In this document: in pieces, positions 1 through 64,000 of the stretch | Position numbering within the stretch: position 1 is the first letter of the stretch | Layout: every line of letters begins with the position of its first letter | Origin: Synechococcus sp. RedBA-s | GTDB taxonomy: Bacteria; Cyanobacteriota; Cyanobacteriia; PCC-6307; Cyanobiaceae | Direction of reading: 5' to 3' | Assembly: GCF_024345495.1 (NCBI RefSeq) | Contig: NZ_JAGQBF010000003.1 | Location: 1-64,000, forward strand | DNA: 64,000 bases | Notes under the pieces: model-generated | What the model was told of the DNA's origin: nothing | Seen by the model: only the letters and a program-made list of their open reading frames with translations | Databases searched by the model: none | Program-made: the position numbers and the translations under genes

Positions 1-15
1 GGGTTGCAGGGCCAT
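1..15 (-). CDS. Start of a gene running off the left edge, possibly hisZ (ATP phosphoribosyltransferase regulatory subunit)
   Basis: An ATG on the minus strand at 15-13 opens a frame reading M-A-L-Q-P before the window ends. It lies 52 bases downstream of the inositol-monophosphatase-family gene on the same strand. From memory, picocyanobacterial HisZ proteins begin with these residues and sit beside an inositol monophosphatase gene. Five codons cannot prove this, so the name is an inference from the start and the context. Confidence 0.35.
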
Positions 16-67
16 GGGGGCGGAGGGGCTGGGGGATGGGAGAGGATGGATCCTATGGAGCGATCGC

Positions 68-955
68 TCAGGGGCCCAGCTCCGGAGCCCCGAACAGCTG
101 GCCCGGCAGGGGGTGGCAGTGGCCCAGACCCTCGATCAGGGCCGCCTGCAGGCCGGGTGTGCAGGCGATCAGCCGGCCTTCGGCGAGGCAGGCGGCACCG
201 CCGTCGTAGCGGCTGACCACTCCGCCCGCCTGCTCCACCAGCACCACGCCCGCGGCCAGGTCCCAGGGGGAGAGGCCCCGCTCCCAGTAGCCATCGAGCC
301 GACCGGCGGCGACGAAGGCCAGATCCACCGCCGCCGCCCCGCCGCGACGCACGCCATGGGTGCGGTGGGTGAACCAGCAGAACTCGGCGTAGTTGGTGTC
401 CGGTTGGCTCTGGCGGTCGTAGGCGAAACCCGTGACCAGCAGCGAGGCGGCGAGGTCGTGGCAGCCACTCACCCGCAGCGCCCGCTCATTGCACCAGGCC
501 CCCAGGCCGGGGGCCGCCCAGTAGAGCTCCTCCAGGGCCGGCACGCTGATGGCCCCCAGCAGCGGAGCACCTTTCCAGGTGAGACCGATCGAGGTGGCGA
601 AGAAGGGATAGCCGTGGGCGTAGTTGGTGGTGCCATCGAGGGGATCGACGCACCACTCCAGATCCGAGCCGGTGCGGCTGCGGCCGCTTTCCTCCGCCAG
701 CACCCCCAGCTCCGGCGTGCGGGCTTCGAGGATGGCCAGCACCGCCTGCTCCGCCGCCAGATCAGCCTCGGTGACCAGATCGCCGGCCCGGCCCTTCTCG
801 CGGATCGACTCCAGCCTGCCGAAGTGGTGGGCCAGCACCCGGGCGGCGGCGGCGGCGGCCTCCCGGGCCACCTCCGCCAGCCGTTCAAGTTCTGTGTGAT
901 CCAGGCCTGACCCCAGCAGGGCCTGAGCGGAGAGGCTTGGCACGGACGTCATCAT
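68..955 (-). CDS. Inositol monophosphatase family protein
   Basis: A 295-residue protein of the Mg-dependent inositol monophosphatase / fructose-1,6-bisphosphatase-like fold. Visible motifs are the first metal site GVLAEES (about residues 84-90), the main metal-binding block DPLDGTTN (104-111), and the late SPWDLAAG block, which carries the final metal ligand. The family dephosphorylates small sugar or polyol phosphates such as inositol phosphate, histidinol phosphate or PAP; the substrate cannot be told from sequence alone. A possible downstream hisZ would make histidinol phosphate worth considering. The frame extends upstream to 1081, but the start at ATG 955 (or the adjacent ATG 952) is chosen because it overlaps the ferredoxin stop in an ATGATGA arrangement, implying translational coupling. 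Confidence 0.88.
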   Translation of the reverse strand: MMTSVPSLSAQALLGSGLDHTELERLAEVAREAAAAAARVLAHHFGRLESIREKGRAGDLVTEADLAAEQAVLAILEARTPELGVLAEESGRSRTGSDLEWCVDPLDGTTNYAHGYPFFATSIGLTWKGAPLLGAISVPALEELYWAAPGLGAWCNERALRVSGCHDLAASLLVTGFAYDRQSQPDTNYAEFCWFTHRTHGVRRGGAAAVDLAFVAAGRLDGYWERGLSPWDLAAGVVLVEQAGGVVSRYDGGAACLAEGRLIACTPGLQAALIEGLGHCHPLPGQLFGAPELGP

Positions 956-1320
956 TCCTCCTCCAGGGGCAGGCCAGGGGTCACCTGGCCCCGGCCGAAA
1001 TAGCGGCCGAACTGAAGCTCGTAGACTTCGTCCTCGTCCTGGGTCTCCACCTCCAGGGGGCCCTTGGCCCTGGCCACGCACAGAAGTCCGTAGCCCCGCC
1101 GCCGCAGGTCCTGGGAGAGCCCCAGGGCCTCCTGCTGATCGATCTCACCAGAGATCACACGCACGGCACAGGTGGTGCAGCAGCCGTTGCGGCAACTGAA
1201 GGGCAGCGGCTGCCCCTGGGCCTCGAAACTGCGCAGGATGTACTCCCCTTCGGGAACCTCCAGGCGGATCAGCCGTTGTTCCTGCCGCCAGTGCACCGTG
1301 ATCGGGAAGCGTCGTGTCAT
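952..1320 (-). CDS. Plant-type 2Fe-2S ferredoxin
   Basis: A 122-residue soluble electron carrier. It has the plant-type cluster pattern Cys43-x4-Cys48-x2-Cys51 followed by Cys81, which ligates one 2Fe-2S cluster. An extra Cys47 adjoins the second ligand. The C-terminal stretch after residue 95 (QDEDEVYELQFGRYF) is longer than in photosynthetic PetF and acidic near the end, so this is more likely a dedicated ferredoxin than the main photosystem I acceptor. The stop overlaps the start of the phosphatase-family gene, so the two are probably co-transcribed. The redox partner is unknown. Confidence 0.88.
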   Translation of the reverse strand: MTRRFPITVHWRQEQRLIRLEVPEGEYILRSFEAQGQPLPFSCRNGCCTTCAVRVISGEIDQQEALGLSQDLRRRGYGLLCVARAKGPLEVETQDEDEVYELQFGRYFGRGQVTPGLPLEEE

Positions 1321-1381
1321 CGGATGGAATTGGACCCTCTGGGCTGACTGCTACATTGCCATTTGCCCCATAACAGCCGCT

Positions 1382-1468
1382 GGAGAGGTGGCCGAGTGGT
1401 CGAAGGCGCAGCACTGGAAATGCTGTATAGGGGCAACTCTATCGAGGGTTCGAATCCCTCCCTCTCCG
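1382..1468 (+). tRNA. tRNA-Ser (GGA anticodon)
   Basis: The 7-bp acceptor stem is GGAGAGG at 1382-1388 paired with CCTCTCC at 1461-1467, with G discriminator at 1468. The anticodon stem CAGCA/TGCTG (1409-1413 and 1421-1425) encloses a seven-base loop with anticodon GGA at 1416-1418. The long variable arm (around TATAGGGGCAACTCTATC) is the class II hallmark of tRNA-Ser. The T-loop GGTTCGAATCC is standard. CCA is not encoded. It reads UCC and UCU codons. Confidence 0.97.
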
Positions 1469-1479
1469 CTTTCAACACA

Positions 1480-1507
1480 AAAGCCGGCTCTTGCAGCCGG
1501 CTTTTTT
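1480..1507 (+). terminator. Rho-independent terminator of tRNA-Ser
   Basis: The 9-bp perfect stem AAGCCGGCT (1481-1489) and AGCCGGCTT (1495-1503) with a 5-base loop is followed by a T run. It begins 12 bases after the tRNA end and is the clearest intrinsic terminator in the window. Its A-rich 5' flank may let it also act on the opposite strand. Confidence 0.93.
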
Positions 1508-1592
1508 ATGCCTTCATCGGCCCCCATGGGCAGGCCATTCCTTTCAGCCTGTCAAGCTGTTGAACTGGCCGCTTGATAGGCCAGTGGGGGCT

Positions 1593-2411
1593 TCAACCGA
1601 AGCGGCCTGTGACGTAATCCTGGGTGGCTTGCTGAACCGGGGCATTGAAGATACGCTCGGTGTCGTTGAACTCCACCAGGTAGCCCACCTTGCCGCTGCC
1701 GCCTTCCACCGCTTCGGCATTGAAGAAGGCCGTGTAGTCGGAGACCCGCACCGCCTGCTGCATGTTGTGGGTGACGATCACGATGGTGAAGCTCTTTTTG
1801 AGCTCATGAATCATCTCCTCGATCTTCAAGGTGGAGATCGGATCCAGTGCCGAGCAGGGTTCGTCCATCAGGATCACCTCCGGCTCCACGGCGATGGCGC
1901 GGGCGATGCAGAGCCTCTGCTGCTGGCCGCCGGAGAGGGCATTGCCGCTCTCCTTGAGCTTGTCCTTGGTTTCATCCCAGATCGCCGCCTTGCGCAGGGA
2001 GCGCTCCACCAGTTCATCCATGTCGCCCTTGTAGCCGTTGATGCGGGCACCGAAGGCGATGTTTTCGTAGATGCTCTTGGGGAAAGGGTTGGGCTTCTGG
2101 AAGACCATGCCGATGCGGCGGCGCACCTCCACCGGATCCACGTCGCGCGCATACATGTCCTGACCGTCGAACACCACCCGACCGCGCAGGCTGCAACCCT
2201 CGATCAGATCATTCATGCGGTTGAGGGCCCGCAGCACGGTCGATTTGCCGCAACCGGAGGGGCCGATGAAGGCGGTGACCCGGTTGCGGGGAATTTCCAT
2301 GTAGACATCCCGCACAGCTTCAAAACTGCCGTAGCTGATGGTGATGTTCTCCAGGCTGAGGCAGCTGGGCAGGGTGGCGCTGGTGCTGGGTTGGCTCATG
2401 GTGCTGGTCAT
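1593..2411 (-). CDS. pstB: Phosphate ABC transporter ATP-binding protein PstB
   Basis: The ATPase of the high-affinity phosphate importer, working at the inner face of the cytoplasmic membrane with PstC and PstA. Visible are Walker [10 protein letters not shown] (about residues 50-58), the Q-loop [10 protein letters not shown] typical of PstB, the signature [14 protein letters not shown], and Walker B VILMDEP. The length of 272 residues suits the family. The frame stays open upstream to 2513, inside pstA, so I place the start at ATG 2411 (MTSTMSQP); a second ATG at 2399 is also possible. Last gene of pstC-pstA-pstB on the minus strand; no pstS or phoU follows. Confidence 0.95.
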
Positions 2412-2463
2412 GGCTGGGGGATGGGAAATGGGGGATGAGGGATGAAATCCGAGGGCCCTTGGG

Positions 2464-3357
2464 CTAGCTGGAGGCGAACCGACGAATCCAGCGGGCAAGA
2501 AGATTGGCGCCAAGAATCAGCATCACGAGCACAAAGGAAGTCGCCCAGGCAAGGGAGTTCTGGGCTTCGTAGGGCATGATCGCGAAATTGAAGATCAACA
2601 CCGACATCGAGGCGATCGGGTTGAACAACCCTTCGGGCCAGAACGGCGAGAATAGGGCTGTGAAGATCAGCGGAGCCGTTTCACCGGCTGCCCGGGCGAT
2701 GGCCAGCACCACACCGGTGGCAATCGGCGTGAAGGCGCTGGGCAGGGTGATGCGCGTGATCGTCACGAACTTGGAGGCACCGACCCCGATCGCTCCCCAG
2801 CTCAGCTCCTGCGGCACGAGCTTCAGCGCTTCATCGGTGGTCTTGATCACCGTGGGAAGCATCAGCACCGCCAGGGCAATACCACCGGCCACGGCGGAAT
2901 AGGATTGGCCGAAGAACAGGCGGGTGGCCACGATCGCGCCGTACACGAACACGCCGCAGATGATCGACGGCACCCCCGCCAGGATGTCGTTGCCGACGCG
3001 GATGAACTGGGCGAACCAACCGCTGCTGGCGTATTCCGCCAGGTAGACGCCACCACCCACACCCACTGGAATGGCGATCAACGAGGCCACCAGGGTGACC
3101 ACGAAGGTGCCGATGATGGCGTTGGCGATGCCGCCTCCTTCAAGGCCCGGTGCCGGAGGAAGCTGGGTGAAGAGGCTGACGCTGATCAGTTTGCCCCCCT
3201 GGATCAGCACATAGATCAGAACCAGGAAGAGAGGAAGCACCGCGATCAGACTGAACAGCCCGGCGATCGAGGTGAACAGCTTGTCGGTGCGGTTGCGGCT
3301 CAACCCCGGATTGAACCGGAGTGAGCGGGCTGGAAAGGCTGGTTTGGCAAGGGTCAT
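2464..3357 (-). CDS. pstA: Phosphate ABC transporter permease PstA
   Basis: A 297-residue inner-membrane permease with about six hydrophobic segments. It pairs with PstC to form the phosphate channel. The cytoplasmic coupling loop that contacts PstB is visible as the segment around [20 protein letters not shown], with the family-typical EAL...VP...GA pattern. The start ATG at 3357 lies 10 bases after the pstC stop, consistent with one operon. The full family length is present. Confidence 0.94.
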
Positions 3358-3367
3358 GACGGGCAGC

Positions 3368-4330
3368 TCAGTTGTAGCTCAGGCTGAACTTGCGAACGAT
3401 CCATTGGGCGAGGATGTTCACGGCGAAAGTGAGCAGCATCAGGATCAGGGCTGCATAGAGAAGCGCCGACACCTGAATGCCATCGGCCTCACCGAACTGG
3501 TTGGCAAGCATTGCCGAGATGGTGTTCCCCGGGGCCAGCAACGACAAACTGAAATTCATCGAGTTGCCGATGATCATGGTCACGGCCATGGTTTCACCCA
3601 TGGCCCGACCAAGGGCCAACATCACGCCGCCGATGATCGAGGAGAGGGCCGCCGGCAGGATTACATTGAAGATGGCGATCCAGCGGGTGCTGCCCACCCC
3701 GTAGGCCCCCTGGCGCAGCTCCTGGGGGACCTGATTGAGGGCATCCCGGGAGATGGCGGTGATGATCGGCAGAATCATCACCACAAGAATCAGGATCGCC
3801 GGTGCCATGCCGGGCCCCTTGGGGGCCGTTGAGAACAGGGGAAACCAGCCGAGGCTCTGGTGCAAGAAATTGAGGAAGGGTCTGAGCAGCGGCTCCATCA
3901 CGAAGATGGCCCACAGCCCCAGCACCACCGAGGGAATCGCCGCCAGCAACTCCACCATCACGCCGATCACCTCGCGAATGTTGCGTGGAATCAGGTTCTC
4001 GGTGATAAAGATGGCGGTCCCCACCCCCAGAGGCACGGCGATGACCAGCGCCAGCAGCGACGACACCAACGTGCCGTAGATGGCGGTGAAGGCGCCGTAC
4101 TGGCTGTTGACCGGATCCCAGCCGGAGGTGACCAGAAAGGAGAGTCCGAAGGAGGCCATCGCCTCGCGGGCCCCGCTGAACACCGTCAGAAAGATGCCCA
4201 GCAGCAGCACCGCCACCAGGGAAGCGAGCACGATTGTGAGCAGCTTGAAACCACGATCAACGCTGCGCTCGGCCCAGGGGCGGCGGCGGAGAGTGAACTG
4301 ATCCTGGTCCGATTCAGATCGGATCACCAT
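3368..4330 (-). CDS. pstC: Phosphate ABC transporter permease PstC
   Basis: A 320-residue inner-membrane permease and first gene of the pstCAB operon. It has a basic/acidic cytoplasmic N-terminus, then a first membrane span near residues 30-50 and five more hydrophobic segments. The coupling loop ALNQVPQELRQGAYGVGSTR is near-identical in layout to that of PstA. The start ATG at 4330 faces the divergent dnaK gene across 185 bases. The periplasmic phosphate-binding protein PstS is not in the window and must be encoded elsewhere. Confidence 0.94.
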   Translation of the reverse strand: MVIRSESDQDQFTLRRRPWAERSVDRGFKLLTIVLASLVAVLLLGIFLTVFSGAREAMASFGLSFLVTSGWDPVNSQYGAFTAIYGTLVSSLLALVIAVPLGVGTAIFITENLIPRNIREVIGVMVELLAAIPSVVLGLWAIFVMEPLLRPFLNFLHQSLGWFPLFSTAPKGPGMAPAILILVVMILPIITAISRDALNQVPQELRQGAYGVGSTRWIAIFNVILPAALSSIIGGVMLALGRAMGETMAVTMIIGNSMNFSLSLLAPGNTISAMLANQFGEADGIQVSALLYAALILMLLTFAVNILAQWIVRKFSLSYN

Positions 4331-4515
4331 GCAGTTACGAAAGAACAGACGTGAGGCCAGCAGGGACTCTCACAACTCGAAACCTAGATCTCACCTTGTG
4401 CTGGCGACCACTAAGAACGCCTTAACAGTTCTGCCAATCCGCTGGCCCCCAAGGCCGTCAGCTTGCAGGCGTGCGGCCAGGAAGCCGGTAGTTTGGGGCT
4501 TCGCTTTGGGGATGC
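4331..4515. promoter_or_regulatory. Divergent intergenic region between pstC and dnaK
   Basis: This 185-base gap must hold promoters for both pstCAB (leftward) and the dnaK operon (rightward). Two imperfect boxes, CTAAGAAC (4411-4418) and CTTAACAG (4421-4428), lie close together. The second resembles the CTTAACCT-like half-site of cyanobacterial Pho boxes. The match is partial and the spacing is not canonical, so a PhoB/SphR site is only a suggestion. No obvious heat-shock CIRCE palindrome is visible upstream of dnaK. Confidence 0.4.
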
Positions 4516-6666
4516 ATGGGCCGGATCGTTGGCATTGACCTGGGCACCACCAACTCGGTGGTGGCGGTGCTGGAGGGCGGCCGGCCCCAGGTGATCGCCA
4601 ATGCCGAAGGGGGCCGCACCACACCCTCGGTGGTGGGCTTCAGCCGCGATCAGGAGCTGCTGGTGGGCCAGCTTGCCCGCCGCCAGCTGGTGCTCAACCC
4701 CCGCAACACCTTCGCCAACCTCAAGCGCTTCGTCGGCCGCAGCTGGGACGAGCTCGACGACGGCAGCCTGGCGGTGCCCTACACGGTGCGGGCCAACGAC
4801 CAGGGCAATGTGCGCATTCTCTGCCCCGTCACCGAGCGGGAGTATGCGCCTGAGGAGCTGCTGGCCAGCATCCTGCGCAAGCTCGTCGACGACGCCTGCA
4901 CGTACCTGGGCGAGGAGGTGGCGGCCGCCGTGATCACGGTGCCGGCCTATTTCAATGATGCCCAGCGCCAGGCCACCCGAGACGCCGGGCGCCTGGCGGG
5001 GCTCACGGTGGAGCGGATCCTGAATGAGCCCACGGCCGCTGCTCTGGCCTACGGCTTCGACCGCAGTGCCGTCAAGCGGGTGCTGGTGTTCGACCTGGGT
5101 GGCGGCACCTTCGATGTGTCAGTGCTGCGCATCGCCAATGGCGTTTTTGATGTGAAGGCCACCAGCGGTGACACCCAGCTGGGCGGCAATGACTGGGATC
5201 TGCGCATCGTTGACTGGCTGGCTGAGGCCTTCGAAAGCCGGCACCAGATCGATCTGCGCCGGGATCGCCAGGCGCTGCAGCGCCTCAGCGAGGCGGCCGA
5301 AAAGGCCAAGCAGGAGCTCTCCGGCGTCACCACCACCCCGATCTCGCTGCCGTTCATTGCCACCGGCTCTGATGGACCCCTGCACATCGAGTCCAGCCTG
5401 GAGCGGCGCACCTTCGAATCCCTCTGCCCCGATCTGCTCGATCGCCTGATGCGTCCGGTGCAGCGGGCCCTGCGTGATTCCGGTTTCACGGCCGACGACA
5501 TTGACGACGTGGTGCTGGTGGGCGGCAGCACCCGCATGCCGATGGTGCAGGAGATGGTGCGCACCCTGATTCCGCGCGAGCCCTGCCAATCGGTCAACCC
5601 CGATGAGGTGGTGGCCATCGGTGCGGCGGTGCAGGCCGGCATCCTCACCGGTGATCTGCGCGATCTGATGCTCAACGACGTCACCCCCCTCTCCCTCGGG
5701 CTGGAGACGATCGGCGGGGTGATGAAGGTGCTGATTCCCCGCAACACCCCCATTCCCGTGCGCCGCTCGGATGTGTTCAGCACCTCCGAGGCCAATCAGT
5801 CGGCGGTGGAGATCCATGTGCTCCAGGGGGAGCGCCAGATGGCGGCCGACAACAAGTCCCTAGGCCGCTTCCGGCTCTCGGGCATTCCGCCCGCCCCCAG
5901 GGGTGTGCCCCAGGTGCAGGTGTCGCTCGACATCGACGCCAACGGCCTGCTGCAGGTGTCGGCCACCGACCGCACCACCGGCCGCCAGCAGAGCGTCAGC
6001 ATTCAGGGGGGTTCCAACCTCAGTGAAGCGGAGATTCAGGCGCTGCTGGAGGAGGCCCAGCTCAAGTCCGCCGAAGATCGGCGCAAGCGGGTGGTGGTGG
6101 ATCGGCTCAACCGAGCCCAGACCCTGGTGGCCCAGGCAGAGCGCCGTCTGCGCGATGCCGCTCTCGAGCTGGGTCCCTATGGCGCCGAGAGGCAGCAGCG
6201 GTCGGTGGAGATGGCCCTGCGCGAGGTGCAGGTGCAGCTCAACGATGCCGACCCGGCGGAACTCGACCTGGCTGTCAGCCAGCTGCAGGAAGCCCTCTAT
6301 GGCCTCAACCGCCGTCTGATCAGCGAACGCAAATCCGAGGCTGGCCCCCTGCAGGGCCTCAAGAACACCCTGGGCTCGATCAAGGACGACCTTTTCTCCG
6401 ATGAGGACGACTGGGATGAGTGGGACCGCTCCCGCCCCGGACCCTCCGAGCGCTGGGGCGGCGACCCCTGGGCTCCCCCGTCCCGCAACGGCGGCTACCG
6501 GGAGGAGGGCTACTCCTCCTACGAACGTCCACGGTTGGAGCGCTCCAGGCCCGAGCCTTCCCGCCGGGAGCCCCCACGGGCCGATCGCTCTGATCGCTAC
6601 GAACCGGCCGCCGAAGGGCGCCGGCGCCCCAGCCCCAGGGCCGACGATCCCTGGGCTGAGGACTGA
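4516..6666 (+). CDS. Hsp70 chaperone, DnaK3-like with a long charged C-terminal tail
   Basis: A 716-residue Hsp70. The nucleotide-binding domain (about 1-370) opens with GIDLGTTNSVVAV and has the phosphate-binding block DLGGGTFDVSVL and the VGGSTRMP motif. The substrate-binding domain covers about 385-500 and a helical lid about 510-605. Instead of the short EEVD-like end of housekeeping DnaK, the protein ends in about 105 residues rich in Asp, Arg, Pro and Ser, with repeated acidic and RSRPEPSRREPP-type segments. A long tail and an adjacent dnaJ are features of cyanobacterial DnaK3, reported as thylakoid-associated in Synechococcus elongatus. The name DnaK3 is inferred from tail and neighbourhood. 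It heads a compact cluster with dnaJ five bases downstream. Confidence 0.93.
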   Translation: MGRIVGIDLGTTNSVVAVLEGGRPQVIANAEGGRTTPSVVGFSRDQELLVGQLARRQLVLNPRNTFANLKRFVGRSWDELDDGSLAVPYTVRANDQGNVRILCPVTEREYAPEELLASILRKLVDDACTYLGEEVAAAVITVPAYFNDAQRQATRDAGRLAGLTVERILNEPTAAALAYGFDRSAVKRVLVFDLGGGTFDVSVLRIANGVFDVKATSGDTQLGGNDWDLRIVDWLAEAFESRHQIDLRRDRQALQRLSEAAEKAKQELSGVTTTPISLPFIATGSDGPLHIESSLERRTFESLCPDLLDRLMRPVQRALRDSGFTADDIDDVVLVGGSTRMPMVQEMVRTLIPREPCQSVNPDEVVAIGAAVQAGILTGDLRDLMLNDVTPLSLGLETIGGVMKVLIPRNTPIPVRRSDVFSTSEANQSAVEIHVLQGERQMAADNKSLGRFRLSGIPPAPRGVPQVQVSLDIDANGLLQVSATDRTTGRQQSVSIQGGSNLSEAEIQALLEEAQLKSAEDRRKRVVVDRLNRAQTLVAQAERRLRDAALELGPYGAERQQRSVEMALREVQVQLNDADPAELDLAVSQLQEALYGLNRRLISERKSEAGPLQGLKNTLGSIKDDLFSDEDDWDEWDRSRPGPSERWGGDPWAPPSRNGGYREEGYSSYERPRLERSRPEPSRREPPRADRSDRYEPAAEGRRRPSPRADDPWAED

Positions 6667-6671
6667 GGGCG

Positions 6672-7649
6672 GTGAGCCGCAGTCCCACCGCCACGGTCGG
6701 TGACGACCACTGGGCGGTCCTCGGGCTGAGCCCGGGGGCCGATGCCGCCGAGCTCAAGCGCGGCTTCCGCGCCCAGGCGCGCCGTTGGCACCCTGACCTC
6801 AATGACAACGATCCGGTGGCCGAGGAGCGCTTCAAGCGGGTCAACGAGGCCTACGCCGTGCTCTCGGACCCCCGCCGTCGCCAGGCCTGGGAATCGGGGC
6901 TCGATCCAGTCTCGCTGCGGGGCGAGCGCGCTGATCCCTTCGCCACGGGTTTCCCCGAGTTCGACGACTACCTCGACGCCCTCTTCGGCCGTCAGGCGCG
7001 CCCTGATGACCGCCGGCCGTCTGAGCCTGGTCCTGAGACCGACCGGCCGGGCTCCACCCAGCGGCCCGAGTCCGCCCAGCGCCCGCCAGTGGCTCAGCCC
7101 CGGCAGAACCCGGGGGTCGAGGTGACCTATGCCTCGCCCCCGCCGCCGCCGGTGCAGGCCGCTAGTGACCTGGAGACGCTGGTGGAGCTCAGCCCCGAGC
7201 AGGCGCTGGAGGGCACCCGGCTGGAGCTGGAACTCCCTGGCGGCTTGGCGGTGGAGCTCTGGACCCCTCCCCTGGCCGGAGATGGCTGGCGCCTGCGCCT
7301 GGCCGGTGTGGCCCCTGGCGGGGCCGACCATTTCCTGCAGCTGCGGGTGCGCCGCCCCGATGGCCTGCGCATCGATGGACTGCGGGTGCTCTACGACCTG
7401 GAGCTGTCGCCGGCTGAAGCGGCCCTGGGCTGCAAGGTGGTGGTGCCCACCCTGGAGGGACGGGTGCAGCTCACGGTGCCGCCCTGCTCCTCCAGTGGTC
7501 GTCTGCTGCGTCTGCGGGGTCTGGGTCTCAGCCAGGGGGAGCGGCGGGGCGATCAGCTGGTGGAGCTGCGCATCGTTCTGCCCGAGCAGCTCAGCGACTC
7601 CGAAGTGGCGCTCTACAGGCGTCTGGAGGAATTGTCCGGAGATGGTTGA
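6672..7649 (+). CDS. DnaJ-family co-chaperone without zinc finger
   Basis: A 325-residue J-protein. The J domain spans about residues 11-75 with the essential HPD at 40-42, which stimulates Hsp70 ATPase. A Pro/Arg/Ser-rich linker (about 100-150) follows, then a C-terminal substrate-binding domain of the DnaJ_C type (about 160-320). The four CxxCxGxG zinc repeats are absent, so this is a type II (CbpA/DnaJ3-like) protein. It begins at GTG 6672, five bases after dnaK, and its natural partner is the preceding Hsp70. Its last codons overlap the next gene. Confidence 0.93.
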   Translation: MSRSPTATVGDDHWAVLGLSPGADAAELKRGFRAQARRWHPDLNDNDPVAEERFKRVNEAYAVLSDPRRRQAWESGLDPVSLRGERADPFATGFPEFDDYLDALFGRQARPDDRRPSEPGPETDRPGSTQRPESAQRPPVAQPRQNPGVEVTYASPPPPPVQAASDLETLVELSPEQALEGTRLELELPGGLAVELWTPPLAGDGWRLRLAGVAPGGADHFLQLRVRRPDGLRIDGLRVLYDLELSPAEAALGCKVVVPTLEGRVQLTVPPCSSSGRLLRLRGLGLSQGERRGDQLVELRIVLPEQLSDSEVALYRRLEELSGDG

Positions 7650-8136
7650 GCGGCCCGTGGGCCCGGGTCCCGATCAATGGGACACTGAGCCGCTGGGATT
7701 GGTTCGCTTCATGCCGGTTCATGTGCTGCTGTTCGAGGCCGGCACCGACAACGAAGGCATTCACTCCCTGGAGCTGAATGGCCGCACCGTGGTGCTGCTG
7801 TTCGAGGAACGGGACGATGCCGAGCGCTATGCAGGCCTGCTGGAGGCCCAGGATTTTCCTGTTCCCAGCGTGGAGGCGATCGAGCGGGAGGAGATGGAGT
7901 TGTTCTGCGGCCAGGCCGGCTATGAGGCCCGCTTCGTGCCCACCGGCTTCCTGCCCAGCTCCGCGGAGGAGCGTCTGCTGATCGCCCCACCGGAGCGGAA
8001 CATGGATCTCACCCACTGGAAGGACGAGACCTCCCGCGCCGCCGCCCCGGACAGCGGCGAGGGCAGCAGCCCGGGCAGCAGCCCCGAGAGCGCTGAACTC
8101 GAAGCCTTCCGCCGCCGCCTGGAGGGCCTGCTGTGA
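7642..8136 (+). CDS. DUF3110 family protein
   Basis: A 164-residue protein with the cyanobacterial/plastid DUF3110 core (VHVLLFEAGTDNEGIHSLE, then LFEERDDAERYAGLLEAQDFP). Function unknown; the fold is predicted to be a small alpha/beta domain. The ATG at 7642 overlaps the dnaJ stop and has GAGGA 11 bases upstream, but a second ATG at 7711 begins exactly at the conserved MPVHVLLF and may be the true start, giving 141 residues. The C-terminal 40 residues are Ser/Gly/Glu-rich and variable. Its stop overlaps murQ by four bases, so it is embedded in the dnaK-dnaJ-murQ run. Confidence 0.82.
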   Translation: MVERPVGPGPDQWDTEPLGLVRFMPVHVLLFEAGTDNEGIHSLELNGRTVVLLFEERDDAERYAGLLEAQDFPVPSVEAIEREEMELFCGQAGYEARFVPTGFLPSSAEERLLIAPPERNMDLTHWKDETSRAAAPDSGEGSSPGSSPESAELEAFRRRLEGLL

Positions 8137-9089
8137 TCGCTCCCGACGCCAACCCCGCCCCGGCTGGATCGGCCGCCCCCGACCGGGGGCATCTGCTTAC
8201 TGAGCAGGCCAACCCCGCCAGCGCCAGCCTCGATCAGCTCAGCTCCGGTGAACTGGTGGATCTGTTCTGCCGGGAGGATGAGAAAGCGCTGCTGGCCATG
8301 GAGGCGGCGGCACCGGCCTTGGCCGAGGCGGTGGAGGCCATCAGTGCCCGCCTGCGGGCCGGTGGCCGCTTGTTTTACCTCGGTGCCGGCACCTCCGGAC
8401 GCCTCGGCGTGCTCGACGCGGCCGAGTGCCCCCCCACCTTCTGTACTCCCCCGGAGCTGGTGCAGGGCGTGCTGGCCGGCGGAGCACCAGCCCTGCTGCG
8501 CAGTTCCGAAGGTCTCGAAGACCTGCGTGAAGCCGGCCGCCATGACCTGATCGAGCGGGGCTTCAGCTCCGCCGATGCCCTGGTGGGCATCGCCGCCGGC
8601 GGCACCACCCCCTACGTGCTCGGCGGCCTTGAGCATGCCCTTTCCCTCGGCGCCCTGGCGATCGCCATGGCCTGCGTGCCCCAGGAGCAGGCGCCGATGC
8701 CCTGTGCCATCGACATCCGCCTGGTCACCGGGGCGGAGCTGCTCACTGGCTCCACCCGCCTCAAGGCCGGCACCGCCACCAAGATGGCCCTGAACATCAT
8801 CTCCACCGGCGTGATGGTGCGGCTGGGCAAGGTGTACGGCAACCGCATGGTGGATGTGGCCGTCACCAACAGCAAACTGGAAGACCGCGCCCTGCGCATC
8901 CTCAGGGACCTGGCCGGGGTGGAGCGCAAGCGGGGCTACGAGCTGCTGGCCGCCGCCGGTGGGTCGGTCAAGCGGGCCCTGGTGATGGCCGCCGCCGACC
9001 TGAGCGCTGAGCAGGCCGATCAGGTCCTCGACGCCCACGGCGGCCAGGTGCGCCCGGCCCTGGAGCAGCTCGGCGCCCAGCTGGCCTGA
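8133..9089 (+). CDS. murQ: N-acetylmuramic acid 6-phosphate etherase MurQ
   Basis: A 318-residue cytoplasmic enzyme that cleaves the lactyl ether of MurNAc-6-phosphate to GlcNAc-6-phosphate and D-lactate during peptidoglycan recycling. It has a single SIS (sugar isomerase) domain with the phosphate-binding loop GAGTSGRLGVLDAAECPPTF (about residues 82-101), IAAGGTTPYV, and the C-terminal family block LKAGTATKMALN followed by GNRMVDV. The start is GTG 8133, overlapping the DUF3110 stop (GTGA). The link to chaperone genes upstream looks like simple operon packing. Peptidoglycan enzymes recur in the window (amidase at 16203, dacB at 28526, SpoIID at 48188). Confidence 0.94.
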   Translation: MIAPDANPAPAGSAAPDRGHLLTEQANPASASLDQLSSGELVDLFCREDEKALLAMEAAAPALAEAVEAISARLRAGGRLFYLGAGTSGRLGVLDAAECPPTFCTPPELVQGVLAGGAPALLRSSEGLEDLREAGRHDLIERGFSSADALVGIAAGGTTPYVLGGLEHALSLGALAIAMACVPQEQAPMPCAIDIRLVTGAELLTGSTRLKAGTATKMALNIISTGVMVRLGKVYGNRMVDVAVTNSKLEDRALRILRDLAGVERKRGYELLAAAGGSVKRALVMAAADLSAEQADQVLDAHGGQVRPALEQLGAQLA

Positions 9090-9109
9090 GCTTCCGCTGC
9101 TCTGTTCAG

Positions 9110-10057
9110 CTAGCTGACCTGGGTGGCTTCGGCTGGCTCGAACGGTCCCCAGTAGGGGGAGGTGAATAGGTCGAGTTTGCGGCGGGTGTCCGCCGGCACC
9201 TGCTCCTTCGGGGTCATCAGGGCATCGCGCAGGGCGCTGTGGGAGCTGCTGAGCGGACGCTGGGCATTGATCCGCTCCGCCGCCACCGCCACGATCTGCT
9301 GGGCCAGGGCCGCGTTGGCGTGCAGGTTCTTGATCACCAGATCCACCGTCACCGAGGCGTGATCGCCGTGCCAGCAGTCGTAGTCGGTGACCATGGCCAG
9401 GGTGGCGTAGGCCATCTCGGCTTCCCGGGCCAGTCGGGCCTCGCTGTGGTTGGTCATGCCGATCACCGAGCAGCCCCAGCTGCGGTAGAGGTTCGACTCG
9501 GCCCGGGTGGAGAAGGCCGGACCCTCCATGCAGAGGTAGGTGCCGCGGCGGTGCAGCTGGCGGCCCGTCGGCATCAGGCTTTCGGCCACATCGGCCAGCA
9601 CCCGGCTGAGGCTGGGGCAGAAGGGATCGGCGTTGCCCACATGGGCCACGGCGCCGCCGCCGAAGAAGCTCACGGGCCGGGCGTGGGTGCGGTCGATGAA
9701 CTGATCCGGCACCACCATGTCGAGGGGCCGCAGGGGATCCTGCAGTGATCCCACCGCGGAGCAGGAGAGGATCCAGCGCACCCCCAGGGAGCGCAGGGCC
9801 CAGAGGTTGGCCCGGTAGGGCACCTCCGAGGGCAGGTGGTTGTGGTGGCGGCCGTGGCGGGCGAGGAACACCACCTCAAGCCCCCCGATCCTGCCCAGGC
9901 GCAGGCTGTCCGATGGTGGCCCGAAAGGCGTGTCCACCGTGAGTTCACGGCTGTCTTCGAGGCCATCGATGGCATAGAGCCCGCTGCCACCAAGCACCCC
10001 CAGGCGTGCGCGGCTCAGGTCGAGGCCCTGGCTCGGAGCAGCGGGGTTGGGGCTCAT
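9110..10057 (-). CDS. mtnP: S-methyl-5'-thioadenosine phosphorylase
   Basis: A 315-residue nucleoside phosphorylase (PNP/MTAP family). It converts 5'-methylthioadenosine and phosphate to adenine and 5-methylthioribose-1-phosphate in methionine salvage. Visible are the N-terminal [12 protein letters not shown] phosphate loop, [18 protein letters not shown], the base-binding region [12 protein letters not shown] and [18 protein letters not shown]. It is convergent with murQ with 20 bases between stops; that gap contains the palindrome TCAGCTAGCTGA. The C-terminus ([11 protein letters not shown]) is typical of the cyanobacterial/eukaryotic-like branch. Confidence 0.92.
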
Positions 10058-10146
10058 GGGCTGGACCGATTGAGGGGAAAGCCCCGTGCAGGACTGGGGA
10101 CCGTTCTACCCGAGAGTCGATACAGTCCGCCTTTGCTCCCAGCCCC

Positions 10147-10587
10147 ATGACCAAAGCATTGATGGAGACCGAGGCGGGAACGCTGGAGATCGAACTGTTC
10201 GACGCCGACGCCCCAGGCAGCGTCGCCAACTTCGTCAAGCTGGCCGAATCCGGCTTCTACGACGGCCTGGCTTTTCACCGCGTCATTGATGGCTTCATGG
10301 CCCAGGGCGGTTGCCCCAACACCCGCGCCGGCGCCAGTGGTGCGCCCGGAACCGGCGGCCCGGGCTACAAGATTCCCTGCGAGATCAACAGCCGCAAGCA
10401 CCAGGCGGGCACCCTCTCGATGGCCCATGCCGGCAAGAACACCGGCGGCAGTCAGTTCTTCCTCTGCCACGACGCCCAGCCCCACCTCGATGGGGTGCAC
10501 ACGGTGTTCGGGCAGGCCAGCACCATGGATGTGGTGATGGCGATCCGCAAGGGCACCCGCATCACCAAGCTGACGATCCTGCCCTGA
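10147..10587 (+). CDS. Peptidyl-prolyl cis-trans isomerase, cyclophilin type
   Basis: A 146-residue single-domain cytoplasmic cyclophilin resembling bacterial PpiB. The catalytic Arg lies in [13 protein letters not shown], with the active-site block [10 protein letters not shown] and [10 protein letters not shown]. The position of the cyclosporin-binding Trp of human cyclophilin A is His (PHLDG), as in many bacterial forms, so weak cyclosporin binding is expected. The frame extends to 10006, but ATG 10147 matches the family N-terminus ([15 protein letters not shown]). It is convergent with ribBA, five bases between stops. Confidence 0.94.
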
Positions 10588-10592
10588 GGCTC

Positions 10593-12185
10593 TCAGCCCC
10601 AGCGCATGAAGGCCCCGGCCGTGGCCGCCAGCTGGGGGCTTACCTGGCTGAGTTCCAGCAGCGGCCGGCGCTCCGGCTCCAGGGTGGCGCTGGGGTGGGC
10701 GCTGCGCTGAGCATCGGGGCTCAGCAGCAGGCTCACCGCCCGCGTGCCGCTCCAGCAGGCCATCAGGGTCAGGGCTGAGAGCAGATCAGCCTCGGCCAGG
10801 CGTTCATCCCCTCCGGCGCCCCGGGTCAGCAACAGCGCTAGCTGAGGTTGTCCCAGCAGGGCCAGCAGACGGGGATGCTCCTCCCGCCGCAGCTCCAGCC
10901 CCCGCTCGCTGGCCCATCCACGCAACTGGGGCCAGTGCTCGGCTTCCGCCTGCTCCGGTGCTCCTGAGGCGGCGCTCCAGGCGATCACCGCCGTCGGTCC
11001 ACCCGCTCCGGTCTGCTCCCGGGCTGGGCCGGGGTGCATCAGGTGGCCGAGTTTGGTCTGCTTGGTGAGCAGGTAGGCGGCGTTGTGCTGGCCCGGATCC
11101 ATCACCAGCGGCACCCGGTCTTCCACCTTCAGCCCGTAACCGCCGAGGCCGGCGATCTTGCGCGGGTTGTTGGTGATCAGGTGCAGGTGATGCACCCCCA
11201 GATCACTGAGGATCTGGGCGCCGACGCCGTAGTTGCGCAGGTCGGCGGGAAAGCCGAGGCGCTCATTGGCCTCGACGGTGTCAAGACCGCCATCCTGAAG
11301 GCTGTAGGCCCTGAGCTTGTTGATCAGGCCGATGCCCCGGCCCTCCTGGCGCAGATACACCACCACCCCCTCGCCGGCGGCTTCGATCATGCGCAGGGCC
11401 GCCTCCAGTTGGGGGCGGCAATCACAGCGCAGGGAGCCGAAGGCGTCGCCGGTGAGGCATTCCGAGTGCACCCGCACCAGCACCGGAGAGCTGGCCAGCT
11501 CGGGCCGACCCTTGACGATGGCCACGTGCTCGCTGTCATCGAGCTCATTGCGGTAGCCGATCGCCCGGAACTGACCGAAGGCGCTTGGCATCTCGGCTTC
11601 GGCCTGGCGGCGCACGAAGCGTTCTGTTTCCAGTCGATAGCTGATCAGATCGGCGATGTTGATCAGGCGCAGGCCGTGGCGCCGGGCGTAGCTCGCCAGT
11701 TGCGGCAGACGGGCCATTGAGCCATCGGCGTTCTGGATCTCACAGATCACCCCGGCGGGGTAGAGCCCGGAGAGGCGGGCCAGATCGACGGCCGCCTCCG
11801 TGTGACCGGCCCGCTTGAGCACGCCGCCCTGGCGGGCCCGCAGGGGGAAGATGTGGCCGGGCCGGCGCAGGTCGGCCGGGCGGCTGGCGGGATGGATCGC
11901 CACCTGGATCGTGCGGGCGCGATCGTCGGCGCTGATGCCCGTGCTGACGCCGTTCTCCGGCCCGGCATCGACGCTGACGGTGAAGGCGGTCTGGTTGCTG
12001 TCGGTGTTGCGATCCACCATCAGGGGCAGCTCCAGCGCGTCGAGGCGCTCCCCTTCCATCGCCAGGCAGATCAGCCCACGGGCTTCCGTGGCCATGAAGT
12101 TGATCTGCTCGGGCGTGGCGAACTGGGCCGCGCAGATCAGATCACCTTCATTTTCGCGATTTTCATCATCGACCACCACGATCAT
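10593..12185 (-). CDS. ribBA: Bifunctional riboflavin biosynthesis protein RibBA (start uncertain)
   Basis: Fuses 3,4-dihydroxy-2-butanone-4-phosphate synthase (residues 1-185; RENEGDL acidic motif at 10-16) to GTP cyclohydrolase II (190-384; zinc ligands Cys243, Cys254, Cys256, and RQEGRGIGL). Together they make both precursors of riboflavin. A further 146 residues (385-530) form an unassigned C-terminal extension. The only ATG/GTG/TTG is at 12185, inside the first strand of RibB. The conserved upstream helix ([15 protein letters not shown]) is encoded in the same frame back to about 12230 with no stop until 12387, so translation probably starts upstream at a non-standard codon such as CTG 12317-12315 or 12338-12336. 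Confidence 0.93.
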
Positions 12186-12408
12186 TTCGCCGTTGCGGAT
12201 GCCGGCGAGGGCATCGGCGATCGAATCGAAACGGATCGGGTCGTGGCCCGGATCCGCTAGGGGGAGGGCGTCAACGGCGCCGAAGAGGGGAGCGGAACGC
12301 TCGGAGCGAGCAGTCAGAACAGCGGGATCAGGTGTCAGGCATTCTCTATCAGTTGCGGGCTCAACGTGAGCGGGGTCCCGGTACGATCAGCGCCCCAGAC
12401 ACCCCGGC

Positions 12409-13485
12409 ATGGTCAGCCCCTCAGCAGCTCGGCGCGTCGCGGTGATCGGCGCCAGCGGCTACGGCGGCCTTCAGACCCTGCGCCTGCTTCAGCACCACCC
12501 CGAATTCGTGGTCACTTATCTGGGGGGTGAGCGCAGTGCCGGCCACGCCTGGAGCGAACTGGTGCCTTTCCTGCCCCTGGAGGGCAACCCGGTGGTGCGC
12601 CCCCCCGACCCCGATGCGATCGCCGCCGCGGCCGACTTCGCCGTGCTCAGCCTTCCCAGTGGCCTGGCCTCGCAGCTGGTGCCCCCCCTGCTGGAACGGG
12701 GCGTGAAGGTGGTGGACCTCTCCGCCGATTACCGCTACCGCTCCCTGGCCCAGTGGCAGGAGGTGTACTCCAGCGAGGCCGAACGCTACGAGCGCCACGA
12801 TGGGGCCCTCTGCAGCGAGGCGGTCTACGGGCTGGTGGAGTGGGAGGAGGAGCGTGTGGCGGCCGCGCGGCTGGTGGCGGCCCCCGGCTGCTTCCCCACC
12901 GCCAGCCTGCTGCCGCTGCTGCCTTTCCTCAAACAGGGCCTGATTGATCGCAGCGGCATCATCATCGACGCCAAAACAGGCACCTCCGGCGGTGGCCGCG
13001 CCGCCAAGGAGAACCTGCTGCTGGCGGAAGCCTCCGAGGCCGTGGCTCCCTACGGCGTGGTGGGACACCGCCACACCAGCGAGATTGAGCAGACCGCCAG
13101 CCAGGTGGCGGGCCAGCCGATCCAGCTGCAGTTCACCCCGCACCTGATGCCGATGGTGCGGGGTCTGCTGGCCACGGTCTACGGCCGGCTGCGCGACCCG
13201 GGGCTGACCGCCGAAGACTGCACCACCGTGCTGCGGGCCGTCTACCGCCACAGCCCCTGCGTGGAGGTGCTGCCGGTGGGCACCTATCCCTCCACCAAGT
13301 GGACCCGCCAGACCAACCGGGCCCTGCTCTCGGTTCAGGTGGACAGCCGCACCGGTCAGCTGATCCTGATGAGCGCCGTCGACAATCTGGTCAAGGGGCA
13401 GGCGGGCCAGGGGGTGCAGTGCCTCAACCTGATGGCGGGCCTGCCGGCGGCGATGGGTCTGCCGCTGCTGCCGTTCTATCCCTGA
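12409..13485 (+). CDS. argC: N-acetyl-gamma-glutamyl-phosphate reductase
   Basis: A 358-residue NADP-dependent reductase, third step of arginine biosynthesis: N-acetylglutamyl-5-phosphate to the semialdehyde. The N-terminal Rossmann motif GASGYGGLQTLRLL and the catalytic cysteine in APGCFPTASLLPL are clear, as is the GHRHTSEIEQ segment with the active-site His. ATG 12409 gives the normal family length. Its 3' end is overlapped for 62 bases by the convergent purN gene, so the last 20 codons of argC are also coding on the other strand. Confidence 0.96.
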   Translation: MVSPSAARRVAVIGASGYGGLQTLRLLQHHPEFVVTYLGGERSAGHAWSELVPFLPLEGNPVVRPPDPDAIAAAADFAVLSLPSGLASQLVPPLLERGVKVVDLSADYRYRSLAQWQEVYSSEAERYERHDGALCSEAVYGLVEWEEERVAAARLVAAPGCFPTASLLPLLPFLKQGLIDRSGIIIDAKTGTSGGGRAAKENLLLAEASEAVAPYGVVGHRHTSEIEQTASQVAGQPIQLQFTPHLMPMVRGLLATVYGRLRDPGLTAEDCTTVLRAVYRHSPCVEVLPVGTYPSTKWTRQTNRALLSVQVDSRTGQLILMSAVDNLVKGQAGQGVQCLNLMAGLPAAMGLPLLPFYP

Positions 13486-14131
13486 GTCGAGCGGCGGCGA
13501 GGGCCACCGCCAGAGGCAGCAGGCGGTGCTCCTGCCGGTGAATCCGGGCCGCCAGGCTGTTTCGGTCGTCACCGGGGAGCACGGGAACGGTGGCCTGGGC
13601 GAGGATGGGTCCCCCGTCGAGGTCTGTGTTGACCAGGTGGGCCGTGCAGCCGCTGAGGGTGACGCCGGCGGCGAGGGCCTGGCCCACCGCATCAAGACCG
13701 GGGAAGCTGGGCAGCAACGAGGGGTGGATGTTGATCAGGCGCGAGGGAAAGGCGCTGATCAGGCGCGGGCTGACGATTCGCATCCAGCCGGCCATCACCA
13801 CCAGATCCACGCCGCAGGGGGCGAAGGCCTCGATCAGGGCGCCATCGAGCTGTTCTCGGCTGCGGTGCTGGCGGTGATCCACCAGCTCGCAGGGGATCCC
13901 CAGCCGCTCGGCCCGCCCCTGGGCGCCGCAGCCGGGATTGTTCACCACCAGCTGAAGCACACGGCCCCGCAGAGGGCCTTCGCGGCAGGCCGCCACCAGG
14001 GCCTCGAAGTTGGATCCCTCGCCGGAGGCCATCACCCCCAGCCTCAGCTCGCTGGTCTGGGGGGGCCAGGGCTGTGGCAACGGCCACTGGACACAACCGG
14101 GCGGATCGCTAGGGTCTGGCGAAGCGGGCAT
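13424..14131 (-). CDS. purN: Phosphoribosylglycinamide formyltransferase PurN
   Basis: The 10-formyl-THF-dependent formylation step of purine synthesis (GAR to FGAR). Visible are the N-terminal LGVMASGEGSNFEAL glycine loop, the NNPGC block, VVMAGWMRIVSPRLI, the catalytic NIHPSLLPSFPG and the HLVNTDLDGGPILAQ block. The true family N-terminus begins near SELRLGV; start choices are ATG 14131 (used here, 235 residues) or ATG 14155, which would overlap the divergent ycf35-like gene. The C-terminal 20 or so residues (Ala/Pro-rich) run antisense over argC and are not part of the conserved fold. Confidence 0.92.
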   Translation of the reverse strand: MPASPDPSDPPGCVQWPLPQPWPPQTSELRLGVMASGEGSNFEALVAACREGPLRGRVLQLVVNNPGCGAQGRAERLGIPCELVDHRQHRSREQLDGALIEAFAPCGVDLVVMAGWMRIVSPRLISAFPSRLINIHPSLLPSFPGLDAVGQALAAGVTLSGCTAHLVNTDLDGGPILAQATVPVLPGDDRNSLAARIHRQEHRLLPLAVALAAARLRDRTAAAADPSPPAGPPSG

Positions 14132-14138
14132 TGGCGTC

Positions 14139-14483
14139 TTGTCGCATCTCTCCATCCTGCCAACGGTGATCCGCGACCTGGATCTGCTGGCGGCCTCCCT
14201 GGTGGACCTCGGTTGTGATCCCAGCCCGGCTGGAGTGCTGGAGGGTTTTGCCGGGGAGGCCACGGCTGTGGATCTCAAGGTGCGCTTCTCCGCTGAGCAG
14301 TGGATCGGTTGGTGCCGTCAGGCCGACGGCACCCTGGCCCTGGTCGGCGATCTGCAGCGCCTGAGCCGCTCCCGTCCGCTGCAGACCTTCCTGGGCCGCC
14401 TCACCCGGCGCTATGCGGCACGGCTCGCCCTCCAGGACGCGGCCCTTGAGCTGCCGATGGCCACGATCGACCTGGTGTCCTGA
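14139..14483 (+). CDS. Ycf35-like protein (DUF1257)
   Basis: A 114-residue protein. The chosen start is TTG 14139, giving M-SHLSILPTVIRDLDLL, which lines up with the MSHFS...LRDLDLL N-terminus of Ycf35 proteins from cyanobacteria and red-algal plastids. Later LVGDLQRLSRS and FLGRLTRRYA correspond to the family's VADLQ and FL..VTQRYA segments. The frame itself is open back to 14010, antisense to purN, but that part is not conserved in character. Function is not established. It is head-to-head with purN with essentially no intergenic DNA. Confidence 0.75.
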   Translation: MSHLSILPTVIRDLDLLAASLVDLGCDPSPAGVLEGFAGEATAVDLKVRFSAEQWIGWCRQADGTLALVGDLQRLSRSRPLQTFLGRLTRRYAARLALQDAALELPMATIDLVS

Positions 14484-14490
14484 AGCCTGG

Positions 14491-16209
14491 GTGGTGGACA
14501 TTTCTCTGGATCTGAGCGAGCCCCATAGCCACCTGGTCCAGGTCAGCCTTCGCTGCACGCCGACCACGCCGGTGCTGCGGCTGCGGCTGCCCGCCTGGAC
14601 CCCGGGGTCCTATCTGATCCGCGACTATGTCCGCCACCTGGAGGGTCTGGAGGTTCGTCAGGGCGGCCAGCGGCTGCTGCCGTGCCGCACGGATCCCGCC
14701 GGCTGGCGGCTGGAGCTGCCCTCTCTGGAGCCGCTGGAGATCCGCTATCAGCTGCTGGCCGCTGACCTGACCGTGCGCACCTGCCACCTCGATGGCGACC
14801 ACGGCTTTCTGGCCCTCGCGGCCCTGGCCCTGGAGGTGGAGGGGGAGCGTTGGGCTCCCCATCGTCTGAGCCTGCACTTGCCGGCGGGCTGGCGCCCCTT
14901 CGTGCCCCTGCCGCGCCAGGCCGATGGCAGCTGGCTGGCCAAAGACTTCGATCAGTTGGTGGACACCCCCGTTGAGGCGGGCCCCCACCATGAGCACCAT
15001 TTCAGCGTGGCCGGCGTGCCCCACCGCTGGGTCTGCTGGGATGCCACGGCGGCTGCGGATAGCCTGCTCAAGGCCCACCCCACGCTGCTTCAGGACGTGG
15101 CGGCGGTGTGTGAGGCCTGCTGCCGGTTGATGGGCGAGAGCGCTCCCGCCGCCCCCGATTATCTGTTCGTGCTGCATCTGCTCGATCAGGGCTATGGCGG
15201 TCTGGAGCACGACACCTCCACGGTGCTGCAGTTCTCGCGCCAGACCCTGCTCAAGCCCGAGGGTTACCGCCAGCTGCTGCAGCTGGTGGCCCACGAATAT
15301 CTCCACCAGTGGAATGTGTGCCGGCTGCGGCCGGCGGCGCTCTGCCCGATTGATTACCACAAGCCGGTGATTGTGTCCGGTCTGTGGTTCGCCGAAGGGG
15401 TCACCAGCTATTTCGACCAGTTGCTGCCCCACCTGGCTGGGTTATCGAGCGAAGATGACGTGGTGCATGATTTTGGCGCCGATATCAGCCGTTACCTGCT
15501 CACCCCGGGGCGATTCCATGGCCAGAGTCTGCGTCAGAGCTCGGAGGAGGCCTGGGTGAAGCTCTACAGGCGGGAGGCCAACAGCGATGACAACCAGATC
15601 AGCTATTACCTCAAAGGAGCAATCCTTTCGCTGGTGCTTGATCTGGAATTGCGCCGCTCTGGATCGTGTCTGGCCCAGGTGTTGCGGGATCTCTGGGTGC
15701 GTCTGGGGCGCTGGGGCCGGGGCTACCGGGAGCATGACCTGCTGGAGGCCTTCAGCCACCGCTCGCCCGCCCTGGCCGCAGTGCTGCCGGCCTGGCTGGA
15801 TGGCTTTGAGGACCCGGATCTGCCCACCTACCTCCAGGACGTGGGGCTGAGGCTGGAGCCCCAGCAATCCCTCGCCCCCGATCCTGGCCTCAGGGCCTCG
15901 CCGCAGGGCGGAGCCCTGGAGGTGGTGCGTGTGCTGCGCGGCGGCCCCGCCCAGGTGGCCGGTCTGGTGCTGGGCGATGAACTGATCGCCCTTGACGGAC
16001 TGCGCCTGCGCAAACCTGAAGACCTGGCGCCACTGCTCCGGGCCGGGCAGTGTCAGGAGATCACCATCAGCCGGCGGGGGCGGCTGCGCCACCTGGCCAT
16101 CACCGCGGCGGTGCCGGCGATCGAGCGTTGGCGGCTGCTGCTGGATCCCGCTGCCGGGCCCGAAGCGCTGCAGCGCCGCCGGCAGTGGTTGGGGGTGGTG
16201 CCATGTTGA
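14491..16209 (+). CDS. M61 family metallopeptidase with C-terminal PDZ domain
   Basis: A 572-residue glycyl-aminopeptidase-like protein. The N-terminal beta domain has LPAWTPGSYLIRDYVRH (about 37-53), characteristic of M61. The zinc site is HEYLH at residues 268-272, with the downstream glutamate ligand in GLWFAEGVTSYF. A PDZ domain (about 470-545, GGPAQVAGLVLGDELIALDG) closes the protein. No signal peptide is evident from the chosen GTG start at 14491 (a second GTG follows at 14494), so it is probably cytoplasmic. It follows the ycf35-like gene by eight bases and overlaps the amidase gene by seven. Its substrate is unknown. Confidence 0.9.
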   Translation: MVDISLDLSEPHSHLVQVSLRCTPTTPVLRLRLPAWTPGSYLIRDYVRHLEGLEVRQGGQRLLPCRTDPAGWRLELPSLEPLEIRYQLLAADLTVRTCHLDGDHGFLALAALALEVEGERWAPHRLSLHLPAGWRPFVPLPRQADGSWLAKDFDQLVDTPVEAGPHHEHHFSVAGVPHRWVCWDATAAADSLLKAHPTLLQDVAAVCEACCRLMGESAPAAPDYLFVLHLLDQGYGGLEHDTSTVLQFSRQTLLKPEGYRQLLQLVAHEYLHQWNVCRLRPAALCPIDYHKPVIVSGLWFAEGVTSYFDQLLPHLAGLSSEDDVVHDFGADISRYLLTPGRFHGQSLRQSSEEAWVKLYRREANSDDNQISYYLKGAILSLVLDLELRRSGSCLAQVLRDLWVRLGRWGRGYREHDLLEAFSHRSPALAAVLPAWLDGFEDPDLPTYLQDVGLRLEPQQSLAPDPGLRASPQGGALEVVRVLRGGPAQVAGLVLGDELIALDGLRLRKPEDLAPLLRAGQCQEITISRRGRLRHLAITAAVPAIERWRLLLDPAAGPEALQRRRQWLGVVPC

Positions 16210-17096
16210 ACGACCTGATCCAACGCGTGCGCGCCAACCCCCTGGCCCTGGGTCTGCTGGGCGGTGGGGTGGTTCTGGGGCTGGGGGGCCTGGGTTGGCT
16301 GGCCCATGACCTCAGCGCCAGCTCCGAGGCCGCCAGCCGCCCTTCGCTGCTGCAACTGCTGGAGCAGGTCACCCAGCCCGCTCCCTCCCGTGAGCCGCCC
16401 CCGCGCCGGCCCTCGCCCCTGCCGCCGCCATGGCCGGCCTGGGTCAGCCCGTTGGCCCGGCAATGCGTTGATCTCGACCCGCGCCTGCGCCTGCGACTGG
16501 AGGGTGAACTCTCGGCGTTGCCTGAGCGCCGCCGGCGCCTGGCCATTGATCCCAGCAATTATGGGGTGCGTTTCGAGCGCGATGCCTTCGGCCATGCGGT
16601 GGATCCCACCCCCCAGGTGGTGGTGCTGCACGAAACGGTCTACGGCCTTGGCTCAGCCCTGCGAACGTTCCAGACCCCTCACCCCAGGGATGAGGATCAG
16701 GTGAGTTACCACACCCTGATCGGCCTTGATGGCCAGGTGATCGATGTGCTCGATCCCAGCCAGCGGGCCTTCGGGGCGGGCAATTCCTCCTTCAACGGCC
16801 GTTGGGTGGTCACCAATCCCCGGGTGGGTGGCTCGATCAACAACTTCGCCCTGCACATCAGCCTGGAAACTCCCGTCGACGGCGAAGACAACGACAGAGG
16901 CCACAGCGGCTACAGCAGCAAGCAGTACGACGCCCTGGCCCTGGTGCTCACCGACTGGATGCGCCGCTTCCCGATCCCCGCCGACCACATCACCACCCAT
17001 CGTCATGTGGATCTGGGCGGTGAGAGGGCTGACCCGCGCAGCTTCAACTGGGCGGCCCTCCAGAGCCGCTTGGGGGCCCTGGGTCAACTCTGCTGA
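16203..17096 (+). CDS. Membrane-anchored N-acetylmuramoyl-L-alanine amidase (Amidase_2)
   Basis: A 297-residue protein with an N-terminal hydrophobic segment (about residues 14-34, Gly/Leu-rich) acting as signal or anchor. A Pro/Arg-rich spacer follows (about 55-80), then an Amidase_2/AmiD-PGRP type zinc amidase domain (about 120-290). Likely zinc ligands are the His in VVVLHETVYG and the later HRHVDL region (HITTHRHVDLGG). It should cleave the MurNAc-L-Ala bond of peptidoglycan. ATG 16203 overlaps the M61 peptidase stop (ATGTTGA), implying coupled translation. Confidence 0.88.
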   Translation: MLNDLIQRVRANPLALGLLGGGVVLGLGGLGWLAHDLSASSEAASRPSLLQLLEQVTQPAPSREPPPRRPSPLPPPWPAWVSPLARQCVDLDPRLRLRLEGELSALPERRRRLAIDPSNYGVRFERDAFGHAVDPTPQVVVLHETVYGLGSALRTFQTPHPRDEDQVSYHTLIGLDGQVIDVLDPSQRAFGAGNSSFNGRWVVTNPRVGGSINNFALHISLETPVDGEDNDRGHSGYSSKQYDALALVLTDWMRRFPIPADHITTHRHVDLGGERADPRSFNWAALQSRLGALGQLC

Positions 17097-17106
17097 AGCG
17101 CTGGCT

Positions 17107-17946
17107 TCAGATCAGGGGCGAAAGTTGCGGCTTGCGCTCCGAGTAAATGAGAGCGTGAAGCTCAGGGTCCTGCATGTAGCTGAGGATGCGAGCGGGGTAA
17201 TCCAGCTTGCCGTTGTGCAGGTAGGCGAGGGTGGCCAGTGCCTTGGCATCGCGGGGGCTGCCGCTGGCCTGCAGGGGGTGGCCGGGCAGGCCCAGTTCGC
17301 GACTCAGCCGGGCGAACTTGCCCACCAGGAGCGACACATTGCGGTCTGGATCGAGCAACTCCTGCCGTGCGGCGTAGATCTGATCGGGACTGGGATCGGC
17401 GGGGAGCAGGCCCTGATGAATCAGTTCACCAATGCCGAGCTGGGCGGGTCCATGGGTGCTGAACAGACCCGACTGGGCGGCCAGGGGCAGGTCTTCGCCG
17501 GGTTTGGCGTGCTGGATCTCATCAAAGAGCACGGCCGCCACCAGCATCGGGTTGATGCCCTGTCGACGGCTTTCCTTCAGGATCGTGGGTCTCAGTTCCT
17601 CTAGTCGCTCCACGGTGCGGGCCCGCAGGGGCGTGAGCTGATCGAGCCCCCGGGTGAACAGCTGGGCCAGCGGCGCCTGGGGTCCGTGCACACCGAAGCG
17701 GCGCTGCAGTTCCCTGAGTTCTTCAGGGCTGAAATCGATGGGATCGGGACGCTGACCCTCGCTGGTGAAGGCGTTTGGGTCAGTGCTGTCGCTGCTGAGG
17801 CTGGCGGTGAGGCCGGGCTCGGTGAGCAGCGGGATACTTGAGCGGGAGGAGTGTGGGGAGGCTGAAGCGAGGATGAGCAGCGAAAGGGCGGAGGCCAGGG
17901 AAACAACCCAGTGTTTCGCTTCACCCCTGCGGAAGAACGAAGCCAT
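17107..17946 (-). CDS. Putative exported lysozyme/transglycosylase-like protein
   Basis: A 279-residue protein. The start at ATG 17946 gives MASFFRRGEAKHW followed by a hydrophobic stretch (VVSLASALSLLILASAS), a plausible signal peptide. The frame extends upstream to 18165 but without conserved features. The region KESRRQGINPMLVAAVLFDEIQH resembles the helical catalytic entry of lysozyme-like folds (helix with Asp-Glu), and a second helical block containing GPAQLGIGELI resembles the substrate-cleft segment of transglycosylases. The enzyme assignment is therefore tentative. It is convergent with the peptidoglycan amidase, which supports a cell-wall role. Confidence 0.6.
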   Translation of the reverse strand: MASFFRRGEAKHWVVSLASALSLLILASASPHSSRSSIPLLTEPGLTASLSSDSTDPNAFTSEGQRPDPIDFSPEELRELQRRFGVHGPQAPLAQLFTRGLDQLTPLRARTVERLEELRPTILKESRRQGINPMLVAAVLFDEIQHAKPGEDLPLAAQSGLFSTHGPAQLGIGELIHQGLLPADPSPDQIYAARQELLDPDRNVSLLVGKFARLSRELGLPGHPLQASGSPRDAKALATLAYLHNGKLDYPARILSYMQDPELHALIYSERKPQLSPLI

Positions 17947-18163
17947 CGAGGGCCGTGGGGTCAAGGAAATCCGCCAAACCAAATATTTCTTGAAGATTAA
18001 CGGCTCAACCTGAACATCTCCACTGCTGGGGTCGTTTGTGTTTCCGTCCATACCAAGCGCCCGGATCTGTCGTCTTCGGTGTGGCATGGCACCCCTGCGC
18101 TTCCTTGCGGGCCCTTCCAGGGATAGCTTCAGCCTCGGCAGCCGATTCGTGAAACCCGCCCGC

Positions 18164-19765
18164 ATGACGACGCTTCCGGATTACAGCATTCATGAACCCC
18201 AGATTCAGTGGCAGCGGTTCTGCGCCCTGCTCTGGCACGACGACGACCTGGGTGTCTGGGTTGATGTCAGCCGGATGGCGCTCAACCAAACCCATCTCGA
18301 CGCCTTGGAGCCGGCCTTCGCTCGAGCTTTTGCGGCGATGCAGGCTCTGGAGTCGGGAGCGATCGCCAATCCCGATGAAGGGCGTCAGGTGGGCCACTAC
18401 TGGCTGCGGACTCCTGAACTGGCGCCCGATCCCCAGGCGGCGGCCCACATCCAGGCCGAGGTGGAGCGGATCGATGCCTTCGGTCAGCGGGTGATTGGCG
18501 GCGCCTGCTCGGCGCCCTCGGGAAAGCCCTTCACCGATGTGCTCTGGATCGGCATCGGTGGCTCAGGTCTGGGCCCTTTGCTCATCCTGCGCGCTCTCAA
18601 GCAGGAGGGGGTGGGGCTGCCGTTCCACTTCTTCGACAACGTTGATCCCCAGGGGATGAGCCACACCCTCGCGTGCCTCGGCGATCGGCTGCGCACCACC
18701 CTGGTGGTGGTGGTAAGTAAGTCTGGAGGCACGCCCGAGCCCCGCCTGGGCATGGAGCAGGCCCGGGCTCGGCTGGAGTCCCTCGGCGGAAGCTGGGCCC
18801 CGCAGGCGGTAGCCGTCACCCTGGTGGGCTCCCAGCTGGATCAGCGGGCCGAGGCCGAGGGCTGGCTGGCCCGCTTCGACATGTTCGATTGGGTGGGGGG
18901 ACGCACCAGCATCACCAGCGCCGTGGGTCTGCTGCCGGCGGCCCTGATCGGCGCCGATCTCCACGGCTTCCTGGAAGGGGCGGCCCGGATGGATGCGGCC
19001 ACCCGCGTGGTCAACCTGCGCCGCAACCCGGCGGCCCTGATGGCGGCGGCCTGGCATGTGGCTGGTGGCGGTGTCGGTGGGCGCGACATGGTGGTGCTTC
19101 CCTATCGCGACCGGCTGGAGGTCTTCAGCCGCTACCTGCAGCAGCTGGTGATGGAGTCGCTGGGCAAGCGGCTCGATCGCGATGGCCGCGAGGTGCATCA
19201 GGGGATTGCTGTCTATGGCAACAAGGGCTCCACTGATCAGCACGCCTATGTGCAGCAGCTCCGTGATGGGGTCGATAACTTCTTCGTCACCTTCATCGAA
19301 GCCCTCGATGATCCGGCTGATGTGGCCCCTGTTGACGGGGACTATCCCGGCGACTTCCTCGATGGATTTCTGCAGGGCACTCGCTCCGCTCTCACAGAGG
19401 GTGGGCGCCAGAGCCTTTCGATTAGCCTGCGGCGCTTCGATGCCCGCAGCCTGGGGGCGCTGGTGGCCCTGTTCGAGCGAGCCGTGGGCCTCTACGCCGA
19501 GCTGGTGAACGTGAATGCCTACGACCAGCCCGGGGTGGAGGCGGGCAAGAAGGCCGCCGCCACGATCCTGGAGCTCCAGGTCCGGGTGGAGGTGTTGCTG
19601 GCCGATGGGAAACCCCGCTCAGTGGCGGCGATCCAGGGGGAGCTGCAGCTCCCCAGCCCCGAGGCGGCCTTCTGGATCCTGCGCCACCTCTGCGGCAATG
19701 ACCGCGGCTTCAGCGCCGAAGGCGACTGGGGCGATCCGGCGGGCCTGGTGTTCCGGAAGGTATGA
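18164..19765 (+). CDS. pgi: Glucose-6-phosphate isomerase
   Basis: A 533-residue enzyme interconverting glucose-6-phosphate and fructose-6-phosphate, used in glycolysis, gluconeogenesis and the oxidative pentose phosphate route. Two SIS-type domains are visible; the first has IGIGGSGLGPLLI and VVSKSGGTPEP, which bind the sugar phosphate. The C-terminal block YDQPGVEAGKKAA carries the conserved catalytic Lys. ATG 18164 (MTTLPDYSI) is preferred over in-frame upstream starts because family proteins begin there. It is divergent from the exported lysozyme-like gene, with 217 bases between containing no recognisable gene. Confidence 0.95.
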   Translation: MTTLPDYSIHEPQIQWQRFCALLWHDDDLGVWVDVSRMALNQTHLDALEPAFARAFAAMQALESGAIANPDEGRQVGHYWLRTPELAPDPQAAAHIQAEVERIDAFGQRVIGGACSAPSGKPFTDVLWIGIGGSGLGPLLILRALKQEGVGLPFHFFDNVDPQGMSHTLACLGDRLRTTLVVVVSKSGGTPEPRLGMEQARARLESLGGSWAPQAVAVTLVGSQLDQRAEAEGWLARFDMFDWVGGRTSITSAVGLLPAALIGADLHGFLEGAARMDAATRVVNLRRNPAALMAAAWHVAGGGVGGRDMVVLPYRDRLEVFSRYLQQLVMESLGKRLDRDGREVHQGIAVYGNKGSTDQHAYVQQLRDGVDNFFVTFIEALDDPADVAPVDGDYPGDFLDGFLQGTRSALTEGGRQSLSISLRRFDARSLGALVALFERAVGLYAELVNVNAYDQPGVEAGKKAAATILELQVRVEVLLADGKPRSVAAIQGELQLPSPEAAFWILRHLCGNDRGFSAEGDWGDPAGLVFRKV

Positions 19766-20934
<1,169 letters not shown>

Positions 20935-20935
<1 letters not shown>

Positions 20936-21810
20936 TGGACGCCTCCCCCCCCCCGCCGAGCCAGCTCAGACAGCTCGGCGAGAATCGCTGCTTCGGCGGC
21001 CTTCATCGGCGCTACCGGCACCATTCCGAGGTGCTGGCTTGCGAGATGACCCTGGCGGTGTATCTGCCGCCCCAGGCCCTCTCAGGAGCCGCCGTGCCGG
21101 CCTTGTACTGGCTCTCGGGGCTCACCTGCACAGATGAGAACGTCATGCAGAAGGCCGGGGCCCAGCGGCTGGCCGCCAGCCTCGGCCTGGCTCTGATCGC
21201 TCCCGACACCAGCCCCCGGGGCCCCGAGGTGCCGGGCGATCCTGATGGGGCCTGGGATTTCGGACACGGGGCCGGCTTCTATCTCAATGCCAGCGAGGAG
21301 CCCTGGGCGCGCCACTACCGCATGCACGACTACGTGGTGGAGGAGCTGCCGGCGCTGCTGGAGCGGCAGCTGCCCCTCAACGGCCGCCGCGGCATCAGTG
21401 GCCATTCGATGGGGGGCCATGGCGCCCTGGTCTGTGCCCTGCGTCATCCCGGGCTGTACGAGTCGGTATCGGCCTTTGCGCCGATCAGCCACCCCAGCCG
21501 CTGCCCCTGGGGTGAGAAGGCCTTCAGCCGCTATCTCGGTGCCGATCGCTCCCGCTGGAGGGCCTGGGATGCCTGCGAGCTGATCGCCTCAGCGCAGGAG
21601 CGGCTGCCGCTGCTGATCGATCAGGGTCTCGACGACCCCTTCCTGGAGAGCCAGCTGCGGCCTGAGGATCTGGAGGCGGCGGCCCGGGCCGTGGGCCACC
21701 CGCTGCTGCTGAGGCGCCAGCCGGGCTACGACCACAGCTACTTCTTCATCGCCAGCTTCATCGACGACCACCTGCGCCACCACGGCTCGGCACTGCTGGG
21801 TGAGGCCTAG
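20935..21810 (+). CDS. fghA: S-formylglutathione hydrolase
   Basis: A 291-residue alpha/beta hydrolase that releases formate and glutathione from S-formylglutathione. The nucleophile Ser is in GHSMGGHGAL, with the catalytic Asp in LLIDQGLDDPFL and the catalytic His in GYDHSYFFIASFIDDHL. The oxyanion segment LSGLTCTDENV and DTSPRG are typical of the esterase D family. It is translationally coupled to the dehydrogenase upstream. It is convergent with leuS, ten bases between stops. Confidence 0.95.
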
Positions 21811-21820
21811 GGCACCGGGC

Positions 21821-24511
21821 TTAGGGCACCAGGTTGACGAGCTTGCCGGGCACCACGATCACGCGGCGCGGCGCCTGGCCATCCAGCCACTTGAGGGCGA
21901 TGTCGCTCTCGAGGGCCAGCCGCTCCAGGGTGGCGGCATCGGCATCGGCGGGCACCTCCAGCTGGCCTCGCACCTTGCCCTTCACCTGGATCACCAGGGG
22001 CACGGTGTCCTGGATCAGGGCGCTGAGGTCGGCCACCGGCCACCGCTGGCTGTGCACGCTGCCGTCTCCACCCAAGCGAACCCAGAGCTCCTCGGCCAGG
22101 TGGGGCGCGAAGGGGGCCAGCAGGATCACCAGGGCGCCCAGGGCTTCGATCGCCACGGCTTCGCCCACCGCCTCCAGCTGCGTCGCCATGGCGTTGCTGA
22201 GCTTCATCAGCTCCGAGACGGCGGTGTTGAACTGGTAGTGGCCTGGGGCGAGGTCGTCGTCGATGGCGGCGATGGCGCCGTGGACCGCCCGGCGCAGGGC
22301 CTGTTCAGCCGGGCTGCTGGCCATCGGGATTGGGCTTGGGCTGCCTGTACCGGGCAGGCGCAATTCGCGGGCCACGGCCCCATCCACCAGCCGCCACAGC
22401 CGCTGCAGGAAGCGGAACTGCCCCTCCACATCGGCGTCGTCCCACTCCAGATCCTTCTCCGGCGGCGCCTTGAAGAGGATGAACATGCGGGCGGTGTCGG
22501 CCCCGTAGCGGTCGATCACCACGGCCGGATCGACGCCGTTGCCCTTCGACTTGGACATCTTCTCGAAGAAGGTGTCGAGCCGCTCGCCATCGATCGGATC
22601 GCGGGGATCGCTGGGATCGGCGACATCGGCCGGTGCCACGTATTTGCCGGTCTGCGGGTTCTTGTAGGTGATGGCCTGCACCATCCCCTGGGTGAGCAGG
22701 CGCTGGAAGGGTTCATCGAAGCTGAGTAGGCCCCGGTCGCGCAGCACCTTGGTGAAGAAGCGGGAATAGAGCAGGTGCAGGATCGCGTGCTCGATGCCGC
22801 CCACGTACTGGTCCACGGGCATCCAGCGGTCGGCCGCGGCGCGCTCAAAGGGAAGGTGGCTGTTGTGGGGATCGCTGTAGCGCAGGTAGTACCACGACGA
22901 GCAGATGAAGGTGTCCATCGTGTCGGTCTCCCGCCGGGCGGGCTGGCCGCAGCAGGGGCAGGCCACGTTCACCCAGCTCTCCAGTTGTGTCAGGGGTGAG
23001 CCGCCTTTGCCGCTGAAGGCCAGATCCCTGGGCAGCTCCACCGGCAGCTGCTCCGCCGGCACCGGCACCACACCGCAGCTGCCGCAGTGGATCATCGGGA
23101 TCGGGCAGCCCCAGTAGCGCTGGCGGGAGATCAGCCAGTCGCGCAGGCGATAGCTCACCTTGCCCTCACCCCAGCCCTGCTCTTCGGCCAGGGCCACGAT
23201 CCCGGCGCGGGCTTCGGCGACCTCGAGGCCATCGAAGGGTCCGGAGTGCACCAGGCGTCCGCCCGCCGTCCAGGCGCCGCCGTCATAGGCCTGCTCCTGG
23301 GCTCCTTCGGGCACGATCACCCGCTTCACCGGCAGCTCGTACTGGCGGGCGAAGACGAAATCACGCTGGTCGTGGGCGGGAACCCCCATCACGGCGCCGC
23401 TGCCGTAGTCGGCCAGGACGTAATCGGCAATCCAGAGGGGAATCGCTTCGCCGTTGAAGGGATTGCGCACGCTGGTGCCCAGGGGTACACCGCGCTTGGG
23501 CTGGTCCTCGGCGGTGCGCTCCAGTTCGCTCTGGTCGCTGACCAGATCACAGAAGGCCTCCACCGCCAGGCGCTGTTCGGGGGCGGTGAGGCGGGCCACC
23601 AGCGGGTGCTCGGGGGCCAGCACCAGATAGCTCACCCCGTACACCGTGTCGGGGCGGGTGGTGAAGACCGTGATCGAGTGGTCTGAGTCCCCATCTCCGC
23701 CGGCGGTTGTGCTGGCGGCTCCTGCTGCCGGGAGGATCGGAAAGTGCAGCTGGGCCCCCACCGAGCGGCCGATCCAGTTCGCCTGCATCGTGCGCACCCG
23801 CTCCGGCCAGCCGTCGAGCTGGTCGAGGTCATCGAGCAGGGCTTCGGCGTAGTCGGTGATGCGCAGGAACCACTGGCGCAGCTGTCGCTTCTCCACCTTC
23901 GCCCCGGAGCGCCAGGAGCGGCCCTCGCCGTCCACCTGCTCATTGGCCAGCACCGTCTGATCGATCGGATCCCAGTTGACCGTCGCTTCCTTGCGGTAGG
24001 CCAGCCCCGCCTCGTGGAACTGGAGGAACAGCCACTGGGTCCAGCGGTAATAGTCGGCGTGACAGGTGGCCACCTCGCGGTCCCAGTCGATCGAGAGGCC
24101 GAGGCGCTGAAGCTGGGCGCGCATCTGGGCGATGTTGGCGTCGGTCCAGTCGCCGGGATCCACGCCCCGCTCGATCGCCGCGTTCTCCGCCGGCAGACCG
24201 AAGGCATCCCAGCCCATCGGATGCAGCACCCTGCGGCCACGCAGCCGCTGTACCCGGGCGATCACATCGGTGATCACGTAGTTGCGCACATGGCCCATGT
24301 GCAGGTTCCCCGATGGATAGGGGAACATCGAGAGGGCGTAGAAGGTGTCGTCGCCGCTGCCGCTGGCCTCGCCGTCGCCGCCGGCTTCCGGTGTTCGGTG
24401 CAGACCCTGCTCCTGCCAGCGCTGCTGCCAGGAGGCCTCGATCGCCTCGGGGTGGTAGCGGCTGGCCTCCGTGCTGGAGCCGGCGCTGGATCGGGTGTCG
24501 GGCTCGGCCAT
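21821..24511 (-). CDS. leuS: Leucyl-tRNA synthetase
   Basis: An 896-residue class I synthetase. The HIGH-type motif is HMGH at residues 71-74 (within [14 protein letters not shown]) and KMSKS is at 651-655. The CP1 editing domain includes the threonine-rich [15 protein letters not shown] region. Zinc-binding-like cysteines appear in HCGSCGVVP and CPCCGQ. ATG 24511 (MAEPDTRSS) is the preferred start; the frame reaches 24598 but the extra residues are basic and not conserved in type. It is downstream of hfq on the same strand, 83 bases apart. Confidence 0.96.
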
Positions 24512-24594
24512 GTTCCGGGGTCGGCCGGTTCGCATCAGCCGTTGGGTGCGTGGCTGTGATCGTGCCACAGCCCCCAGGTCTGCTTCTCGCAGGG

Positions 24595-24816
24595 TCACTC
24601 CAGAGGTTGGATCGTTTCGAGGGCGCTGCGGCGGATCAGCACGGGCTGCTGAGCGTCGGCGGGCCGCAGGGCCAGAAACTCGGGGTCCTGCCAGTCGAGG
24701 CAGCCTTCGAGCTGCTCGCCGCCGGGGAAGCGAACCCTCAGGGGCGTGCGCTGGCGGACCCAGTTCTGGAGGAGACGCACTCCGGGCAGGCTCGAATCCA
24801 GGGTTTGGGTCTCCAT
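24595..24816 (-). CDS. hfq: Cyanobacterial-type Hfq
   Basis: A 73-residue Sm-like protein. It has the layout of cyanobacterial Hfq: [19 protein letters not shown] (N-terminal helix and first strand), then [14 protein letters not shown] and a final strand with [14 protein letters not shown]. The KH motif of enterobacterial Hfq is missing and the second Sm motif is divergent, as is usual in cyanobacteria, where Hfq binds RNA poorly and instead interacts with the type IV pilus base. That role is known from Synechocystis and only inferred here. It is divergent from dapF, a neighbourhood I recall as conserved in cyanobacteria. Confidence 0.85.
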
Positions 24817-24840
24817 AGGATTCAGATTATGTGCATCGGG

Positions 24841-25953
24841 ATGAGGGCCGTGCTGGCATTCAGCAAGTACCAGGGGCTGGGCAACGACTTTCTGCTGCTG
24901 GACGGGCGCGAGGCTGCCGATCCCCAGGAGCTGTTCGGCCTCGATCAGGAGCGGGTGCGCTGGATCTGCGACCGGCGTTTCGGCGTGGGCGGTGATGGGC
25001 TGATCCTCGCTTTGCCCCCCGAGGGGGAAGGGGAGCTGCGCATGCGCATCTTCAATGCCGACGGCAGCGAAGCGGAGATGTGCGGAAACGGCATCCGCTG
25101 CCTGGCCCGTTTCCTGGCCGACAGCGACGGCGATTCAGCCGGTAGGACCTGGCAGGTGGAGACCATGGCCGGCCGGATGGTGCCCGAACTGCTGGCCGAT
25201 GGCGCGGTGCGCGTCGACATGGGGGAGCCGTTCCTGCAGCCCGAGCAGGTGCCCACCACCCTGGAGACCGGCCCGGCCGGACTGCCCCAGGGGGAGCTGG
25301 AGGTGGAGGGGGTCCGCTTTGCGGTGGCGGCCGCCGGCATGGGCAATCCCCACGTGGTGATCCCAGTGGCGGAGCTCGAAGCGGTGGACCTGGAGCGCTT
25401 CGGCCCCCTGCTGGAGCAGCACCCTGTTTTCCCGGCTCGCACCAACGTCCATTTCGTCCAGGCGCTCAGCTCCGAACACCTGGTGATGCGCGTCTGGGAG
25501 CGGGGCGCCGGCCCCACTCTGGCCTGTGGCACCGGCGCCTGCGCCACCCTGGTGGTCTGCCATCGCCTCGGCCTGAGTGCCCGCTCGGCCCGGCTGGATC
25601 TGCCCGGCGGCTCCCTCTGGATCGACTGGGACCCGGGCACGAACCATCTGTTCATGACGGGCCCCGCGGAACCGGTGTTCGACGGAGTGCTGGCGCCACC
25701 CAGTGAGCCGGCCGCTGCGCCGGAACCTGCTCCAGTGGCGGCGGCCGATGAGTTCAGTTGCGCCACGGCCTGCACGGACGGCTGCCAGCGGCCCGATGAC
25801 TGCCCCAGCGCCGAGGCCCGCCGACGGGTGGAGGTGCTGCTGCAGAGCCACTCCCTCGATGATCTGGTGTCCCTGGCGGCCCAGACTCTGGAGGCCCGCA
25901 GCCAGGCCCGCCTCAGCCGCGACACCGCCGGCCCCGACCGCCAGGTTCTGTGA
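24841..25953 (+). CDS. dapF: Diaminopimelate epimerase with a Cys-rich C-terminal extension
   Basis: Converts LL- to meso-diaminopimelate for lysine and peptidoglycan. The two catalytic cysteines are Cys81 (EMCGNGIRC) and Cys229 (LACGTGACA). The standard fold ends near residue 285 (TGPAEPVFDGVL). It is followed by about 85 extra residues: an Ala/Pro-rich linker, then four cysteines spaced C-x3-C-x3-C-x5-C (residues 307, 311, 315, 321) and a predicted helical segment. This tail is not part of the standard epimerase. Starts at ATG 24829, ATG 24841 or GTG 24850 are possible; 24841 is used. GTGA overlap links it to the cysteine desulfurase. Confidence 0.93.
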   Translation: MRAVLAFSKYQGLGNDFLLLDGREAADPQELFGLDQERVRWICDRRFGVGGDGLILALPPEGEGELRMRIFNADGSEAEMCGNGIRCLARFLADSDGDSAGRTWQVETMAGRMVPELLADGAVRVDMGEPFLQPEQVPTTLETGPAGLPQGELEVEGVRFAVAAAGMGNPHVVIPVAELEAVDLERFGPLLEQHPVFPARTNVHFVQALSSEHLVMRVWERGAGPTLACGTGACATLVVCHRLGLSARSARLDLPGGSLWIDWDPGTNHLFMTGPAEPVFDGVLAPPSEPAAAPEPAPVAAADEFSCATACTDGCQRPDDCPSAEARRRVEVLLQSHSLDDLVSLAAQTLEARSQARLSRDTAGPDRQVL

Positions 25954-27143
25954 CGTTGGCTGGCGTAACCGCCCCTGCTGCTCAGCCGCTCTACCTCGAT
26001 GCCTCGGCTGGTGCGCCCCCGGCCGAGGCGGTGCTGGAGGCCATGACCGCCGCCACGGCCAGCGCCTGGGCCAACCCCTCAAGCCTGCATGGCTATGGGC
26101 TGGCGGCGGCCGACTCGCTCGAGCGCAGCCGTCAGACAATCGCCGCCCTGCTCGGTGCTGAGGCCCAGCAGCTCACCTTCTGCTCCGGGGGCACCGAGGC
26201 GGCTCACCTGGCGCTGCTGGGGGCGGCCGCGGCCCTGCCCCCCGGCCGGCTGCTGATCTCGGCGGTGGAGCATCCGGCGGTGCAGGCTGCTGCCGCGCGC
26301 TTGATCGGCTCGGGCTGGAGCCTGGAGCGCCTGCCGGTGGATCAGCTGGGCCGACTGCGGCTGGACCGGCTCGAAGCCCTGCTGGAGCCACCCACGCGGC
26401 TGGTGTCGTTGATCTGGGGCCAGAGCGAGGTGGGTACCCTGCAGCCGTTGCAGGCCATCGCTGAGCGCTGCCGGCGGGCCGGCGTGATCCTGCACAGCGA
26501 TGCGGTGCAGGTGGTGGGCCATCGCTCCATCGACTTCGCGTCGCTGGAGGTGGATCTCCTCAGTTTCACGGCCCACAAGCTGCAGGGACCCCGGGGTATC
26601 GGTGCCCTGTTGGCCCGTCCCGGCCTGGAGCTGCGGCCGTTGATCGAGGGCGGCGGTCAGGAGGGAGGGCTGCGCTCCGGCACCGAGCCGGTGGTGCTGG
26701 CGGCGGGATTCGCCCGGGCCCTGCAGCTGGCCCAGCGGCGGCTGGAGCAGCACGTCGGCCGCGATCCCCTGGAGCCCTGGCGAGACCATCTCTGGCAGTC
26801 TCTGCGGGCCCTGGGCGGTGTGGAGCTCACCGGCTGCCCCAGCGAGCGCTTGCCCCACCACCTCAGTGTGCTGGTGCGCGATCGGGCCGGTCGCCCCCTG
26901 CCCGGCCGCCGGCTGGTGCAGGCCCTCTGGCGTGAGGGCCTGGCTGTGAGCAGCGGCAGTGCTTGTCAGGGGGGGCGGGCCGGTGGCAGCCCTGTGCTGC
27001 GGGCCATGGGCTACCCGCCCGAGCTGGCGGCCAGCGGGTTGCGCCTCAGCCTGGGGCCCTGGTTGAGCGAGGAGCAGCTCCACTCCGTCCCCTCCCGCTT
27101 CGAGCGGGCCCGCCTGGCCGTGGCAGCGGCAGAGCCTGGGTAG
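25950..27143 (+). CDS. Cysteine desulfurase (NifS/IscS-like)
   Basis: A 397-residue PLP enzyme that removes sulfur from cysteine for Fe-S clusters or other sulfur transfer. The PLP lysine is Lys210 in TAHKLQGPRG, the PLP-stacking His is in SAVEHPAV, and the catalytic persulfide Cys is Cys339 in SSGSACQGG. The short active-site loop and NifS-like sequence suggest group I. GTG 25950 overlaps the dapF stop by four bases. No iscU/sufE-type scaffold is adjacent, unless the Cys-rich DapF tail is relevant. Confidence 0.92.
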   Translation: MTLAGVTAPAAQPLYLDASAGAPPAEAVLEAMTAATASAWANPSSLHGYGLAAADSLERSRQTIAALLGAEAQQLTFCSGGTEAAHLALLGAAAALPPGRLLISAVEHPAVQAAAARLIGSGWSLERLPVDQLGRLRLDRLEALLEPPTRLVSLIWGQSEVGTLQPLQAIAERCRRAGVILHSDAVQVVGHRSIDFASLEVDLLSFTAHKLQGPRGIGALLARPGLELRPLIEGGGQEGGLRSGTEPVVLAAGFARALQLAQRRLEQHVGRDPLEPWRDHLWQSLRALGGVELTGCPSERLPHHLSVLVRDRAGRPLPGRRLVQALWREGLAVSSGSACQGGRAGGSPVLRAMGYPPELAASGLRLSLGPWLSEEQLHSVPSRFERARLAVAAAEPG

Positions 27144-27171
27144 GGTCGCGAGGCTTCACTAGAGGTTTCGC

Positions 27172-27870
27172 GTGCTTCCTGCCGATCTGCGCAGCGCCGA
27201 AGGTGAGGCGGTGCTGGCCCTGAACGAGGCCCTGGCCCAGACCTCCAATGGTCGCTGGACCATGGAGCTGCGTTTTGAGGGGCTCAAACTGTTGCCCCTG
27301 GCCCTGAGGCTGCTGGCGGCCCTCAATCCCGCTGAGCGGCCGGCGCGCCTGCTCTTCCCCGATGCCGGTGCCGCCGCCCTGGCCCGCCGGGATGCCCCGG
27401 ATCTGGCCCCTCAGGTGGGCTCCCTGGGCGAGCAGCTGCGCCGTCAGGAGCAGGAGCAGGATCCCTCCGCCGGTGACCTGCTGGTGCTGGTGGAGCCCGC
27501 CCAGGCCGAGTACGAGGAGGTGGAGCGCCTCTGTCAGGCCCACCGTGGTGCGGTGGTGTTGCTGAACGGGCGGCTTGAGGATGCCGCCGTGGGCATCGGC
27601 AGCGTGGCCCGGGAGCGGCGGCGGGGCTTCCTGGCCACCTGGCGGGCGGCCTATGCCCTGTTGCCCCTGGAGAACGGTGCCCTTCGCCTGGCCTGTCCGG
27701 GCCCCTGGGAGCTTTACCGCCTCGATGCCGATGGCTACCGCCTTGCGGCCAGCTTCGATCTCAAACCCGACGCGGAGCAGCAGGCGGAGGCCCTGCGCTC
27801 TGAGCAGGGTCCTGATGTGGCGGAAGGTTTGCGGGCCCTCGACCGCTTCATCGGCAGCCTGAACAACTGA
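27172..27870 (+). CDS. DUF1995 family protein
   Basis: A 232-residue protein starting at GTG 27172 with MLPADLRSAEGEAVLALNEAL and a terminal block GLRALDRFIGSLNN. This layout matches the DUF1995 family found in cyanobacteria and plastids, whose plant members include LPA3-type photosystem assembly factors. It has no membrane segment. Residues LVLVEPAQAEYEEVERLC and AVVLLNGRLED fit an alpha/beta nucleotide-binding-like core. Molecular function unknown. It lies 28 bases after the cysteine desulfurase and may share its transcript. Confidence 0.78.
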   Translation: MLPADLRSAEGEAVLALNEALAQTSNGRWTMELRFEGLKLLPLALRLLAALNPAERPARLLFPDAGAAALARRDAPDLAPQVGSLGEQLRRQEQEQDPSAGDLLVLVEPAQAEYEEVERLCQAHRGAVVLLNGRLEDAAVGIGSVARERRRGFLATWRAAYALLPLENGALRLACPGPWELYRLDADGYRLAASFDLKPDAEQQAEALRSEQGPDVAEGLRALDRFIGSLNN

Positions 27871-27975
27871 AAACCCCAGGCGAGGCTGCCGCAGAGCCGT
27901 CCGCAGAGCCATTGGCGGTGCCCCCCTGGCCACAGTGGATCAGCCTCCTTAAAGTTGCGCGTCTGCCCACTGCCC

Positions 27976-28515
27976 ATGCCCCCTGAGTCCACCCCCGCTG
28001 CGCCGAGCGATTCCTCCCGCTGGAGCCTGGTCGACATCGGTGCGGGAGCAGCCGTGCTGTTGGCCATCGGTGGTGTCCTCTGGAGTCCGAAACTCAGTGG
28101 CGCAGTGGCTACTGCCACCGGGGCCCTGCAGCCGGTCACGGTGATCGTCGATGTGCGCGGCATTCCCTCCGCTGATCCTGAAGGGCTGATCGCCGCCGCC
28201 CGGGAGGAGGGCAAGGTGAGCATCGTGATCCGCAACCAACCGCACGGCACCGTCAAGCTCAAAGACCTGCAACGGCTGCAGCGCAAGTTGGTGGCCCTGC
28301 AACCCGACGGCAGCGTTGTCACGGCAGAGGATCCGAATCAGGCCCTGGTGGGGTCCCTTGATGCCCGCTTCGTTCTGGAAGGTCAGGGCCGCAAAACCGA
28401 GGGTGGCGTGGTTTTCGGCAATCAGAACCTCAAGATCGGCGCCCCGGTGGAACTGGAGGGTCGCAGTTACCGCCTCAACGGCTCCGTGAGTGGTCTTCTC
28501 CTTGGCAAATCCTGA
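27976..28515 (+). CDS. DUF4330 family membrane-anchored protein
   Basis: A 179-residue protein with one N-terminal hydrophobic segment (about residues 22-38, VDIGAGAAVLLAIGGVLW) and a soluble domain beginning VTVIVDVRGIPSADPEGLI. This resembles cyanobacterial DUF4330 proteins. Function unknown. ATG 27976 is chosen; the frame is open back to 27955 with a weaker start. The preceding 105 bases hold no recognisable gene. The next gene (dacB) follows ten bases after its stop. Confidence 0.75.
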   Translation: MPPESTPAAPSDSSRWSLVDIGAGAAVLLAIGGVLWSPKLSGAVATATGALQPVTVIVDVRGIPSADPEGLIAAAREEGKVSIVIRNQPHGTVKLKDLQRLQRKLVALQPDGSVVTAEDPNQALVGSLDARFVLEGQGRKTEGGVVFGNQNLKIGAPVELEGRSYRLNGSVSGLLLGKS

Positions 28516-28525
28516 GATTGTGATC

Positions 28526-29776
28526 ATGTCCCCAACCCAACCCCAAGCCCACCGCCAGCAGCGGCCCCTGGTGGCAGCCCTCGCCCTGGGCTTCACCCTG
28601 CTGCCCTCCGCTCCGGCGCTGGCAGCGCTGCCCCAGCTCCAGAACCAGGTGAGCTGTGCGGCCCTGCAGCAGCGGGTCCAGGCCAGCCTGGGGTCGGAAG
28701 CCAGCGTCTGGAGCGTCTCGGTGGCCGATAGCAGCGGCCGCCTGCTGGCCGATGTGAACGGGCTGCAGCCGCGGGTGCCCGCTTCCAACCAGAAGCTGGT
28801 CAGCACAGCCTTCGCCCTCGATCGCCTCGGTCCCGACTACCGCCTCACCACCAAGCTCTGGCGGCTGCCGGATGGCACCCTGCGCCTGACCGGCGAAGGG
28901 GACCCCGACCTGGCCATGCCCCAGCTGCAGCGCTTCGCCAAGCTGGCTCTGGGTTCCGGCGGCGCCGATGGAGCGCCCCCCAGCCTGGTGCGGCTTCAAC
29001 TGGCGGAGGAGCCGCCCCAGGCCTGGTGGCCCCAGGGCTGGCATCCGGGAGATCGAGCCGAGGCCTATGGCGCTCCGATCACCCGTCTGGCCCTCACCAG
29101 TAACGCCATCGACATGGCGGTGACCAATCCCACCTCGCGCCTGCGCACCCTGCTCAACCGGGAGTTGGTGCGCCAGGGGGGCAAGGCCGTTGAGCTGACC
29201 GTGGTCTCTCCCCAGACCCCCCTCTCCCAGGATGCGGTGCTGCTGCACCAGGAGCCCTCGGCTCCGATGCACAACCTGCTCAGCCTGGCCAACACCGAAA
29301 GCCACAATTTCACCGCAGAAGTGTTGCTGCGTCAGGCCAGTGGCAGCTGGGACCTGGCCGTCAGCCGTCGGGCCGAGATGCAGTGGCTGTACCAGCAGGG
29401 CCTACCCATGCAGGGGGTCCAGGTGGCCGATGGCAGTGGTCTGGATCGGGCCAATCGCCTCACCAGCCGCTTTCTCACCGCCCTGCTGCTCACCATGGGC
29501 CAGCACCCCTATGCCAACAACTACCTGGCCTCCATGGCGGTGGCCGGCCAGCGGGGCACTCTGCGCAACCTCTACAAGGGCACCAGCCTGGAGGGGCGCT
29601 TCCGTGGCAAGACCGGCACCCTCACCGGAGTGCGCTCCATCAGCGGCGTGCTCAAAACCAGTGATGGCCCCCGTTACGTGAGCATGATCTCCAATGGCTC
29701 CGGAGCACCGAACACCAGAATTGGTCTGGTGCTCCGTGAGGTGCAGAACGTCAGCCTCTGCCAGCCACCTGCCTGA
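28526..29776 (+). CDS. dacB: D-alanyl-D-alanine carboxypeptidase/endopeptidase (PBP4, S13 family)
   Basis: A 416-residue periplasmic penicillin-binding protein. A signal peptide occupies about residues 1-33 (hydrophobic LVAALALGFTLLPSAPALA). The catalytic SxxK is Ser87-Lys90 (ASNQK), the SxN motif is SHN in NTESHNFTAEVLL, and KTG is in GKTGTLTGVRSISG. It trims or cleaves peptidoglycan peptide cross-links. ATG 28526 places the signal peptide correctly. Its last 26 bases overlap the convergent coiled-coil gene. Confidence 0.93.
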   Translation: MSPTQPQAHRQQRPLVAALALGFTLLPSAPALAALPQLQNQVSCAALQQRVQASLGSEASVWSVSVADSSGRLLADVNGLQPRVPASNQKLVSTAFALDRLGPDYRLTTKLWRLPDGTLRLTGEGDPDLAMPQLQRFAKLALGSGGADGAPPSLVRLQLAEEPPQAWWPQGWHPGDRAEAYGAPITRLALTSNAIDMAVTNPTSRLRTLLNRELVRQGGKAVELTVVSPQTPLSQDAVLLHQEPSAPMHNLLSLANTESHNFTAEVLLRQASGSWDLAVSRRAEMQWLYQQGLPMQGVQVADGSGLDRANRLTSRFLTALLLTMGQHPYANNYLASMAVAGQRGTLRNLYKGTSLEGRFRGKTGTLTGVRSISGVLKTSDGPRYVSMISNGSGAPNTRIGLVLREVQNVSLCQPPA

Positions 29777-30701
29777 GCCGAGAGGCCGCGCGCCGGGCGC
29801 GGCTGATGGGCACCGCCGCCTGCTCGCCGGCAGGCGGTTGGGCCACCGGTGCTCGCTCGGCGGAGGCGGACACCTCAGTGCTCTGGATGCGCACCAGTTC
29901 GCGCCGTCCGGCGAGCACCACCTTGCTCAGTTCCCCCAGCCGACCTTCGAGCTCAGTGAGCACCTGCTCGGCATAGCGGTTGGCGCCGTCCTGAACAGTG
30001 GTGGCCTCCTGGCGGGTGCGGCTGATCAGCGCTTCGCACTGCTGCTGGGTCTGCTGGCGGAACTGCAGGGCATCGTTGTGGAGCCGCTCCGCTTCGCTCT
30101 GGCTCTCGCGCTGGATGCGCAGCCCCTCCTGGCGGATCTTCTCCAGTTCCCCAAGGCTCTGCTGGCGGGAGCGCTCGTGTTGCTCCGCCAGCTGGCGCTT
30201 CATCTCCACGAAGTCCTGGTCGAGCTGCTGGCGCCGCTGCATCGACTCCTGCTCCAGCTGCTGGCGGCGGCTGCTGAACTGCTGCTCAGTCTGGGCCAGA
30301 CGGGTCTGGTGCTCCTGCTCGGTCTGGGCCACCTGCTGCCGGGCCGAGAGCAGCAGCTGCTCGCACTGTTGGCGCGCCTGCTCACGCAACTCCGCGACCT
30401 GGCGTTCGGCCTCCTGGCGCACGGCGGCCGAATTGATCAGCTGTTCCCGTTCCTGACGGGCGCGGCCGATGATCTCCTCAGCCTGCTGGCGGGCCTGGGC
30501 GATGAAGCTCTCACGCTGGCGCAGAAGCTCCTCGGCCTGGTCGAGCTGGGCGGGCATCGCCTCGCGCACCGCGTCCATCAGCTCAATGGCGTCCTGCTCA
30601 TTGACGAGGCGGCCACCACTGAATGGAATGCGGCTGCCCTCCAGCACGATTTCTTCGAGCTGGTCGATCTGATCCAGCACGCTGATCCGTGTGTCGGCCA
30701 T
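29751..30701 (-). CDS. DivIVA/Cdv3-like coiled-coil protein
   Basis: A 316-residue protein. A short N-terminal domain (about 1-60, VLDQIDQLEEIVLEGSRIP then a GRLVNEQDAIELMD block) precedes a very long Gln/Arg/Glu-rich coiled coil (about 60-255) and a flexible basic end. The N-terminal pattern resembles the cyanobacterial DivIVA-like cell division protein Cdv3, which acts with the Z-ring. This is inferred from layout and is not certain; similar frames are sometimes mislabelled as ATP synthase b-like because of the coiled coil. It is followed 17 bases downstream by coaD on the same strand. Confidence 0.62.
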   Translation of the reverse strand: MADTRISVLDQIDQLEEIVLEGSRIPFSGGRLVNEQDAIELMDAVREAMPAQLDQAEELLRQRESFIAQARQQAEEIIGRARQEREQLINSAAVRQEAERQVAELREQARQQCEQLLLSARQQVAQTEQEHQTRLAQTEQQFSSRRQQLEQESMQRRQQLDQDFVEMKRQLAEQHERSRQQSLGELEKIRQEGLRIQRESQSEAERLHNDALQFRQQTQQQCEALISRTRQEATTVQDGANRYAEQVLTELEGRLGELSKVVLAGRRELVRIQSTEVSASAERAPVAQPPAGEQAAVPISRARRAASRLRQVAGRG

Positions 30702-30718
30702 CTCAACGGGGCAGGGGA

Positions 30719-31195
30719 TTACCGATTAAAGAGCCTGGAGAGGTCTTCCGCCACTCCTGGCGGCACCATGTGGCGCACATCCCCACCGAAGCGGGCCACC
30801 TCCTTGACCACGCTGCTGCTCAGAAAGCTGTGGTGGGCTGCGGTCACCAGGAACAGGGTTTCCACCTCCGCCGCCAGGCTGCGGTTGGTGTGGGCGATCT
30901 GAAGCTCGAATTCGAAATCGCTCATCGCCCGCAGGCCCCGCAGGATCACGGCGGAGCTGCAGCGGCGGGCGAAGTCCACGGTGAGGCCGTCGAAGCTGCT
31001 CACCTCCACCCGCTCCAGGTGGGAGGTGGCCTGGCGGATCTGGCTGAGCCGCTGCTCCAGGGGGAAACTGGCCTGCTTGCTCGGGTTCTGCAGCACCGCC
31101 ACCACCAGACCACCGAACAGCCGCTCGGCCCGTTCGATCAGGTCGAGGTGGCCCAGGGTGAGCGGATCGAAACTGCCGGGATAGACAGCCTTCAT
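30719..31195 (-). CDS. coaD: Phosphopantetheine adenylyltransferase
   Basis: A 158-residue nucleotidyltransferase of coenzyme A synthesis: 4'-phosphopantetheine and ATP to dephospho-CoA. The ATP-binding T/HxGH signature is in [16 protein letters not shown], and the second motif lies in the [12 protein letters not shown] region near the C-terminus (residues about 125-136). The length is typical. Because minus-strand transcription runs from coaD (ATG 31195) towards the coiled-coil gene, coaD is the upstream member of the pair. Confidence 0.96.
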
Positions 31196-31301
31196 CGGGG
31201 CTTGGTGGTGGGGCCCCCCGCGGGGAAGCGATGGCGCGGATCCTATGGATGGGGACGCCGCCGTGGATCTCGCTGCCTAAAGTCGTCGTATCGATCGCGA
31301 C

Positions 31302-31823
31302 ATGTTGATGGCCAGCGAAGCACCCACCAGCGCAGCCAGTGGCGGCCTCGATGCCGCCGCCAAAAAGACGCTGCTGCGCAAGATCCCCCACGGGCTGTTC
31401 ATTTGCGGTGTCGCCGAAGGCGACACCATCAACGGCTTCACTGCCAGTTGGGTCACCCAGGGTTCCTTCGAGCCACCCCTGGTGGTGATGGCGGTGCGGG
31501 CCGATTCCACCAGCAACGGCATCATCCAACGCACCCGGCGCTTCTCCCTCAACGTGCTCGCGGCCGACCAGAAGGACCTGGCGGCGGTGTTCTTCAAGCC
31601 CCAGAACGGCATCGGCGGCCGCTTCGACGCCGCCCCCTACAGCCTGGGTGCCCTCGGCCTGCCGATCCTGGAGGCGGCCCTCGGCGCTGTGGAGTGCGAG
31701 CTGGTGGGTGAGGTGGTTCATGGGGATCACACCGTCTTCGTGGCCGAAGTGAAGACCGCCGTGCTGCACCGCGATGGAGCGGCCCTTGAGCTGGGCCCCA
31801 CCGGCTGGCAGTACGGCGGCTGA
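31302..31823 (+). CDS. Flavin reductase-like domain protein
   Basis: A 173-residue split-barrel FMN-binding protein. The segment [25 protein letters not shown] is the family's flavin-binding start, with NGFTASW...SFEPPLV binding FMN phosphate. Stand-alone members reduce flavin with NAD(P)H or pass electrons to a partner oxygenase; in cyanobacteria a similar domain is fused to flavodiiron proteins, but here it is separate. ATG 31302 is used; ATG 31308 is equally possible. It is divergent from coaD and 26 bases before uvrC. Confidence 0.85.
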
Positions 31824-31849
31824 GCCGGGCCCAAGACACCACCGACGCC

Positions 31850-33868
31850 ATGGGCCGCCTCGCCCAGCCCCTCCTGAGCGATGCCGATCGCCTCAGCCAG
31901 CGCCTCAAGGAGCTGCCCGCTGAGCCGGGCTGCTACCTGATGCGCGACGCCGAGGACCGCATCCTCTACATCGGCAAGTCGAAGAGCCTGCGCAGCCGCG
32001 TGCGCAGCTATTTCCGTGAGTCCCACGACCTGAGCCCGCGCATCAGCCTGATGGTGCGCCAGGTCTGTGAGATTGAATTCATCGTGACCGACAGCGAAGC
32101 GGAGGCGCTGGCGCTCGAATCCAACCTGATCAAGGCCCACCAGCCGCACTTCAATGTGCTGCTCAAGGACGACAAGAAATATCCCTACCTCTGCATCACC
32201 TGGAGCGAGCCCTACCCGCGCATCTTCATCACCCGGCGGCGGCGGCTGCGCAGCCCCCTGGATCGCTTCTACGGCCCCTACGTCGATGTGGGCCTGCTGC
32301 GGCGCACATTCTTCCTGGTGAAGCGGGTGTTTCCCCTGCGCCAACGCCCCCAGCCCCTCTACCGCGACCGCACCTGCCTCAACTTCGACATCGGCCGCTG
32401 CCCCGGGGTGTGCCAGGAGAAGGTCAGCCCCGAGGCCTACCAGCAGATCCTGCGCAAGGTGGCGATGGTGTTCCAGGGCCGCAGCGACGAACTGTTGGAG
32501 CTGCTGCGTGCCCAGATGGGGCGCTACGCCGAGCGTGAGGACTACGAGGCGGCCGCGCGGGTGCGGGACCAGCTGCAGGGCCTTGAGCAGCTCACCGCCG
32601 AGCAGAAGATGACCCTGCCCGATGCCTCCGTGTCGCGGGATGTGCTGGCCCTGGCCTGTGACCAGCGGCTGGCGGCCGTGCAGCTGTTCCAGATGCGCGC
32701 CGGCAAGCTGGTGGGGCGGCTGGGTTACACCGCCGACGCCAGCATCGCCAGCCCTGGCGCAATCCTGCAGCGGGTGCTGGAGGAGCACTACAGCCAGGTG
32801 GAGCCCGTGGAGATTCCGCCCGAGGTGCTTGTGCAGCACCCCCTGCCCCGCCAGGAGCTGGTGCAGGAGTGGCTGAGTGAGCGGCGGGGCCGCAAGGTGC
32901 GGCTGTCACAGCCACAGCGGCAGCAGAAGGCCGATCTGATCGAGCTGGTGGAGCGCAACGCCACCTTCGAGCTCAGCCGCGCCCAGCGCAGCGCCGAGCA
33001 GCACCAGCTGGCCACCGAAGACCTCGCCCAGCTGCTCGATCTGCCCCAGCCGCCCCGGCGCATCGAGGGCTACGACATCAGCCACATTCAGGGCAGTGAT
33101 GCGGTGGCCTCCCAGGTGGTGTTCGTCGATGGGCTGCCCGCCAAGCAGCACTACCGCAAATACCGGATCCAGAGCAGCAGCATCAGCGCCGGCCACTCCG
33201 ACGACTTCATGGCGATGGCCGAGATCATGCGGCGGCGCTTCCGCCGTTGGTCGCAGGCCAAAGCAGAGGGGGCCGACCTCTCCGAGCTGCGTCGGGCGGC
33301 CAGCACGGCCCTGCACACCGGTGGGCTGGGCGACTGGCCCGACGTGGTGATGATCGATGGCGGCAAGGGCCAGCTCTCCGCGGTGATGGAGGCCCTGCGC
33401 GAACTCAACCTGCATGAGGAGCTGGTGGTCTGTTCCCTGGCCAAGCAGCGGGAGGAGGTGTTCCTGCCCGGCGCCAGCCAGCCGCTGGAGAGCGAACCTG
33501 ATCAGCTGGGGCTGCTGTTGCTGCGGCGGCTGCGCGATGAGGCCCACCGCTTCGCGGTCAGTTTCCACCGCCAGCAGCGGGGTGAGCGAATGAAGCGCTC
33601 TCGCCTCTCCGACATCCCCGGCCTCGGCCCGAAGCGTGTCAAGGAGCTGCTGGCCCACTTCCGCTCGATCGACGCCATCCAGCTGGCCAGCCCTGAGCAG
33701 ATCGCCGGCGCCACCGGGGTGGGTCCGGCCCTGGCCCAGCAGGTGTGGAGCTACTTCCATCCCGGCGACCCTGAGGAGTCGCCCGATGGCGAGCCGCCGG
33801 CTGAACCGCTGGAGGGCGCTTGGCCAGCAAGCCCTATGCCGCCAGCGGTCGCTACATCCAGCGCATGA
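31850..33868 (+). CDS. uvrC: Excinuclease ABC subunit C
   Basis: A 672-residue nucleotide excision repair nuclease. It has an N-terminal GIY-YIG domain ([21 protein letters not shown], about 25-45), the UVR motif region ([17 protein letters not shown], about 232-248), the RNase H-like C-terminal nuclease ([18 protein letters not shown] and VMIDGGKGQ), and a terminal helix-hairpin-helix ([14 protein letters not shown]). The last 35 residues (Pro/Glu/Ala-rich, after WSYFHPGD) are not typical of UvrC. Their coding DNA overlaps the photolyase relic from 33820, suggesting the original C-terminus was replaced by read-through into the relic. Confidence 0.95.
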
Positions 33869-33933
33869 GCACGTACTGCAAGGGCTGTCGCTATGACCCG
33901 GCCCTGCGCAGCGGACCCCGCGCCTGCCCCTGA
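33820..33933 (+). pseudogene. Relic of the C-terminal Fe-S region of a CryPro/FeS-BCP type photolyase
   Basis: In a frame different from uvrC, 37 codons read [17 protein letters not shown], then YCKGCRYDPALRSGPRACP and a stop at 33931. This matches the distinctive end of FeS bacterial cryptochrome/photolyases (PhrB/CryB type), where three of the four 4Fe-4S ligands are spaced C-x2-C-x12-C; here the cysteines are codons 20, 23 and 36, the same spacing. A stop in frame at 33802 and absence of any upstream homology show the rest of the gene is gone; the normal continuation after ACP (usually FN) is also lost. Overlaps the last 49 bases of uvrC. Confidence 0.75.
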
Positions 33934-34006
33934 TGCTGGCCCATCCGAGGGCCCGAGGTGGAGGAGCAGCTCGCCCTAGCTTGAGTCAGCCTGCTCCCCT
34001 GCTCCG

Positions 34007-34597
34007 ATGACGCTCCCGGTCCTGCCAGCGGAGGCCTATCTCTGGTTCAAGACCCTGCACATCGTCGGGGTTGTGGTGTGGTTCGCCGGGTTGTTCTATC
34101 TCGTGCGCCTCTTCATCTATCACGTGGAGGCGGATGAGCTGGAGGAGCCCGTGCGCGGCGCCTTTCAGCAGCAATACACCCTGATGGAGCGACGCCTGGC
34201 CAACATCATCACCACCCCGGGCATGGTGGTGGCGGTGGCCATGGCGATGGGTTTGTTGGTGGCCCAGCCCCTCTGGCTGAAGCAGGGCTGGATGCACGCC
34301 AAGCTGGCCGTGGTGCTGGCCCTGCTGGCCTACCACTGGTTCTGTTATCGACTGATGGGCCAGTTGCGCGAGGGTCGCTGCCGCTGGAGCGGACGACAGC
34401 TGCGGGCCCTCAATGAGCTCCCCACCCTGATGCTGGTGCTGGTGGTGATGCTGGTGGTGTTCAAGGGGCAGTTCCCCACCGGTGCGGCCACCTGGTTCCT
34501 GGTGGCCCTGGTGGTGGCGATGGCCGGCTCGATTCAGTTCTACGCCCGCTGGAGGCGTCTTCGCGCGGAACAGGAGGCCCTGGCCGGTGGTACCTGA
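34007..34597 (+). CDS. hemJ: Protoporphyrinogen IX oxidase HemJ
   Basis: A 196-residue integral membrane protein with four hydrophobic segments. The first has the family's KTLHIVGVVVWFAGLFYL, containing the conserved His thought to bind heme, and the conserved Lys lies in WLKQGWMHAKL. HemJ oxidises protoporphyrinogen IX to protoporphyrin IX, the last common step of heme and chlorophyll synthesis, and is the usual form in cyanobacteria. ATG 34007 gives a normal length. The PHP gene begins seven bases after its stop. Confidence 0.93.
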   Translation: MTLPVLPAEAYLWFKTLHIVGVVVWFAGLFYLVRLFIYHVEADELEEPVRGAFQQQYTLMERRLANIITTPGMVVAVAMAMGLLVAQPLWLKQGWMHAKLAVVLALLAYHWFCYRLMGQLREGRCRWSGRQLRALNELPTLMLVLVVMLVVFKGQFPTGAATWFLVALVVAMAGSIQFYARWRRLRAEQEALAGGT

Positions 34598-34604
34598 ACC
34601 GCTG

Positions 34605-35258
34605 ATGGCCCCTGAACATCCGCTGGTGGCGGTGTTGCGGGGTGTGGAACCCTCCTGCTGCCCCGGGCGGCTCAATTTCCACTGCCACACCACCTGCAGC
34701 GACGGCAGCCTCCAGCCCGAGTGGCTGGCTGATCAAGCGGTGGACCGGGGCCTGGAGCACTTCGCGGTCACCGATCACCACAGCACGGCGGCCCTCGGGC
34801 CCCTGCAAGGGCGGCTGGAGCAGCACCGTCAAAGGGGTTGGCGGGTCCCCACCCTCTGGAGCGGTGTGGAGATCAGTTGCCTGCTGGAGGGCTGCCTGGT
34901 GCATGTGCTCGGGCTGGGCTTTGATCCTGGCCATGCCGCCCTGGCCCCCTATCTGGAGGGCAACGCTGTGGTCGGTCCGGCGCTCCGGGCCGGAGCCGTG
35001 CGCCGGGCCATCCATGCCGCTGGAGGACTGGCCCTGCTGGCCCATCCGGCCCGGTACCGCCTTCCCCACCACCTGCTGATCACGGCGGCGGCGGAGCTGG
35101 GATTCGATGGCGCCGAGGCCTACTACGACTACGAACAGAGTCCGCGCTGGCGCCCCTCCCCGCTGGTGTGCGAGGCGATCGCCGCCCAGCTGAACCGGCT
35201 GGGATTGCTGACGAGTTGCGGTACTGATACCCATGGGCTGGGACTTGGGGGCCGCTAG
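34605..35258 (+). CDS. PHP-domain metal-dependent phosphoesterase
   Basis: A 217-residue protein of the PHP family. Metal-binding motifs are NFHCHTTCSDGSL (about 24-36), VTDHHSTAAL, the E in SGVEISC, LAHPARY and the final CGTDTHGLGLGG. Members hydrolyse phosphoester bonds, for example nucleoside 3',5'-bisphosphates or short RNAs (YciV/RnaAM-like). The substrate is not evident. ATG 34605 is chosen; the frame stays open into hemJ. Shorter than most YciV proteins (about 285), it lacks the usual insertion in the middle. Confidence 0.85.
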   Translation: MAPEHPLVAVLRGVEPSCCPGRLNFHCHTTCSDGSLQPEWLADQAVDRGLEHFAVTDHHSTAALGPLQGRLEQHRQRGWRVPTLWSGVEISCLLEGCLVHVLGLGFDPGHAALAPYLEGNAVVGPALRAGAVRRAIHAAGGLALLAHPARYRLPHHLLITAAAELGFDGAEAYYDYEQSPRWRPSPLVCEAIAAQLNRLGLLTSCGTDTHGLGLGGR

Positions 35259-35287
35259 GCTCATTTCTAGGTTTCGGTTCCCTGACC

Positions 35288-35836
35288 ATGGGTCTGTTTG
35301 ATCGTCTGCTCGGCAACCGCTCCGAAGGAGCTTTCTCCTCCAAGGCCCCCAAGGCCAAACCGGTGAAAGCCGAGCAGGACGAAACCTTTTACCTCGATGC
35401 CGACGCCTCCAGCAGCCTGGGCGATGTGAACTTCATGCGGCGCTCGAACACGATCCGCCACACCTTCCCCGGCAGCGCCGACAATCCCGGCAACAAGGAA
35501 ATGATCCAGGAGGTGGATTCGATGGCGGCCCGGCTCGAGAAAGCCAGCACAGGCATGCCCGGCACCGAGGTGAAGGCCACCACCATCAGCCTCAGCAGCG
35601 GAGTCCCCAAGCCGGTCAAGAAGACGTTTGCCGAGAAGATGAGTTCCGGGGAGCTGAGCCAACGGCTCAGGGGTGCTGCCGTGGGCGGTGTCAACTCCGC
35701 TGGCGGATCGGCTCCCGCAGGCCGTAAGTCCGCTGGCAGCAGCAGCAGCGATGACCAGCCCAGCATCAGCTTGCAGCAGGCCAAGCCCGGCACCATCGAG
35801 GCCTTCAAGGACATGGCCAAGGAGCTGAACTCCTGA
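35288..35836 (+). CDS. Conserved cyanobacterial protein of unknown function
   Basis: A 182-residue soluble protein. It starts MGLFDRLLGNRS, has a patch FYLDADASSSLGDVNFMRRS and a later NTIRHTFPGSADNPGNKEM, then low-complexity Ser/Gly/Ala sequence before the ending IEAFKDMAKELNS. The patch looks conserved in character and I recall similar proteins from picocyanobacteria, none with a known role. There is no signal peptide or membrane segment. It is convergent with cobN across 41 bases containing a hairpin. Confidence 0.75.
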   Translation: MGLFDRLLGNRSEGAFSSKAPKAKPVKAEQDETFYLDADASSSLGDVNFMRRSNTIRHTFPGSADNPGNKEMIQEVDSMAARLEKASTGMPGTEVKATTISLSSGVPKPVKKTFAEKMSSGELSQRLRGAAVGGVNSAGGSAPAGRKSAGSSSSDDQPSISLQQAKPGTIEAFKDMAKELNS

Positions 35837-35840
35837 TCAG

Positions 35841-35873
35841 CAGGCCCTGGTCCGTCTGAGGTTGAAGGGCCTG
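35841..35873. terminator. Hairpin between convergent genes, possible bidirectional terminator
   Basis: CAGGCCCT (35841-35848) and AGGGCCTG (35866-35873) form a perfect 8-bp stem with a 17-base loop exactly in the gap between the stops of the 35288 gene and cobN. There is no T run on either side, so intrinsic termination would be weak. Confidence 0.4.
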
Positions 35874-35877
35874 ATGT

Positions 35878-38800
35878 TCAGCCCTCCACCAGGCTTTCGC
35901 TGCTGAGCACCAGCTGCTTGAGATGCTCCAGTTGCTCCGGGCTGGCCCCTTCCCACAGCCGGCGGTGGTGGGCTTCCAACAACCGTTCGGACATGTCGCG
36001 CAGGGCCCAGGGATTGGCCTGGCGCAGGAAGTCCAGCAGGGTTTCATCGCCCAGCCAGGTGTCGCAGATCGCCCCGTAGCTCCAGTCCGGCACCCGGCCC
36101 GTGCTGGCGTCGTAGGCGAAGAGGTAGTCGAGGCTGGCGGCCAGCTCGAAGCCCCCCTTGTAGCCATGGGCCCGCATGCCGTTGATCCAGCGGGGATTGA
36201 GCACCCGTGAGCGCAGCACCTTGTCGAGCTCCCGCTCCAGGCGATGCAGGCGGGGCCGCTGGTGGCGGGAGTGATCGCCGAACCAGAGGGCCGGAGCCGT
36301 GCCGCGCACCCGCTCGGTGGCGGCGCTCAGCCCCCCCTGGAACTGGTAGTAATCGTCGGAATCGAGCAGATCATGCTCGCGGTTGTCCTGGTTGTGCAGC
36401 ACCACCTGAACCTGGCGCAGCCGTTGTTCCAGGCCGTCGCGATCGGCGATCGCCTCACCGCTGCCCTCATACCGCCAGCTGCTCCAGTTGAGGTAGGCCT
36501 CGCCCAGATCGCTGCGCTCCTCCCACTGGCCGCTGTCGATCAGGCCCTGCAGTCCGGCGCCGTAGGCCCCCGGCGCCGAGCCATACACCCGGGCGCAATG
36601 ACCCTCGCGGATCAGTGCCGCCGCCAGGGGATTGTCGGATTCCGCCTCCTGCAGGCCCGCCACCAGGGCCGTGGCCCGGTTCATCCAGCCCACCAGCTGG
36701 GGGAAGGCATCGCGGAACAGGCCGGAGATGCGCAGGGTCACATCCACCCGCGGCCGCCCCAGCAACCCCAGCGGGATCACCTCCAGGTCCACCATCCGCC
36801 GAGTGGGTCCATCCCAGACCGGCCGCACCCCCATCAGGGCCAGGGCCTGGGCGATGTCTTCCCCGCCGTTGCGCATCGTTGCCGTCCCCCACACCGAGAG
36901 GGCCAGGTGGCTCAGGTCGTCACCCTCCTCCTGCAGGTGCAGGTCCAGCAGCAGCTCGGCGCTGCGCCGCCCCAGGTCCCAGGCCGCTTCGCTGGGCAGA
37001 CCGCGCAGATCGACGCTATAGAAGTTGCGGCCGGTGGGCAGCAGGTCGGGCCGGCCGCGGGTGGGGGCCCCAGACGGACCGGCGGCAATCCGCTCCCCCG
37101 CCACCCCCGCCAGAAAGGACTCCCGCTCTGCCTCACCGCAGCGCAGCAGCCGTGGGATCAGATCGCCGCGCACCCGCTCCAGCACCGAGCGGGTGTTGGG
37201 GCCGCAGGGAGGGATCTCGGCCCGTGGCTCCATCAGGGAGCGCAGCAGCTCCAGGGCCCATCCCTCCAGCAGGGCCACGCCATCCCCGACCCGGCGGCAG
37301 GCTTGGGCCGCCGCCGGGGCCGCCGCCGGTGCTGCCGCCAGCAGCCGCTGCCGGTCAGACGCGTCCAGCGGTTCTTCCTCCGGATCCGCCCAGGGGTCGA
37401 GCGCCAGGCCCAGATCCTTGGCCAGGGCCTGGGTGAGCCCGGGCCCCTCGGCCAAGGGCGGCCGCGCCAGGCAGAGCAGCAGCTCCAGCAGTGGCTCCGG
37501 GGCGGGCAGGTGGCCGAAGGTGTGCAGGCCCGTGCGGATCTGGGACTCCTTGAGCTCACAGAGGTAGCCGTCGGCTCGGTCGATGCGGCTCTCCAGGTCG
37601 CTGGCCTCCAGCGGCAGCTCCAGGGCCTCGAGGGTTTCGGCCAGCCGCTGGCGCAGGGGGGCCACCCGGGCGCTGCCCAGCTGGCAGGCCTCCCAGTACT
37701 CATCCAGCAGGGCCTCCAGGGTCTGCAGGGGTCCATGCAGACCCGCCCGCCCCAGCGGTGGGGTGAGGTGGTCGAGGATCACGGCCTGGGCACGGCGCTT
37801 GGCCTGGGACCCTTCGCCGGGATCGTTGACGATGAAGGGGTAGAGGTGGGGCATCGGCCCCAGGGCCCATTCAGGGAAGCACTGGTTGGAGAGCCCCAGC
37901 CCCTTGCCCGGCAGCCATTCCAGATTGCCGTGCTTGCCCACGTGCACCACGAGCTGGGATCCCTCCACCTGTCGCAGCCAGAGGTACTGGGCCAGGTAGG
38001 CGTGGGTGGGGGGCAGATCGGGGCTGTGGTAATTGAGGCTGGGGTCGCGGTCGTAGCCCCGCTCCGGCTGGATCAGCACATGGATGCGGCCAAAGCGCAG
38101 ACCCCGGATCGGGAAACCGGCGCCAGCGGCGCCGCGCTCCAGTCCGCTGTCCTGATCCGCTGAGCCCCAGCGCCGCTCGATCAGCTGCCGACCCTCCTGG
38201 GGCAGGTCGTCATACCAGCGCTGATAGGTGGCCAGGGGGAGGTGGTCGAGGGGCGGCCGGTGGCTGCTCTCGGCGTCGTTGCTGCGGCCCGCCAGCAATC
38301 GTTCGATCAGCTCCTGGCCGTTCTGGGGAAGGGTCCCATCCGGCGGCTGCCCCTGCGCCGCCCCGAGGTCGTAGCCGGCGGCGGCCAGCCAGTGCAGCAT
38401 CGCCGCCGCACTGGCGGGGGTGTCGAGGCCGACGCCATTGGCCAGGCGGCTGTTGCGGGTGGGGTAGTTGGCGAGCACCAGTGACAGGCGCCGCTGCGCC
38501 GGAGGCGTGCAGCGCAAGCTCACCCAGGCCTCCACCAGCTGTGCGATCCAGTCGAGGCGCTCGGGATCCGGCTGGTAACGGTGCAGCGCAGTGGTCAGCC
38601 GGGCATCGGCCTGATCGGCTGCCTCTTTAAACGCTCCCACCCGGGTGGTGATGCGGCCATCGAGCTCCGGCAGCGCCACCTGCAGGCTGAGGTCGAGCGG
38701 GCTCAGGCCGATGCTGCTGCTGCGCCAGCGCTCGCGGCTGGAGCTGCTGCAGAGCAGCTGCAGCACCGGCACGTTCAGGGCCTCCCAGAGGGGAGCGCCG

Positions 38801-39600
38801 AGGCCCGCTTCCTCGAACTGCACGGAGGCGAAGGAGGTGGTGCAGAGCACCGCCTGGACAGCTTCGCGCCCCAGCAGGTCTGCCACACCGCGTTGCACCC
38901 CCGCCTCGCGCAGGCCGCTCACCCATAGGGCCCTGGGGCAGAGCCCACGCTGGCGCAGGGCCGCCAGGGTGGCCTCCGCCAGGGCGGTGTCGCCCGCCTG
39001 CAACAGGGCGCGGTAGAGCACCAGGCCCACCCGGGGGCCGGGATCATTTCTCCAGTCGTGGGGAGCGGGATCGCTGAGGGGTTCCACCTGGGGCGGTTCG
39101 GGCGGCTCCCCCATCAGCAGGGCATTGAGGCAGAGCAGCACCCGGCGCAGATTGGTGCGCCCCCCCTCCCGCAGGCAGCGACCGATGGCCAGGGCCAGGG
39201 CCGGAGCCACAGTGCCCAGGCTGGCCAGGTCCCCTTCCTCGTCGCTGGTGCCGGCCACCACCACCAACTGGCGGCCGGGGCCATCCGCCCAGCGGCGCAG
39301 TTGCTCCAGGCCATAACTCCAGTGGCCCCGGCCCCCCAGCAGCCGCACCAGCACCAGCTGGGTGTCCCCGAGGCTGGTAGCCAGGTAGTGGTCGATCACG
39401 GCCGGGTGATCCAGGGACGCCAAGTTGAGGCCGCGCACCTCCTGGATGAGCAGTGCCGGCTCGTCGCCCAGCAGGCCCGCCAGACAGCTCAGGTCGGTGT
39501 CGGCGCTGCTGAGCAGCAACAGCGGAGCCGAGGGCTGCTCCACATAGAGGGGACCATCCGTGTCGCCGGTGGCGCCGGGAACTGCCGCAAGCCGATGCAT
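35878..39600 (-). CDS. cobN: Cobaltochelatase large subunit CobN (CobN/BchH family)
   Basis: A 1240-residue protein of the CobN/magnesium chelatase H family. It contains the family core [19 protein letters not shown], the [21 protein letters not shown] block, the [12 protein letters not shown] segment and the late [17 protein letters not shown] region. CobN inserts cobalt into hydrogenobyrinic acid diamide in aerobic B12 synthesis, or acts with magnesium-chelatase-like I/D subunits in cyanobacteria. The chlorophyll enzyme ChlH is similar but usually about 1330 residues, and the [22 protein letters not shown] segment is CobN-like. Nearby metH needs B12. Confidence 0.9.
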   Translation of the reverse strand: [1240 protein letters not shown]

Positions 39601-39689
39601 CGCGTCATCCTCGGTCCTGACGGTGAGAAGATCGAAGCCCGACCACGGTGCGGTGCCGCCCGCGCCTGCCCTTTTCCAAGCGTCACCGC

Positions 39690-40607
39690 ATGCAGAAGTT
39701 TCTCCCCTACGCCTGGTTCCAAGGCGGTTGCGTTCCGTTCGCCGAGGCCACCCTCTCGGTGGCCACCCACGCCCTGCACTACGGCACCGGCGCCTTCGGG
39801 GGGATGCGGGCCCTGCCCAATCCAGCCGATCCAGGGGAAATCCTGCTCTTCCGCGCCGACCGCCATGCCCGCCGGCTCAGCCAGAGCGCGCGGCTGCTGC
39901 TGGCTGAGCTGGAGGAGAGCACCATCCTCGGCGCCATCGATGCCTTTCTGCAGGCCAACCGGCCCACCACACCGATCTACCTGCGGCCGTTCGTCTACAC
40001 CAGTGACCTCGGCATCGCCCCGCGGCTGCACGACATCGAGACCGATTTCCTGATCTACGGCATCGAACTGGGCGACTACCTCTCCCCCGATGGGGTGAGT
40101 TGCCGAATCAGCAGCTGGACCCGCCAGGAGGACCGCTCCCTGCCGCTGCGCGGCAAGATCAGCGGCGCTTACATCACCAGCTCCCTGGCCAAGACCGAGG
40201 CGGTCAAGAGCGGCTTCGATGAAGCCCTGCTGCTCAACAGCCGCGGCAAGGTGAGCGAGGCCAGCGGTATGAACCTGTTCATCGTGCGCGATGGCGTGCT
40301 GATCACCCCCGGCGTTGATCAGGACATCCTCGAGGGCATCACCCGCGCCAGCATTCTGGAGTTGGCTCGGGATCTCGACATCCCTGTGATCGAGCGGGCG
40401 GTCGACAAGACCGAATTGTTCGTGGCCGACGAGGTGTTCCTCAGCGGCACCGCGGCCCGGGTGACCCCTGTGCGGCGGGTGGAGACCACCGATCTGCCCA
40501 CGGAGCGCCCCGTGATGGAGCAACTGCGGGAGAGGCTCACCCAGATCACCATCGGCAACGATCCCAGCTACGACCACTGGGTCACCCGCATCCGCCTGCG
40601 CGACTGA
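39690..40607 (+). CDS. ilvE: Branched-chain amino acid aminotransferase (class IV)
   Basis: A 305-residue PLP aminotransferase performing the last step of Leu, Ile and Val synthesis. Fold type IV features are ALHYGTGAFGGMRA near the start, the PLP lysine in the AYITSSLAKTEAVKSGFDEALLL region, GKVSEASGMNLFIV and the phosphate-binding GITRASILELA plus FLSGTAARVTPV. ATG 39690 gives the standard N-terminus (MQKFLPYAWFQGG); the frame is open to 39648. It is divergent from cobN (90 bases) and 31 bases before metH. Confidence 0.92.
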   Translation: MQKFLPYAWFQGGCVPFAEATLSVATHALHYGTGAFGGMRALPNPADPGEILLFRADRHARRLSQSARLLLAELEESTILGAIDAFLQANRPTTPIYLRPFVYTSDLGIAPRLHDIETDFLIYGIELGDYLSPDGVSCRISSWTRQEDRSLPLRGKISGAYITSSLAKTEAVKSGFDEALLLNSRGKVSEASGMNLFIVRDGVLITPGVDQDILEGITRASILELARDLDIPVIERAVDKTELFVADEVFLSGTAARVTPVRRVETTDLPTERPVMEQLRERLTQITIGNDPSYDHWVTRIRLRD

Positions 40608-40638
40608 TTTCTAGAGTGATCGCTGGCACGATCACGCG

Positions 40639-43600
40639 ATGACGGCACTGGTGGGCTCGGAAGCGGTGGCAAGGACAGGGACCGGCAGGATCGGCTTCCT
40701 GGAGCACCTGCATGGCCCCGGCCGGCCCGTGGTGGTGTTTGACGGCGCCACCGGTACCTCCCTGCAACAGATGGACCTGAGCGCCGAGGATTTCGGCGGC
40801 GCCGCCCTCGAGGGCTGTAACGAAAACCTGGTCTTTACCCGCCCCGATGCCGTGCAGGCCGTGCACGCTCAGTTTCTTGAGGCGGGCTGTGATGTGATCG
40901 AAACCGACACCTTCGGCGCGGCCTCGATCGTGCTGGCGGAATACGGGCTGGAGGACCAGGCTTTTGCCCTCAACCAGCGGGCCGCTGAGCTGGCCCGGGA
41001 GATGGCCGACCGCTACAGCACCGCCGCCAAGCCCCGCTTCGTGGCCGGCTCCATGGGCCCCACCACCAAGCTGCCCACCCTCGGCCACATCGACTTCGAC
41101 ACGATGAAGGCCTCCTTTCGCGAGCAGGCGGCGGGGCTGCTGGCCGGTGATGTCGATCTGTTCATCGTCGAGACCTGCCAGGACGTGCTGCAGATCAAGG
41201 CGGCGCTCCTTGGTCTGGAGGAGGCCTTTGCAGCGGCCGGCCAGCGGCGGCCGCTGATGGTCTCGGTCACGATGGAAACCACCGGCACGATGCTGGTGGG
41301 CTCCGACATCGCCGCGGTGGTCTCGATCCTGGAGCCCTTCCCGATCGACGTGCTCGGTCTCAACTGCGCCACCGGTCCGGAGCAGATGAAGGTGCACATG
41401 CGCTACCTGAGCGAGCACAGTCCGTTCGTGATCAGCTGCATCCCCAACGCCGGACTGCCGGAGAACGTGGGCGGTGTGGCCCATTACCGGCTCACGCCCC
41501 TTGAGCTGCGCTTGCAGCTGCTCCACTTCGTTGAAGATCTGGGGGTGCAGGTGATCGGTGGCTGCTGCGGCACCACCCCCAGTCACATCGCCGCCCTCGC
41601 CGAGTTGGCGGCTGACCTGCAGCCCCGCCCCCGCCCCGTACGCCTGCCGGAGCAGCGGCTGCAGCGGCCCGCCCTGCAGTGGGAACCGGCGGCGGCCTCG
41701 ATCTATGGGGTCACCCCGTACCACCAGGACAACTCCTTCCTGATCATCGGCGAGCGGCTCAATGCCAGCGGCTCGAGGAAGGTGCGTGATCTGCTCAATG
41801 ACGAAGACTGGGACGGACTGGTGGCCCTGGCCCGCGGCCAGATCAAGGAGAACGCCCATGTGCTCGATGTCAACGTCGACTATGTCGGCCGCGACGGCGA
41901 AAAAGACATGCATGACCTGGTCAGTCGCTTGGTCACCAATGTGAATCTACCGCTGATGCTGGATTCAACGGAGTGGCAGAAGATGGAGGCTGGCCTGAAG
42001 GTGGCCGGCGGCAAATGCATCCTCAACTCCACCAACTATGAAGACGGCGATGAGCGCTTCTTCAAGGTGCTGGAGCTGGCCCGCCGCTACGGCGCCGGGG
42101 TGGTGGTCGGTACCATCGATGAGGAGGGCATGGCCCGTACAGCGGAGCGCAAGTTCGCCATCGCCCAGCGGGCCTACCGCGATGCCGTGGAGTATGGAAT
42201 CCCGGCCCATGAGATCTTCTACGACCCCCTGGCGCTGCCCATCTCCACCGGCATCGAAGAGGATCGTCGCAACGCCGCCGCCACGATCGAGGCCATCCGC
42301 CTGATTCGTGAGCACCTTCCGGGCGTTCATGTGCTGCTGGGGGTGAGCAATGTGAGCTTTGGGCTTTCGCCGGCGGCCCGGATCGTGCTCAATTCCGTCT
42401 TCTTGCACGAATGCTGCGAAGCCGGACTTGATGCCGCCATCGTCAGCCCCGCCAAGATCCTTCCCCTGGCGAAGATCACAGAGGAACATCAGCAGCTCTG
42501 CCGTGATCTGATCAACGACCAGCGCCAATTTCAATCGGCTGCGAGCGCGACCCCGACCGCGGCAACGGGGACGGCGGCGGCAAGGGCGATCTGCACCTAC
42601 GACCCGCTCACGGTGCTCACCGGCCTGTTCGAGGGGGTGAGCGCCAAGGAGGCGAGGGCTTCAGGGCCAAGCCTGGCCGATCTGCCCGTGGAGGCCCGCC
42701 TGCGCCAGCACATCATCGATGGCGAGCGCATCGGCCTTGAGCCGGCTCTTCAGGAGGCTATGGCCTGTCACCCGCCCTTGCAGATCATCAACACCTTTCT
42801 GCTCGATGGCATGAAGGTGGTGGGGGAGCTGTTCGGCTCCGGGCAGATGCAACTGCCGTTTGTGCTCCAGAGCGCTGAAACGATGAAGGCCGCCGTGGCT
42901 TTTCTCGAGCCGCACATGGAGAAGATCGATGGGGTGAGCAGTGCCAAGGCCAAGTTTCTGATCGCCACCGTCAAGGGTGACGTGCACGACATCGGCAAGA
43001 ATCTAGTGGATATCATCCTCACCAACAATGGCTATGAGGTGATCAATCTCGGCATCAAGCAGGGGGTGGAGGCGATCATCGAAGCCCAGCATCTGCACCA
43101 GGCTGATTGCATTGCCATGAGCGGACTGCTGGTGAAATCCACCGCCTTCATGAAGGACAATCTGCAGGCCTTTAATGAGGCGGGCATCACCGCTCCGGTG
43201 ATCCTCGGCGGTGCGGCACTCACCCCCCGCTTCGTTCAGAAGGATTGCCGCTCGGTGTACAACGGCCAGGTAATCTATGGCCGCGATGCCTTCGCCGACC
43301 TGCGCTTCATGGATGCGCTCTCGGAGGCCCGCAAGGCCGGCCAGTGGGACGACCAGCTGGGATTCCTCGCCGGTGCCCCCGCCGGGCTGGGGCTGGAGCC
43401 CGAGCCGGCAGCTGCGGCTGAGTCAGTGGCTGAGTCAGTGGCTGAGCCCGAAGCGGCAGCTGAAGTGGCCGGCCCGGGCGATCAGGCCGCAGGAACCACC
43501 GTCCCCGGCATCTCCAGCCATCGCTCCGAGGTGGTGCCGGAGGAACCCCCCGTGGAGCCTCCCTTTCTAGGAAGTGCCCTGATCCAGGAGGGCGAGATTC

Positions 43601-44355
43601 CCCTCGATGAGGTGTTCGCCTATCTCGATCGCAACGCCCTCTTTGCCGGCCAGTGGCAGCTGCGCAAGAGCCAGGAGCAGAGCCGCCAGGCCTATGAGGC
43701 GATGCTGGCCGAGAAGGCCGAGCCCGTGCTGCAGAGCTGGATCGAGCGCTGCCGCCAGGAGGTGCTTCTCACTCCCCGGGTGGCCTATGGCTACTTCCCG
43801 TGCGGCCGCGATGGCAATGCCCTGGTGGTGTTTGATCCCGAGGGCAGTGAGCGGGAGATCGGCCGCTTCGAGCTGCCGCGGCAGCGGGGCGGAAACCGCT
43901 ACTGCATCGCTGATTTCTTTCGCGATCTACGCGATGGCAGGCCCAGGGATGTGCTGCCGATGCAGGCGGTGACCATGGGTGAACGGGCCAGCGCCTATGC
44001 CCGCGAGCTGTTCGCCGCCGATCGCTACAGCGACTACCTCTATTTCCATGGCCTGGGGGTGCAGATGGCCGAGGCCCTGGCGGAATGGACCCACGCCCGC
44101 ATCCGCCGCGAGCTGGGCTTCGCGGCCGAGGAACCGGCGGCCCTGCGCGACGTGCTGGCCCAGCGCTATCGCGGCAGTCGCTACTCCTTCGGCTACCCGG
44201 CCTGCCCCAACGTGGCCGATTCCCGCCAGCAGCTGGCCTGGCTCGACACAGGTCGCATCGGTCTGACCATGGATGAGAGCGATCAGCTGGAGCCAGAGCA
44301 GAGCACCACTGCTCTGGTGGCATTGCACAGCCGCGCCCGCTATTTCAGTGCCTGA
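40639..44355 (+). CDS. metH: B12-dependent methionine synthase MetH
   Basis: A 1238-residue enzyme moving a methyl group from methyl-THF to homocysteine via cobalamin. Domains in order: homocysteine-binding with zinc cysteines (GLNCATGP and GGCCGTTP), pterin-binding ([14 protein letters not shown]), B12-binding cap and Rossmann (D781-x-H783-x2-G786, lower axial His, followed by [10 protein letters not shown] and GGAALTP), and an AdoMet activation domain at the C-terminus ([11 protein letters not shown]). Between B12 and activation domains lies an acidic Ala/Glu/Val-rich linker with a 12-base tandem repeat. Its cofactor depends on B12 synthesis, for which cobN is a neighbour. Confidence 0.96.
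43417..43452 (+). repeat. 12-base tandem repeat inside the metH linker
   Basis: GCTGAGTCAGTG occurs twice in a row (43417-43428 and 43429-43440), followed by a degenerate third copy (GCTGAGCCCGAA). It encodes repeated Ala-Glu-Ser-Val in the linker before the activation domain. Being a multiple of three, copy changes would keep frame. Confidence 0.85.
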
Positions 44356-44416
44356 GAGTCCGTCTCCCGCTCAGAGGGGGCAGTGGCAGGCTGAGGGGGT
44401 CTGAGCTTGAACTGCC

Positions 44417-44689
44417 ATGGCGATTGCCGGTCCTGATGGTGTTGATGCGGCGATCGCCGCCGGCCTTGATCTCGATGGAAGCCCCATCCCTGCTGAGATG
44501 CTCAGCCTCTACAACGAGGTGATGGCCCTGGAGGCGGCGCGGGCCCGCAGCGGCGTGCGCAAGTCGATGCGCAACCGGGTGGTGAAGACGGGCTCGAAGC
44601 ACCTGGATCAGGCCAGTCTCGATGCCCGCCTCAAGGCCGCCGGCTGGGACGGGCTCAAGGCCAAGGAGATCGACTTTTTCTACGGCTGA
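44417..44689 (+). CDS. DUF4090 family small protein
   Basis: A 90-residue soluble protein beginning MAIAGPDGVDAAIAAGLDLDG, with NEVMALEAARARSGVRKSM in the middle and GWDGLKAKEIDFFYG at the end. This matches the small DUF4090 family of cyanobacteria as I recall it. Function unknown. It lies 61 bases after metH on the same strand and is convergent with the next small gene, eight bases between stops. Confidence 0.78.
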   Translation: MAIAGPDGVDAAIAAGLDLDGSPIPAEMLSLYNEVMALEAARARSGVRKSMRNRVVKTGSKHLDQASLDARLKAAGWDGLKAKEIDFFYG

Positions 44690-44697
44690 GGCGAGGC

Positions 44698-44970
44698 TCA
44701 GAGCGACTCGAGACTGTCGATCACCTCCTGCTGGAAGGCCTCCAGATTCGTCGAGTCGCTCAGATCAAAGCCCTCCCCCGCGGCGTTCTGGGTGAGTTCC
44801 TGGAAGTGGAAGGCCCCCTCCCCATGGGCGAGAAATTCCATGGCGGAGGTTTCACCGCTTTCCTTGAAGGCGTCGTACAGGGCCATGAAGGCAGCGTCTT
44901 CGGCGAAATCCCAGCTCATGAAGGTGTTGAAGGCAAGGCGGAAGGGCGGCAGAAGGAAGCCTTCCAGCAC
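44698..44970 (-). CDS. Small conserved protein of unknown function
   Basis: Up to 90 residues from GTG 44970; a 73-residue form from ATG 44919 (MSWDFAEDAAFMALYDAF) is also possible and begins at the part that looks most conserved. It is acidic, with ALYDAFKESGETSAMEFLAHGEG and DSTNLEAFQQEVIDSLESL. No recognisable domain, signal peptide or membrane segment. Codon usage agrees with neighbouring genes. Confidence 0.62.
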   Translation of the reverse strand: MLEGFLLPPFRLAFNTFMSWDFAEDAAFMALYDAFKESGETSAMEFLAHGEGAFHFQELTQNAAGEGFDLSDSTNLEAFQQEVIDSLESL

Positions 44971-45088
44971 CGCTGCTCAATGAGCTTTAACGCCTGCCCC
45001 CCCGAATCCGTCAACCTCCCCGACGGATTTTGTCTTCGCCAGTGGTCCGACTCCTGGTCAGACTCGGGGCTCATGCACGGGATTTTGC

Positions 45089-45493
45089 GTGGATCAATCG
45101 TCGACACCCCCCAGCCCATCGGCGCTGAATGTGCTGGGGCAGCCTCTGGTGGTCTGTGGTTGTGAGCCACTCACCGGCTGGTTCCGCGATGGCCATTGCC
45201 GCACCGATCCCGCCGACCATGGCCGTCACACGGTCTGCTGTGTCATCACGGACCTGTTTCTGCGCTACTCCCTCTCCCAGGGCAACGACCTGAGCACCCC
45301 CAGGCCCGACTACGGCTTTGCCGGCCTCAAGGCCGGCGATCACTGGTGTGTCTGTGCCCCCCGCTGGCTGGAGGCCCACGACGACGGCGTGGCTCCACCG
45401 GTGCGGCTGGAGGCCAGTGAGGCCTCATGCCTGGAGCTGATTCCCCTGGAGTTGCTTGAGGCCTTCGCCCATACGGCCACTCCGCGGAGCTGA
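45089..45493 (+). CDS. DUF2237 family protein
   Basis: A 134-residue protein. Family features visible are LNVLGQPLVVCGCEPLTGW, FRDGHCRTDPADHGRHTVC, VITDLFLRYSLSQGNDL, and LKAGDHWCVCAPRWLEA. DUF2237 proteins are Cys-rich and about 120 residues long; members are found widely in bacteria and eukaryotes with no settled function. It begins at GTG 45089, since no ATG precedes the conserved part. Convergent with the short-chain dehydrogenase. Confidence 0.85.
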   Translation: MDQSSTPPSPSALNVLGQPLVVCGCEPLTGWFRDGHCRTDPADHGRHTVCCVITDLFLRYSLSQGNDLSTPRPDYGFAGLKAGDHWCVCAPRWLEAHDDGVAPPVRLEASEASCLELIPLELLEAFAHTATPRS

Positions 45494-45518
45494 GCTCACA
45501 GCGGGAGCAGCTGGAAGC

Positions 45519-46313
45519 TCACCAGGGAATCGTGGTGCCGTCCCAGGCCAGGAAGCGGCCTGAGTCGGCTGGTTCCTGGGCGGCGATCACATCGAGCAGC
45601 TGGCCGGCGGCCCGCTTTGGGCTGAACAGCCGCTCCGCCGGCACCGAGCGGCTGAAGGGTTCGGAGAGCGCCGTGGCGGTGGTGCCGGGATGGAGCAGGC
45701 TCACGCAGGCCAGGGGCAGGCGCCGCTGCCACTCCAGGGCCAGGCAACGCAGCAGCTGGTTCTGGGCGGCCTTGGCCGCCCGGTAGGCGTACCAGCCCCC
45801 CAGCTGGTTGTCACCGATGCTGCCCACCCGGGCCGAGAGGCTGGCGAAGTGCAGTGGCTCCTGGCGGGGCAGCAGCGGCTCCAGGGCCTGGGCCAGCAGC
45901 ACCGGGCCATAGGCATTGACGCTGAACAGGCGCTCCAGCGAGCCCCGCCTCAGCTGCTGCAGCCGCTTCTCCGGCTGCAGGTCACCGTCGTGGAGCAGGC
46001 CGGCGCTGTTGATCACCAGCCGCAGCCGCACCGCCTCCTGCTGCAATCGCCTGGCGCAGGCGTCGAGGCTGGCGTCGTCGCTGAGATCAAGGGCCAGCGC
46101 CCGCTCGGGTGGCACCACGCTCTGCGTGGGCCACGGGTTCCGGCTGCTGCCCCACAGCCGCAGGCCGGGGGCCCGCAGCGCCAGGGCCTGGAGCAATGCC
46201 TGGCCGATGCCGCCGCCGCCCACCACCAAGGCATCCCCCTGCCAGTGGCCGAGGCCCTGGGGGGCTTCAGGGGCTCCAGCTGCCGAGGCCGGCGTCGCCA
46301 TGGGCTGGGCCAC
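45519..46313 (-). CDS. Short-chain dehydrogenase/reductase
   Basis: A 264-residue SDR oxidoreductase. The NAD(P)-binding loop is VGGGGIGQALLQALALR, and the variant NSAGLLHDG replaces NNAG. The catalytic Ser is in FASLSARVGSI and Tyr-x3-Lys is YRAAK in GWYAYRAAKAAQN. The substrate is unknown; similar proteins resemble CsgA-type SDRs. An N-terminal Ala/Gly/Pro stretch of about 25 residues precedes the fold. It is divergent from gpsA with only 7 to 25 bases between starts, so their promoters must overlap the coding sequences. Confidence 0.88.
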   Translation of the reverse strand: MAQPMATPASAAGAPEAPQGLGHWQGDALVVGGGGIGQALLQALALRAPGLRLWGSSRNPWPTQSVVPPERALALDLSDDASLDACARRLQQEAVRLRLVINSAGLLHDGDLQPEKRLQQLRRGSLERLFSVNAYGPVLLAQALEPLLPRQEPLHFASLSARVGSIGDNQLGGWYAYRAAKAAQNQLLRCLALEWQRRLPLACVSLLHPGTTATALSEPFSRSVPAERLFSPKRAAGQLLDVIAAQEPADSGRFLAWDGTTIPW

Positions 46314-46338
46314 AAGTGGAATGGCTCATGATGGCCGG

Positions 46339-47256
46339 ATGGCACTGCGCATCGGCATCTACGGGCAGGGCGCTTGGGGCCGAGCCCTGGGCCAGGTGTT
46401 CGGGCAGGGAGGCCACAGGATCAGCACCTGGTCGCGCCGCGCTGGCGGCGAGCCCGCCCAGTTGCTGCCTCACCAGGATGTGATCGTCTGCGCCATCGCC
46501 ATGGCCGGTGTGCCGGAACTCTCCCAACGGCTTTCCCCCGTCTGGCCTTCCGGGCTGCCGCTGATCAGCTGCACCAAGGGCCTGAATCTGCAGCAACTCC
46601 TCAGCGCTTCTCAGCTCTGGCAGGGCGCGATCCCCAGCGTCTCCAGCCTGGTGCTGAGTGGCCCCAACCTGGCCGGCGAGCTGGAGGGGGGACTGCCGGC
46701 GGCCAGCGTGCTGGCTTCGCTCCACACCGATCTGGCCCAGTCGCTGCAACAGGAACTCAGCAGTGATCAACTGCGGCTGTACACCAACAACGATCCGATC
46801 GGCACCGAGCTCTCCGGCGCCCTCAAGAACGTGATGGCCGTGGCGGCCGGTGTCTGTGATGGGATAGGGCTCGGAGCCAACGCCAAGGCCTCCCTGCTCA
46901 CCCGCGGGCTGGCGGAGATGGGCCGCCTCAGCCAGCAGCTGGGCGGTGATCCCGGCACCCTCTACGGACTGGCTGGGCTGGGCGATCTGCTGGCCACGGC
47001 CAACAGCCCCCTAAGCCGCAACTACCGCTTTGGTCTGCACCTGGCGGAGGGACTGAGCGCCGAGGGGGCCATCCGGGTCATCGGTGCCACGGTGGAGGGC
47101 CCCTCTACGGCCGTTGCCGCCCTGGCCCTGGCCGAGCAGGGTGGGGTTCGCTTGCCGATCTGTGCCCAGGTGGTGGCCCTGATCGAGGGGCGCATCACCC
47201 CGCCAGAGGCGGTGCGCGCCCTGATGGAGCGCGATCTCAAGACGGAGGAACGATGA
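46339..47256 (+). CDS. gpsA: NAD(P)-dependent glycerol-3-phosphate dehydrogenase
   Basis: A 305-residue enzyme making sn-glycerol-3-phosphate for membrane lipids. The dinucleotide loop is IGIYGQGAWGRAL (usual GAGAWG is GQGAWG here), followed by LISCTKGL, LSGPNLAGEL, the catalytic Lys region GALKNVMAVAAGVCDG and GLGDLLATANSPLSRNY. ATG 46339 fits the family start; ATG 46321 would add six residues. It is coupled to the PhzF-like gene by a four-base ATGA overlap. Confidence 0.94.
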   Translation: MALRIGIYGQGAWGRALGQVFGQGGHRISTWSRRAGGEPAQLLPHQDVIVCAIAMAGVPELSQRLSPVWPSGLPLISCTKGLNLQQLLSASQLWQGAIPSVSSLVLSGPNLAGELEGGLPAASVLASLHTDLAQSLQQELSSDQLRLYTNNDPIGTELSGALKNVMAVAAGVCDGIGLGANAKASLLTRGLAEMGRLSQQLGGDPGTLYGLAGLGDLLATANSPLSRNYRFGLHLAEGLSAEGAIRVIGATVEGPSTAVAALALAEQGGVRLPICAQVVALIEGRITPPEAVRALMERDLKTEER

Positions 47257-48182
47257 GCAATGGCGAGCTGCCGGCGGCACTGATCACGGCGTTCGCCGAG
47301 CGTCCGCTCCAGGGCAACGGTGCCGCGGTGGTGGCCCTGGAGCAGCCGGCTTCCGCCCCCTGGATGCAGGCGGTGGCAGCCCAGCTGCGGCAGTCAGAGA
47401 CGGCTTTCCTGCTGCCGCTCAGCCGGCTCGGATCTGGAGATGACGCCGCAGGCGAGTGGGCCCTGCGTTGGTTCACGCCCCGCTGCGAAGTTCCCCTCTG
47501 CGGCCACGCCACCCTGGCCTCCGCCCTGGCCCTTGGCCACTGGGGACTGCTGACATCAGGCGCCTCTACCCGGCTGCACAGCCGCTCAGGGCCGCTGCTG
47601 GTGAGCCTGGGACAGACTGGTGCGGGCCGTGCCCAGCTGGTGCTCCCTTCAGGGGGTCTGGAGCCCTCCCCCCTGCCCACTGAGCTGGCTCCATCGCTGG
47701 GGGGCACCCCTCTGCGCAGCTGGCGGTCGGCCCTGGGCTACTGGGTGGCCCTGCTGCCGCAGGAGTTCCCCCTGGCCGGCCTCGATGGGGACGCTCTGGC
47801 GCAGGACTTGCGCGGGGAGCTGCGCCAGGGACTGGTGCTGATGCAGGCGTTGGCGGCCAGCGACCAGACCCCCACGGTGCAGGGCCTGCCGGCCGACTAT
47901 CAACTGCGCTTCCTGGCGCCGGGCCTGGGCATCAGTGAAGATCCGGTGACAGGTTCGGCTCATGCGCTGGTGGCTCCGTGGTGGTGTGACCAGCTGGGGC
48001 GCGAGCGGGTGGTGGGCTGGCAACCGTCCCCCCAGGGGGGCGGGATGGTGTGCGATCGGCTGTCTTCAGGCATGATCCGGCTGTCGGGTTCGGGTCAACT
48101 GCTGTGGGATGGCCGCTTGAGCGCTGGTGTCGACGCTGGGGAAGCCGCGGACTGGAGCTGCTGTCGGCCCGTCCTGGGCTGA
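47253..48182 (+). CDS. PhzF-family isomerase/epimerase-like protein
   Basis: A 309-residue protein with the DapF-like double hotdog fold of phenazine-biosynthesis PhzF. The key acid is Glu in RQSETAFLLP, with LCGHATLASALALG and ISEDPVTGSAHALVAPWW binding substrate. PhzF-like proteins outside phenazine producers have unknown substrates, and no phenazine gene is nearby. It is coupled to gpsA upstream. Six to eight bases after its stop lie candidate starts of the SpoIID-like gene. Confidence 0.9.
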   Translation: MSNGELPAALITAFAERPLQGNGAAVVALEQPASAPWMQAVAAQLRQSETAFLLPLSRLGSGDDAAGEWALRWFTPRCEVPLCGHATLASALALGHWGLLTSGASTRLHSRSGPLLVSLGQTGAGRAQLVLPSGGLEPSPLPTELAPSLGGTPLRSWRSALGYWVALLPQEFPLAGLDGDALAQDLRGELRQGLVLMQALAASDQTPTVQGLPADYQLRFLAPGLGISEDPVTGSAHALVAPWWCDQLGRERVVGWQPSPQGGGMVCDRLSSGMIRLSGSGQLLWDGRLSAGVDAGEAADWSCCRPVLG

Positions 48183-48187
48183 ACCGT

Positions 48188-49162
48188 GTGCTGGTGACCG
48201 CGCCCCTGAGCGTGGTGGCCCTGGGCCTTGGCTTCCTGGCCCAGCAGGCCTTCACCGAACCCCGCTCCAGCCTTGATGCCAAGGTGATGGAGGCGCTGTT
48301 GCCGGCCACCACCGCCGATGACCCCGACCGCCAGGCCGAGGCGCGGCAGCTCCGCGAGATCCAGGCGCGCCGCGCCGACGGCGCCATCCCCCCACCTGCG
48401 GCGGGAGCCGGCCCCAGCGGCGACCTGGCCCTGGCGGAGCCGGCCGCTGGCCGTCCCGTTCCCCTGGAAGCGCGGGTGGCCCTGCTGCGCCAGGCCGGTC
48501 GACCCACCCTGTCGGCCACCGGACCCTGGCGGCTGCTGGACGGCGATGGCCGTGTGCTGCTGCGCGGTAGCGCCGGCGAAGCTGTGGACTGGAGCAGCCA
48601 GAGCAGCGCTGATCTCTGGCTGGAGAGTGCCGGCGCCCAGGCCTTGCTGGTGAACGGATTGCCCTATGAAGGCCGCCTGCGCCTGCTGCGCGAAGGGGGC
48701 GGCATCACTCCGATCAACCACCTGCCCCTGGAGCGCTACATCGCCTCGGTGGTGGGGGCTGAAATGCCCAGCTCCTGGTCGATGGAAGCCCTCAAGGCCC
48801 AGGCCGTGGCCGCCCGCTCCTACGCCCTGGCCCACCTGGCCCGGCCCGCCAACCGCTATTGGCATCTGGGCGATACCACCCGCTGGCAGGCCTACCGGGG
48901 ACTGGAGTCTGTCTCGGCCCGGACCCGGGAAGCCACCGAACGCACGAATGGCCTCATCCTCAGTTACCAGGGGGGGATTGTTGAGAGCCTCTACGCCGCC
49001 AACTCCCAGATCACCCTGGAGGCCCATGGCCATCTGGGCGCGAGCATGAGCCAGGAAGGCGCCCAGCAACTGGCCAGCCAGGGTCAGCTCTACAACCAGA
49101 TCCTCGGTCACTACTACCAGGGGGCCTCCCTGGCACGGTTGCAGATCGGTGGAGCGGGCTGA
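48188..49162 (+). CDS. SpoIID/LytB domain protein
   Basis: About 324 residues from GTG 48188. It has a short N-terminal hydrophobic segment (VTAPLSVVALGLGFLAQQ) and a SpoIID domain with LPLERYIASVVGAEMPSSW, KAQAVAARSYALAHL and SQGQLYNQILGHYYQGA. SpoIID domains act as lytic transglycosylases on denuded glycan in spore formers; in cyanobacteria the role is unknown but probably concerns the cell wall. The frame is open back to GTG 48050 within the PhzF-like gene, so the start is not certain. Its end overlaps the next gene by 14 bases. Confidence 0.86.
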   Translation: MLVTAPLSVVALGLGFLAQQAFTEPRSSLDAKVMEALLPATTADDPDRQAEARQLREIQARRADGAIPPPAAGAGPSGDLALAEPAAGRPVPLEARVALLRQAGRPTLSATGPWRLLDGDGRVLLRGSAGEAVDWSSQSSADLWLESAGAQALLVNGLPYEGRLRLLREGGGITPINHLPLERYIASVVGAEMPSSWSMEALKAQAVAARSYALAHLARPANRYWHLGDTTRWQAYRGLESVSARTREATERTNGLILSYQGGIVESLYAANSQITLEAHGHLGASMSQEGAQQLASQGQLYNQILGHYYQGASLARLQIGGAG

Positions 49163-49976
49163 GCGGATCTGGGCCGAAGCCCTGGAGCGCAGCCGTGAGG
49201 CCCTGGGCAGCGGCAGCCTTGTTCCCCTGGAAACGGAGCTGCTCCCCGCCCAGGGCTGGCAGCCGTTTCAACTGCGCCGCCTGCTTTCAGCCCCACCAAA
49301 GCACCTGCGAGCCCAGGGGCCCAAGCCCAACCCCTTCCACCCCTGGGATCCGCGTCTGCAGGTTCGATTGCTGGGGCCCGGGCATCTGGTGCTGCTCAAC
49401 AAGTACCCCGTCCAGGCGGGTCATGTGCTGCTGATCACCCAGGGTTATGAACCCCAGTCGGGCTGGCTCGAAGCCCACGACTGGGCGGCGGTGGCCCGGG
49501 TGGATGCCGACACCGGTGGGCTGTGGTTCTTCAACAGCTGCGCTGAGGCCGGCGCCAGTCAGCCCCACCGGCACCTGCAGCTGCTGCCCCGTCGCGGAGA
49601 AGAAGCCTGTCCGCTGGACGGATTGCTGCAAAAGCAGCTGGCCGCAGGGGAGAGCCCCTGGCCCTGGGCCTACCAGCTCAGCCCCCGCCAGCCCGGCGAC
49701 GGGGCTGAAGCCCTCGTGGCCACGTACCGGGCCCATGCCCGGGCTCTCGGTCTGGGCGAGCCGTCGGGAGATAGCAAGCCGCGCCATCCCTACAACCTGA
49801 TCTTCAGCGACCACTGGTTCCTGACGGTGCGGCGGCAGCGGGAGCACGTGGCGGGCTTCAGCGTGAATGCACTGGGGTTTGCCGGCTACCTCCTGATGAG
49901 CGAGCGCTCGGAGCTGGACTGGCTGCAGCGCGAGGGCCCCTGGGCCCTGCTGCAGGCGGTGGCGGCAAACGGCTGA
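49149..49976 (+). CDS. Ap4A phosphorylase (ATP adenylyltransferase)
   Basis: A 275-residue HIT-superfamily enzyme that phosphorolyses diadenosine tetraphosphate to ADP and ATP. The catalytic histidine triad is HRHLQ in GASQPHRHLQLLP, preceded by LNKYPVQAGHVLLIT and GGLWFFNSCAEA. The C-terminal HPYNLIFSDHWFLTVRRQ is typical of the Apa1/2 type rather than plain HIT proteins. The start GTG 49149 lies in the end of the SpoIID-like gene, with 14 bases shared. Confidence 0.92.
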   Translation: MERAERIWAEALERSREALGSGSLVPLETELLPAQGWQPFQLRRLLSAPPKHLRAQGPKPNPFHPWDPRLQVRLLGPGHLVLLNKYPVQAGHVLLITQGYEPQSGWLEAHDWAAVARVDADTGGLWFFNSCAEAGASQPHRHLQLLPRRGEEACPLDGLLQKQLAAGESPWPWAYQLSPRQPGDGAEALVATYRAHARALGLGEPSGDSKPRHPYNLIFSDHWFLTVRRQREHVAGFSVNALGFAGYLLMSERSELDWLQREGPWALLQAVAANG

Positions 49977-50143
49977 GGGCTGAGTCCCATGAGCTGAAGT
50001 CTGGCCATTCCGTGGATTCACGGTTGCCGGAAGCGGCTGGTTGGTCCGTATCTGGAAAAGGGGAAGCGACCCGAGGTCGTGGCTCCCCGGTGGGGCTCCA
50101 AGCCCAACCCTCCTTTCCCTTTTACATCCACCTCTAGCGACCA

Positions 50144-50953
50144 ATGAACAGCGCCTCCCTGCTTCAACCCCGCTCCAGCCGTCCATCCCTGAGCCGGCGC
50201 CAGCGCCAGCGAAACGACCGGGTGGCACGGCACCTGGAGCTGGTGCGACCGATCGCCCACCACTACAGCCTGCTCTGCCGCGAGGGTCGCGACGACCTCA
50301 CCCAGGTGGGTCTGCTGGGCCTGCTCAGGGCCGCTGAATTGTTCGAGCGCGACCAGGGCACTCCGTTTGAAGCCTTTGCCCGCCATCACATCCGCGGGGC
50401 GATCCTCCACTACCTCCGTGACCAGGCGCCTGTGATCCGGCTGCCCCGGCGTCAGCGGGAGCTGGAGGACCGCCTGCGGCGGTTGCAGCAGAGCCAGGTT
50501 GCTGAAGCCTCCCTAGGCATAGGCAGCCGAGGCATGGCACCCTCTACCGACTCCAGCCTGCGCAGGTCACTGGGCCTGAGCGAGGCCCAGTGGCAGCGCT
50601 TCGAGCAACTGCGTCAGCTGGGCAGGCTGGTGAGCCTGGATGGGGAGGAGGAGCGTCTTGCGGCAGCTGAGCCCGAAGCCGAGGTCGGCCCAGAGGGGTG
50701 TGAGGCCGGCGAGCGGGTCATGGCGCTGCTGGCCCAGCTGGAGCAACGCCAGCGCACCGCCGTTCAGGAGGTGGTGCTCTCAGGCCAGAGCCTCAGGGGA
50801 ACGGCCCGCAAGATGGCGGTCAGCCCGATGACTGTTCACCGCTTGCTGGCCCGGGCTCTCGACAGCCTGAGGCAGCGCCTGGAGGGGGAGGGACTGGGCC
50901 TCAGCCCTGGTCCTGGCCGCCGTCGCGTGCCATCTGCTTCTCCAGCGTGCTGA
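50144..50953 (+). CDS. Group 3 RNA polymerase sigma factor (SigF-like)
   Basis: A 269-residue sigma-70 family factor with region 2 (RHLELVRPIAHHYSLL, DDLTQVGLLGLLRAAELF, TPFEAFARHHIRGAILHYLRD) and region 4 (LEQRQRTAVQEVVL, then a helix-turn-helix in LRGTARKMAVSPMTVHRLLARAL). The absence of region 1 and the layout of region 2 to 3 (RLPRRQRELEDRL) place it with group 3 factors such as cyanobacterial SigF, which controls pilus and stress genes. Which promoters it serves here is unknown. Its last 53 bases overlap a small gene on the other strand. Confidence 0.87.
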   Translation: MNSASLLQPRSSRPSLSRRQRQRNDRVARHLELVRPIAHHYSLLCREGRDDLTQVGLLGLLRAAELFERDQGTPFEAFARHHIRGAILHYLRDQAPVIRLPRRQRELEDRLRRLQQSQVAEASLGIGSRGMAPSTDSSLRRSLGLSEAQWQRFEQLRQLGRLVSLDGEEERLAAAEPEAEVGPEGCEAGERVMALLAQLEQRQRTAVQEVVLSGQSLRGTARKMAVSPMTVHRLLARALDSLRQRLEGEGLGLSPGPGRRRVPSASPAC

Positions 50954-51095
50954 TCGCGGCATTCACCGCCGCCAGTTGGCGCTCGACCCCGTCCCGCCAG
51001 TAGCTGAGCATGTGCAGCTTGCGCTCCTGATGCTGGCGACGGCTGGAGGCGGGGTCGCAGCCGAAGCCACCAAAGCAGGCCAAAGGGGGAAACAT
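50901..51095 (-). CDS. Small protein of unknown function
   Basis: Up to 64 residues. The block MLSYWRDGVERQLAAVNAAI then STLEKQMARDGG looks like a real amphipathic helical protein, and short proteins with a YWRDGMERQ pattern occur in picocyanobacteria as I recall. The first 28 residues are less convincing, and an ATG at 51011 would give 36 residues starting at that block. It overlaps the sigma factor gene antisense at its 3' end. Confidence 0.5.
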   Translation of the reverse strand: MFPPLACFGGFGCDPASSRRQHQERKLHMLSYWRDGVERQLAAVNAAISTLEKQMARDGGQDQG

Positions 51096-51220
51096 GAGAA
51101 AATGACACGTCTACGGACGGTTCTAGCGAGCGGTCCACCCTCAATGCGAGGGCTGACTCGACACTGAGGCCAGCGCCCACACTCCAGCGAGACCTCCCTC
51201 CAGTCAAGGGCCCTGCCCCA

Positions 51221-53041
51221 TTGGCTCGGGGGAGCGACCACCACAAATCCGGAACAACGTCCCAGTTGAGATTCAGATTGAGAACTTTTGGTCCCATTGG
51301 TCTCGCTGCAGTAGCCGCCCTCTCCGCTGCGGCTGGCGCGATCCTGGAGGCACCCGCTGCTCGGGCCTCCTATGTGCAGCTGATGTCAGGTCAGTCGGCA
51401 CGCCCCCTGCAGGGACGTTTCAACGCGGTGCCGGTGCTCCACTCCAACCAGCCGGAGGAGGTGTTCGGCCCGGGCATTCTGGTGAACACGGCTCCTGGAT
51501 CGGCCGTCGCCCGGGAAACCGGCCAGAGCCTGCGCAACGCCACTTTCACCTTCAACGGTGAATTCGGTCTGCACATGCACCACAAGTATTACCCCGAGGA
51601 CGCCCGCCGTCTCGGCTATGGCCTGGTGCGCGGTCAGCTCACCCTGGCCACGATCGTGATGAACCCCGGCTCCCGGCCGGTCACGCTCGAATTCGACCGT
51701 GGGGCCGTGCGCAACAGCTTCGAGGCGCCCTATCTGGCCAATCACCTGATGGGGGTCAAGCCCCTGGGACCCAGGCCCTGGAACACCGGTCCTGGAGATG
51801 CCACAGCCGTGATCATGCTGCGCAACCAGCGTGATTCGAAGTTGCCCGAGCGGATCACCATTCCCGCCAACAGCAGAGTCGTTCTGTTCAACACCCGGCT
51901 GCCGGCCCGGGGTATCGCCAACGGTCTGCTCAGCGGCCGCAGCGACGGTCCCTTCCAGATGGCGGTGGTGGCCGCAGAGGATCCCCGCGGCGATGCCGAT
52001 CTGATCGCGGTCCTGGATCAGGGGGTGCTGGCCCCGGGCCGCACGTACCTGAGCATGCTGCCCCAGATCCAGAACCGGCAGGTGTTCTCCCGGGTCGGTG
52101 GGGTGGCCCTGGGTGATGCCTTCCAGGCCAGCATCAGCCACGACTTGAACCAGTCCCCACTGCATGTGCCCCTCACCAGCACCACCCGTCACAATTTCGG
52201 CACCGGTGAGGTCCAGGTCAATGGCCTGGCCAGCCGCATGATCGATTCCTCCCTCGACAACGTGGGAACCTATGGGGTGCGCTTCGATGTGGAGCTGAAC
52301 CTGAAGGGTTCAGGGCCCTACGAACTGGTCTTCAGCCATCCCACCGCCAATGGCCGCCAGTTCACCGCCTTCCGTGGATCCCTCGGAATCGAATCTGACG
52401 CTGGGTTCTACGAAGTGCACGTGGGCATGCGCTCCGGCGAAAGCCTCTCGCTGGGTCAGTTGAACCTTCGAGCCGGAGTCAACAATCGCGTCAAGGTGAG
52501 CATGGTGTACCCCGCCGATGCCACCCCGGGTCATTTGCTCAGCGTGGTGCCCGCCTATCAGCTGGCCCAGCTGCGGGAGCGGGAGCGCCAGGTTGAGATC
52601 GCCCGTGCCGCCGCAGCCGAGGCCGCCGCGGCGGCCAAGCGCAAGACCACACCTGCGGCAGCACCACCGGCGGTGGCGGCCGGTGAGAGGGCACCAGCCC
52701 CGGTCATCACGGTGCCACCGCAAGCTCCCGTCCCAAGACCCGCAAAACCAGCCACTACGGCCAACCCCACCACCTCCAAGCCGGCCAGTGCCAGCTCCAG
52801 CAACGCCCGGTCCGCTCCGCCCCCACCACCGCCGATGCCGGCGCTCGTGCCGGCCTGGTTGCCGCCCCTGCCTCCGTTGAAGTTGTTGAATCAGGCGCCT
52901 GCGGGTACAGCCAGCGTGGCGGAGGTGCCTGTGGGCACATCCAAGCCAGCCTCCCCCCAGGAGACTCAGCAGCTGCGGGATCGCTACCTCGAGGCCGCCG
53001 ATGCCCAGCAACGCTTTCTCAGGCAGTTGATGGGTCGTTAA
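51221..53041 (+). CDS. DUF3370 domain exported protein with Pro/Ala-rich tail
   Basis: Up to 606 residues. A signal peptide-like hydrophobic segment lies near residues 25-50 (GLAAVAALSAAAGAILEAPAARA), so the protein is probably exported. The body (about 50-450) is DUF3370, a family of cyanobacterial periplasmic or outer-membrane-associated proteins, with HMHHKYYP and MLPQIQNRQVFSRVGG. A low-complexity Ala/Pro/Thr/Lys-rich segment (about 465-560) then leads to a short helical end. No ATG is available; TTG 51221 is the longest start, and TTG 51266 or 51278 would give a more standard signal peptide. Confidence 0.84.
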   Translation: MARGSDHHKSGTTSQLRFRLRTFGPIGLAAVAALSAAAGAILEAPAARASYVQLMSGQSARPLQGRFNAVPVLHSNQPEEVFGPGILVNTAPGSAVARETGQSLRNATFTFNGEFGLHMHHKYYPEDARRLGYGLVRGQLTLATIVMNPGSRPVTLEFDRGAVRNSFEAPYLANHLMGVKPLGPRPWNTGPGDATAVIMLRNQRDSKLPERITIPANSRVVLFNTRLPARGIANGLLSGRSDGPFQMAVVAAEDPRGDADLIAVLDQGVLAPGRTYLSMLPQIQNRQVFSRVGGVALGDAFQASISHDLNQSPLHVPLTSTTRHNFGTGEVQVNGLASRMIDSSLDNVGTYGVRFDVELNLKGSGPYELVFSHPTANGRQFTAFRGSLGIESDAGFYEVHVGMRSGESLSLGQLNLRAGVNNRVKVSMVYPADATPGHLLSVVPAYQLAQLRERERQVEIARAAAAEAAAAAKRKTTPAAAPPAVAAGERAPAPVITVPPQAPVPRPAKPATTANPTTSKPASASSSNARSAPPPPPPMPALVPAWLPPLPPLKLLNQAPAGTASVAEVPVGTSKPASPQETQQLRDRYLEAADAQQRFLRQLMGR

Positions 53042-53062
53042 GCCCGTTTTGATCAAGTTGCC

Positions 53063-54109
53063 GTGCCACCCGACGACAGGAAGGCGGATCGCCAGAGAAT
53101 TCAGCTGATCCTGCCCGTCGCCCAGGTGGAGCAGATCGATGAGCTCTGCAGACAGCTGGGCCACCGCAGCCGCGGTGCCCTGTTGGAGCGGCTCCTGGAG
53201 GATCTCTTCCCCAGCGCTGAGGGTCTGAGCGACGACGCTGAGGGGGAGGAGGCTGAGCTGGAGGAAGAGTTGGATGCCTGCCGGGCCCTGGTGCTTGTCA
53301 CCGGGCTGGAGGGCGACCTGCTCTCGCTCAAGGGCATCAATGACGAACCTGAGCCGGCGGAGCAGCCCGCGCTTGAGCTGGTGACCCGAGCTCCCCAGCG
53401 CGGGCAACCCCAGGAGGCCCGCGAAGCCTCGGGTTCCAGTGGCATCGATCTGCCGGGTTTCGTGCGTCAGACGTCGGCGCGCCTGAAGCGCAGCCTGCAT
53501 CCCCGACCAACCGTTGCCGCTCAACCGCTGCCCGCGGTGGAGGCTCCTGAGCTGGATCAGGCCTTGCTCGCCGCTGATGAGCACTGGCTCAGCCTGTATG
53601 GCACAGCGGCGAATGAGGCGGTGCTGGAGGCCGCCATGCTCTGGCTGGCCCGCGACATCTGGGCCCAGTCGGATCAGGCGGAGGGGCGGCCCTTCACCTG
53701 GGCCTTGATGGAGCAGTGGATCAGTGGCTTCGTGACTGGCTGGCCGCCTGGACCGCCCAGGTTCAGCCGGGTGATCGTCGCTGCCGGGCTGCTGGAGGAC
53801 CCCTTCAGCACCGGGACCCTCACCCTGAGGGTCCCCACCTTGATCCGTCGCTTCGTGCATCGCTTCCGGCGGCGCCGCCAGGGAACGTCGTTCCAGACCC
53901 TGGAGCACACGATGACGTTGCAGGGAGCCCTGAAGGTGCTGGCGCTGCCCACGGCGCCTGGTCACCAACTCAGCCTCAACCAGATCCGCGAGGCCTATCG
54001 CGAGCAGGCCATGAGTCACCACCCCGACTCAGGCGGCAGTGCTGAGGCGATGCGCCGCCTCAACGAGGCCTACCAGTTGCTCAAGGAGCTCTACCGACGC
54101 CCGGGCTGA
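53063..54109 (+). CDS. Protein with RHH-like N-terminus and C-terminal J domain
   Basis: A 348-residue protein. Residues 11-50 (RIQLILPVAQVEQIDELC then GHRSRGALLERLLEDLF) resemble a ribbon-helix-helix DNA-binding fold. An acidic linker follows (SDDAEGEEAELEEELD). A middle region of about 165-290 with no recognised domain contains LDQALLAADEHWLSLYG. The C-terminus (about 300-348) has a J domain with His320-Pro321-Asp322 and MRRLNEAYQLLKELY. It starts at GTG 53063, 21 bases after the DUF3370 gene. A J domain implies an Hsp70 partner such as the DnaK at 4516. The overall function is unknown. Confidence 0.72.
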   Translation: MPPDDRKADRQRIQLILPVAQVEQIDELCRQLGHRSRGALLERLLEDLFPSAEGLSDDAEGEEAELEEELDACRALVLVTGLEGDLLSLKGINDEPEPAEQPALELVTRAPQRGQPQEAREASGSSGIDLPGFVRQTSARLKRSLHPRPTVAAQPLPAVEAPELDQALLAADEHWLSLYGTAANEAVLEAAMLWLARDIWAQSDQAEGRPFTWALMEQWISGFVTGWPPGPPRFSRVIVAAGLLEDPFSTGTLTLRVPTLIRRFVHRFRRRRQGTSFQTLEHTMTLQGALKVLALPTAPGHQLSLNQIREAYREQAMSHHPDSGGSAEAMRRLNEAYQLLKELYRRPG

Positions 54110-55368
54110 GCCGGAGGCCAGGGGCGACGTCATGTGTCGACACATTCGTTGTTTCGTTAGTCTCCTTCCAGACAAGTTATGAGTCCAGCAGTCTGTCTTG
54201 ACTGAGATGCGCTAGCCATTGCTTTGGGCTTCAGTTGACCTGGCGCTACCAGCCCTAGCGCTGGGGTTGCCCTGTGGCGCGCGGAACCGTCCATCGGCAG
54301 GACTGGGACTGGCGCCCGTGGGCTGCGCGGGCGGCTGTGGACCGCTGGATGTGGGCCCGGACCGGCTGCGTTGGTCCAGCCAGGCTTGGACACAGCGTCC
54401 AGGGGCCGTCGCAACGCTCAGATCCCAGTGGTAGCAAGCCTCAGCGATTCTGCGTACCTGCTGTAGACACAGGTACGCGAGTGATTCTGGCTGTCAGAGC
54501 CCCATGTGGTTCTCCTGGGATGACGCCGAATGGGCGACTTTTGGGGTTGATTCACGGCTGGGCCGGGGGCCGGGCGCCGGGCGCACTTGCTTCTTAACCA
54601 TCTCAAATGAGAGGCATATTCGGGCCAAGACTTGGACTCAACCTGGATGAAAGTTTCTAGTTTGAGACGCATAGCGGGTCTTGAAATGGATTCCAAGTGA
54701 GTCAGCTGAGCAACTCTCTAGGGCTGCGTGGACTCACGGCTTGACCTCTGGCTCCGGATCCTCGCTCTCCATTGACTCAGGTCTCCGGCCAGGGCGCGGA
54801 ACTCACCTGATAAATCCTATTTGTCCCGAATAGATCTTGAAATGAGACTTATATCTCGTCCCTTGTGAGATGAGTAAGATCATTCCAAAGGGGCGAAGGA
54901 CTGGCGGCTGCTCATCCACGTTTGTTGCAACTCTGGTAGTTGCCTCAGCTTGGCTGGCTGAGTTTGGGCTGATGGTTGGTTGCGGTCGATGCAGCCGATT
55001 GGCCTGGTTGCTCCCTTGGAGGCGTTCGGGCCGAAGGGCTGGCTGAAGCATTCATCTGTCTTATTCATGTCCATAGACTGGACTCATGCATAGACCAAAA
55101 TGAGACCAATCATCCAGGTCTATTTCCCAGCTCAATCCAGTTTCATCTGATCAGTCCCTCACTGCGCCTGGGTGTCAGCGCAGGACTTCTCGATCGACAC
55201 CGACTTGGTGCTGGACTATCCCCTCCAGGGTTCCATCACCTCCACTCGGAGATCTGCTGGAGTTGCTGGAGCCAATCATCACGGACCATGGCTCAAGTCC
55301 GGGCCGCTCGTCGTCGCCCTGGCCCATCGCTTGGATCTCCTCATTTCCGCTGATTGAGCTCTCGTTCG
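54110..55368. other. Gene-poor, AT-richer region
   Basis: About 1.25 kb with no reading frame that I recognise. Open frames here are short, unlike known families and in several registers. Base composition drops clearly: for example 54841-54900 is about 43% G+C by my count, against roughly two thirds in neighbouring genes. It contains a perfect 9-bp inverted repeat (54452-54478) and a 10-base direct repeat TCTTGAAATG at 54679 and 54835. It borders the truncated RND/kinase pieces and is best read as decayed or acquired DNA. Confidence 0.6.
54452..54478. repeat. Perfect inverted repeat
   Basis: GCGTACCTG (54452-54460) and CAGGTACGC (54470-54478) form a 9-bp perfect inverted repeat around a 9-base centre. 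There is no T run after it, so it is not a standard terminator. It may be an operator or a remnant of an element end. Confidence 0.7.
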
Positions 55369-56922
55369 TCACAGTTCCTGGCGATGACCATGCCGGTGAT
55401 ACACATCACTGACGTGGGCGTGCTCGTGCTCAATCGGTGTGTGCTGATGCTCATGGGCATGCCAATAAGACTGCTGAGTGTTGCCTATGGCCTGCTCATC
55501 CCCAGGGTGGTCGTGGCTGTGGTGGGGGTCGCCGCCGGTCGGATCGTGCCTGTGACGATGGGCATGGCGGAACGCGTTATGGCGATGCCAGTGGGCATGG
55601 TTTTCCTTGAGCAGAACGGCAACGCCGAGCAGCATCAGGGCGGAGGCCATGGCCATGCCGCCAGTGAAGGCTTCCCGCAGCACCAGTACGGAGAAGAGCA
55701 GGCCCACGAAGGGAGCCGTTGAAAACACCACGGATTCGCGCGCCGCACCCAGGTGGCGAAGAGCGAGCAAATCCAGCCAGATCGAGAGGCCATACCCAAC
55801 GGCGCCAATCGAGAGCAACGCCAGAAGAACGGGCCAGGCCGGAAGGGTCTGGCCGGCAGCGAGAGACAGGATCAGCATGGGAACCGAGGCCCCGATCGCC
55901 TTCAGCAGCGCGATCTGAATTGGGTTGCGCAAACTGAGGCGTTGGCTGAGGTTGTTGTCGATCCCCCAGGCCAGACAAGCCCCGCCGATCAGCAGCGTGC
56001 CCTGCAGGGTGGCTCCGTTCAAGGAACCTTCCGTGAGCAGAACGGCACCTCCTATGGTCAGAACAGCAGCGATCAGCCCCTTGCGGCTGAGATGTTCACG
56101 GCCGATCAGCACCGCGATCAGCAGCGTGAACACCGCTTCCAGGTTCAGCAGCAGCGAGGCCGAACCCGCCGTCAGCAGGGTGAGCCCCTGCACCAGGAAA
56201 ATCGGACCGACCATCCCACCCAGAACGGTGAGCCCTAGGAGTGGTGGAAGGTCACGGCGCTGTACCGGTGACTCCGCCTGCTGGCGTCCCACGGCGGCCC
56301 GCACCACCAGCAGCGCCAGGGCAGCTCCGGCGTAAAGCAGGGCCGCGATCATCAACGGCGAAGCTTTGCCGCTGATCACGCTGATCAACGGAGCGCTGAG
56401 CCCGAAGAACATGGCCACCAGGCCACCAACAAGGGCCAGGGGCCGGCCGCTGACGTTGGTGGACACCACAATCAAGCGAGAAATATCTTCCCGGTTGACC
56501 ACATTGGCCCCAAAGCCGTAGTCGATCTTGGCCAGGGATCCCAACGGCAGCATGCTGCCTGCAGGGGTGGCGATCGGTATGGCCCGCAGGGCATCAAGGC
56601 TGTTGCGGGAGTCCTCGGGCAGCATCACCACCACATCGGTGTGATCGGTGCCGTTGCTCACCACCTGCCCCACCGTCTTGCCGTTGAGGGCAATCTCCAA
56701 CGCCTCGGCGAGCTGTTGCATCGTGAGTCCATTGGCGGTGGCGGCCTGGCGGTCGAAGGCGATTTGAACTTGCTGGATCGGCAACTGGGGTTCGAGCTGC
56801 AGATCCACCACCCCCTGGATCGGCTCGATGGCATCCTGCACCTGCTCGCCGATCCTGCGCAGCTCCGCCAGATCGGGCCCGTAGATCTTGATCGCGATCG
56901 CGCTGCGAACCCCCGAGAGCAC
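55369..56922 (-). CDS. In-frame fusion: RND metal-pump fragment, EamA/DMT transporter, His-rich tail
   Basis: A 517-residue frame starting at GTG 56922. Residues 1-161 match the periplasmic part of a CusA/CzcA-type heavy-metal RND pump (LSGVRSAIAIKIYGPDL, VQIAFDRQAATANGLTMQQL, EDISRLIVVSTNVSGRPL). From residue 162 the sequence becomes an EamA/DMT-family transporter of about ten membrane helices (VAMFFGLSAPLISVISGKAS through LMLLGVAVLLKENHAH). Residues 441-517 contain 22 His in 77 residues. The start codon is a valine of the pump, so the real start of the transporter may be internal. Both pump ends are missing. Confidence 0.8.
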   Translation of the reverse strand: MLSGVRSAIAIKIYGPDLAELRRIGEQVQDAIEPIQGVVDLQLEPQLPIQQVQIAFDRQAATANGLTMQQLAEALEIALNGKTVGQVVSNGTDHTDVVVMLPEDSRNSLDALRAIPIATPAGSMLPLGSLAKIDYGFGANVVNREDISRLIVVSTNVSGRPLALVGGLVAMFFGLSAPLISVISGKASPLMIAALLYAGAALALLVVRAAVGRQQAESPVQRRDLPPLLGLTVLGGMVGPIFLVQGLTLLTAGSASLLLNLEAVFTLLIAVLIGREHLSRKGLIAAVLTIGGAVLLTEGSLNGATLQGTLLIGGACLAWGIDNNLSQRLSLRNPIQIALLKAIGASVPMLILSLAAGQTLPAWPVLLALLSIGAVGYGLSIWLDLLALRHLGAARESVVFSTAPFVGLLFSVLVLREAFTGGMAMASALMLLGVAVLLKENHAHWHRHNAFRHAHRHRHDPTGGDPHHSHDHPGDEQAIGNTQQSYWHAHEHQHTPIEHEHAHVSDVYHRHGHRQEL

Positions 56923-56930
56923 CTCATCAC
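56437..56930 (-). pseudogene. Internal fragment of a CusA/CzcA-type RND efflux pump gene
   Basis: About 165 codons of a pump that is normally over 1000 residues. Homology begins at D-E-V-LSGVRS (codon D at 56928-56926) and stops at NVSGRPL (near 56437), where the EamA-like sequence begins in frame. Membrane spans, the proton-relay helix and both pump halves are gone. The fragment cannot pump on its own. Confidence 0.82.
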
Positions 56931-57212
56931 ACCCCCAGCGGCGGGGAGGTGGTGCTGAGCCTGAGCCGGGAGGGGCATCAGGCGCTGCTGCAGGTGAGGG
57001 ACAACGGCATCGGCATCAGCCCTGCCGATCAGCCGCGCCTCTTTGATCGTTTCTTCCGCAGTGATGGGAGGCGCTCCCGCAGTCAGGGCGGCACTGGCCT
57101 GGGCCTTTCCATCGCAGCAGCGATCGTTCGCCGCCATCAAGGGGAGATCACCGTGTCGTCAAAGCCGGGGGCTGGGAGCCTTTTCAGCGTCAGACTGCCG
57201 TTGGCAGTCTGA
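56928..57212 (+). pseudogene. 5'-truncated sensor histidine kinase (HATPase end)
   Basis: Encodes only the C-terminal ATP-binding part of a histidine kinase. It begins HTPSGGEVVLSLSREG (remnant of the N-box end), then DNGIGISPADQPRLFDRFFR (G1 and F boxes), GGTGLGLSIAAAIVRRHQG (G2 box) and SKPGAGSLFSVRLP. The sensor, HAMP and His-phosphorylation domains are missing; the only start codon in frame is GTG 56949. It abuts the RND fragment head to head. Kinases beside metal RND pumps (CusS/CzcS types) are common, which supports a shared origin. Confidence 0.85.
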
Positions 57213-57251
57213 CGAACCTGCAGGGCCTTGTGAAGTCTTTGGCCTAAGAGC

Positions 57252-57746
57252 TCAGCCCTGGGTCTGCATGCCCTGGATCAGATAGTCGAAATAAGGAGAT
57301 GTGCCGGCGGCATCATCGGTGCCCAGCAGGGCCAGGGAGGCTTCCTTCAAGGTGCGCATGCTCTCGACCATGCCCGCCATGGGCACACCGAGGCTGTTGT
57401 ACATCTCGCGGGCCCCGTTGAGACCGATCTCCTGGATCTTCTCGGTGCTGCCGGCCAGCACGCCGTAGGTGACCAGGCGCAGATACCAGCTGAAATCACG
57501 CAGGCACTGGGCCCGTTGTTTCTGGCCATAGGCATTGCCTCCCTGGGCCACGTAGTCGGGTTTGCGGGAGAACAGGAGGCGGGCGGCCTCATCGACAATC
57601 TTTTTCTCGTTTTCCGCCAGGGCGCGGGCCACGCGGATGCGCTGGGCTCCACCAGAGAGGTACTGCGCCATCGAGCGGAGTTCTCCGCCGCTGGGATACC
57701 GCAGCTGATCATCGGCTTGGAGGATCAGATCCCGAACGACGCTCAT
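57252..57746 (-). CDS. apcD: Allophycocyanin alpha-B subunit ApcD
   Basis: A 164-residue phycobiliprotein of the phycobilisome core, a terminal energy emitter passing excitation to the photosystems. [23 protein letters not shown] matches the ApcD-type start, the phycocyanobilin-binding cysteine is Cys81 ([16 protein letters not shown]), and [17 protein letters not shown] and [10 protein letters not shown] follow as expected. The frame extends to 57830 without homology. ApcD rather than ApcA or ApcF is judged from the N-terminus and Cys81 context. It is the clearest photosynthesis gene in the window and is not part of an apcABC cluster. Confidence 0.9.
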
Positions 57747-57867
57747 CGAGGACACCAGTCGCTGGATCACTTTATCGATCCACGAACCCCCCTGCGGCAG
57801 GACGTCTTCAGATGTAACGCCCCTTTGCATCTAGGGTTTGCTCAACGACCTAAGCGCTCCGATTCCC

Positions 57868-59268
57868 ATGGGACTTCCCTTGCCGGTCCCAGGTACGGAC
57901 CTGGATCTGTGCATCTCCGGCCTCAACCACCACGGCCAGGGGGTGGCACGCATCGCGGCCAGTGATGGCTTGTCTGCCGACCTGGTGGTCTTCGTTCCAG
58001 AGGCTTTGCCTGGCGAGCGGGTGCGGGCCCGAGTGCACCACAAGGCACAGCGCCATCTGGTGGCCCACCCGTTGGAGCGCCACAACGATTCACCCGAGCG
58101 GCGTCAGCCCCCCTGCATCCTGGCCTCCGACTGCGGCGGCTGCGGTGTTCAGCACCTCAACGACCAGGCCCAACTGATCTGGAAGCAGGACCTAGTGCAG
58201 CAGGCCATGCGCCGCATCGGCGGCCAGAGCCTGGAGGTGGAGCCGATCCTGGCCGCCGCCAGCCCGCTGGCCTACCGCAATCGCACCACGATTCCGCTGG
58301 AACGCTGCCCCGACGGGCAGCTGCGGGCGGGTTTCTACCGCAGCGGTACCCATCGGATCGTCAACATGAACCGCTGCCCGGTGCTTGATCCGCGCATCGA
58401 TCGAATGATCGCTCCGCTCAAGCGCGACCTGGAGCAGAGCGACTGGCCGGTGGATGTGGATCTCAGCGAGGGGGGCGGCCTGCGCCACCTGGCCCTGCGG
58501 GTCGGCCACCACAGCGGTGAAGTGCTGCTCACCTTGATCAGCAGCCACAGCGACCTGCCCGACCTGGCGGCGATGGCGGAGATCTGGATGGAGCGCTGGC
58601 CGGAGCTGGTGGGCGTCGGTCTCAACATCCAGCCCCTGCCCACCAACACCCTGATGGGCCCCCGCACCCTCGAGATCGCCGGCCGCCCCTGGCTCAACGA
58701 CAGCTTCGCGGGCCTGGAGCTGCGCATCGGCCCGGACACCTTCTTTCAGGTTCACACCGCCCAGGCCGAGCGTCTGGTGCCCCTGCTGATCGAGGCCCTG
58801 CGCCCCGCCCCCGGCCGCCGGCTGGTGGATGCCTACTGCGGCATCGGCACCTTCAGCCTGCCTTTGGCCGCCGCCGGTGCCAGGGTGCTGGGCCTGGAGC
58901 AGCACCCCTCCAGCGTCGAGCAGGCCCGGCTCAATGCCGGTCTCAACGGGCTCAATGGCCTCACCCTCGAGGCCGCCGATGTGGCCCTGGCCCTGCCCGA
59001 AGCCCTGGAGGGTGCCGATGGACTGCTGCTGGATCCACCGCGCAAGGGGTTGCCGGAGCGGGTCTGCGACGCGATCCTGGCCGCACCGCCCGAGCGGGTG
59101 GCCTACCTCAGCTGCAACCCTGCCACCTTGGCCCGCGACCTGGCCCGGCTCACAGCGGCGGGAACCCTGCGCCTGCTGCGGGTTCAGCCAATCGATTTCT
59201 TCCCCCAGACCCAGCACGTGGAGGCTTTGGCCGTGCTGGAGCGCACCTTCGAGATCCCCGGCAGCTGA
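57868..59268 (+). CDS. rlmD: 23S rRNA (uracil-5-)-methyltransferase, RumA/RlmD type
   Basis: A 466-residue enzyme. The N-terminal TRAM RNA-binding domain (LDLCISGLNHHGQGVARI) is followed by a 4Fe-4S cysteine set (CILASDCGGCGVQHL), then the SAM-binding domain (VDAYCGIGTFSLPLA, DPPRKGL) and catalytic Cys in YLSCNPATLARDL. It methylates a specific uracil of 23S rRNA. The target (U1939-like or U747-like) cannot be told. ATG 57868 (MGLPLPVPG) is the family start; TTG 57838 is longer but unsupported. Confidence 0.91.
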   Translation: MGLPLPVPGTDLDLCISGLNHHGQGVARIAASDGLSADLVVFVPEALPGERVRARVHHKAQRHLVAHPLERHNDSPERRQPPCILASDCGGCGVQHLNDQAQLIWKQDLVQQAMRRIGGQSLEVEPILAAASPLAYRNRTTIPLERCPDGQLRAGFYRSGTHRIVNMNRCPVLDPRIDRMIAPLKRDLEQSDWPVDVDLSEGGGLRHLALRVGHHSGEVLLTLISSHSDLPDLAAMAEIWMERWPELVGVGLNIQPLPTNTLMGPRTLEIAGRPWLNDSFAGLELRIGPDTFFQVHTAQAERLVPLLIEALRPAPGRRLVDAYCGIGTFSLPLAAAGARVLGLEQHPSSVEQARLNAGLNGLNGLTLEAADVALALPEALEGADGLLLDPPRKGLPERVCDAILAAPPERVAYLSCNPATLARDLARLTAAGTLRLLRVQPIDFFPQTQHVEALAVLERTFEIPGS

Positions 59269-59292
59269 GCCCTGTGTCTGCTCCGCGGAGCC

Positions 59293-61761
59293 CTAGGAGC
59301 GTCTGGCGGCGCCGAACTGCTTCTGCAGGGCGCCCACAATCTTTGTGTGGGCCTGCTCCACCTCCGCTTCGGTGAGGGTGCGGCGGGCATCGCGATAGCG
59401 CAGGCGGAAGGCCTGGCTGGCATGGCCGGCCTCCACCTGGCTGCCCACGTAGCGGTCGATCAGTTCCGCCGATTCCAGCAACGGTTTGCCGGCCTTGCGG
59501 ATGGCGCTCAGCAGCTGGGCGGCGCTGACGGCATCGGGCACCACCAGGGCCAGGTCGCGCTCGGAGGCCGGCACGGTGGCGTAGGGGGCGAAGGCCGGCT
59601 GCCAGCGGTTGCGCCGGGTGGCGGCATCCAGCAGCGGCCCCAGGGCCAGCTGGAACAGGTGGGTGGCCTCCGGCAGGTCAAGGGCTTCGGCCCGCTGCGG
59701 ATGCAACTGGCCGAACCAGCCCGCCAGCCGGCCCTCCACCACCAGCTCGGCGGCTCGGCCCGGGTGGAGCAGGGGATGGTCCGTGATGGGCCGGTCCTCG
59801 CAGGGGATCTTCAGGGCCGCCAGGGCCCGCTGCAGCACACCGCGGGCTTCGAAGTAGTCGAGGTTGCGCCCCTTGCCGACGCTGCTCCAGAGCTCCGAGC
59901 GGCGCTCGCCGCAGATCACCCCTGCCAGCTCGCTGCGCTCGCTCAGGCTGTCCCCTTCGCTCTGAAAGACGCGGCCGATCTCGAAGGCCCAGAAGCCCGG
60001 CATCGAGGCCTGCAGGTTGCGCCGGGAGGCCAGCAGCAGTTCATCGAGCAGGCTGTTGCGCAGGTGTCCGTAGTCGGTGAGCAGGGGATTGGTGAGCCCC
60101 AGCCGCGGGGCGTGCTCCATCAGGCCCTGGGCAGGTACCAGGGAGAAGGCGCAGGTTTCCTGCAGGCCGGCGTGGCAGAGCGCCTGCCGCAACCAGCGCT
60201 CCGCCTGCTGGCCGGGTTCGAGCCCGCCGGGCTCGATCGGGTCGGGCAGGTGGCTGGCGAAGTGGTCGTAACCCACCAGCCGGGCCACTTCCTCGATCAG
60301 ATCCACCTCCCGGGTGAGGTCCATCGAGCGGGAAGGGGGCACCGTCACCAACCAGCCTTCGGCATCGGCGTCGGAGCGCAGGCTGCAGCCGAGGGCCGTG
60401 AGGGTCTGCTCAATGCGTTCGTCGGCCAGGTCGCCCTCGTGGCCGTCCACCAGCACCGGGCCCAGCAGGTTGTGCAGGGCATCGCGGCGCAGGTGCAGTG
60501 GTTCCACCGGCAGCTGGGGGCGCTGATGCAGCCAGCGGCCCTGCACCTGGCCGCCCGCCAGCTCCTGCAGCAGTTGCACCGCCCGATCGGCGGCCGCCAG
60601 GGTGACCTCACGGGGCAGACCCTTCTCGAAGCGGGCGCTGGCATCGGTGCGCAGGCCGACGCTGCGGGCACTGCGGCGCACGGCTTCAGCGCTGAACATC
60701 GCGGCCTCCAGCCAGAGGGCTGTGGTGTCGGCCTGCACCGCCGAGTTGGCGCCGCCGATCACACCGGCCAGGGCGATCGCTTGATCGGCATAGGTCACCA
60801 CCAGCGCTTCGGGTCCCAGCTCATGGCTGGAGCCATCGAGGCCAGAAAAGGCCTCAGCCGCCCGGGCGGGGCGCAGGCCCAGGGCCGCCGGGTCGGCCGC
60901 TCCGCCCCCCAGCAGCTCCAGCCGGCCCTGGTCGAAGGCATGCAGGGGCTGACCTGTTTCCAGCATCACCAGATTGGTGATGTCGACCACGGTGTTGATC
61001 GGCCGCAGGCCGGCCCGCTCCAGACGGCGCTGCAACCAGGCCGGCGAGGGCTCCACCCGCACGCCGCTCAGGGCGGTGAGGCTGAACAGGCCGCCGGCTT
61101 CGATCGCTGCGGCGCTCGCCTGATCCACCGGCAGCGGCTCGGCGGAGATCACGGGTGCGGCGGGGGGCAGGCTGAGCCGGCCGCCGGTGAGGGCCGCCAC
61201 TTCCCGGGCGATGCCCAGCATCGAGAGGCCATCGGGGCGGTTGGCGGTGATCGCCAGCTCCAGCACCTGATCGTCGAGGCCAAGGGCCGCCGCCACCGGG
61301 GTGCCCACGGCCGGCACCACCTCCAGCAGCTCATCGAGCACGGCGATGCCGTCGGAGTTGCCCGTCAGCCCCAGTTCCTTGAGGGAGCAGATCATGCCGC
61401 TGCTGGCCACGCCTCGCAGTTCGCTGGCCTTGATCGTCAGATCCACGGCGCTCAGGTGGGCGCCCACCAGGGCCACGGGCACATGGATGCCGGCGCGCAC
61501 GTTGGCGGCACCGCAGACCACCTGCAGCAGCGGCTCGGAAGAGCCGGGCGCGGTCACCCTCAGCTGACAGACGCTCAGGCGGTCAGCATCTGGATGGGGC
61601 TGCCGGTCTTCCACGTAGCCCACTACCACGCCTGTGGCCTGGCTGGCGAGGTCGTCGATGGCTTCCACCTCGAACCCGGCGATGGACAGGCGCTCGGCGA
61701 GCTCCTGAACCGGCCCGTCGCAGGAGACCAGGTCCCGCAACCACTGGAGCGAGACCCGCAT
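59293..61761 (-). CDS. pheT: Phenylalanyl-tRNA synthetase beta subunit
   Basis: An 822-residue subunit of the heterotetrameric class II synthetase. Domains in order: N-terminal B1 with a tRNA-binding OB-fold ([21 protein letters not shown]), B3/B4 editing domain ([11 protein letters not shown] and LDGSSHEL), B5 ([19 protein letters not shown]), the catalytic-like core and the C-terminal anticodon-recognition domain ([19 protein letters not shown]...[20 protein letters not shown]). The partner pheS is not in the window. It is convergent with rlmD, separated by the palindrome GCTCCGCGGAGC. Confidence 0.96.
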
Positions 61762-61871
61762 CCGCCTGCATCAATCAAGGCCCAGATCCTAAGGATCGGA
61801 ATGGCGGAGGCCAGGAGGGTAAAGTGCCGGATTGTCATTTCGCCTCGCTTCAAGCGGCGCACGTCCTTCCT

Positions 61872-62066
61872 ATGGCCAAAAACAAGGGCGTCCGGATCGT
61901 GATCACTCTCGAGTGCACCGAATGCCGGTCCAATCCCGCCAAGCGCTCTCCTGGGGTGTCTCGTTACACCTCCCAGAAGAACCGCCGCAACACCACCGAA
62001 CGGCTGGAGCTGAAGAAGTTCTGCCCTCACTGCAACAAGAGCACGGCTCACAAAGAGATCAAGTGA
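61872..62066 (+). CDS. rpmG: 50S ribosomal protein L33
   Basis: A 64-residue ribosomal protein: [20 protein letters not shown] with two CxxC zinc pairs (CTEC and CPHC), i.e. the zinc-binding C+ form. [11 protein letters not shown] and [20 protein letters not shown] match the family. The frame extends to 61824 but ATG 61872 is the family start. It is divergent from pheT and 74 bases before rpsR, in the usual cyanobacterial order rpmG-rpsR. Confidence 0.97.
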
Positions 62067-62140
62067 GGTCCGGGGTCGCCCCCTAGGGGCGCACACCCAA
62101 GCAGCTCGTCCTTCATTCCCCCGCCCGTTCCCGTTCACCC

Positions 62141-62362
62141 ATGTCCAGTTCCTTTTTCAAGAAGCGCCTCTCACCGATCAAGCCCGGTGATCCGATCGAC
62201 TACAAGGACGTTGATCTGCTCAAGAAGTTCATCACCGAGCGCGGCAAGATCCTTCCCCGTCGTCTGTCAGGTCTCACCGCCAAGCAGCAGCGCGACCTCA
62301 CCAACTCCGTCAAGCGGGCCCGGATCGTGGCGCTGCTGCCCTTCGTGAATCCCGAAGGCTGA
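62141..62362 (+). CDS. rpsR: 30S ribosomal protein S18
   Basis: A 73-residue ribosomal protein beginning [20 protein letters not shown], with [25 protein letters not shown] and [24 protein letters not shown]. All family features are present. It shares an operon with rpmG, and an RNase II-like gene follows after 34 bases. Confidence 0.97.
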
Positions 62363-62396
62363 GTGGTGTTTCCCCTGCCCCAGCGGAGCATGGCGG

Positions 62397-64000
62397 TTGC
62401 AACCGGGTGATCTCGTCGGTCTGATCGGCTCGAAGGGGCCTGAACTGGCCCTGATCGAGGCCATCCAAGGCAGCCGTGCCCGTCTCAAGGCAGGCTGGGA
62501 CGGCCGCTCCCAGTCCCTGCCGATGCGGCAGCTCGACCTCCTGGCGTCCCTGCCAGGACTTCAGGAGCCGCCGGACCGCCTAGATCAGACCCCCTGGCAG
62601 CTGGTGCCTGCAGCCTTGGCGGCAGCCGCCCCCGGCCGCCGCGATCTGGGAGCGGCCTGGCTGCTGCTGGTGGAAGATCCCCCTGACGAGGGTGTGAGTC
62701 TGGAGGAGTTTAGCGAGCTGGTGGCAGGCTCCGATGCTCCAGCCACAAGGGCCGCCTGCTGGTGCTGGCTGCAGCAGGGCGAACAACACCTGTTCCGCTG
62801 GCGCCAAGGCCGGGTCCATCCCCGCTCCCTGCGGGATCTGCGCCAGCTGCGCCACGACCGCCACCGGCAGGTGCTGGAGGAGCGGCGGCTGCAGCACTGG
62901 TATGGCCTGCTGAGCCGACGCACCCCCCTCAATCCCGCGAAGCTTGATCCCGCCCAGAGCCGGCACCTGCAGCAGCTGCTGGCTTTCGCCGCCGGCGAGA
63001 TCGAGGAGATCACCGACCCGGAACTGCGCCGGGGCCTGCAGGCGGCCCACTGCGCAGCCGAACCCGGCCCGGTGCGCCGCCTGCTGGTGGACCTGGGCCA
63101 GTGGCTGCCCCATGCCCTGCCGTCGCTGCGCAGCAGCGTCTGGGATCAGGGCTTCGAGCCGGCCCTGCTGGCGGAGGCCGAGCGGCTGCTGGCCCAGGCT
63201 GGAGAGGAGCTGCCAGGGGATGAGAGCCGCCGCGATCTCACCGGCCTGCGCAGCTACACCCTCGATGACGCCGACACCGAGGAGATCGATGACGCCGTGG
63301 CCCTCGAACCCCTCGATGGTGGAGGTCTGCGCCTCTGGGTTCACATCGCCGATCCTGGGCGGCTGGTGGCCAGCGGCTCCCCCCTCGATCTGGAGGCCCG
63401 CCGCCGGGGCTCCAGCCTCTACCTGGCCTCCGGGGTGGTGCCGATGTTCCCCCTGGCCCTGGCGGTGGGTCCGTTCAGCCTGCGCCAGGGCCAGCGCTGC
63501 GCCGCCTGGAGCTGTGCGGTGGAGCTGGCCGCAGACGGCAGCGTGGAACGCCATGAACTCGTGCGTAGCTGGATCCGCCCCACTTACCGCCTCACCTACG
63601 GCGATGGTGATGCCCTGATCGATCTGGCCCCGCCTGAGGAGCCCGACCTGGCCCAGCTGCAGGATCTGCTGGATCGCCGTCGCCGCTGGCGTCATGCCCG
63701 CGGCGCTCTCTCGATGGAGCAGAGCGAAGGGCGGATCCGCCGCCAGGGCGATGAAGCCGCCCTGGAGATCACCGATCCCTCGGCGGCACGTGCCCTGGTG
63801 GCCGAAGCGATGATCCTCACCGGTTCGGTGGTGGCCTCCCACGCCGCTGATCGAGGCCTGGCCATGCCATTCCGCGGCCAGCCGACCAGCGAGTTGCCGC
63901 CCCAGAGCGAGCTGGAGGCCCTTCCGGAAGGACCCGTGCGCCACGCTGCCCTGCGCCGCTGCCTCAGCCGCGGCAGCACCAGCGCCTCAGTGAGCTCCCA
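62397..64000 (+). CDS. RNase II/RNase R family exoribonuclease (partial, runs off the window)
   Basis: At least 534 residues, continuing past the right edge. TTG 62397 is the likely start (Q-P-G-D-L-V-G-L-I-G-S-K-G-P). The catalytic RNB domain begins around residue 278 with SYTLDDADTEEIDDAVALE, which carries the metal-binding aspartates, followed by LWVHIADPGRLV and RRRGSSLYLASGVVPMFP. It degrades RNA 3' to 5'. Its long N-terminal part is not the cold-shock pair of E. coli RNase R and is typical of the cyanobacterial RNase II-type enzyme. It is absent from ATG-only gene calls because it starts with TTG and has no stop here. Confidence 0.88.
   Translation, partial: MQPGDLVGLIGSKGPELALIEAIQGSRARLKAGWDGRSQSLPMRQLDLLASLPGLQEPPDRLDQTPWQLVPAALAAAAPGRRDLGAAWLLLVEDPPDEGVSLEEFSELVAGSDAPATRAACWCWLQQGEQHLFRWRQGRVHPRSLRDLRQLRHDRHRQVLEERRLQHWYGLLSRRTPLNPAKLDPAQSRHLQQLLAFAAGEIEEITDPELRRGLQAAHCAAEPGPVRRLLVDLGQWLPHALPSLRSSVWDQGFEPALLAEAERLLAQAGEELPGDESRRDLTGLRSYTLDDADTEEIDDAVALEPLDGGGLRLWVHIADPGRLVASGSPLDLEARRRGSSLYLASGVVPMFPLALAVGPFSLRQGQRCAAWSCAVELAADGSVERHELVRSWIRPTYRLTYGDGDALIDLAPPEEPDLAQLQDLLDRRRRWRHARGALSMEQSEGRIRRQGDEAALEITDPSAARALVAEAMILTGSVVASHAADRGLAMPFRGQPTSELPPQSELEALPEGPVRHAALRRCLSRGSTSASVSS

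Follow-up and report, generated by a model that had tools for sequence, protein, structure and literature searches.

The closest described counterpart of the locus analysed here is the nickel efflux cluster nrsRS-nrsBACD of Synechocystis PCC 6803, in which nrsD has a promoter of its own and codes for an MFS permease whose C-terminus is rich in His (PMC4284471). The cluster studied here shares with it the type of two-component regulator (RppA/RppB, NrsR/NrsS), the adaptor, the HME-RND pump and a terminal gene for a permease with a His-rich C-terminus. However, this last gene, although in the position of nrsD, encodes an EamA/DMT protein rather than an MFS permease, the adaptor beside the pump is short, and most of the cluster has been deleted from the window, i.e. 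the whole stretch of 64,000 nucleotides from Synechococcus sp. RedBA-s that was analysed. What is left includes a reading frame in which a pump fragment is fused to the EamA protein. Residues 2-163 of this fusion are homologous to positions 677-842 of CusA/CzcA-type HME-RND pumps (TIGR00914; ZneA, 4k0e; CusA, 3k07), but only about 15% of such a pump remains, with neither the membrane-spanning core nor the proton pathway. The remainder shares the family domain and the predicted helix bundle of EamA/DMT transporters (PF00892; 5i20, 7paf) and differs from them in its conserved His-rich C-terminal tail and, in the window, in a chimeric helix 1. The locus comprises the following features:

55369..56415, minus strand: EamA/DMT remnant (fusion residues ~170-517) whose native start and first ~22 residues are missing (Pfam EamA, alignments of relatives)
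55372..55605, minus strand: residues ~440-517, a His-rich C-terminal tail that is conserved across the family except for H508Y (homologue alignment)
56410..56416, minus strand: breakpoint B2, junction between sliver and EamA near the ATG codon at 56412; ~463 bp gone relative to G003 (Synechococcus sp. Cruz-7E5)
56412..56443, minus strand: sliver PLALVGGLVA, pump residues ~902-911, first half of the present helix 1 (DNA match)
56436..56443, minus strand: breakpoint B1, 8-base microhomology shared by both pump segments; 219 bp, or 73 pump codons, gone
56436..56928, minus strand: residues ~669-829 of 1039, the middle part of an HME-RND pump of CusA/CzcA type (ACR_tran, TIGR00914, DNA identity)
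56928..56929: breakpoint A, pump middle joined to the kinase 3' end; 4.6-8.6 kb gone relative to relatives
56929..57212, plus strand: 3' end of a histidine kinase gene of RppB/NrsS type (HATPase_c); the sensor part, the response regulator and the promoter are missing
57252..57830, minus strand: flanking gene for a phycobilisome protein, colinear with Synechococcus sp. CS-1329 (G006)

Composition of the fused frame

The fused frame (55369-56922, minus strand) runs for 517 codons from a GTG start and contains no internal stops. Pfam assigned residues 2-160 to positions 666-823 of the ACR_tran profile (E = 5.9e-31) and found EamA in two stretches, the better one at residues 167-296 (E = 3.8e-29), with a score of 102.1 bits against a cut-off of 28.2 (PF00892). 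The EamA/DMT part extends from residue ~167 to ~440, and the His-rich end starts at about residue 442. These assignments confirm the initial annotation in that a pump-like part, an EamA protein and a His-rich end share a single open frame, and its placement of the junction near residue 162 was about right.

DNA comparison with relatives, which resolved the breakpoints to within a few bases, showed that the frame has three parts: pump residues ~669-829, a sliver of ~10 pump residues starting at ~902, and EamA from about residue 23 onward. The three-part join was indicated by a separate pump fragment of Synechococcus sp. Cruz-7E5 (G003:C17) that contains the PLALVGGLVA segment; this fragment itself was rejected as a match across the junction. 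When mapped onto relatives, positions 55369-56421/56425 corresponded to EamA, 56411-56443 to a short pump segment, 56436-56928 to the pump middle and 56928/56929-57212 to the kinase 3' end. The pump match terminated exactly at 56928 in most relatives compared, and the other breakpoints (56436-56443 and 56409-56425) likewise recurred across relatives. DNA identity reached 85-91% between the pump middle and the closest intact pumps and 85-97% between the sliver and a pump segment located 219 bp further downstream in relatives, while the EamA part showed 78-88% amino-acid identity to its closest homologues, which are separate EamA genes.

By sequence, the pump part equals residues 660-816 of ZneA and 682-824 of CusA, a portion of the periplasmic porter domain that excludes the membrane core. 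It scored 105.7 bits with TIGR00914 over positions 677-842 only, compared with more than 701 bits over ~1040 residues for a full-length pump, and presumably has no transport function. The GTG codon at 56922 lies six bases from the breakpoint at 56928/56929 and encoded a Val inside the ancestral pump. This breakpoint and the 5'-truncated kinase gene beyond it, of which the last ~90-95 codons remain on the plus strand, extend the initial picture of the locus.

Relatives with the intact cluster and origin of the fusion

In Synechococcus sp. Cruz-7E5 (G003, L033), genes for a response regulator and a histidine kinase face one way. Three genes face the other: one for an adaptor-like protein of 206 aa, one for a pump of 1039 aa and one for an EamA protein of 372 aa, whose start adjoins the pump stop. 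The two regulators exceeded the NCBIfam cut-offs for RppA (314.8 bits, cut-off 250) and RppB (476.8 bits, cut-off 400), which are synonyms of NrsR and NrsS. This pair adjoins the pump in Cruz-7E5, and only the 3' end of the kinase gene is retained in the window. A second genome (G004) has the same cluster with the kinase gene split by insertion sequences; IS21-like istA/istB genes and another transposase lie inside it (L034, 8975-14398). At the same chromosomal place in CS-1329 (G006), whose flanking phycobilisome region is colinear with the window at 94% identity, 8.6 kb separate the two ends retained here. Compared with Cruz-7E5, ~4.6 kb are gone from the window, encompassing the kinase 5' part, the response regulator, the promoter region, the adaptor and the pump 5' part; a further 219 bp have been lost within the pump and ~463 bp between it and EamA. 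The retained pieces keep the order and orientation that they have in the intact clusters.

The fusion itself was seen in no relative searched. Our survey covered 400 genomes of the family, 88 of which matched at E <= 1e-30, and the fusion occurred in none of their ~60 EamA homologues; it was also absent from 80 further loci of the genome_contigs collection (the best 80 of 268 relatives), where EamA is a separate gene. On the basis of these genomes and loci, a conserved fusion was rejected. The EamA homologues begin at about residue 163, and pump homologues either end at ~165-169 or continue into their own pump sequence, as expected for the accidental junction that the initial annotation had considered. 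A DNA query spanning the junction matched elsewhere in pieces only. In two genomes (G180 and G208), an apparent upstream extension into the pump part showed no pump homology and was attributed to chance.

We therefore consider it very probable (roughly 0.9), judging from these sequence comparisons, that the fusion is a deletion product of an nrs-like metal-efflux cluster rather than a designed two-domain protein. The ancestor would have carried response regulator and kinase genes of the rppA/rppB type and, in divergent orientation, genes for a short adaptor, an HME-RND pump and a His-tailed EamA protein. One deletion would have taken the kinase 5' part and the response regulator along with the shared promoter region, the adaptor and the pump's first ~668 codons. 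Two short ones, of 219 bp at the 8-bp microhomology and of ~463 bp, would have removed most of the pump C-terminal part as well as the EamA start codon, leaving the pump middle, a pump membrane-helix sliver and EamA in one frame. Given a promoter, translation of EamA could then begin at the start of the fusion or at an internal codon such as TTG150 or GTG152/153.

The evolutionary rates, determined from pairwise and three-taxon distances, are compatible with this scenario. On the window branch, dN/dS was ~0.14-0.21 in the pump piece (0.03-0.13 in relatives) and ~0.25-0.39 in EamA (0.14-0.27 in relatives), with wide and overlapping bootstrap intervals. The values, well below 1 in both halves, suggest a recent event and mostly constraint from before the deletion, perhaps with some relaxation. 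A dN/dS below 1 in the pump piece would, however, fit constraint as well, and the fact that both internal joins keep the frame, as expected by chance in ~1 of 9 cases, could hint at selection for a translated product. Synonymous distances differed along the locus: the kinase end is nearest to CS-1329 (dS 0.14), and EamA is slightly closer to a member of another genus (G111, dS 0.25) than to CS-1329 (dS 0.30), a hint of recombination at the locus.

If the locus arose in this way, it is a strain-level deletion scar and does not merit annotation as a new domain architecture; it does illustrate neatly how an operon can give rise to an in-frame 'fusion'.

Fate of the EamA remnant and alternative explanations

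Within a deletion relic, the EamA part may be either dead or still functional. Its native start and ~22 N-terminal residues are replaced by the pump-derived PLALVGGLVA, such that the present helix 1 consists of this segment followed by the EamA-derived MFFGLSAPLISVI; its hydropathy of 2.07 is close to that of native helices (2.21-2.24). AlphaFold2 predicted a continuous long helix at residues 160-186 followed by a bundle, which Foldseek matched to the DMT structures 5i20, 7paf and 5y78 with a probability of 1.00, consistent with a ten-helix bundle built from two EamA repeats. Because a mixed pump and EamA alignment was misaligned, the model was based on EamA rows only, leaving the pump part without alignment support. 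Confidence was low over most of the pump part, very low at residues 94-159 and low again in stretches of the His tail. In the EamA part, the window deviates at 4 of the 87 columns that are conserved in at least 94% of 68 homologues, including one at the junction and H508Y, at a tail position conserved in 67 of the 68.

With a little less than an even chance, the whole remnant is a dead pseudogene whose EamA part is no longer expressed. The cluster promoter region and the native EamA start are lost, and the H508Y exchange affects an almost invariant position. In addition, EamA dN/dS on the window branch is somewhat above that of relatives, albeit with overlapping intervals, and a simple scan of the minus strand (55200-57300) detected no sigma-70-like site, which says little for a cyanobacterium. 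On the other hand, the EamA part retains 347 open codons without a frameshift and most of the conserved residues, and there are candidate start codons in frame. Given that the conserved EamA residues are nearly all kept and that the sliver restores a hydrophobic helix 1, a working exporter may still be made. We put the odds at about even that the locus, if some promoter drives it, still yields a His-tailed exporter of a divalent metal, probably nickel or a similar ion. The more specific proposal that the fused frame or an internally started product is a working His-tailed DMT metal exporter whose helix 1 was rebuilt from a membrane helix of the deleted RND pump appears rather unlikely; if true, it would be a natural case of a transporter that survived the loss of its N-terminus by means of a helix borrowed from its neighbour.

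The joins could also be artefacts of short-read contigs that were misjoined in a genome still containing the intact cluster. The assembly is indeed a draft of 61 contigs, and the initial annotation had named an assembly error at about 56437 as something that would refute its reading. However, the genome contains no other HME-RND pump above the family cut-off. Of the cluster kinase, no more than the last ~95 residues were found, with the N-terminal part missing and other kinases matching weakly, and the adaptor had no match in a search run without a positive control of its own in this genome. Since the assembly is 97% complete, the absence of these parts throughout argues for a real deletion and weakens the case for an assembly error. 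A misassembly would, moreover, require three independent joins within ~520 bases inside a 117-kb contig with colinear flanks, and both the 8-base microhomology at one join and the sliver are features often seen in real deletions. We thus regard it as very improbable.

The idea that EamA acquired the pump fragment as an accessory domain, with all 517 residues under selection, draws on the open frame across three segments, the rebuilt helix 1 and dN/dS values below 1 in both halves, but it is hardly credible for a fusion that occurs in a single genome among the 400 family genomes and 80 further loci, retains ~160 of 1039 pump residues cut in the middle of the porter domain, lacks a signal peptide and the native promoter region and has a truncated kinase at the opposite end of the same scar. 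The suggestion in the initial annotation that the locus might encode a new metal transporter with an extra extracytoplasmic domain is not supported either: the fusion occurs in one genome, and its porter piece is partial, with no signal peptide or membrane segment ahead of EamA helix 1. As the N-terminus of DMT proteins is cytoplasmic, the piece would, if made, be located in the cytoplasm.

The family of His-tailed EamA proteins

The intact His-tailed EamA/DMT family is the part of these results that deserves further attention. We define this subfamily by roughly 20-25 His in the last 70 residues. The family is widespread: 268 relatives were found, of which the best 80 belong to Cyanobacteria, Alphaproteobacteria, Planctomycetes, Actinobacteria and further groups. 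The proteins of these 80 loci have 16-25 His in their last 70 residues, and the tail in the window aligns with them. In cyanobacteria, the genes often lie beside HME-RND pumps. From the tail and this context, we infer that His-tailed EamA proteins are metal exporters, probably for nickel or cobalt; the literature searched contained no description of such a function, and the two intact family members scanned matched no NCBIfam model above its cut-off. EamA is kept in CS-1329, where the adjacent pump is reduced, and in Synechococcus sp. CS-1325 (G128), where the pump is lost, suggesting that it can act alone. In the latter (L076, 534-2500), an EamA gene that has kept its own start directly adjoins a damaged kinase gene, and no pump separates the two, apparently as the result of an independent loss.

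Outside the cyanobacteria, a Novosphingobium locus (L111, 5944-7017) encodes a His-tailed EamA protein; genes for an HME-RND-like pump, a MerR-like regulator and a CDF-like protein lie nearby. Another example of the family among loci L079-L158 is found at L112:5881-6999. Elsewhere in the window, the 348-aa product of a plus-strand gene at 53063-54109 unusually pairs an N-terminal ribbon-helix-helix (CopG) domain with a DnaJ domain at its C-terminus.
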